This document shows, piece by piece, positions 1 to 34,991 of a stretch of 34,991 bases of DNA (positions are counted from its first letter, which is position 1; each line of letters opens with the position of its first letter). Under the pieces are notes generated by a model. That model was not told the origin of the DNA and ran no database searches. It saw only the letters and a list, made by a program, of their open reading frames with translations. The position numbers and the translations under genes were made by a program. This stretch comes from Nitrososphaerales archaeon (GTDB lineage: Archaea; Thermoproteota; Nitrososphaeria; Conexivisphaerales; UBA164), in assembly GCA_023256355.1 (NCBI GenBank), contig JAGDXJ010000060.1, positions 1 through 34,991 on the forward strand, given 5' to 3'.

Positions 1-51
1 AATACACTTTTGCAGTTGGGCTATAAGAAAGCTTTTTTGCTTTATTTTAAT

Positions 52-348
52 ATGAGAGCATTGATAGTTTTGCCATGGGGTGAGGCGCTGGCGTTCGCCA
101 TCGCGTTTGCCAGCGGGGTGCTTTTCGGCGTGGCGATGAAAAAGAGCACAGCCTCGCTCGTGCTCACGCTCGGCGGCGTGGCGCTTGCCGGCCTGCTCAT
201 TGCGGTGCTTTATTCGCTGCCCCTGCAGCCCGTGTTTCTGGGCATCCCCGCCGCCGTAAAACAGCTGGCAGGAGCATCGCCCGCTGCCTTTGTCGGCGCC
301 CCGTTGAGCTTCATGGTCGGCGTTGCGGTCGGCGTGAAGAAAAGCTGA
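52..348 (+). CDS. Small hydrophobic membrane protein, function unknown
   Basis: The protein has 98 residues, starting at the ATG at 52; a TTG in the same frame at 10 would add 14 residues and is less likely. It holds two or three membrane-spanning stretches (about residues 10-27, 31-52 and 75-95) rich in Ala, Gly, Leu and Val, with small-residue spacing typical of packed helices, and ends in a Lys-rich tail. I recognise no family. The gene is strikingly GC-rich at third codon positions (GCG, GCC, CTC, GGC), unlike the AT-richer genes after 2300. This suggests that 1-2100 has a different origin or expression class. A T-rich promoter-like stretch lies just upstream (about 25-50). Confidence 0.6.
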   Translation: MRALIVLPWGEALAFAIAFASGVLFGVAMKKSTASLVLTLGGVALAGLLIAVLYSLPLQPVFLGIPAAVKQLAGASPAAFVGAPLSFMVGVAVGVKKS

Positions 349-372
349 TGCGTTTTCGCGGTGAAACAGGGG

Positions 373-380
373 TTTTTATA
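373..380 (+). promoter_or_regulatory. TATA-box-like element for the acidic miniprotein
   Basis: A TTTTTATA stretch is centred about 25 nt before the ATG at 402. This spacing is expected for an archaeal leaderless transcript, and no Shine-Dalgarno motif is visible. Confidence 0.5.
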
Positions 381-401
381 TGCTTTGCTGGTTGGTTATG
401 C

Positions 402-506
402 ATGAGCGAAGAAGAGGAATGGGACGCAGACTACGAAGAGGACTACGAGGAAGACTACGAGGAAGACTGGGATGAGGACGAAAGCGACGAAGAGGAAGAA
501 GAATAA
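402..506 (+). CDS. 34-residue highly acidic miniprotein
   Basis: This short frame encodes 34 residues, of which 25 are Asp or Glu and none is Lys or Arg. It contains three consecutive Tyr-Glu-Glu-Asp units and two Trp residues. Support is the correctly spaced TATA-like box, an ATG start, a clean TAA stop, and a regular repeat unit that is unlikely by chance. Acidic tails of this kind occur in DNA-mimic or nucleic-acid-binding-protein partners and in metal-binding proteins; which applies here is unknown. It lies just before the palindromic repeat region, so a link to that locus is possible but unproven. A chance open frame in an acidic-codon repeat remains possible. Confidence 0.55.
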   Translation: MSEEEEWDADYEEDYEEDYEEDWDEDESDEEEEE

Positions 507-569
507 AGGCACAGAAGAAATTTAATTTTTTTGGTTGCTTGCCCCAGCAAAACCTGCGCTTTTTTGGCA

Positions 570-758
570 GTTAGGTAAACACAAAGCCACAAAAAAGGCG
601 ATCCTGTGTCAGTCTGGTGGTTTGCTCGTTTCATTGCAATAATTATAACTTTAACAATGAAACGCGCGCCCAAAAGATCCTGTGTCACTGTTTCATGTGG
701 GGGTGACACAGGATAAGCCTATCGCTCTATCTTTATTTCCATTTTGTGTTTACCTAAC
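570..758 (+). repeat. Palindromic ~189-bp element with terminal inverted repeats, copy 1
   Basis: The element starts with GTTAGGTAAACAC (570-582) and ends with its exact complement GTGTTTACCTAAC (746-758). Inside are GATCCTGTGTCA at 600 and 676, its complement TGACACAGGAT at 704-714 (forming an 11-bp hairpin arm with 676-687), and a palindrome GTTTCATTG...CAATGAAAC at 629-664. The whole unit recurs in reverse complement at 877-1061. No protein-coding signal is seen in it. Confidence 0.85.
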
Positions 759-876
759 TTTTTTTAAAAAATGTACACTACAGATGGTAAGATATGTGTC
801 AGGTATATATATAATTCAAAAAATAGAAAAATAGGGTAAAAATTCTAAAATAAGATATATATTCTAAAATTAGAAA
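759..876. other. AT-rich core between the two inverted palindromic elements
   Basis: This 118-bp segment is strongly AT-rich, with runs such as TATATATATAATTC and two near-repeats of ATTCTAAAAT(A/T)A. It has no open frame of note. It lies exactly between two mirror-image repeat units, an arrangement seen for unwinding elements of replication origins and also for spacers between two inverted mobile miniatures. One extra TGTGTCAG half motif is at 795-802. Confidence 0.6.
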
Positions 877-1061
877 GTTAGGTAAACACGAAGTGGAAAT
901 AAAGATAGAAGGGGGGTTTATCTTGTGTCAGTGGGTCATGAAACGCTGACACAGGATCTTTTTTGGGTCGCACCATGCCTCGTTTCATTGCAAACGTTAT
1001 AATTTTGACAATGAAGTGTTAAAAAAACCCACTGACACAGGTTGGCCGGTGTTTACCTAAC
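877..1061 (-). repeat. Palindromic ~185-bp element, copy 2, inverted relative to copy 1
   Basis: It has the same termini as copy 1: GTTAGGTAAACAC (877-889) and GTGTTTACCTAAC (1049-1061). Read as reverse complement it follows copy 1 along its length. It shares GTGGAAATAAAGATAG next to the terminal motif (ATGG... in copy 1), the TGTGTCA/TGACACA hairpin (924-954), the TTTCATTG...CAATGAA palindrome (983-1015) and TGACACAGG (1033). A further partial terminal motif TGTTTACCTAAC follows at 1065-1076. Differences are scattered substitutions and small indels, so the copies are old or under loose constraint. Confidence 0.85.
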
Positions 1062-1172
1062 TATTGTTTACCTAACTTTCAAAATTTTGAATTTCCGTCC
1101 ATATTTTTGAGTCGTTAGCGCAGTTTTTGAACGGGTTTTTCGCAGTTTTCGGTCTTAATTTCGCAAAATACT

Positions 1173-1625
1173 ATGTCCGACGACGATGTCGAAAAAAAGC
1201 GCAGCATGCCTTTTTTCGACGTAAAGCTCATGGCACAGCGGGGCGCCCAAACGCACAAAAGCGAAATTTACACCACATATGTGAAGTACTGCGATAAAAA
1301 CGGTCTGTCTAAAGTAAACGATGTAAGCTTCTTCAAAAACCTTGTAAAGTTCGGCATTGATACGCGGGATGTGGCGCGCCCATATATAAACGGAAGGCAG
1401 GTGCACGCCCTTAACAACGTCGCGCTTAAGCCTGAAAACGCGTGGGGGCTTGATGATGGCGAGCTTGAAGCGCCTGAAGGAGAGCCGCTCCCTGAAATTA
1501 AGTCCGCGTTACAAATACAGCCCGTGCCACCCCACGTTGAAACAAACACGGTTCAGGTGTCGCCCCCATTGCCACCGCGCGCCAGCCTGAGTAACCAAAG
1601 GTCGAAGCGCAGCCAACAAATATAA
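1173..1625 (+). CDS. Winged-helix-like DNA-binding protein, possibly the tail of a D5/P4-type primase; 3' end probably frameshifted
   Basis: The protein has 150 residues from the ATG at 1173. Residues about 30-90 (KSEIYTTYVKYCDKNG... to ...INGRQVHALNNVALKP) look like the winged-helix domain found at the C terminus of phage/plasmid D5/P4-type primase-helicases; this is recognised by pattern only. Residues 95-150 are Pro-rich and linker-like. The frame stops at TAA 1623, but the same frame continues after the stop into a Cys-rich segment, and another frame bridges the stop (see next entry). The visible protein is therefore probably truncated. It sits directly downstream of the paired palindromic elements and could bind them. 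GC and codon use resemble the first gene of the window more than the main genome. Confidence 0.55.
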   Translation: MSDDDVEKKRSMPFFDVKLMAQRGAQTHKSEIYTTYVKYCDKNGLSKVNDVSFFKNLVKFGIDTRDVARPYINGRQVHALNNVALKPENAWGLDDGELEAPEGEPLPEIKSALQIQPVPPHVETNTVQVSPPLPPRASLSNQRSKRSQQI

Positions 1626-1839
1626 ACGTTGTGCCCGCTCCCTCGAATGCGCCACAGCGCAAAGCCTCCAAAAACGGTGTGTTGCTTCTGCACGTACTTT
1701 CACAACTGTAAGTGCGAAAAGTACCCGAACGCGTGATCGTAACTGAAACTGCGCTGTACCCGCTGAAATGCCCCTATTTCAAGCCACCCCCGACGGCTCG
1801 GATTTCACAGGGCTGTTTTTACCCAGCGATGAAACATGA
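1626..1839 (+). pseudogene. Probable frameshifted 3' continuation of the winged-helix gene, with a Cys-rich knuckle
   Basis: After TAA 1623 the same frame runs to TGA 1734 and encodes a Cys-rich end (VCCFCTYFHNCKCEKYPNA, about 1677-1733), like a zinc knuckle. Between about 1600 and 1672 a different frame encodes a Pro/Ala/Asn-rich stretch (QPTNINVVPAPSNAPQRK) that continues the linker composition. After 1737 another frame reads VIVTETALYPL, then a fourth segment from ATG 1768 encodes 23 residues (MPLFQATPDGSDFTGLFLPS...) to TGA 1837. That stop overlaps the ATG of the next gene. Short coding-like pieces in alternating frames suggest a decayed gene or assembly indels; homopolymers (for example A5 at 1671) lie near one switch. 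Confidence 0.4.
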
Positions 1840-2093
1840 ACGCCCCAAAACAAACACGCAGGCGCCCGCTCAATGCGTTGTTAGCTTTGCTTCTGCTTGC
1901 GCTCGCTGTGTTTGCACCAGCAACCGAAGCAGTAGGTGTGGGCTTGTGCCTTATTTCGATATTGCTCCGGGTGCTCGCGCAGGAGCCAGCGCGCCACAGC
2001 GCTTTTATGCTTTTCAATAAAGCCCAGCGCGAGCTCTGCAACCTCATCGTACGCCATGAAACAGAAAAGGACAGCCGGGCATATATTTGTTGA
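1836..2093 (+). CDS. Small two-helix membrane protein, unknown
   Basis: The protein has 85 residues. Its ATG (1836) overlaps the TGA that ends the preceding coding piece in an ATGA arrangement, suggesting translational coupling. An Arg-rich start (residues 7-11) is followed by two hydrophobic helices (about 13-28 and 31-48) and then a hydrophilic tail with KAQRELCNLIVRHETEK. The positive N terminus and paired helices fit a small inner-membrane hairpin protein. No family is recognised. Other overlapping frames here are less protein-like. Confidence 0.45.
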   Translation: MNAPKQTRRRPLNALLALLLLALAVFAPATEAVGVGLCLISILLRVLAQEPARHSAFMLFNKAQRELCNLIVRHETEKDSRAYIC

Positions 2094-2123
2094 GAAGCGT
2101 TTGGGGGGAGGGGGTACCCAACA

Positions 2124-2146
2124 GCCGAGGGGTAGGATTTGAACCG
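2124..2146 (-). other. tRNA 3'-end-like fragment
   Basis: On the minus strand CGGTTCAAATCCTACCCCTCGGC resembles a T-loop (TTCAAAT), the 3' half of a T-stem and a 3' acceptor strand. The 5' T-stem half does not pair and no other tRNA parts are present. It starts about 10 nt past the 3' end of tRNA-Met, with an A-rich spacer between. Such orphan 3' tRNA pieces are typical scars of integrase attachment sites. Confidence 0.4.
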
Positions 2147-2156
2147 AAAACTTTAT

Positions 2157-2230
2157 TGCCGGGGGAGGGCTTTGAACCCTCGACCTCCAGATTATGAGTC
2201 TGGCGCTCTAACCAGCTGAGCTACCCCGGC
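2157..2230 (-). tRNA. tRNA-Met(CAT), elongator type
   Basis: The minus strand folds into a full cloverleaf. The acceptor GCCGGGG pairs with CCCCGGC over 7 bp. The D arm is GCTC/GAGC with an AGCTGGTTA loop, the anticodon stem CCAGA/TCTGG encloses CTCATAA (anticodon CAT), and the T arm is GAGGG-TTCAAAG-CCCTC. The discriminator A is at 2157, and CCA is not encoded. The G1-C72 pair and D arm fit an elongator rather than an archaeal initiator; a CAT-anticodon tRNA-Ile2 is the less likely alternative. No intron is present. Confidence 0.95.
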
Positions 2231-2349
2231 TTTATACTAACATCAAATTTTGCGATTTAATACTTTTTCGCTTTGTTTAAGGTTTGTCAGCGCAAAAGCT
2301 GAAAGTTTTTCAGCAGGATTATAAGTTGCTTAATACGATATAGTCAAGC

Positions 2350-3129
2350 ATGAGCAGGATTTCGATGATAAAGACGCCGCTTTATCTTGTTTCAATAATT
2401 CCCGTAATATATGCATGGATTAAAACAGGGTTCAAAAACCCTTTTCTTTTTGCCTTAATAGTTGTTTTTGCTTTAGTTTCTCAGCTTTCAATGAACATCG
2501 AGATGGATTCCGAAGATCAAAAAAGGGGTATGAAATGTTTTGAAAGCGAGCCATTATTAAATGTCGGACCTTGCCATATGCTACTTTTCAAACAAAATCA
2601 TCTTAACGTAATCAGAAAATCCTCACTTGTACTGCTGCTCATTATAGCAGTTGTTGTGCTTGCATTTACCCGTATGCTTGTACTACTACTTTACGGGTTA
2701 GCGGGAATAGTTTTGATGTACGCCTACCTAAAGAAACCTCTTGAGCTTTACAAAAGGGGAGTGGGTGAAGTTTCGACTTTTTTTGATTTTGGACCGATTC
2801 TGGTTCTGGGATCGTATACGGCTCTTGGAGGAGGTTCTTTGAACAGCGTACTTATACCTTCTCTAGGTTTCGGCCTTATAGCTTCTTCCATAAGGTATTC
2901 TCATCACATAGTGGAAGAAGCAGAAGGCTCCAGAAGAAAAATGTTTTACCCTTACGCTCACGCTCTGCTGCTGGTACTTTCATCCTTAACAGCTTTAAGC
3001 CCTCTTAAGGCAGCGCTTCTGATTCCGGTTGTTGTACTGGTTTCAGTTTATGCATCAAGACAAAGGCTAAAAACGTGGGCTGATCTGCTTTACCTTGTAT
3101 ATTTTTTTACAGTAATTTCTTTATTATAA
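2350..3129 (+). CDS. UbiA-family prenyltransferase homologue with degenerate second Asp motif
   Basis: The protein has 259 residues and seven or eight hydrophobic helices, which fits the UbiA superfamily of membrane enzymes that join a polyprenyl chain to an aromatic or other acceptor. The first Mg-diphosphate motif is recognisable (N49, D53, D56, followed by a KRG). The mid-protein YLKKPLELYKRGVGE...FGPILVLG block (about 126-155) matches MenA-like members. The second motif, normally NxxRDxxxD, reads SIRYSHHIVEEAEG (about 180-193), so the expected Asp residues are absent or replaced by Glu. It may therefore be inactive, altered in substrate, or a partner of the convergent UbiA fusion 35 bp away. 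The ATG start follows AT-rich DNA with no clear Shine-Dalgarno. Confidence 0.75.
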   Translation: MSRISMIKTPLYLVSIIPVIYAWIKTGFKNPFLFALIVVFALVSQLSMNIEMDSEDQKRGMKCFESEPLLNVGPCHMLLFKQNHLNVIRKSSLVLLLIIAVVVLAFTRMLVLLLYGLAGIVLMYAYLKKPLELYKRGVGEVSTFFDFGPILVLGSYTALGGGSLNSVLIPSLGFGLIASSIRYSHHIVEEAEGSRRKMFYPYAHALLLVLSSLTALSPLKAALLIPVVVLVSVYASRQRLKTWADLLYLVYFFTVISLL

Positions 3130-3164
3130 TCAGATAAGATTACCGTTGGGACTTATACCAAAAT

Positions 3165-4484
3165 TCAAACGATAGATGAGATTATTAAAGCAACTAGCAT
3201 GAAGGCTATAGAAAAGTACATGTGAAGTGCCGTAAAGAACCCAGTCTGCTGATCCAGTATCTTTCTTTTCCAGCTTTTTGAGTTCATCGCTATCTTTGTA
3301 AGCCTGTAAGCCCACGGCATGGTAAGGAAAGACCCAAGTATCGGCCAGTAAGTTCTGTCCAGAAAAACCGCAAACGCAAAAAGCGCGTAGCTCAGCCATA
3401 TAAGCGCAAGATAGTATGCTTTTGATCCTTTTTCTCCAAGCAAAAGGGCAACAGTTTTGATACCGGCCCTTTTGTCATCTTCCATATCTCTCCAGTTGTT
3501 TGCGTGGAGGACAGCAACTATGACCATGCCTATTGCTACCGATATAAGGACGCTTGCCATGCTTATCTTAGCTCCCATAAGGGCTTCTGTGCCCAGGACG
3601 ATGCCCGGTCCAAATGCTAACATGACCCCAAGGTCTCCAAGCGCTAGCCACTTAAGCCCAACCTTGGGTATCCCGTACATAAGCCCTGCAACAAGCCCCA
3701 ATATTATAAAGGGGACTATTGAAGCCCTCGCTAAAGCAAGATAAACGCCTATCATGAGCGATGCTGTAAGCAGAAATAAAGAGTAAGCTAGCTGGAACCT
3801 CGGCTTCATAAGTCCGTCAATAAGAACCCTCGAACCCGCTGAACCCATTCCGTTAGGCAGGTCTACTTTGCTTATGTAATCAAAATAATCGCTGAGCGCG
3901 TTAAAGGCACCGTGAACCATTATTATGCCTAAGATGGCAAGCATGAAGAATAAAACCACTATCTGTCTTGCTAGAAGAACGCCAAGGATCATCGCAGAAA
4001 CGCTCATCTGAAGGCTCCATGGCCTTAAAGCCCTTAACAGCTTAACCGGCTCTTTTTCACTCAACTCTTCAAGGTTAAAATCAGCATAGTACTTTTTTGG
4101 CTCATCGCTCATGTCCGTAACCCTTATCCTCTCGGGAACAAGCCTAACAAGAACTACGTTTCCCATGGTTATAAAAAGAAGGTCTTCAGGAACTTTGGAA
4201 AGCAAAACTCCCCTTTCTCTTTCGAGCTTTGCCGGGTCGCCAAGGACTTCAACTTTTCCTTCTCCCTGGACAAAAAGGTCTGGCCTGTTCAGATCTATTG
4301 AAAAAGAAACCCTTGGGTTTTTCTGAACCGCTTTTAGCGTCCTACCTTCATTTTCAAGAAGAAAGATAAACCCATCATGCATAGCATAATAAACTTTTAT
4401 GCCCCATGGACCCTGATCGTCACAGACGGATATGTTCATTGTTTTTGCCTTTCTTAGAAGATTTATGACACGCCTGTCAATCAT
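3165..4484 (-). CDS. Fusion of PNPOx-like flavin-binding domain and UbiA-type (MenA-like) prenyltransferase
   Basis: The protein has 439 residues in two parts. Residues 1-130 resemble the split-barrel pyridoxamine-5'-phosphate-oxidase-like fold, a soluble FMN or F420-type domain; note the WGIKVYYAMHDGFIFLL strand pattern. Residues 145-439 are a complete UbiA membrane domain with both Asp motifs intact: N195/D199/D202 (NALSDYFD) and N330/D333/D337 (NNWRDMEDD, then KRAG). MenA-type enzymes prenylate dihydroxynaphthoate in menaquinone synthesis, and other archaeal UbiA members make ether lipids, so the substrate is not certain. The fusion suggests flavin chemistry or sensing coupled to prenylation on the cytoplasmic face. 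A TATA-like CTTAAATAA sits about 27-34 nt before the start, consistent with a leaderless message. The neighbour converges. Confidence 0.85.
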   Translation of the reverse strand: MIDRRVINLLRKAKTMNISVCDDQGPWGIKVYYAMHDGFIFLLENEGRTLKAVQKNPRVSFSIDLNRPDLFVQGEGKVEVLGDPAKLERERGVLLSKVPEDLLFITMGNVVLVRLVPERIRVTDMSDEPKKYYADFNLEELSEKEPVKLLRALRPWSLQMSVSAMILGVLLARQIVVLFFMLAILGIIMVHGAFNALSDYFDYISKVDLPNGMGSAGSRVLIDGLMKPRFQLAYSLFLLTASLMIGVYLALARASIVPFIILGLVAGLMYGIPKVGLKWLALGDLGVMLAFGPGIVLGTEALMGAKISMASVLISVAIGMVIVAVLHANNWRDMEDDKRAGIKTVALLLGEKGSKAYYLALIWLSYALFAFAVFLDRTYWPILGSFLTMPWAYRLTKIAMNSKSWKRKILDQQTGFFTALHMYFSIAFMLVALIISSIV

Positions 4485-4578
4485 CTGGTTTTGTGATGCA
4501 TTTTTCGTTATTTAAGCTTTGTTAAAGATATAATTTTATGAAGTTTATGAACAAAAAATGAAAAATTAATGTTAAACG

Positions 4579-4586
4579 TTTATATC
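4579..4586 (+). promoter_or_regulatory. TATA box of the zinc-finger/oxidoreductase operon
   Basis: TTTATATC is centred 27 nt before the ATG at 4610, with no Shine-Dalgarno between; a leaderless start is likely. Confidence 0.6.
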
Positions 4587-4609
4587 TTAAAGCGTATTAA
4601 AAAATACCA

Positions 4610-4905
4610 ATGAAATGCATAAACTGCTCTTATTATAGGCAACACCCAATCTACGAGTTTATGGGATACTGTGAGAAAAAAGGTTCTGCTGTCTTCCCTG
4701 AAGATAGCTGCAGAGACGCCATCAGTACTGTTAAAGAGGAAACTGAAAAGCTCTTTGAAAACTACGGATGGGCATACTGTATCGAGTGCGGCAGCGTGCT
4801 TTTTGATAGGAGCGAGCTTGATAAACACATAAGCCTAGGACACAGCTTGACTCAAAAATTTTTGGAAGATGAGGTAGCTACTTACGAATCACCGGGTGGA
4901 GATTG

Positions 4906-4906
<1 letters not shown>
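4610..4906 (+). CDS. Small zinc-binding protein with C2H2-type finger, coupled to the 2-oxoacid oxidoreductase
   Basis: The protein has 98 residues and two Cys clusters. The N-terminal one (C3, C6, C21, C34) could bind zinc or an iron-sulfur cluster. The C-terminal one (C57, C60, H73, H78) is a classical C2H2 finger. Its TGA stop overlaps the ATG of the alpha subunit (TGATG at 4904-4908), so the two are translated together. It could act in assembly, regulation or nucleic-acid contact for the oxidoreductase; the coupling supports a link but not which role. It is the first gene of a three-gene operon with its own TATA box. Confidence 0.8.
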
Positions 4907-9173
<4,267 letters not shown>

Positions 9174-9238
9174 TAACATATTAAAGAAAAACACTAATTT
9201 AAAATTTAAGTAGAAAACATAATTTAAGTTTTAACGTT

Positions 9239-9290
9239 GCGGGGTGAACTACCCTGACCTTGCGGTCAGGGCTTCCCGGTTCATCGCCGC
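9239..9290 (-). mobile_element. IS200/IS605 (TnpB-type) end remnant with hairpin
   Basis: The stretch holds a perfect 8-bp stem CCCTGACC-TTGC-GGTCAGGG (9252-9271) inside an outer imperfect repeat (GCGGGGTGAAC / GTTCATCGCCGC). On the minus strand it reads GGGAAGCCCTGACC...GGTCAGGGTAGTTCACC, the form found at the 3' ends of IS605/IS1341-type tnpB units, where the guide (omega) RNA scaffold ends. One minus frame encodes CGDEPGSPDRKVRVVHPA, like archaeal TnpB tails. No intact tnpB is present upstream, so this is a scar. Confidence 0.5.
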
Positions 9291-9672
9291 ACTTGCTTTC
9301 ACATGCGCTTACCACTTGATATCTTGCTCAAGTCAAATTTTAGTTTGATTTTTTATTTTCTGATCTTTTTTGTGCAGATTTGTCTAACGAGTTCTTTCGT
9401 TCTTTTTAGCTCTAGACATAAATCTGTAAAGAACACCTGCTGTGACTTAAAAAGCATTCCTAAGGGGGACTTAAGCCTTATTGACCTAAGTAAGAAAAAA
9501 ATAATATAAAGACCGCATTTACATCACGGATCAGTTTACCTGCTGCCTGTCATCCCTGTAAAGGTCAATGTATATTTGGATCCTTAACATTAAAAATTTT
9601 CCGCAAAATCATGCCGATTGCTCTGTACACATTTAGCTCTTGAATGAGTTTTTAACATTAATCAGTTACAGT
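9291..9672. other. Intergenic, decayed sequence between IS remnant and SDR gene
   Basis: No convincing gene is seen. A minus-strand frame at about 9370-9490 (KSQQVFFTDLCLELKRTKEL) is protein-like for about 40 residues but lacks a start and family match. It could be debris of the IS or of an older gene. A plus-strand frame of 68 codons at 9303 looks like its shadow. Confidence 0.4.
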
Positions 9673-10419
9673 TCATGGTTTTAAAGATAATCCACCATCA
9701 ACTGGCACAACGGCGCCAGTTATGTATGATGACTCGTTAGAAGCCAGAAAAAGCGCTAAACTGGCCACGTCTTCGGGTTCTCCGATCTTTTTTAAAGGGA
9801 CCCTTTGTTTCATTTTTTTCCTAGTTTCTACGTCGCTTAATAATTCTTGGTTCATAGGAGTGTCGATTATGCCAGGGGCTATGCAGTTAACCCTTATTTT
9901 GTGCTTTGCAAGCTCAAGAGCCGTTTCTTTAGTCAGCATTATCAGACCGGCTTTAGAAGCGTCATAATGAACCTTTTTGATACGGGGTATATATCCATGA
10001 ATGGAAGAAATGTTTATAATCACACCCTCGTTTTTTTTCTTGATCATTTCTTTAGCTACTGCCTGTGAGCATAAAAATGTGCCAGTTAGATTAACGTCAA
10101 GAACGCGTTTCCATTCTTTTACGCTTAAATCAACAAATGGTTTTTCTGTCTGTATTCCGGCATTGTTCACAAGTATGTCGATCCTGCCAAATCTTTCCAT
10201 CACTGTCCTGACCATGTTTTCAACGTCTTTTTTAGATGATACGTCCACTTTTAAAGCCAACGAGGATCCGCCTATTTCTTTGGAGATCTTCATTGCACTA
10301 TCATAGTCTATATCGGCTATCACTACACGTGCTCCTTCTGAGGCAAAACGCAAAGCTATAGCCCTGCCGATGCCTTTTCCTCCGCCAGTGATAATTGCAA
10401 CCTTTTTGTCCAGTTTCAA
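9673..10419 (-). CDS. Short-chain dehydrogenase/reductase (SDR), sugar or acyl substrate unknown
   Basis: This is a classical SDR of 248 residues. It has the NAD(P) motif TGGGKGIG near the start, NNAG mid-protein, the catalytic Ser in NISSIHG with YxxxK (HYDASKAG), and a C-terminal SSYITGAVVPVDGG. The preferred start is TTG 10419, giving MKLDKKVAIITGGG; a TTG at 10449 would add ten atypical residues. A TATA-like TTTAATCA is 22 nt before 10419. Family members reduce ketones on sugars, polyols or acyl carriers, and sequence alone does not fix the substrate. It follows the heptose operon in the same direction but after a 109-nt gap, so it may be transcribed separately. Confidence 0.88.
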   Translation of the reverse strand: MKLDKKVAIITGGGKGIGRAIALRFASEGARVVIADIDYDSAMKISKEIGGSSLALKVDVSSKKDVENMVRTVMERFGRIDILVNNAGIQTEKPFVDLSVKEWKRVLDVNLTGTFLCSQAVAKEMIKKKNEGVIINISSIHGYIPRIKKVHYDASKAGLIMLTKETALELAKHKIRVNCIAPGIIDTPMNQELLSDVETRKKMKQRVPLKKIGEPEDVASLALFLASNESSYITGAVVPVDGGLSLKP

Positions 10420-10528
10420 TTCACAATACCCACTATAATGATTAAACAATGAGTTGTGTTATTAACTTTTTTGTGCCGACATCGATATGTTGAAACACTG
10501 TAAGCGATCAGAAATCAAGAATCAATTA

Positions 10529-11185
10529 TCAGATAAACTGTATGCTTTCTTTTAACTTTTCTATGTTCTCAGCGATGCTTCCAGAAAAGATTCCTGTCCC
10601 GATAACAAGCATTTCAGCCCCAGCCTCCGCAACATCTTTTGCGTTCTCGGGTTTGATGCCTCCATCCGCAGAAATAGTATAGTTCATCCCTCTTTTTTCC
10701 CTGAAGCGCTTTAGCTCTGAAATAGCTTCCAGAGAGGAAGGGTTTAGCCTCTGCCCTCCTTCTCCGGGCTTTACAAGAAGCAATAGGACGCTGTCAACTT
10801 CGCTCAGCAGGGCGCTGTCAAAATAAGATAAAGCATTTAAAGCTATACCTGCTTTCTTTCCATTGTCTTTTACAGTTTTTACGAGCTTAACTGGATCTGC
10901 AGATGCTTCTGGATGAAAGTAGATCGTTTCAACTTTATCGAGGTTCAGGAAGCTTTCAATCTGAAGCTCGGGTCTAGAAACCATCAGATGCAATTCGCCG
11001 GTTACATTGAAGCTCCTAAGGATAGAACTCACTAACCTGTCCCCAAAACTGATTCTTTTCGCATAAATGCCGTCTGTTATGTCAAAGTGAAAAAGCGTTA
11101 TGCCGTTTTCCACAGCGATCTTTATGCTTTGATAATAACTTAGAGGGTCCACCTCAAGTATTGAAGCTGATATCTTAACCTTCAA
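10529..11185 (-). CDS. rpe: Ribulose-phosphate 3-epimerase
   Basis: The enzyme interconverts ribulose 5-phosphate and xylulose 5-phosphate. The protein has 218 residues, normal for Rpe, with a TIM-barrel. Metal and catalytic residues are H33/D35 (HFDITDG), H66 (HLMV) and the Asp of ISADGG near residue 174, followed by the phosphate-binding VIGTGIF. The start is TTG 11185, overlapping the transaldolase 3' end by 11 nt. It is the last of nine overlapping genes. Here it supplies xylulose 5-phosphate to the operon's own transketolase for making sedoheptulose 7-phosphate. Classic pentose-phosphate enzymes are missing from many archaea, which makes this operonic copy notable. Confidence 0.93.
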   Translation of the reverse strand: MKVKISASILEVDPLSYYQSIKIAVENGITLFHFDITDGIYAKRISFGDRLVSSILRSFNVTGELHLMVSRPELQIESFLNLDKVETIYFHPEASADPVKLVKTVKDNGKKAGIALNALSYFDSALLSEVDSVLLLLVKPGEGGQRLNPSSLEAISELKRFREKRGMNYTISADGGIKPENAKDVAEAGAEMLVIGTGIFSGSIAENIEKLKESIQFI

Positions 11186-12029
11186 AGAGTTCTCTGTAGC
11201 CGGATTTCTCTGCGTCTTCGTAAAAGATCTTTACGCCTTCTTCTGTCTTTGGGTGCTTTATCATGTCTTCGAGCACATATGCAGGCAGCGTTACTATTTG
11301 AGGTCCGACGATCATTATTTGATAAACCTGCCTCACGTTTCTTATGCTGGCCGCTATGATTTCAGTTCTAATGCCATAGTTTTCAAACGACCTTTTAATC
11401 TTCTCAACAAGATCAACGCCGCTCAGTACCCCTGAGTTTCCTTCCAAGTCATAAAGTTTGAACGCATCTTCAATCATTTTTGCTTCGCTGAGTTTTAATT
11501 TTTTGTATTCCTGCACCGCTGAACTGTCATAATAATCTTCCTTACCAAAACTGATTCCAAGCTTTTTCCTGATATAATCATCAACCCTGCCTACAAAAGG
11601 GCTTACATAGGAAGCGCCGGCTTTAGCAGCAAGGAAAGCCTGAGAAGGCGTCATTATTAGCGTAGCGTTAACCGGAATCCCCTTACCGCTTATCTCTTTA
11701 ATTACCTTAAGTCCATCTATAGATGACCCAAAGGAACCCACGCTTATGGGTATCTTTACAACGACGTTCCCAGCTATACCGTTAAAGTTTCTGTAAAGGT
11801 ACTCAGCTTCGCTTATCATTTTTTCAGGCAAAACGCTCGCAACTTCCAAGCTCACCGGCCTCCCTTTTCCGGCAATTTCGCATATCTCAGCTATGTAATC
11901 TTTCAGTTTTACTTCTTTCCTCTTTTCAACAGCTATCCTCAGAAGGGTTGGGTTGGTTGTTACTCCATCTATTATGCCAGAATACTTTTTTATTTCATCA
12001 ACTTCTGCCGAATCTATAAATATCTTCAT
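11175..12029 (-). CDS. tal: Transaldolase of the TalC/MipB (fructose-6-phosphate aldolase-like) type, extended
   Basis: The family uses a Schiff-base lysine to move dihydroxyacetone units (sedoheptulose 7-P + glyceraldehyde 3-P to erythrose 4-P + fructose 6-P). Seen here are GVTTNPTLL (22-30), the catalytic K92 in VVVKIPIS, N121 in NATLI, and YVSPFVGRVDD (141-151). The protein has 284 residues against about 215-220 for the small TalC/Fsa type; the extra length lies mostly at about 152-215 and in the N-terminal third. The ATG overlaps the gmhB stop (ATGA). In this operon it links fructose 6-phosphate to sedoheptulose 7-phosphate. Confidence 0.9.
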   Translation of the reverse strand: MKIFIDSAEVDEIKKYSGIIDGVTTNPTLLRIAVEKRKEVKLKDYIAEICEIAGKGRPVSLEVASVLPEKMISEAEYLYRNFNGIAGNVVVKIPISVGSFGSSIDGLKVIKEISGKGIPVNATLIMTPSQAFLAAKAGASYVSPFVGRVDDYIRKKLGISFGKEDYYDSSAVQEYKKLKLSEAKMIEDAFKLYDLEGNSGVLSGVDLVEKIKRSFENYGIRTEIIAASIRNVRQVYQIMIVGPQIVTLPAYVLEDMIKHPKTEEGVKIFYEDAEKSGYRELFEG

Positions 12030-12553
12030 CCTTTCGTTTCACTCATTATTATTTCAACGGCTTCCTTAAAGCTTTTAACTTTGTAATCAGCCTTCGCTTC
12101 AGGATCGTCGGTGATAAGGATCGTCGTGCACCCGGCTGCCTTTCCAGCTTCAGCATCGATCTGTTTATCCCCTATCATAAAGCTTGACTTCAGGTCTATG
12201 CCGTGCTTTTTTGCTGCCTCAAGGAGCATCCCGGGTCTGGGTTTCCTGCATTCGCAATCTTCTTCCGGCAGACATGGACAAACATATATATCATCGATCT
12301 TAGCTCCATACGCCGAAAGCTCTTTAACCATCCTTTCATGTATCTTATTCAGGTTCTCCTCCGTTATAAGACCCCTTTTCAGCCCAGATTGGTTGGTTAC
12401 TACAATGATCAGGAAGCCCACTTCGTTTAACTTTTTTATTCCTTCTCCAACTCCGGGCATGAGCATAAACTGCGCTGGCGAGGACATATAGTGCACATCG
12501 TAGCAGATCACGCCGTCCCTATCTAAAAAGACGGCCCTATTTAAAGAGCTCAT
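12026..12553 (-). CDS. gmhB: D-glycero-D-manno-heptose 1,7-bisphosphate 7-phosphatase (HAD)
   Basis: The HAD phosphatase removes the 7-phosphate from heptose 1,7-bisphosphate. The protein has 175 residues from ATG 12553; a TTG two codons upstream is in frame. D11 and D13 in FLDRDGVI are the nucleophile and acid, TNQSG is at 53-57, and IGDKQID carries the metal Asp near 129. The zinc loop reads CPCLPEEDCECRKPRPG (C92, C94, C100, C102), so it has four Cys where bacterial GmhB usually has Cys-His-Cys-Cys. The start overlaps gmhA by 17 nt. It is step three of the GDP-heptose pathway encoded here. Confidence 0.92.
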   Translation of the reverse strand: MSSLNRAVFLDRDGVICYDVHYMSSPAQFMLMPGVGEGIKKLNEVGFLIIVVTNQSGLKRGLITEENLNKIHERMVKELSAYGAKIDDIYVCPCLPEEDCECRKPRPGMLLEAAKKHGIDLKSSFMIGDKQIDAEAGKAAGCTTILITDDPEAKADYKVKSFKEAVEIIMSETKG

Positions 12554-13109
12554 TCTCAACTATTTCGCTTATTATGTGACCTATTGTTATGTGAGCTTCC
12601 TGAATTCTGGGCGTTGAATCTGAGGGTACATTTATGCACAGGTCGACTACGTTTGCGAGCTCCCCTCCGCTTTTGCCGGTGAGCCCGACCGTAAATGCCC
12701 CGAGCTCTTTTGCCCTTAATACGCCTTTTATCACGCTCTTTGATTTTCCGCTCGTGCTTATGCCTATAACTACGTCACCATGCTTTACAAAGGCTTCAAC
12801 CTGCCTTTCAAACACGTTTTCGTAGCTGTAGTCGTTGGCTATTGCAGTAATGCATGAGGTGTTTGTAGTCAATGATATAGCCGGAAGGCTTTTCCTCTCT
12901 TTCATGAACCTGCCGACAAATTCGCAGGCTATATGCTGGGCGTCTGCGGCGCTTCCACCGTTTCCAAAGAGCACAACCTTGTTACCTTTTTTCAGAGCTT
13001 CAGCTATGATTTCAGCGGCTCTGTATATTTTCTGCGTTTCAGCTGTCTCTGCAAGCGCCCTTTTTATGTCTGAACTTTCAAGCAACCTTTTTTTAACTAA
13101 ATCTTCCAA
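12537..13109 (-). CDS. gmhA: Sedoheptulose-7-phosphate isomerase
   Basis: The enzyme converts sedoheptulose 7-phosphate to D-glycero-D-manno-heptose 7-phosphate, the committed step. The SIS-fold protein has 190 residues, the usual length. Signatures are GNGGSAADAQH (49-59) with E63, the phosphate loop STSGKS (118-123), and STPRIQEAHITIGH (165-178) with the conserved C-terminal His. The start is TTG 13109, overlapping hddA by 13 nt. Its place between the heptose kinase and the phosphatase leaves little doubt about the role over other SIS isomerases. Confidence 0.95.
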   Translation of the reverse strand: MEDLVKKRLLESSDIKRALAETAETQKIYRAAEIIAEALKKGNKVVLFGNGGSAADAQHIACEFVGRFMKERKSLPAISLTTNTSCITAIANDYSYENVFERQVEAFVKHGDVVIGISTSGKSKSVIKGVLRAKELGAFTVGLTGKSGGELANVVDLCINVPSDSTPRIQEAHITIGHIISEIVENELFK

Positions 13110-14095
13110 ACCTTTACCCCCTCCTTTTCGAACCTGAAACTTAAAGGTTCGAGGTTCATCTTTAACGCTTCCTTTATCACTTCGCCCCTCTTATCCTTTT
13201 TCGTGAACATGAGGATAAACCCTCCGCCCCCTGCGCCCTGAATCTTCCCGCCCAGTCCGCCTGCCTTTATCAGGGCATCATAAGCCCTGTCTATGTCTTG
13301 GTCGGATATCTTTTCAGACATCTTCTTCTTGAACTCCCAGTTTTCGTTTATTAACTGGCCAAAGTAGTCAAGATCTTCATTCTGAAGAGCCCTGTAAAGC
13401 TCATAAGCTATTCTTTTGAGCTCATCCCTTATGCGCTTCTCCTTTTCTTTTTCCTCTTCGTATTTCTTCTTCATATCTGCATGAATTTCATGAGAAAAGT
13501 GCGCTTTTCCCGTAAACAAGAGAAGCGTCCTGTACTGAAGCTCTTCAAACACCTCGTCTTTTAAAACCAAAGGGGTGACCTTTACGCCTTCTTTAAAGAA
13601 CTCCATCAGGTTTAACCCGCCATATGCAGCCGCAAACTGGTCCTGATAGCCCCCGAGTTGCCCCAGTTCAACCCTCTCAACGTTATAGGCAAGCATCGCG
13701 ATGTCGTACTTCTTCATTCTAAGTCCAAGCGCCTCAGAAAATGCGCTTATGAGGGAAACCGCTAAAGAAGACGAAGTGCCCATACCAGAACCGGCTTGTA
13801 TTTCGCTGAAAGTTTCTACTTTGAAACCTTTATCGAGCTTGAACTGGTTGGCGACAGCTTTTATGAGGTCTAGCTGACCGTCATACGGCAACCTTGAAAC
13901 GCTGTACACAAGTTCTCTGTTCATGTCTACTGAGCTTATGATGATTTTTTCTCCCCCGAGCGCAAGAGAAGCATACGCGTACCTGTTCACTGTAACGTTT
14001 AAAACAGCCCCTCCATTTTCCCAGCAATAAGGAGGTACGTCTGATCCGCCTCCACCGAAACTTATTCTGAAGGGAGCTCTAGACCTTACCAGCAA
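13097..14095 (-). CDS. hddA: D-glycero-alpha-D-manno-heptose-7-phosphate kinase (GHMP family)
   Basis: The kinase phosphorylates heptose 7-phosphate at C1 in the alpha configuration, committing the route to a GDP-activated sugar. The protein has 332 residues. The N terminus RSRAPFRISFGGGGSDVPP is the HddA form of GHMP motif 1, GSGMGTSSS (102-110) is the ATP loop, and GGLGGKIQGAGGGG (about 277-290) is motif 3. A charged coiled stretch lies at about 205-235. The start is TTG 14095 inside the hddC 3' end (17-nt overlap). Confidence 0.93.
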   Translation of the reverse strand: MLVRSRAPFRISFGGGGSDVPPYCWENGGAVLNVTVNRYAYASLALGGEKIIISSVDMNRELVYSVSRLPYDGQLDLIKAVANQFKLDKGFKVETFSEIQAGSGMGTSSSLAVSLISAFSEALGLRMKKYDIAMLAYNVERVELGQLGGYQDQFAAAYGGLNLMEFFKEGVKVTPLVLKDEVFEELQYRTLLLFTGKAHFSHEIHADMKKKYEEEKEKEKRIRDELKRIAYELYRALQNEDLDYFGQLINENWEFKKKMSEKISDQDIDRAYDALIKAGGLGGKIQGAGGGGFILMFTKKDKRGEVIKEALKMNLEPLSFRFEKEGVKVWKI

Positions 14096-14783
14096 CTTTA
14101 TTCACCCACTCGAGAAAAGAGCGATATCCTTCTACTGTTCCTATGTCCCATAATCGGTTTTCGAAGATGCATGCGTAGACTCCGTGGCTTATAAGCAATG
14201 GTAGAAAATCGTATTCAAAAGAAAAGCTTTCCGATTCAGGCATATGGTTAAAAACGTCTTTCTTGAGCAGAGAGACGCCCGCGTAGAAAAAGCCGGATGC
14301 GTTCTCGACCTCCCGAATACCGATTACTCTGTAGTTATCGGCTATCTCTATGACCCCTGCTTTCTGCTTGGTGCTCCCTTTTTTTACCAGAAGGCAAGCC
14401 GCTCCTTCTTGCTCTGAGCATTTTTTAAAGAACCAGCTGTAATCTAAATCTACATAGGTGTCACCGTTCATCAAGAGGAATTCTTCCTCATCCTTTAACA
14501 AACGGTAAGCGTTCTTTATAGCTCCCCCTGTTCCAAGGGGCTTTTCTTCTTTTGAATATTCGATCCTGACGCCGAGAAGGCTTCCATCCCCAAAGTAGGA
14601 AATAATCCTGTCGGCCATATACCCCACACTGAGCACGATTTCCTTTATGCCCTGAGATCTGAGCTGTTCTATCAAGATCTGAAGAAAAGGCTTGCCGTTA
14701 ACGTCAGCCATGGGCTTTGGTCTGTCGTTCACAACGCTCCTGAGCCTCGTGCCCAGTCCGCCAGCCAGTATTAAGGCCTTCAT
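14079..14783 (-). CDS. hddC: D-glycero-alpha-D-manno-heptose 1-phosphate guanylyltransferase
   Basis: The nucleotidyltransferase activates heptose 1-phosphate, by family context with GTP, to GDP-heptose. The protein has 234 residues with LAGGLGTRLR (6-15), RPKPMADVNGKP (21-32), GTGGA (84-88) and the metal-binding NGDTYVDLD (106-114), and ends soon after WDIGTVEGY. The ATG overlaps the transketolase stop (ATGA). Sequence alone cannot exclude another NTP or hexose 1-phosphate; the operon with hddA and gmhB makes the GDP-heptose assignment strong. Confidence 0.9.
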   Translation of the reverse strand: MKALILAGGLGTRLRSVVNDRPKPMADVNGKPFLQILIEQLRSQGIKEIVLSVGYMADRIISYFGDGSLLGVRIEYSKEEKPLGTGGAIKNAYRLLKDEEEFLLMNGDTYVDLDYSWFFKKCSEQEGAACLLVKKGSTKQKAGVIEIADNYRVIGIREVENASGFFYAGVSLLKKDVFNHMPESESFSFEYDFLPLLISHGVYACIFENRLWDIGTVEGYRSFLEWVNKVAGKV

Positions 14784-15700
14784 TTTTTCCTCTTCAGAAC
14801 TTTTCTTACAGATGAAGCTATGTTTTCAGATGTAAGCCCGTAAAACCTGAACAGCTCCTCGAGCGATGCGCTCTGTCCAAAGCTGTCATTTATACCGACG
14901 AACTCAACAGGAACCGGATAGTGCTTTGAAAGAACTTCCGTCACAGCTCCTCCCAGACCACCTATAACGCTGTGTTCTTCTGCCGTAACTATAGCTCCGG
15001 TAGACTTTGCGGCCTTGATTATGAGCTCCTCATCTATGGGCTTAACGCTTGACATGTTTATGAGTCCAACGCTTATTCCATCTTTTTTTAATTCTTCAAC
15101 TGCCTTTATGGCAATGCTGAGCATGTTTCCGTTGGCTATTATGTATACGTCAGAGCCGTCGTTCATGATATTCCCCTTGCCAAGCTCAAACCGCAGGCCT
15201 TTTTCAAATATTATCGGGCTCTCACTCCTGCTCAGCCTCACGTAAATCGGCCCCTTGATCTTCAAAGATTCTTCGGTAACGGTGTCGGCTTCAACGGCGT
15301 CAGCGGGAACTATGACTTTAAAGTTTGGAAGAGCCCTGAAAACAGCTACATCTTCAACTGTCTGATGAGACCAGCCGTCAGAAGAGTTTGTCAGGCCTGA
15401 ATGAGAAGCGAAGATCTTAACTTCTAGGTTATCATGAGCTATTATCCTGAGCTGATCGTAAGCTTTTAAGACGAATACTGAATAAAGGGAGGCATAAACC
15501 TTCAGCCCAGAGTAAGCCAGACCGACAGCTGTGCCGAAGAGGTTTTCTTCTGCTATGCCGAAGTTTATGAACCTTTGGGGGTATATTTTTCTGAATTGAG
15601 AAGTTTTCGTAGAGCCAGAAACGTCTGCATCAAGTACCACTATGCTCGGATCTGAACCTATCCTGACGAGGGCTTTTCCGAAAGCTTCCCTAGTTGACAT
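14780..15700 (-). CDS. Transketolase, C-terminal subunit
   Basis: This is the pyrimidine-binding and C-terminal half of a split transketolase (306 residues), working with the preceding gene. The catalytic Glu lies in NFGIAEENLFG (E51/E52), and the substrate-side His cluster in ASHSGLTN and GWSHQTVED. I choose ATG 15700 over TTG 15703 because AAGGAG lies 4 nt upstream. It overlaps the N-terminal subunit gene by 11 nt. In this operon it transfers two-carbon units to make sedoheptulose 7-phosphate from xylulose 5-phosphate and ribose 5-phosphate. A split DXS- or sulfopyruvate-type enzyme is less likely given the neighbours. Confidence 0.92.
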   Translation of the reverse strand: MSTREAFGKALVRIGSDPSIVVLDADVSGSTKTSQFRKIYPQRFINFGIAEENLFGTAVGLAYSGLKVYASLYSVFVLKAYDQLRIIAHDNLEVKIFASHSGLTNSSDGWSHQTVEDVAVFRALPNFKVIVPADAVEADTVTEESLKIKGPIYVRLSRSESPIIFEKGLRFELGKGNIMNDGSDVYIIANGNMLSIAIKAVEELKKDGISVGLINMSSVKPIDEELIIKAAKSTGAIVTAEEHSVIGGLGGAVTEVLSKHYPVPVEFVGINDSFGQSASLEELFRFYGLTSENIASSVRKVLKRKK

Positions 15701-16547
15701 CAAGCTCCTTCATCTCTTCTTTGTGCTTCTCTTCTAACTCAGGGAGAAGCTTTTCAAGCTCCTGCTTGCTGAGAGGTTTTCCGTGAAACTCTGTAACCCA
15801 TTCGCCTATGAGCGAACCTTTGCCCTTTGTCGTGTGAGCTATTATCACCTTTGGTTTATCGCTTATTTCCTGTGCAGACCTGAATGCGCTGTAAAGCGCT
15901 TCTACGTCGTGACCGTCAACCTCCTGGACGTGCCAGCCAAAGGCCCTCCACTTGTCAGCTATGGGCTCAACGCTCATGCTCTTTTCTGTAGGACCAGACT
16001 GCTGAAGACCATTCCTGTCTACTACAGCTATTACGTTGTCAAGGGCGTAATGGGATGCGAACATAGCCGCTTCCCAGACTGTTCCTTCTTGAAGCTCCCC
16101 GTCGCCCATTAGCACATAGACTTTATAGTCCTTTTTCTTCAGCTTTCCGGCGAACGCGATCCCGTTTCCTATAGCTAGACCGTTCCCCAGCGAACCCGTT
16201 GTCGCTTCTATCATCATGTCTGGGTTCCATTCTGGATGACCCTGAAGGGGGCTTCCCAGCTTCCTCAGTTTTTTTATGTAGGACCTGTCAAGGTAGCCAG
16301 CTTCAATCAGGGCAGCGTAAAGTATAGGGACAGCGTGTCCCTTGCTGAACACGAGCCGGTCCCTTTCTTCCCATGATGGATTTTTTGGGTCGTGCCTCAT
16401 AACTTTAAAGAAAAGGACAGCAACTATATCTTTACTTGAAAGGGAACCACCGGGGTGGCCTGAACCTGCTTCAGTAGTCATCTGCAGGACATCTATCATC
16501 ATCCTGTAGGAAATTTCTTTAAGCTTTTTAACCTCTTCCCTGTTCAT
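15690..16547 (-). CDS. Transketolase, N-terminal (TPP-binding) subunit
   Basis: The protein has 285 residues and is the diphosphate-binding half. Visible are SGHPGGSLSS (29-38), FSKGHA with H71, GSLGNGLAIGNG (118-129), and the TPP motif GDGELQEG...DRNGLQQSG (148-185). Its ATG overlaps the stop of the PfkB-like kinase (ATGA), and the C-terminal partner starts within its last codons. Split transketolases are usual in archaea and some bacteria; what is unusual is the embedding in a heptose operon. Confidence 0.94.
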   Translation of the reverse strand: MNREEVKKLKEISYRMMIDVLQMTTEAGSGHPGGSLSSKDIVAVLFFKVMRHDPKNPSWEERDRLVFSKGHAVPILYAALIEAGYLDRSYIKKLRKLGSPLQGHPEWNPDMMIEATTGSLGNGLAIGNGIAFAGKLKKKDYKVYVLMGDGELQEGTVWEAAMFASHYALDNVIAVVDRNGLQQSGPTEKSMSVEPIADKWRAFGWHVQEVDGHDVEALYSAFRSAQEISDKPKVIIAHTTKGKGSLIGEWVTEFHGKPLSKQELEKLLPELEEKHKEEMKELDVN

Positions 16548-17530
16548 TTTGCATCATTCTTTGAAACATAATCTACGAGCTTTTCAAAGAATTCTCCCTT
16601 AACTTTTTCGCTCTGTGTCTTAAGAGCGGCGGTAAAGTAAGAAAGCTTTGAAGCCTCCTCGTATGAAAAACCGAGAGAAAGAAAGACAGCAAAGGATGAA
16701 ACTATAACGTCTCCTATGCCCCTGAGGTTTGATGGCCTGAAGCTCAAAGGCTCAACCTTAAAGAAAGATTCGCCCTTCAGGCAGAAAAATCCTTCTTCGA
16801 GCCACGTTATGAGCACGTTTTCGACCTTTGCCATAGAAGAAAGCTTGAGGGCCATGTTCCTGTAACTGGTGCTGTTCATTGGAGATATCCCTGTAAGCTT
16901 TACCGCATCTTCCCTGTTCATCCTGAGGTAGTCGGCATCGCTGTACATGTATACGTTCTCTGGCCTCCCGTTTATTATGAGAGGTATGTTCCTCTCCTTC
17001 GTGCTGGACACTACAGCTTCCTTGACGCTTTTGCTAAGAAACCCCCTTGCGTGATCTGATATTATAACGGAATCAGCCTCACCAACTCTTTTCTTGAACC
17101 TCTTTATCACTGAGTTTTCTGCTTCTTCTGATATCCCTTTTTTAGAGGACTTTTCTGCCCATAACAAAAGGTATCCGTCAGAGAAGACCCTGTAAACTGA
17201 ATCTGTGTTTCTGTTTTCATCAAATACTATTTCTGCGTCTTTGACCTCCTTTTTGACCTCTTCAGCAAAGTGTTCGCCTTCAGGATCTGAGCCTACCACA
17301 GTTATGTAAACTGGCTTTACAGAAAGGTCTAAAAGGCCCTTCACGGCGTTGTAAGAAGCCCCTAGCTTGTAGTACTCTTTCTTTATGTTCATAGCGGGGA
17401 TCGGAGCTTCCCTTGATATTCCTTCTGGCTCAACGATCGTAAAGCGATCTATAACTGGATCGCCTAAAACTATAACATTAATGTCTTTAAGTTTACCCTT
17501 AACAGAGGCGAGTTTTTCCGAAAGACTCAT
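16544..17530 (-). CDS. PfkB-family kinase, RfaE/HldE N-domain-like, first gene of the heptose operon
   Basis: The protein has 328 residues. The N-terminal GDPVIDRF...GISREAPIPAM matches the RfaE1 type (normally ...RISPEAPVPV), and ADSVIISDHARGFLS (152-166) matches its ...SDYGKG... segment. The catalytic loop GAGD is GIGD here (271-274) with D274 kept, and the usual GGAxN substrate motif is LGASYN (57-62). Bacterial RfaE1 makes beta-heptose 1,7-bisphosphate, whereas hddA in this operon makes the alpha form. This kinase may therefore act on another sugar, such as a ketose feeding the transketolase, or be a second heptose kinase. No RfaE C-terminal nucleotidyltransferase domain is present. Confidence 0.8.
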   Translation of the reverse strand: MSLSEKLASVKGKLKDINVIVLGDPVIDRFTIVEPEGISREAPIPAMNIKKEYYKLGASYNAVKGLLDLSVKPVYITVVGSDPEGEHFAEEVKKEVKDAEIVFDENRNTDSVYRVFSDGYLLLWAEKSSKKGISEEAENSVIKRFKKRVGEADSVIISDHARGFLSKSVKEAVVSSTKERNIPLIINGRPENVYMYSDADYLRMNREDAVKLTGISPMNSTSYRNMALKLSSMAKVENVLITWLEEGFFCLKGESFFKVEPLSFRPSNLRGIGDVIVSSFAVFLSLGFSYEEASKLSYFTAALKTQSEKVKGEFFEKLVDYVSKNDAK

Positions 17531-17550
17531 TATGCTTTTTTATTATTTTT

Positions 17551-17562
17551 TTTAATTTATAT
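17551..17562 (-). promoter_or_regulatory. Promoter of the nine-gene heptose operon
   Basis: On the minus strand ATATAAATTAAA is centred about 27 nt before the ATG at 17530, as for a leaderless archaeal promoter. The remaining gap to 17676 shows no clear riboswitch or terminator beyond T-rich runs. Confidence 0.55.
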
Positions 17563-17676
17563 GTTTTTAAAATTTTAAGCACATGTCGGGAGCTTTTTAT
17601 CAATGATAGATAAGCAAAAATAACGTTAAAAGTCAATACAAAATGTATCGATAACGTAAACCTTGATTACGAAACG

Positions 17677-18492
17677 CTAAGCTAGATCTTCCCAGATCTT
17701 TTCCAACTTTTTTGCCACGACTTCTGCTTTGTGATTATTCTTTATGTATTCTACGTTTTCCCTCCCTTCTCTTTCGACAAATCCAGGATCGGAAAGCTGC
17801 TCTGCCCTTTCTTTTAAAAAGCTTTTGTGCCTGTAATCAATCGTCGCTAAGCCCGTTGACATGGCTTCCAGACAAGTTTTGCTACAGCTCTCGATCGTAA
17901 ACCTGTCTATAAAAATATCATACTTTTTCAGCAACGACGGCATTTCACTGTAAGGGAACTTTTTCTCCAGAACATCTAATGCAATGCCGTTCTTCTGTAA
18001 AAGCTCGGGCAACTCTTTTGGAAGGCTCTCGTACGATAGCTTGAAGTATACAGCCCGTGGATTTTTAGAATAGCTTTCCTTTGGTATAAAAACGTCAGTC
18101 CTTACAGGGTTGGGTAAATAGACAGCATCGGGCCTGTACTCTTTTACTATAGTTTCAAGATCAGGCGTTGCGTATATTACTTTTTTTGCCGAACGCAGAT
18201 CATGCTTGACAATCCAGCCCCAGCTCTTGCTTTTAAGCGTCCACCTTACGTCCGAGCCGTGCACGTGCAGCACGTCTAAATGCTTAAAGACGCTCACAAG
18301 ATAGGCATCCTGCAGAGCGTAATTTGCATGATAAATTTCCCCTTCAGACCTTAAGATGTCAAAGAGTAATCCTAAGGTCTTAGAATAAAGCCCTCGGGTC
18401 CTCTTTATAAAATTTATATCAAATTTATCGCTGACATAGGGAATAATGTCCTCCATTACGTGAGCGCAATCGTTAACTATTACTAACTTCAT
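17677..18492 (-). CDS. Glycosyltransferase, GT4/GT-B-like
   Basis: The protein has 271 residues, short for GT4 but with a recognisable GT-B C-terminal half: YLPNPVRTDVFIP, a sugar-nucleotide region FIDRFTIESCSKTCLEAMSTGLATI (about 195-220), and a closing helix. The N-terminal half contains VLHVHGSDVRW, common in GT4 enzymes. Its ATG overlaps the upstream glycosyltransferase stop (ATGA). Donor and acceptor are unknown; the adjacent heptose operon makes GDP-heptose one candidate donor, by inference. Confidence 0.78.
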   Translation of the reverse strand: MKLVIVNDCAHVMEDIIPYVSDKFDINFIKRTRGLYSKTLGLLFDILRSEGEIYHANYALQDAYLVSVFKHLDVLHVHGSDVRWTLKSKSWGWIVKHDLRSAKKVIYATPDLETIVKEYRPDAVYLPNPVRTDVFIPKESYSKNPRAVYFKLSYESLPKELPELLQKNGIALDVLEKKFPYSEMPSLLKKYDIFIDRFTIESCSKTCLEAMSTGLATIDYRHKSFLKERAEQLSDPGFVEREGRENVEYIKNNHKAEVVAKKLEKIWEDLA

Positions 18493-19745
18493 GGTAAAAT
18501 TTTCTTAAGAGTTGCTATTAATTCTTTTTCAAAATTTTCAATTCCGAGCTCCCTAACCCTTTCCAATGATCTCTGGTAGTAAAGTTCAGCGGCGCCCTTA
18601 TCTTTTATAAACTTCATTATGTTCTCTACGGCTTCTTGCTCGTTTTCGTAACCAAGACCGTAATAGCCTTCTTTTGCCAGATCCATCCATGCCCCTCCAG
18701 ATTTATAAACTACAACTGGCAGGCCCCTTGCCATTGCTTCGGCTATGGCTGCCCCCAAGTGTTCATGGATGGTTGCATGGAAGAAAACCTTTGAGTTGTC
18801 CATCAGGTAGTTTATCAAATCGCGGCTGGCGTTCGGCAAGAAGATCACATCGTAGTCTTCTGTTAGCGCTTGGTTCACCTTATTTTCCTCGCTGACTATA
18901 GTTGCGTTCAAACCCAGATTTACGGCTTTCTTATAGCAATAGTTAAGGTAATCGAGCTGAACCTTTAAAACAGCGCTGCCAGCTATGACCAGTTTAACTT
19001 TGCTTTCCTTCAGCTTTATTGCTATGTTTTCTATGACCCAATCGTACCTCTTGTCAGAGCTGAACCTGCCGAGCATAAACACCATGTCCTTTCTTTCATC
19101 AAAGCTCTTTGGCTTCTCAACTATCTTTATTTTAGGAGAAAGAGGAGAATAGAGCGCAGGGGGCTCTTCTCCGTATATTTCCTTTGCTATCTTCGCTGTC
19201 CATTTAGAATTTGTAACAACCATGTCTGCATCTTCAAAGGGATTTTTCCTGTTGTATTTTTTGAAAAAACGAATGTATGTCTCATAGTATAGATTAAAGG
19301 GAAACCTTGAATACCTTGAACTTATAAAATTAGTATCCTTGTAGTAAAAGCCCAAATACCTGTACTTTTCTTCGTAAAACGCTTCAGCTGGAAAATGTAT
19401 GTATTCAAAAACCTTAAGGTTTTTGAAATCTTCCTTAATGGGCTTGTAAAGGCCCAAATCTGTGAAAAGCAACCGCGCGTTCTCTTGTTTAACGGCTTTT
19501 TTTGCTGGAACCCAGCTAAAAGCCGCAAGCATTAATCCAAATATAGTAAATGATGTAAGCGTGTATGTTTTATATTTTGAAATGTCTATACCGTACCATT
19601 CTTTATGCAATGATGGATCGAACTTAAAGGTCCCGCTTATGACCGGTTTAAAACCTGCTTTTTCAAGAGCTAATGCTGCTGCGTCTCCTACAAGAGCTCC
19701 CCCTGAAGGGGCTCCCCAGTAGTGCCTCATTATCACGGAAGACAT
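18489..19745 (-). CDS. Glycosyltransferase family 4
   Basis: The protein has 418 residues. It carries FMLGRFSSDKRYDWVIENI (about 228-246) as the GT-B linker strand and an HEHLGAAIAEAMARGLPVV motif (about 335-355) with the conserved Glu pair region, clear GT4 marks. N-terminal features (APSGGALVGDAAALALEKAG, EYIHFPAEAFY, TNSKWTAKIAKEIYG) resemble Alg11-like enzymes. An in-frame ATG at codon 6 is an alternative start. Coupled to the next GT by ATGA overlap. The 54-nt gap from the sulfatase-like gene suggests one operon from 21110 to 17677. Confidence 0.88.
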   Translation of the reverse strand: MSSVIMRHYWGAPSGGALVGDAAALALEKAGFKPVISGTFKFDPSLHKEWYGIDISKYKTYTLTSFTIFGLMLAAFSWVPAKKAVKQENARLLFTDLGLYKPIKEDFKNLKVFEYIHFPAEAFYEEKYRYLGFYYKDTNFISSRYSRFPFNLYYETYIRFFKKYNRKNPFEDADMVVTNSKWTAKIAKEIYGEEPPALYSPLSPKIKIVEKPKSFDERKDMVFMLGRFSSDKRYDWVIENIAIKLKESKVKLVIAGSAVLKVQLDYLNYCYKKAVNLGLNATIVSEENKVNQALTEDYDVIFLPNASRDLINYLMDNSKVFFHATIHEHLGAAIAEAMARGLPVVVYKSGGAWMDLAKEGYYGLGYENEQEAVENIMKFIKDKGAAELYYQRSLERVRELGIENFEKELIATLKKILP

Positions 19746-19799
19746 AACGGAAATTATCTGGAATGACAGATAAACTTTGCTTTTTGATCGCTTAAAATT

Positions 19800-21110
19800 T
19801 TATACAACCGCAGATGGCAGGACGAATTTTTCGTTTCCTTTATAGATGTAAAGATAGTTAAGCAGATCTTCTATCGATTTGTCCTTTTTGTCTAAAGGTT
19901 TGCCTTTGTATGTAAACTCCTCTATTTCCCCGGTTGAGCCGTTTACAACAAGCTTGTAGCCGTCCTTAAAAACAGCCTTTCTGGGAACATCATATAATTT
20001 CCGCGTTGCTTCATCTACCGCAATACCTTCTATATTGTCCTTTATTCCATAAGCTTCTGATATTATAAATTCTTCTTTTTTAAGTTCATAAATGCCTTCA
20101 GTAGCCATTTTTATAAAATCGTAAATGTTTGTTAAAGATAAAGAAGCTTTCTCTTTAGGCTTTTGACCTTTCGGATATTTTATTATCATTGGTATTTTTA
20201 CAAGCTCATCGTAGAGATATAACCCGTGGCCATAGAAGTTTTTTTCCTTTAAGGCTTGCCCATGATCTGAAGTCAATATTATGAGCGTATTATCATAGAC
20301 ATTTTTTATTACATCAAGAATTCTCTTAAAATAAAGATCTGCAACTTTAGACTGTTCAAAATATTCTTTTCTTATTCTGTTCATCAAGCTCTCGTTTATC
20401 TTTTTTATCCCAAAAAGGTCATTAAGATGAAATTGGTTAGTTGGATATTTTACGTCCGATGGATAAGGGTCGTGCATTTCCATAAAGTTTATGAAAACAA
20501 AGAAAGGCGTCTCGAGCGAGACTCTTCCCATTAACCAAGTTATCCAGTTTCCCCCTTTATCTACAGGATAATTAGAACTCAGTTTTATTCTATATTTACT
20601 AGCTTTATAAAAGCTGTAAAGTTCTTTAAACTTTCCTTTTTTCATTAGATTCATAATTATCTGAAATTTGGTTCTGCCATATGCTGTAGCTTCCTTTAAC
20701 GTTTCATCCTTTTCAGTAATGTCTATAAAAATATTAAAACCGGTATCCATTTTCGTAAAAGGAGATATCATGCCATTTGCTGATATACCAATCGTGTTAT
20801 ATCCTTTTTGCCTTAAATATTCGGCCAAAACTAAAGATGGAAGTTGCAATTCACCTTTGTTGAGCTTTAACGTAAGGTCGTTAACTTTTGTTTCAAAGCT
20901 TTCATGAATTTTGTGCTCGGATGGATATTTTCCGGTAAACAAAGATGCGTGTGATGGTAAGGTCCAAGAAGAGGGTGCAACTGCATCATAAACAACAGAA
21001 TCGGACGCAAATTTTTCTATATAAGGCGTAAAAACTCTCTCATTATAAGGATTTATAGCGTCAACTCTCATAGTATCCATTAAAACTATAAGTATGTTGG
21101 GCTGTTCCAT
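19800..21110 (-). CDS. Sulfatase/alkaline-phosphatase superfamily enzyme with Thr nucleophile
   Basis: The protein has 436 residues. D12 in VLMDTMRVDAI starts the metal site, SSWTLPSHASLFTGKYPS follows with T50 in the nucleophile position, and LTSDHGQAL plus FYGHGLYLYDE complete it. The nucleophile region has no Cys-x-Pro-x-Arg formylglycine motif, so it is not a standard sulfatase. The Thr form is seen in phosphoglycerol and phosphoethanolamine transferases of this superfamily, which add groups to envelope glycans. No N-terminal membrane anchor is visible, so the protein looks cytoplasmic. Neighbouring glycosyltransferases suggest glycan decoration, by inference. Confidence 0.8.
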   Translation of the reverse strand: MEQPNILIVLMDTMRVDAINPYNERVFTPYIEKFASDSVVYDAVAPSSWTLPSHASLFTGKYPSEHKIHESFETKVNDLTLKLNKGELQLPSLVLAEYLRQKGYNTIGISANGMISPFTKMDTGFNIFIDITEKDETLKEATAYGRTKFQIIMNLMKKGKFKELYSFYKASKYRIKLSSNYPVDKGGNWITWLMGRVSLETPFFVFINFMEMHDPYPSDVKYPTNQFHLNDLFGIKKINESLMNRIRKEYFEQSKVADLYFKRILDVIKNVYDNTLIILTSDHGQALKEKNFYGHGLYLYDELVKIPMIIKYPKGQKPKEKASLSLTNIYDFIKMATEGIYELKKEEFIISEAYGIKDNIEGIAVDEATRKLYDVPRKAVFKDGYKLVVNGSTGEIEEFTYKGKPLDKKDKSIEDLLNYLYIYKGNEKFVLPSAVV

Positions 21111-21200
21111 CTATGTTAATCGTGCATAATGCCAGAATTTAAACTTTGAATAAGGTTTTGAATGAAATTATGATTTTTTTACGATTAAAAAAACAAAGGT

Positions 21201-22373
21201 TTAGCTTGCCCCGTAAATTTCTTCTAAAATTCTCCATTCGGCTGTGGCAACAGATTCCCATTTATATTTAGAAGCGTACTCCTTGCCCTTTTTACCTAGT
21301 TCTACCCATTTTTCGTTTTTTAAAATACTTTGCGTTTCGGTAATCAATGATCCAACGTCTAAAGGTTTAACCTTTATAACCGCATCCGTTAAATAATTCA
21401 TCCGTATTGCCGGAATCGAGTACGAAACAACAGGGGTACCACACGATAAGGACTCTAAAACAACTAATGGAAATGCATCCAATCTTGTAGGGTAAACAAA
21501 AACTTTTGAGCTCTTTAATAATTCTGCGCTCTCTTTACTGGTTAGGTTCGTCATCAGCTTTACCCTATTTTTAAGACTGTTTTTTGTTAAATATTGGTTT
21601 ATTTCATTTTTTACAGTTTCAGAAGCGAAACCAGCAATCACTGCGTTCACATAAGTCATTTTCTTTACAACTTTCAGGAAGTCATAAATCCCTTTTTGAG
21701 GAATTAGTCTTGCGTAAAAAATCAAATCTATATTTTTATCAGTACCATCATAACATGTATCTACGCCGTTACCTGGTTTAACAGTGTATAAATTTAGATT
21801 GATTCCTATTTTTTTCATTTCATATCCAATCGATTCAGATACAGTGAGTAAAGGGCGTTTAAAAGCTAAAAACTGATAAATTAACAACCGTAAATAAGTT
21901 TTAATAGCCTTAGATTCGCCATAATTAAAAATAAACTTAAAGTTTTTTCTGAAGAGCTCATAACCATGACCCTCCTCAAATATCAAAGAGCCCACGCCAG
22001 GGGATAGTTGAAGCAATTGCGTCCATCTAATTCTTGAAAGCTGAAAAGCCAAAGGGAAATACTGATTTGTAAAAGGAAAATAGATGAAGTCCACGCCATA
22101 TTTTTTAATTTCTGATGACAAAATTGAACCGTATTTAAATATACCGTATACGCTTTTTATATAACCTTGTATAGGAGGCAACGCTACAGCGTTATCTAAA
22201 GTTTTAAGCATCTGTTCTTCTTTTAAAGCGGTAATTTTTGATCTAAAATTTTCAAGCTTATCCTTAGGCATCATAAAAATAAATCTTTTTGCAGGAAAAA
22301 GTGTTAAAGTCCTTTCTAAATGATTGACACCGCCGCCCAATTCATCAGAATAGGAAAATATGCCTATGACCAT
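21201..22373 (-). CDS. Glycosyltransferase family 4
   Basis: The protein has 390 residues with a Gly-rich N-terminal loop (DELGGGVNHLERT). The GT-B linker strand FYARLIPQKGIYDFLKVV and the C-terminal VYPTRLDAFPLVVLESLSCG motif are hallmark GT4 features with the conserved Glu. It lies 90 nt upstream of the sulfatase-like gene in the same direction. Base composition is more AT-rich than the heptose operon, as for the other genes between 21 and 30 kb, hinting at transfer. Donor unknown. Confidence 0.88.
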   Translation of the reverse strand: MVIGIFSYSDELGGGVNHLERTLTLFPAKRFIFMMPKDKLENFRSKITALKEEQMLKTLDNAVALPPIQGYIKSVYGIFKYGSILSSEIKKYGVDFIYFPFTNQYFPLAFQLSRIRWTQLLQLSPGVGSLIFEEGHGYELFRKNFKFIFNYGESKAIKTYLRLLIYQFLAFKRPLLTVSESIGYEMKKIGINLNLYTVKPGNGVDTCYDGTDKNIDLIFYARLIPQKGIYDFLKVVKKMTYVNAVIAGFASETVKNEINQYLTKNSLKNRVKLMTNLTSKESAELLKSSKVFVYPTRLDAFPLVVLESLSCGTPVVSYSIPAIRMNYLTDAVIKVKPLDVGSLITETQSILKNEKWVELGKKGKEYASKYKWESVATAEWRILEEIYGAS

Positions 22374-22702
22374 AATATTTACTTTATATTAATGGTTCAT
22401 AAGTTTTTCAAACCCACAGGTATCTGAGTTATAAACCAGTACAGTGTAATATAGAATCCGATTTAAAATCTATTTTAATTTTAAATATATTACAAATAGG
22501 TTATAGTATGCACTTGCGACCAACTTACAGTTGCTGTTTATCACTGGATCTCCAAAATCATTTGGACATATATTTAATGATATTTATCGCCGTTAACAAT
22601 TTCATTTATATAGAGTAGTGTATTCTCTAAGCTTTTTATATTAAATTTGAAGAACTTAAGAGCGTTAAAGTTATAAGCTGAAAAGCGTATTTAAAGCGTA
22701 AA
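22374..22702. other. Divergent intergenic region between two glycosyltransferases
   Basis: The region is very AT-rich and has no open frame. It probably holds both promoters: TTAATATAAAG 10-20 nt before 22373 on the minus strand, and GTTATAAGC about 27 nt before the TTG at 22703 on the plus strand. Nothing else is recognised. Confidence 0.4.
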
Positions 22703-23623
22703 TTGAAAATTTCAGTAATTTCTCCTACATACAAAAGAGGCTGGAGCCTGCCTTATATGCTTAACAGTTTAAGAACTCAAACGTTAAAACCCGATGAAAT
22801 CATAATAGTGCTGAAAAGATCGGGCGACGAGTCTGAATCTGTCATCAAAAATTATAACGATCTGCCGATTAATGTAATAGTACAGAACGAGGGAAGAATC
22901 GTCCAGGCTTATGATATAGGTATTAGAAGCGCCAATGGAGATCTGTTACTTTTTATAGACGACGACGCCATAGCAGAACCTTCATGGGTGGAGAAATATG
23001 TTAATTTTTTTAATAGCGTTGAAGAAGTTGGCGGTGCTTCTGGAAACGTATATATAACAGAGATTGATGAATCTGGAAATCAGAAAGTAAAATATGAATA
23101 TTCTAATTTTCCAGATACGCGTAATGTCTTTTGGCGGAAACCCTTAAAAGGTTTAGAAAACTTTTGCGAAGGAATTTCTATTTCGGGGTTTAACTACAAG
23201 TATAAATGCAATGAGAAACTAAAATATTATAAATCAACTGCGTTAATTGGAGTCAATATGGCAATAAAAAAAGAGTCTATTAGCGGATTGAGCCTTTCTA
23301 GTTTATTTAAAAATAGTCATATTGGATTTCATTTTGAAAACTTTTTAGCGTATTATGTTATAACTAAAGGTTATTTTACCTATAAAATTATAAATAAGGA
23401 AATTTCTCCAACTGTTTTTCATATAGAAAATTTATCAACGACTAGATCCAAAGGTTGGAAGTTTGAATTCTGGAAACATTATGACATCGTTAAGCAGTTC
23501 CACAGGTTAAAAAAAATTAATGCAAACGTGTCATGGACCGCATATACTATGGCTTGCATAGCAACTTTAAGGAGACATCCTATTCCGAGGTTATTAGCTA
23601 CTGTTTATGCGCAATTTGTGTGA
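22703..23623 (+). CDS. Glycosyltransferase family 2 (GT-A)
   Basis: The protein has 306 residues with a TTG start and a TATA-like box about 27 nt upstream. The N-terminal ISVISPTYKRGWSLPYMLNSL and the acidic FIDDDAIAEPSW (about 82-93, DxD-type metal site) are clear GT2 marks. A later TRSKGWKFEFWKHYD segment fits the acceptor-binding half. The hydrophobic stretch near the C terminus is weak, so the protein is probably membrane-associated at most. The gene converges and overlaps by 19 bp with the next GT4. Likely part of a lipid-linked or surface glycan pathway. Confidence 0.85.
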   Translation: MKISVISPTYKRGWSLPYMLNSLRTQTLKPDEIIIVLKRSGDESESVIKNYNDLPINVIVQNEGRIVQAYDIGIRSANGDLLLFIDDDAIAEPSWVEKYVNFFNSVEEVGGASGNVYITEIDESGNQKVKYEYSNFPDTRNVFWRKPLKGLENFCEGISISGFNYKYKCNEKLKYYKSTALIGVNMAIKKESISGLSLSSLFKNSHIGFHFENFLAYYVITKGYFTYKIINKEISPTVFHIENLSTTRSKGWKFEFWKHYDIVKQFHRLKKINANVSWTAYTMACIATLRRHPIPRLLATVYAQFV

Positions 23624-24741
23624 TACATCAATTTTAAAATAATTTCTTCATATTTTACGCCTTTTATATCTAAAGAATAATTTTCTGCTAACTTTCTTGC
23701 TTCTATGCTCATTGATTTGAGTAAAGTTGGATTGCGCTCAATATTTGTTAAAATTTTTTCGTAATCATTATCATTATCAGCAACAAAGCAGTTTGCCCCA
23801 TCAATCAATCCGGGTATCGACTCAGCAACTGCTTTGCTTAGTACTGGCACAACTCCACATGCCATAGCTTCAATAACTGCAATACTAAAGCCTTCATAAA
23901 CTGATGGAAAAATAAATATATCAGACGCCTGATAATATTCAATTAATAAATCTTCTTGTATGTAACCTAACAATTTGATGTTGCTAGAATTATAATAATG
24001 AGAAGTACCGCCTATTGCGATAAGATGTATATCCTCATGCGCTTTAATTAAACTTATAACAAAATCCAGCCTTTTTCTTTTTGCATCTACACCAACCCAA
24101 ATGGCATAAATTTTGTTTTGATCTAATCCCAATTTACTTCTCTTTAAAGTTTTGTTAGCTGGTATATACCTATCGGTATCTACAAAATTTTCGATGACTA
24201 TTATATCGTTCCTTTTGCTTACCTTTTTTATATATTTCAACAAACTGGGTGACACTGAAGTTACCACGCTTGAGCGCCTTGATCCAAAAATTTCTAACCA
24301 ACCCTTTATTGTAAGGCTAATTTTTCCTATAAGGCTTAACTCTCTTTTTTTAAATGCAAGCAAAGAACTTCCGTGCCAAGTCATTATGGTTTTTATTCCT
24401 TTTATAGTTGTAATAAAAGCTCCATTATCCCCGTTTATATGATATAAATCAAAATTATTCCTGTTTTTCAAAACATAAAAATAAATCCATAAATTGTAAA
24501 TTATTTTGTTTAAAAAACTTGGAAAACCTTGGAAAACCTTGGAACCTAAACCTATCTTGTTAATTTTATGCGGTAATGATTTTAGCCTCTTGTTCTTATT
24601 GTAACTTTTATTATATAAAAATGTGATAGAAAATCCTTTTCTACTTAAAAAATGTGAAAGATTTAAAGCAAATGTTTCTAACCCTCCCCCTGCTTCAGGA
24701 TCATCATATACGATTTCTAAAATTTTTATCAATAGCCACAT
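23605..24741 (-). CDS. Glycosyltransferase family 4
   Basis: The protein has 378 residues. DPEAGGGLETFALNLSHFL near the start is the GT-B donor-side loop, TWHGSSL and SPSLLKYI are typical of GT4, IWVGVDAKRKRLDFVI is the linker strand, and FPSVYEGFSIAVIEAMACG is the catalytic motif. A tandem CTTGGAAAAC-type repeat lies at about 24518-24545 within the N-terminal third. An approximately 90% identical but broken copy of codons about 31-97 is found at 28290-28485, so a related gene once existed in the inserted segment. It stands alone in its direction. Confidence 0.88.
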   Translation of the reverse strand: MWLLIKILEIVYDDPEAGGGLETFALNLSHFLSRKGFSITFLYNKSYNKNKRLKSLPHKINKIGLGSKVFQGFPSFLNKIIYNLWIYFYVLKNRNNFDLYHINGDNGAFITTIKGIKTIMTWHGSSLLAFKKRELSLIGKISLTIKGWLEIFGSRRSSVVTSVSPSLLKYIKKVSKRNDIIVIENFVDTDRYIPANKTLKRSKLGLDQNKIYAIWVGVDAKRKRLDFVISLIKAHEDIHLIAIGGTSHYYNSSNIKLLGYIQEDLLIEYYQASDIFIFPSVYEGFSIAVIEAMACGVVPVLSKAVAESIPGLIDGANCFVADNDNDYEKILTNIERNPTLLKSMSIEARKLAENYSLDIKGVKYEEIILKLMYHTNCA

Positions 24742-24890
24742 ATATGTAAAATGTATTTAAAAAGTTATTTAATCTTAATTTCTTTATAAATTTAAAACCT
24801 TAACTCCGCAAAAATTTAGGGTATAATAGGTTAAATTTTAAGTTTATAATTTATGAAATATAGCAAGATAGAAAAGTTGATTAGGGAGAT

Positions 24891-26300
24891 ATGTATACCC
24901 TAATAGGGTATACATTTGGAAGACTGATAAAGGACGTTCTGAAAAATGAAAGGGCTAAAAGAGGTATACCTATTGAGGTCAAGAAGATAGGTGGCAATTA
25001 TTTCGCTTATAAATCAACAACAGTCTGGGACAAAGAAAAGAAGAAGAGGAAGAAGGTATCAGTGTACATTGGCAGGATAATTGAAAACGGAATAGATCAA
25101 GGGAGCTCAAGGTCTATATTTGAATACGGTAACGCAAGGCTTGTCTGGGAGATACTTGAAGAGGTTATGCCATACCTGAAAAGGTCATTTCCAGATGACT
25201 ACAACGAAATAATGGCGATGGCGGCTGTAAGGGTTATACACCATGTGCCCATTAGGCTTATGAAGAGCTCATGGGAAAAGCTGTACGTTTCTCAGAAGGT
25301 TGATGCTTCACTTTCTCCTAACACAGTCTCTGAAAAGCTGAAAAGGATAGGGTCTGATTACACAGCACAGGCAGAGTTTTTCATGCGTTTGATGAAAGAT
25401 AGCAAATACCTCATATTTGACCTCAGCTCTATCTTCTCAAGGTCAGAGAACCTTAACATGGCTGAAAAAGGATATAACAAGGATGACCTTTACTTAAAGC
25501 AGGTCAACTTTCTGCTTATGTTTTCTCACGACAGGAAAGTTCCTGTAATGATAAAGGCCTTGCCCGGGTCTGTTAGAGATGTAAAGGCCATAAAGGACGT
25601 AATGGATGAATACGATCTTAAAGGATGCACGCTTATAATGGACAGGGGCTTAGCGTCCATAGAGCTTGCAAGAGAGCTAAACAGTAATGGAATCGCATTC
25701 GTTTTCCCTCTCAGGAGGAATTCTTTGATGATAGACTATAGCATGAAGCTTGAACTTAGCTTCATGTACAGAGATAGGGGAATAAACTGCGGAAGGAAGA
25801 AGGTTGAAGAAGGAATATTCCTGTACATCTACGAAGACACTAAGCTGAGGTACGAAGAGGAAACAAACTTCATATCGATGGTTGAAAACAAAGAAAAAAG
25901 AAGGGATGAGCTTGAACAGGAGAGGATAAAGTTCGGAAAAATTTCTCTGCTATCAAACATTGACTCTGATCCAAAGCGCGTTTATGGGCTTTGGAAGGAG
26001 AGGGAAAAAGTGGAACAGGCTTTTGATGCAATGAAGAACGAGCTCGAGAACGACAAATCTTACCTTTCTGACTACGATGCAGTAAGGGGATACTTCTTTG
26101 TATCCTTTATATCGCTGTACGTTTATTTCAGGATACTTGAAATCATAAGGGAGAAAAGGCTTACTGGAAAGGTATCGGTTAATGAAGTGCTGTTCGAGCT
26201 CTCAAAGGTCTATACCATAAATTCCAAGAAGCTAAGCACTGTACCAGCAGGAGTGATCAGGCTTGTTAATGAGCTTGGATTGAACGGACTTATTCCCTAA
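24891..26300 (+). CDS. DDE transposase, IS4/IS1634-like
   Basis: The protein has 469 residues and looks intact. The first catalytic Asp is probably in LIFDLSSIFSRSENL (about 170-184), the second in TLIMDRGLAS (about 247-256), and the Glu in WKEREKVEQAFDAMKNEL (about 370-387), the Y-(2)-R-(3)-E-(6)-K-like block. The ATG at 24891 is preceded by GGAGAT. The start region carries a perfect 9-bp inverted repeat that overlaps the start codon. Base composition is like the main genome, so the element is adapted or long resident. Confidence 0.85.
   Translation: MYTLIGYTFGRLIKDVLKNERAKRGIPIEVKKIGGNYFAYKSTTVWDKEKKKRKKVSVYIGRIIENGIDQGSSRSIFEYGNARLVWEILEEVMPYLKRSFPDDYNEIMAMAAVRVIHHVPIRLMKSSWEKLYVSQKVDASLSPNTVSEKLKRIGSDYTAQAEFFMRLMKDSKYLIFDLSSIFSRSENLNMAEKGYNKDDLYLKQVNFLLMFSHDRKVPVMIKALPGSVRDVKAIKDVMDEYDLKGCTLIMDRGLASIELARELNSNGIAFVFPLRRNSLMIDYSMKLELSFMYRDRGINCGRKKVEEGIFLYIYEDTKLRYEEETNFISMVENKEKRRDELEQERIKFGKISLLSNIDSDPKRVYGLWKEREKVEQAFDAMKNELENDKSYLSDYDAVRGYFFVSFISLYVYFRILEIIREKRLTGKVSVNEVLFELSKVYTINSKKLSTVPAGVIRLVNELGLNGLIP
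24892..24914. promoter_or_regulatory. Palindrome over the transposase start codon
   Basis: TGTATACCC and GGGTATACA form a perfect 9-bp inverted repeat around a 5-nt spacer, beginning one base after the A of the ATG. It could be an RNA hairpin that hides the start or a binding site for the transposase. A GGGTATA half motif is also at 24821. Confidence 0.55.
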
Positions 26301-26503
26301 AATATTGCGAAGTTAAGGTTTAAAAAATAAAATTTTTTGTATCGACTAAATTATCATTTAGAAATTGATTGCTAATATAAATGCCTTATATTAGCATCTT
26401 TTATTTTTTTAACAAAAACCTTTTGTCTGCCATAAAGAAGCTTCCTTTCTTACTAACCTTTTAACTTCATTAAACTTATTAATTAAACCAAATTATTTTA
26501 TCT

Positions 26504-27499
26504 ATGCAATACAAAATTAAAGGAAAAAACCTTGAAGATTTAAACATACTTGTAACAGGTGGTGCTGGCGTAATAGGAAGCGCTATTGTCAAAAGACTAC
26601 CAGGAAAGATCACCGTGCTTGATAACCTGAGTTCAAGCACAACAGATAATATAAAAGAGCTCATTAATGAAGGAAAAATAAATTTTATAAAAGGAGATAT
26701 AGAAAATTTTGAAGCTGTCAACGAAGCTAGTAAAGGAAAGGACATTATATTCCATCTTGCAGCAAACGCAGATATAAGGTATAATGAAAGTAAGCCAACC
26801 AACATCGATCTTAAAGTTAACACAGTGGGAACATATAACGTCTTAGAAGCCATGAGAAAAAACGATGTGGACCTGATCGTTTTTACCTCTTCATCTTCAG
26901 TATATGGCTATGCTGAAAAGATCCCTACCCCTGAAACATATGGACCACTTTTCCCTGAATCCCTTTATGCTGCTTCTAAGCTTGGCGCTGAAAGCTTTAT
27001 ATCGGCTTTTTCAAAAATGTTTGGGTTTTCTGCATATATATTTAGGTTAGCTAACATAGTTGCTCCAGCTTATAGAAGCATAGGAAAAAACGTTATACCA
27101 GATCTTATCTTTAAGCTTCTTAAAGACCCCAATAACCTTCAAATTCTAGGCAACGGAAAGCAAGAAAAATCTTACCTTTATGTAGATGATTGCATAGACG
27201 GTATGATTTACCTATCTGACAGATCGCCAAAAGATTTAGATGTTTTTAACCTTGGGAATGTTGACAGCATAACGGTTGATAAAATAGCAAGGATAATCGT
27301 GGAAGAAATGGGACTTAAAGAAGTAAAGTTCCACTATACTGGAGGAGAAAGAGGATGGAAAGGGGACGTTCCAAAAACAGTGCTAGACATAAGCAAAGCC
27401 CTTTCCTTTGGCTGGAAACCCACTCTTAATTCGGCTGAAGCAGTAAGGAAATCAGCGAGAGAAATAATAAAAAGAATAAAAAATCTTTCTCGTTTTTGA
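26504..27499 (+). CDS. NAD-dependent sugar epimerase/dehydratase, GalE-like (extended SDR)
   Basis: The protein has 331 residues. The dinucleotide motif is VTGGAGVIGSA (17-27), the active site is TSSSSVYG with YAASK, and ILGNGKQEKSYLYVDDC (about 215-231) is the conserved substrate-domain strand. These are features of NDP-sugar 4-epimerases such as UDP-glucose 4-epimerase; the exact sugar is not readable. It probably supplies an NDP-sugar to the neighbouring glycosyltransferases. An AT-rich promoter region lies between the IS end and the start. Its last 43 codons or so are duplicated at 30110-30240. Confidence 0.88.
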   Translation: MQYKIKGKNLEDLNILVTGGAGVIGSAIVKRLPGKITVLDNLSSSTTDNIKELINEGKINFIKGDIENFEAVNEASKGKDIIFHLAANADIRYNESKPTNIDLKVNTVGTYNVLEAMRKNDVDLIVFTSSSSVYGYAEKIPTPETYGPLFPESLYAASKLGAESFISAFSKMFGFSAYIFRLANIVAPAYRSIGKNVIPDLIFKLLKDPNNLQILGNGKQEKSYLYVDDCIDGMIYLSDRSPKDLDVFNLGNVDSITVDKIARIIVEEMGLKEVKFHYTGGERGWKGDVPKTVLDISKALSFGWKPTLNSAEAVRKSAREIIKRIKNLSRF

Positions 27500-28111
27500 A
27501 CATGACTTAAATCAGTATAAATTTTAAAAAGCTTATATGCAAAGCTTGATTTTTTTAAAATGTTGATGGATAAAGATAAAAAACTCACGGTTAATGGTCA
27601 GGGAACAATCAAAAAATACTTATTTGATGATATAAGGCTCGTACGAGACGGTAAGAAAAAAATTCTGAAAGTTTCTGAACCATTTAAGAGCGTACCGCCT
27701 TCAATCAAGATAGCAACGATTCCGACAAAACGGGTTAATGAAGTTGTGAAGTTTTATAAAGGGAAGCTCAATGAAGTGATCCTTGCAGATGAAGATAACC
27801 CAGTAAGCTTAGGTGGAGGTTTCGTCCAGATCGATGGTCAGGACGTGCTTTTTGTAAAAAGAGATCTTAACGCCATCAGAAAGCCGGGGCTTCTTGACAT
27901 TTCTGCGGGGCTTTTCGATGAAATCTTCAGAAATCCTGTAGAGATGATGGTGTCAGAGACTGCAGAAATAGTTAGACGTCAAGGCGAAGATTTTATTCTA
28001 CCAGTTCCAGAAGAAAATGCAATAAAAAGCGACTACATAGAAACTTTAAAGAAAGAGTTTAAAAAATCTCTAGATTCTTTAAAAGTTTCTGGCAGAGTCA
28101 GAGAGGTTAAA
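27370..28111 (+). repeat. 742-bp direct repeat, copy 1 (epimerase 3' end plus 5' part of the Nudix-like gene)
   Basis: By eye this segment is identical to 30111-30852 except for two substitutions near 27385-27390 (GCTAGACATAAGC against GCTATACACAAGC). It spans the epimerase C terminus, a promoter and 184 codons of the next gene. Similarity continues in degraded form for about 25 bp before 27370. Confidence 0.95.
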
Positions 28112-28117
28112 TGGTAA
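27560..28117 (+). CDS. Truncated copy of the Nudix-like protein
   Basis: The first 184 residues equal those of the 316-residue protein at 30301; then one Trp and a stop follow at the edge of the duplication. It keeps a promoter (TTATATG about 24 nt upstream) and start codon, so the N-terminal domain alone could be expressed. It lacks the C-terminal 132 residues and is separated from the two partner genes. Treat it as a duplication remnant unless expression is shown. Confidence 0.75.
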   Translation: MLMDKDKKLTVNGQGTIKKYLFDDIRLVRDGKKKILKVSEPFKSVPPSIKIATIPTKRVNEVVKFYKGKLNEVILADEDNPVSLGGGFVQIDGQDVLFVKRDLNAIRKPGLLDISAGLFDEIFRNPVEMMVSETAEIVRRQGEDFILPVPEENAIKSDYIETLKKEFKKSLDSLKVSGRVREVKW

Positions 28118-28289
28118 ACCAATAGAGTTATGAAACTATGTGAAAATTATCTAAACAATTCATATTTTTAAAAATCTAAATCAAATATAATTTGCTTTGC
28201 ATTTTATATTTCTATAAATTCTGGTTGTTGTAATAGTTGATAGGTTATAATGAATTTTCATACAGTCTCATAAGCGTCTTGATGTTACA

Positions 28290-28485
28290 ATCGAATTTAT
28301 CCCTGTTTTTCAAAACATAAAAATAAATTCAGAAATTGTAAATTATTTTCGTTTATAAACTTGGAAAACTTTTGAACCTAAACCTATCCTGTTAATTTTA
28401 TGCGGTAATGATTTTAGCCTTTTGTTCTTATTGTAACTTTTATTATATGCAAATGTGACAGAAAATCCTTTTCTACTTAAAAACT
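28290..28485 (-). pseudogene. Fragment of a GT4 glycosyltransferase gene
   Basis: This stretch matches 24464-24655, the codons about 31-97 of the GT4 gene at 23605-24741, at roughly 90% identity. It has small indels and lacks the tandem repeat units of the intact gene. Both ends are missing; on the right it abuts the transposase fragment at CTAGCCCC. The 170 bp to the left (28118-28289) is AT-rich and holds nothing recognised. Confidence 0.75.
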
Positions 28486-28489
28486 AGCC

Positions 28490-28910
28490 CCATCCGGCTC
28501 TATTACTGAATTTTCTTTAACTCTTTTATCCAGCTTTATCACGCTCCTAATACCCTGCACGAACTTGCGGATCGTGCTCTTCGGTACTTCAACGTTTGTA
28601 ATTTTCTTTAACATCTTACTGGTTTCCATCATAAGATGCAACATATGCAATATCCGCTAACATTACCTTAAGTTCCCTTGAATACTTCTGCTTAGTTATT
28701 CCGAGAACATCGAGCAAGGGCGAAGCTATCCTGCCATCTTTGTGCAGCTTTACAATTTTTAAAATTACAGATCCTATGCTTTTTACAAGCTCCCTTTCGT
28801 AATACCCAGATTTTCTGTACCATCTGCTCATCATGTATTCAACTATCTGCTCCTGAATTTCTTCAATTCTTTCCTTAAGTCTCAGTGCAGATTCTATCCT
28901 TTCTGCTTAA
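28490..28910 (-). pseudogene. Truncated, frameshifted transposase N-terminal fragment
   Basis: Minus-strand frames read ALRLKERIEEIQEQIVEYMM, then SRWYRKSGYYERELVKSIGS and ASPLLDVLGITKQKYSRELK to a stop near 28616. After a frame shift they continue as KMLKKITNVEVPKSTIRKFV and RSVIKLDKRVKENSVIEPDG. The pattern resembles the N-terminal half of ISM1/UPF0236-like transposases and ends just where the first catalytic Asp-Gly block begins. It is inactive debris; the family name is tentative. Confidence 0.6.
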
Positions 28911-29051
28911 ATTATAGCGATAAGGTCTATATCTTTACATTTTTACATCTAACACTGGCTTGTTCCTTGCCTAACCCGTCACTAAAAGGTGTTAAAATAT
29001 TAAAAAGCTGTAAAAAATAAATATAATGATTGATTTAATTAGATTATAAAA

Positions 29052-30050
29052 TTGGATCAAAAAATAATTCATAATGGTAATTTGAAAAGTCCTTTAAATA
29101 TAGAAAGTCTAAAAATTTCATTTAATTTAATCGGTTATAGAAATGACCTATTTACGAGCGATAACCCAGAAGATATCATTGAATTCTATAATACTTTTAA
29201 GAGCAAAGAAAGCCTGATAAAATGGATGAAAGAAAGACCCAAAGGAGTTACGTACATTAATGAAGTTGATGGAAGAAAAGACATTATAGTAGTTATACCT
29301 ACAGCAAACGTTAATGGAAAATATGCCAAAGCCTGTCGGGACGAGATATTTAAAGGATTACATATTATATTTGTCGAAAGTGGAGAAGTAAAAGACCCTT
29401 ATTTTAATGTTGCTCATGCAAGCAATGTTGGCTTTAAAAAAGCGTTGGAATATGATCCAAAGTGGATAATATTCTCTAACGATGATATGTATAAGATCGA
29501 TGATGTATCTGTGTTAATTGAAGAATTAAATAAAATAAATCCGGCAACCGTAGATGTTGTATTTGCAGATAGTTATCCTTGTTTTCATCATAGTTATGAA
29601 AGAGTGTTGGGAACAAAGAGATCCATTTATGATTTCGCGTCTTCTTTTTACCATTTATTTTTAAACAAACAAAATAAACCTAAAACGGTATATAAAATGA
29701 AAAAAATTAATAAAACATTTAACACTAAATTGTTAATAAGAAACCGTTATAGCAAAATAGTATTTAAAAAAGCCCGTAAATTTATTGAGATCGGGGATTT
29801 TGCAATTTTTAGTGGGATCTGGGTGCGTAACATGAAAGGAAATATTTTCGATGAAACTTACATTAATGCGCATGATGATTTAGATCTATCATATGTTTTA
29901 TCCAAATCTAACAAAGATTATTACAAAATTATAAAATATCAAATCGGATCGTTTTCAGGCACTTCTTTAGGCCTTGGTATTACAAGAGATCTCAGGAGAA
30001 TAGCGGCAGATGTTTATTTAGAGTCTAAGTTCTTAGGTGATTTTGCATAG
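29052..30050 (+). CDS. GT-A-fold glycosyltransferase (GT2-like)
   Basis: The protein has 332 residues with a TTG start and AAATATAAT about 27 nt upstream. Mid-protein it shows VAHASNVGFKKALEYDPKWI followed by FSNDDMYKIDD (NDD as the metal-binding motif), typical of GT2-type enzymes, and a second acidic pair in NAHDDLDLSYVL. The N-terminal 75 residues before IIVVIPTANV are unusual for the family. It is very AT-rich and Lys/Asn/Ile-heavy. It is the only intact gene in the ~2-kb segment flanked by the direct repeats, so it is the likely cargo of the integration. Confidence 0.8.
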   Translation: MDQKIIHNGNLKSPLNIESLKISFNLIGYRNDLFTSDNPEDIIEFYNTFKSKESLIKWMKERPKGVTYINEVDGRKDIIVVIPTANVNGKYAKACRDEIFKGLHIIFVESGEVKDPYFNVAHASNVGFKKALEYDPKWIIFSNDDMYKIDDVSVLIEELNKINPATVDVVFADSYPCFHHSYERVLGTKRSIYDFASSFYHLFLNKQNKPKTVYKMKKINKTFNTKLLIRNRYSKIVFKKARKFIEIGDFAIFSGIWVRNMKGNIFDETYINAHDDLDLSYVLSKSNKDYYKIIKYQIGSFSGTSLGLGITRDLRRIAADVYLESKFLGDFA

Positions 30051-30109
30051 TATATATTTTTTAGGAAATATAAGCTTCGCTAAAGTGGAAAATAGAGGAT
30101 AAAAGAGAG

Positions 30110-30240
30110 TTCCAAAAACAGTGCTATACACAAGCAAAGCCCTTTCCTTTGGCTGGAAACCCACTCTTAATTCGGCTGAAGCAGTAAGGAAATCAGCGAG
30201 AGAAATAATAAAAAGAATAAAAAATCTTTCTCGTTTTTGA
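30110..30240 (+). pseudogene. Duplicated 3' end of the GalE-like epimerase gene
   Basis: About 43 codons plus the TGA match the epimerase C terminus, with two changes (Asp to Tyr and Ile to Thr). There is no start or upstream part; degraded similarity continues weakly before 30110. It marks the left part of repeat copy 2. Confidence 0.9.
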
Positions 30241-30852
30241 ACATGACTTAAATCAGTATAAATTTTAAAAAGCTTATATGCAAAGCTTGATTTTTTTAAA
30301 ATGTTGATGGATAAAGATAAAAAACTCACGGTTAATGGTCAGGGAACAATCAAAAAATACTTATTTGATGATATAAGGCTCGTACGAGACGGTAAGAAAA
30401 AAATTCTGAAAGTTTCTGAACCATTTAAGAGCGTACCGCCTTCAATCAAGATAGCAACGATTCCGACAAAACGGGTTAATGAAGTTGTGAAGTTTTATAA
30501 AGGGAAGCTCAATGAAGTGATCCTTGCAGATGAAGATAACCCAGTAAGCTTAGGTGGAGGTTTCGTCCAGATCGATGGTCAGGACGTGCTTTTTGTAAAA
30601 AGAGATCTTAACGCCATCAGAAAGCCGGGGCTTCTTGACATTTCTGCGGGGCTTTTCGATGAAATCTTCAGAAATCCTGTAGAGATGATGGTGTCAGAGA
30701 CTGCAGAAATAGTTAGACGTCAAGGCGAAGATTTTATTCTACCAGTTCCAGAAGAAAATGCAATAAAAAGCGACTACATAGAAACTTTAAAGAAAGAGTT
30801 TAAAAAATCTCTAGATTCTTTAAAAGTTTCTGGCAGAGTCAGAGAGGTTAAA
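30111..30852 (+). repeat. 742-bp direct repeat, copy 2
   Basis: This is the second copy of 27370-28111 at an offset of 2741 bp. In this copy the 5' gene part continues into the full-length 316-residue gene, while the epimerase part is only a fragment. It is the reciprocal of copy 1. Confidence 0.95.
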
Positions 30853-31251
30853 GCGAACGTACTTCAAGACGAAAGCTATACTGTTCTTGAATACGATGGC
30901 GAAGAAAGCATAGGCGTGATCGTTTCCCTTGAGCCGGACAGCGGTAGTGTTGAAATAATCGGCGTGCTAAAGGTTGATCTCACATCAGCTGAATATTCCG
31001 ACGGAGAATACAGATCGGCTGCAGAAGGCCTTTTGCCGCTTAACAGGGAAATTCACCAGGTCAACCTAAACAGCCTCGTGGACAGGGTCTGGAGGGGTTT
31101 TAAACAGATAAGCGCAACTGACTTCATCGAGGTCATAAGAAAAATAAAAAAAGAAGGACAGAAAGTTGCGTTTACGAGCAAGGTTGCAAACGCCCTTATG
31201 GCTGAACCGCTTTACAGGTATCCCATACGTAAAGCTCTGGAAGTGAAATAG
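30301..31251 (+). CDS. Unrecognised protein with degenerate Nudix-like region, first of a three-gene operon
   Basis: The protein has 316 residues. Around residues 80-145 it reads VSLGGGFVQIDGQDVLFVKRD, then PGLLDISAGLFDE and MMVSETAEIVRRQGE. This has the strand-loop-helix rhythm of Nudix hydrolases, but the canonical Gx5Ex7REUxEExGU box is not intact, so catalysis is doubtful. The second half (about 185-316) has an all-beta-looking part and a basic C terminus. The promoter TTATATG lies about 24 nt upstream. It is followed after 3 nt by the next gene. No confident family; the role may be nucleotide or NAD-derivative sensing, by inference only. Confidence 0.7.
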   Translation: MLMDKDKKLTVNGQGTIKKYLFDDIRLVRDGKKKILKVSEPFKSVPPSIKIATIPTKRVNEVVKFYKGKLNEVILADEDNPVSLGGGFVQIDGQDVLFVKRDLNAIRKPGLLDISAGLFDEIFRNPVEMMVSETAEIVRRQGEDFILPVPEENAIKSDYIETLKKEFKKSLDSLKVSGRVREVKANVLQDESYTVLEYDGEESIGVIVSLEPDSGSVEIIGVLKVDLTSAEYSDGEYRSAAEGLLPLNREIHQVNLNSLVDRVWRGFKQISATDFIEVIRKIKKEGQKVAFTSKVANALMAEPLYRYPIRKALEVK

Positions 31252-31254
31252 CAA

Positions 31255-32664
31255 ATGGATCAGTACACTCCTCTTAAAGATTCAAAGGACATATTCTATT
31301 TTACGGGCATGGCAAGCGACAAGAAGAAGTTCAACAGCGTTCTCAAGGCAACCTTTGCTTCTCCTTCTGTACATAAAGCGGTAAACAACGTCTACAGGGC
31401 TATGAAAGGAGAGGGCCTAGCTTCTGACGGATGTACAGAGCTCAGCAGGTATGTGGACTTTCTTACTGAGGAACTAAAATGGCACATGCTCATTTCTCAT
31501 CTTTCTGACCTTCACCCAGCTTTCATGTTAAGGGAGCTGAAAGGCAAGCCGGTGAGCATAACGTATGCTGACATGCCTTACTTTGACACTAAATACATAA
31601 CAACGGCTTCATTAACCTTACCCAACTCACAGGAAGAACATGATCTCGAGCTCGTGCTGAAGGAAGCTGTCAGAAACATGAAAGAAAAAGAAAGTTCCGT
31701 TGCCTTGGAATGGATGGAAAATGAAGAGCAGCCTGAAAGGGGGATATGGCCTTACTACGGGATATCTCTGTTCAGCGCTGTTCTTTACCAGCTCTGGTAC
31801 GAGCTTTACAACGCTGAAACCGGAAAGCTCAGAGTTTACACTGGCAACAACGTTAAATCTCAGGAATTTTTTGAACAGGAAACGAATAATGAAACTTTTG
31901 CAAAACTGCTTGTCATGGCTTCAGGCAGCCCAGATTACATTGAGCTAACTGACGATGAGAAGAGCGCTGACGTCTTAGTAAGCGTTGGCATTGATGGAGA
32001 AAAGCCCCAGGAACAGAGCGGGAAATCGATGACGGTGCCTGTCCTGAGGCATTTTTCTATACCGACCAAGGCATTGAGGGACAGAATCCTCATGAAAGAT
32101 GGGCCTGTAGGTGTATTTGCCGTGGGCGGGCTCGAGCATAACATTTCAATGCTTTACTTTTACATAAAGGAAAGGTGGTTGGGAAACGAAGATGTCAGAA
32201 TATACAACAACTTTTTCGACCTCCGGAAGGCGCTTTCGGCCAGGTTAATATCGGCCAGCGGCGAGAGGTTCAGGGTGGCGGGAAACCTGGTCGAGATGCC
32301 GATAGTCCTAGCTCACTCAGGCTTCATCCCGAGGCACAGGTCTTTTTTCGGAATACTGTACAATTTTTTCAACGCGGACGGCAAGGAAATAAGGATGGTT
32401 CACGTTATAGGACTATCCGCCTTCCTTTCAAAGCTCGGCGCGCAGCTCTACCTTTTAGATGAGTTCAAAAAATCCTTCAAAGGAAAATATCTGCTGAACA
32501 GCCTCGTACAAAACTATGCTTGGAAGGTCTTTAAAGTGGGAAACGATGATAAAGAATTTGAGGAGATTTTATCGAAGTGGGACAGAGAGGATCTTTTCAA
32601 CGACTATGATAGGTCTCAGGAAGCGCTTAAAGAAGTAGACAGATCTGTTATCGAGGTGAAATGA
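31255..32664 (+). CDS. 469-residue protein of unknown function, middle gene of the operon
   Basis: I recognise no family. The N-terminal half is helical with acidic patches; SDLHPAFMLRELKGK is at about 83-97. The C-terminal half has alternating strands and glycine turns: VGVFAVGGLEHNISMLYFYI (about 282-301), then a MVHVIGLSAFLSKLGAQLYL segment (about 381-400). It faintly recalls a GGP-N / IAG-x(n)-G layout of some uncharacterised bacterial sensor proteins; that resemblance is weak. No transmembrane helix or signal peptide is seen. The start is 3 nt after the previous stop and the end overlaps the next ATG (ATGA), so the trio is translated as a unit. Confidence 0.75.
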   Translation: MDQYTPLKDSKDIFYFTGMASDKKKFNSVLKATFASPSVHKAVNNVYRAMKGEGLASDGCTELSRYVDFLTEELKWHMLISHLSDLHPAFMLRELKGKPVSITYADMPYFDTKYITTASLTLPNSQEEHDLELVLKEAVRNMKEKESSVALEWMENEEQPERGIWPYYGISLFSAVLYQLWYELYNAETGKLRVYTGNNVKSQEFFEQETNNETFAKLLVMASGSPDYIELTDDEKSADVLVSVGIDGEKPQEQSGKSMTVPVLRHFSIPTKALRDRILMKDGPVGVFAVGGLEHNISMLYFYIKERWLGNEDVRIYNNFFDLRKALSARLISASGERFRVAGNLVEMPIVLAHSGFIPRHRSFFGILYNFFNADGKEIRMVHVIGLSAFLSKLGAQLYLLDEFKKSFKGKYLLNSLVQNYAWKVFKVGNDDKEFEEILSKWDREDLFNDYDRSQEALKEVDRSVIEVK

Positions 32665-33227
32665 GCTTGCAGATTTCTATTGAGGTCTATTCTGTTGTTG
32701 CTGAAATTTTAATAACTTTGCCGCTGATCATTTTAATGTTCAAAGAGATAGAGAGCTTGATTGAAAAGGTAAAAGGGTACATAAACGCTATGAACGCCCT
32801 TAGCGAAGATGTTGCTGCTCTAGACAATGAAGCCATAGATCATCTGTACACAATGATCGAAGATCTGAAAATTGGACGTTCAGTTAAAAACGTCGAAAGA
32901 CCAAAGATCGTAAGAAATAGAGAAATAGAAAACGCAAAAAGGAAGTTCGGCTCAAAGATAGATGAAGAGCTCAAAAAAGAAGTTGAGCTTAAAATAACTG
33001 CAAAGAAATACGCCAAACAAGTGCTCATATTTCCAGTTCTGGTTGTGTCTCTTTCGATGATCTTTTACATAGAAGGGTTAACTCTTCCTTTTGTTTTGCC
33101 ATTAACTATAATATCCACGTTGCTGTATCTTCACCTCATACTCCACTTTGAACTTCGCAAAGAAATTACAGAACTAATTGAACGCGCAAAAGAAATTGTA
33201 TACCCAAAATCTCAAAATTTGGGATAG
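32661..33227 (+). CDS. Membrane protein with three helices and a charged linker
   Basis: The protein has 188 residues. One hydrophobic helix lies at about 8-27, followed by about 85 mostly charged, helical residues with Glu/Lys/Asp-rich heptad-like stretches (about 28-115). Two more helices lie at about 117-136 and 138-158, before a charged tail. The layout would place the coiled linker between the first helix and the terminal pair on one membrane face. Its ATG overlaps the stop of the preceding gene. With an upstream soluble pair it resembles sensor-plus-membrane-effector modules, though no known effector family is recognised. Confidence 0.75.
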   Translation: MSLQISIEVYSVVAEILITLPLIILMFKEIESLIEKVKGYINAMNALSEDVAALDNEAIDHLYTMIEDLKIGRSVKNVERPKIVRNREIENAKRKFGSKIDEELKKEVELKITAKKYAKQVLIFPVLVVSLSMIFYIEGLTLPFVLPLTIISTLLYLHLILHFELRKEITELIERAKEIVYPKSQNLG

Positions 33228-33421
33228 CTTGCAACCAATAGCTGACTAATGCCGGCCTTTTATTCTTAAAATTGCTTTTAATTAATAATGAATTGCGGGC
33301 CATTCTCCAGCCATTAGATCCTTTGTGCGCATAATTTATTGCAGAAACGTGCTTTAAAATCAAAACACCATTTATGAATAAATCTTCAAAGAATATACAA
33401 TAGATTCATTTACAGAGAATT
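33228..33421. other. Intergenic, no gene seen
   Basis: The 194 bp are AT-rich with TTATTCTTAAAATTGC-type runs that may end the operon. No RNA or open frame is supported. Confidence 0.4.
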
Positions 33422-33475
33422 TATATCGATTTACCGATATACTTATAAATTGCTTTTACCAATCCTATATCGGTG
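33422..33475. promoter_or_regulatory. Palindromic operator and TATA box of the Gly-rich regulator
   Basis: TATATCG (33422-33428) faces CGATATA (33435-33441). ACCGATATA (33433-33441) faces TATATCGGT (33467-33475) as a 9-bp inverted pair. A TATA box TTATAAAT (33443-33450) sits between them, about 33-40 nt before ATG 33483. A protein bound to both half sites would cover the promoter, consistent with autoregulation by the following winged-helix protein. Confidence 0.65.
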
Positions 33476-33482
33476 ATCAGAT

Positions 33483-33815
33483 ATGATGAGAGGTAGAAGG
33501 AGAGGTTTCGGGATGGGATGCATGGGACCTTATGGGTACGGCGGTTACGGATCATGGGGACCAGGACCTTATGCTTTTGGGCTTAACCCTTGGGGCTTCC
33601 CCAGAAGGTCTGGCTGGATAGTGTTCAGCGCTCTGGCTTCAGGCCCAAAGACCGAACAGGAGATCAAGGATTATATGGCAAAGCTTACAGGACTGCAGAT
33701 CACTTACAGCCTTCAGCCATTCTTAGATTACCTTGCAAGCACTGGAGCAATCAAGAAGCGCGAAGACGGGAAGTATGAGCTTGGCTCTTATCCCTACTGG
33801 TACCCCCCTGTCTAA
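33483..33815 (+). CDS. Gly/Tyr/Pro-rich N terminus plus PadR-like winged-helix regulator
   Basis: The protein has 110 residues. Residues 1-40 are almost all Gly, Tyr, Pro, Trp, Arg and Met with two adjacent Arg clusters and one Cys. Residues 42-105 form a winged helix: SGWIVFSALASGPKTEQEIK, a recognition helix near 68-85, and a wing with KKREDGKYELG. PadR-type regulators with Gly-rich ends bind palindromes such as the one found directly upstream, so autoregulation is likely. The inducer is unknown; the low-complexity end may bind metal or mediate self-association. ATG 33486 is an alternative start one codon later. Confidence 0.75.
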   Translation: MMRGRRRGFGMGCMGPYGYGGYGSWGPGPYAFGLNPWGFPRRSGWIVFSALASGPKTEQEIKDYMAKLTGLQITYSLQPFLDYLASTGAIKKREDGKYELGSYPYWYPPV

Positions 33816-33936
33816 GATTTTTAATTTTTTTATATAATCAATTCTTTATTTTTGTTATAGGCTCAGAATTTAGCTTTACTTTGTATAAAAATCGCAAATA
33901 AAAGCTTAAATCGTAAACTTTGGTATATATTGTAAA

Positions 33937-34740
33937 TTGGAAGCTGTAAAAAAGGATAACCTTAGCCTTGAAGCAAAGGAAAAGATAGGCATTACGGTCA
34001 TAAAGGACGCCATTAAGAGGTTCAGCCGAGGGGCCATAGTGTGGAGCGCAGGGAAAGATAGCACTGTAGCTCTGCATCTTTTGAAAAGAACAGTAGAAGA
34101 AGAAGGGCTAGATATGCTGCCAGCAATATTCGTTGACCACGGGGACCACTTTCCCGAAACGCTAAAAATGCTGGATGAAGTGAGCAGGTCGTGGAACTTC
34201 AGGGTAATACCTGCAAGGAACGACGATGCGCTGAGCCATGTAAAGGACGGGAAGATCTATGTATCCGAGCTTAACGAGAGAAACAGAAGAGAAGTAGAAA
34301 AAATAGGGTTTAAGGGCGACAGTTTCGAATATTCGCTTGAAACAGATGTAGGAAACCACATACTCAAGACTGTCCCTTTGCTTACGACAGTTGAAAAGTA
34401 CAGGCTTGAGTATCTGATCATAGGTATAAGGTGGGACGAAAACCCTGCAAGAGCTGTTGAAGTGTTCATAAGCAAGAGGGAAAACCCTGATCACTACCGT
34501 GTGCATCCTATACTTCCTTTTACTGAAAGGGACATATGGAGCTACATATTCAAGTACAACCTGCCGATACACCCAAAGTACAGAGAAGGATACAGGTCAA
34601 TAGACGGAATAAAGGACACAAAGAAGTTCTCTGACAAGCCTGCATGGGAACAGGACCTTGAGAACACAAAAGAAAGGATGGGAAGGTCTCAGGACAAAGA
34701 AAACATGATGGAAAGGCTCAGAAAGCTAGGGTACATGTGA
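33937..34740 (+). CDS. PP-loop ATPase of the PAPS-reductase/CysD-like family
   Basis: The protein has 267 residues. The PP-loop SAGKDS lies at 37-42, followed by FVDHGDHFPET (about 65-75) and the late VHPILPFTERDIWSYI segment with HPKYREGYRSIDGI (about 210-223), the CysH/CysD-type substrate region. Members either reduce phosphoadenylyl sulfate or form the small subunit of ATP sulfurylase. The C-terminal redox Cys of CysH is absent, and no Cys occurs in the protein, so a reductase is unlikely; a CysD-like or other PP-loop adenylation role is better. The start is TTG 33937, with CTTAAATC about 27 nt upstream. Confidence 0.8.
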   Translation: MEAVKKDNLSLEAKEKIGITVIKDAIKRFSRGAIVWSAGKDSTVALHLLKRTVEEEGLDMLPAIFVDHGDHFPETLKMLDEVSRSWNFRVIPARNDDALSHVKDGKIYVSELNERNRREVEKIGFKGDSFEYSLETDVGNHILKTVPLLTTVEKYRLEYLIIGIRWDENPARAVEVFISKRENPDHYRVHPILPFTERDIWSYIFKYNLPIHPKYREGYRSIDGIKDTKKFSDKPAWEQDLENTKERMGRSQDKENMMERLRKLGYM

Positions 34741-34848
34741 ATATTTCTTTATTTAACGCCTGCAAATTAAACTGAATAACAAAATTTTATTAAAATTTTG
34801 TTATAAGTGCTTTAAGCATAAAAATGCTTGCAGGTTCGCTTCTTGGTT

Positions 34849-34991
34849 TCAGGTTTTGACTTTATCCCTGCCTCTTAAGAATAAGGTTATTCCGGATATT
34901 GCCGCTATCACAACTATCGCTATCAATCCTATGCTTAGATAGTTGTATGTATAATTCACTGTAAGGTATTCATTAACTGTATACCCTGTTG
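34849..34991 (-). CDS. C-terminal end of a membrane-anchored protein (partial)
   Basis: A minus-strand frame enters from the right edge and ends at TGA 34849-34851 after 46 visible residues. It contains about 18 residues of Asn/Tyr/Thr-rich exterior-like sequence, then one transmembrane helix (LSIGLIAIVVIAAISGITLF), then a basic RGRDKVKT tail. This is the layout of a type-I surface protein with a C-terminal anchor, such as an S-layer-associated protein or secreted protease. The rest lies outside the window, so the family is unknown. Confidence 0.65.
   Translation of the reverse strand, partial: TGYTVNEYLTVNYTYNYLSIGLIAIVVIAAISGITLFLRGRDKVKT

Follow-up and report, generated by a model that had tools for sequence, protein, structure and literature searches.

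How two near-identical direct copies of a DNA segment came to flank 2 kb of sequence where a glycan-gene island ends is the question raised by this locus. The window, meaning the whole stretch of 34,991 nucleotides that was analyzed, comes from contig JAGDXJ010000060.1 of a Nitrososphaerales archaeon (GCA_023256355.1). Judged by the relatives recovered, this member of the Nitrososphaerota probably falls near Conexivisphaeria. Positions 27370 to 28111 (copy 1) and 30111 to 30852 (copy 2), both in forward orientation and offset by 2,741 bases, are identical at 740 of 742 bases, with the only mismatches at 27386 and 27390. The remainder forms an exact tract of 721 bases (27391 to 28111, identical to 30132 to 30852). 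Among the 701 kb of contigs sampled from the same genome, no exact repeat is longer, which excludes a chance origin. A search across the entire draft genome (1.19 Mb in 66 contigs) recovered the two copies and a 69% identical homologue on a second contig, C25, and no third close copy.

Gene content differs reciprocally between the copies. Copy 1 contains the 3′ end of a full 331-amino-acid NAD-dependent epimerase/dehydratase gene (26504 to 27499, forward strand; Pfam Epimerase, E = 3e-45), a 60-base spacer, and the first 184 codons of a second gene, which is cut cleanly at 28111/28112 to leave an open reading frame (ORF) of 185 amino acids (27560 to 28117, forward strand). Copy 2 joins an end fragment of the epimerase gene to the full 316-amino-acid version of the second ORF (30301 to 31251, forward strand). 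Both the near-identical 742-bp repeats with their two substitutions and this reciprocal arrangement had been described in an initial sequence-only reading, and both were borne out. The name "Nudix-like" given there to the 316-amino-acid ORF was not: searches of Pfam and NCBIfam yielded no family match even at E = 10, and the core of the Nudix box (GX5EX7REUXEEXGU) reads SETAE where REUXEE is expected. A fold model of this protein was unusable (pLDDT of 36).

Such an anatomy is an exact fit to Campbell-type integration, the mechanism first proposed for this locus, in which a circular molecule, bearing 2 kb of cargo along with the 742 bases of homology, would enter by one crossover. As in known cases of that process, a homologous segment is repeated directly on both sides of the insert and the truncated genes are reciprocal. 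The proposal is compatible with the anatomy, but the results do not separate it from unequal exchange, an older duplication that was homogenized, or an assembly loop.

The two edges proved to be asymmetric. Homology had been said to start at 27370, but a decayed extension continues for about 53 bases farther left (27315 to 27367 versus 30060 to 30108, approximately 67% identity with gaps). Its anchored extension score was 10, a value attained in 0 of 400 shuffles, at 1 of 6,000 random genomic loci, and at 0 of 3,055 GC-matched loci; a smaller first test using loci from the AT-rich end of the window gave 2 matches in 400. An independent protein search likewise extended into an epimerase remnant left of copy 2. 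This remnant (30060 to 30131, forward strand) abuts the exact tract of copy 2, carries indels and an in-frame stop, and reads RG-stop-K-RVPKTVL where the intact epimerase gene encodes RGWKGDVPKTVL. Copy 2 thus adjoins an old, decayed epimerase stub. No homology was detected to the right of 28111/30852, where the break is clean. This asymmetry is unexpected from the fresh insertion of a clean circle and expected if the donor already carried the stub; clean edges at both ends would be expected of a simple Campbell case, though they are not strictly required.

The same edge bears on a different history, in which an old in-place duplication was later homogenized over 721 bases by gene conversion. 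Read rightward, identity climbs from approximately 67% to 91% to 100%; read leftward across 27391, homology drops through the same steps and acquires indels, much like the edge of a conversion tract. Identity and homology also end together on the right, as this history would have it. However, consensus collapse by an assembler produces equal identity without any conversion (PMC8021871), and we regard later homogenization as unlikely.

Most of what lies between the copies is debris. The non-coding start of the insert (28112 to 28274) includes a segment (28131 to 28248) that is 78% similar to an intergenic stretch in a genome of the same family (G010:C56). It is followed by a fragment of a group-1 glycosyltransferase gene (28275 to 28483, reverse strand), 86 to 88% identical to positions 24432 to 24651 of the window, and by a decayed N-terminal remnant of an ISH6-family transposase (28490 to 28965, reverse strand). 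The DNA of the remnant is 65% similar to locus L033 of another genome (G005), where a 339-amino-acid ORF matches the NCBIfam ISH6 model at E = 4e-83. An intact 332-amino-acid ORF (29052 to 30050, forward strand) probably encodes a GT-A (family 7-like) glycosyltransferase. Weak matches around residues 102 to 183 agree on this plausible assignment, with Pfam Glyco_transf_7N at E = 0.48, galactosyltransferases in the PDB at E = 0.32, and a PHROG galactosyltransferase at E = 0.014; the fold model was again unusable (pLDDT of 31). Of the original description of the cargo as a GT-A gene plus debris, the second half stood, represented by the glycosyltransferase fragment and the ISH6 remnant, while the first half stays at the level of these weak matches.

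GC content is 0.30 in the insert, 0.34 in the island to its left, and 0.42 to 0.44 in the outside flanks. The insert is island-type material, with debris like that of the adjoining glycan-gene island. No replication, partition, or integrase gene was recognized in the 2-kb insert, and a check for integrases, recombinases, or intact transposases yielded the decayed ISH6 remnant as the only trace. A search for a tRNA or RNA-family target site near the insert was also negative. The insert has the makeup of neither a tRNA-targeting nor a transposon-type integrative mobile element. The 332-amino-acid ORF had no relatives in a set of 60 related genomes, from which a same-species genome is absent, or among plasmids and viral contigs.

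Several results count against Campbell-type integration. No replication or integration gene was recognized, the glycosyltransferase-like ORF had no plasmid or viral relative, and the 316-amino-acid ORF had no phage or viral relative. Searches of plasmids, phages, and viral contigs likewise returned no donor for the insert, and the analysis recovered no circle or replicon. The cargo is decayed island debris, a decayed left edge with a clean right edge is not predicted by the simple model, and a recent date is unsupported. Despite the exact fit of the gene anatomy, we consider insertion of a circle by a single crossover quite unlikely.

Comparison with C25 placed the repeat in a wider context. 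The insert sits at the right end of a variable, low-GC (approximately 0.34) glycan-gene island (21154 to 30265) lying between a conserved sulfatase-like gene (19.8 to 21.1 kb) and the 316-amino-acid gene. The latter is the first member of a conserved block that continues with 469-amino-acid, 188-amino-acid, 110-amino-acid, and PAPS-reductase-like ORFs (31255 to 34740, forward strand). The block, including the 316-amino-acid ORF (67% amino acid identity to its homologue there), recurs in the same order on C25 at 74% DNA identity. Left of the block, C25 carries a single, distantly related glycosyltransferase gene and then a sulfatase-like gene, so that about 9 kb in the window corresponds to one different glycosyltransferase gene on C25. 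Because block order is shared and a different gene occupies the island position, the boundary at the right edge of the island is a site of gene turnover.

C25 is either a paralogous locus or another strain. At approximately 74% identity it was too diverged to be used as the empty site. It was also considered and rejected as an allelic bubble, given this low identity and a contig end that lies in a short repeat common to contigs C9 and C42. No genome of the same lineage was found in which the locus is empty or in an intermediate form. Within the island, an apparently intact IS1634-family element (24784 to 26332) lies directly upstream of the epimerase gene, with a 469-amino-acid transposase (NCBIfam, E = 4.5e-41) and imperfect inverted ends (24784 to 24836 and 26279 to 26332).

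Whether the tandem order and age of the copies can be trusted depends on the assembly. A survey of 701 kb of contigs from this genome found 15 exact overlaps of exactly 55 bases, each touching a contig end, which identifies the assembly as a short-read de Bruijn graph with k = 55. We take this value to be the usual final step of SPAdes-type short-read assembly, and a same-genus relative has NODE/cov contig names. In the same 701 kb, the 721-base repeat was the only exact repeat longer than 55 bases that was fully traversed within a contig. Contig C17 (L086) ends inside its own 158-base repeat (4327 to 4484 and 7498 to 7655), a loop that the assembler did not close. When the tandem arrangement was compared with a single-copy chromosome plus a 2,741-base circle, k-mer sets were identical at k = 22, 34, 56, 128, 400, and 700, so the graph alone cannot tell the two apart. 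The tandem order of the two copies is not proven by a k = 55 assembly.

These results give some weight to the possibility that the chromosome has one copy and that the 2,741-base loop is a separate circle or minority form, run into the contig at the 721-base node. The k = 55 graph, the lack of any other traversed repeat of this kind, and the end of C17, which indicates that the assembler does re-enter repeat edges, all agree with it, as do the shared k-mers. Assembly of a circle that lacks a replication gene would, however, require it to be sufficiently abundant, and the junctions from repeat to insert and from insert to repeat still demand a circle or a tandem somewhere. In addition, neither end of the exact tract occurs on any other contig of the bin. 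We judge such an assembly effect to be somewhat unlikely.

Age is subject to a similar caution. When two paths are almost identical, metagenome assemblers of this type merge the small differences between them into a single consensus (PMC8021871). Only the outer 55 or so bases on each side of the tract are shielded from collapse by unique flanks, and both surviving differences lie no more than 55 bases from the unique flank on the left, in the zone immune to collapse. Near-identity of the copies may thus be partly a product of consensus collapse and cannot date the event. The earlier deduction from two substitutions, that the event was recent or the copies homogenized, does not follow; a recent date is unsupported, though still possible.

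Our tentative preference, held at somewhat less than even confidence, is that recombination produced the duplication and left a scar where the variable glycan-gene island ends on the right. The resident order was probably a glycosyltransferase-like ORF, a decayed epimerase stub, and the full 316-amino-acid gene. A second piece, consisting of an intact epimerase gene and the start of the 316-amino-acid gene, would then have been placed upstream by homologous recombination within the 721-base tract. The incoming piece would have been joined to old island debris at 28111/28112 by a second, non-homologous joint, and the donor, whether linear or circular, could have been island DNA of a relative or a sister copy that had slipped. 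We infer this crossover and order of events from the reciprocal anatomy of the two copies with their exact tract, the decayed left homology beside a clean right break, the island-type cargo, and the turnover at the boundary. Such a scar could have arisen by Campbell integration, by unequal exchange, or from linear DNA that was taken up and joined illegitimately at one end. Against the scar, a Campbell donor already carrying the decayed stub would give the same picture. A 2,741-base circle that carries a surface glycosyltransferase gene and pops in and out through the 721-base homology at the island edge is very improbable; if real, this cassette would switch surface glycans within a population without a dedicated recombinase.

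Features of the locus have counterparts in other archaea. Glycan gene sets are known to recombine in Haloferax, for example (PMC5867893). The island described here resembles variable surface-glycan islands such as the agl clusters of that genus, for which homologous recombination is the usual route of exchange, in being a low-GC cluster of glycosyltransferase, epimerase, and sulfatase genes with IS elements, pseudogene debris, and a gene content that varies between related loci, but it belongs to a different lineage, and its duplication is known from one draft genome. At the tRNA-Thr locus of Caldiarchaeum, also from a community-derived genome, the population is heterogeneous and a duplicated gene fragment lies 1.8 kb upstream of the intact gene (PMC3293823), much as a fragment lies about 2 kb upstream here. 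Unlike the present insert, the Caldiarchaeum insert encodes a predicted recombinase and targets a tRNA gene (PMC3293823). The duplication is an ordinary kind of feature, and most likely an ordinary recombination scar. It illustrates gene turnover where a glycan-gene island ends in a poorly known, uncultivated archaeal lineage. It also illustrates that, when a metagenome is assembled from short reads, near-identity of two repeats can neither prove their tandem order nor date an insertion.

The block to the right of the repeat was also surveyed in other genomes. A scan of a genome collection with the PAPS-reductase protein led to a same-genus record, EvPrim.Bin21 (Thaumarchaeota archaeon), while the 316-amino-acid protein had no match in the scan. 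A same-genus genome contains the PAPS-reductase and 110-amino-acid genes, and the rest of the block was not found there. The 316- and 469-amino-acid ORFs are adjacent in the window (30301 to 32664) and on C25 (L008, 1710 to 4062), and a single further genome of the order (G016:C30, 5.9 to 8.2 kb; L005) has a diverged pair in reverse order, including a weak homologue of the 316-amino-acid ORF. Neither ORF had a convincing family match across the libraries searched, and PADLOC gave no support for the pair as a defence module.

Two non-coding elements were observed elsewhere in the window. An element of about 240 bases (9229 to 9479), without an Rfam match, has complete or partial copies in at least 15 sampled contigs of the same genome at 65 to 91% identity; its start (GTGAACTACCC...GGTCAGGGCTTCC) resembles what we take to be IS200/IS605-type right ends. 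Positions 562 to 1084 form an imperfect, non-coding palindrome of 523 bases that is 68% identical to its own reverse complement and contains several TTAGGTAAACA / TGTTTACCTAA ends, and this is possibly a MITE-like element.
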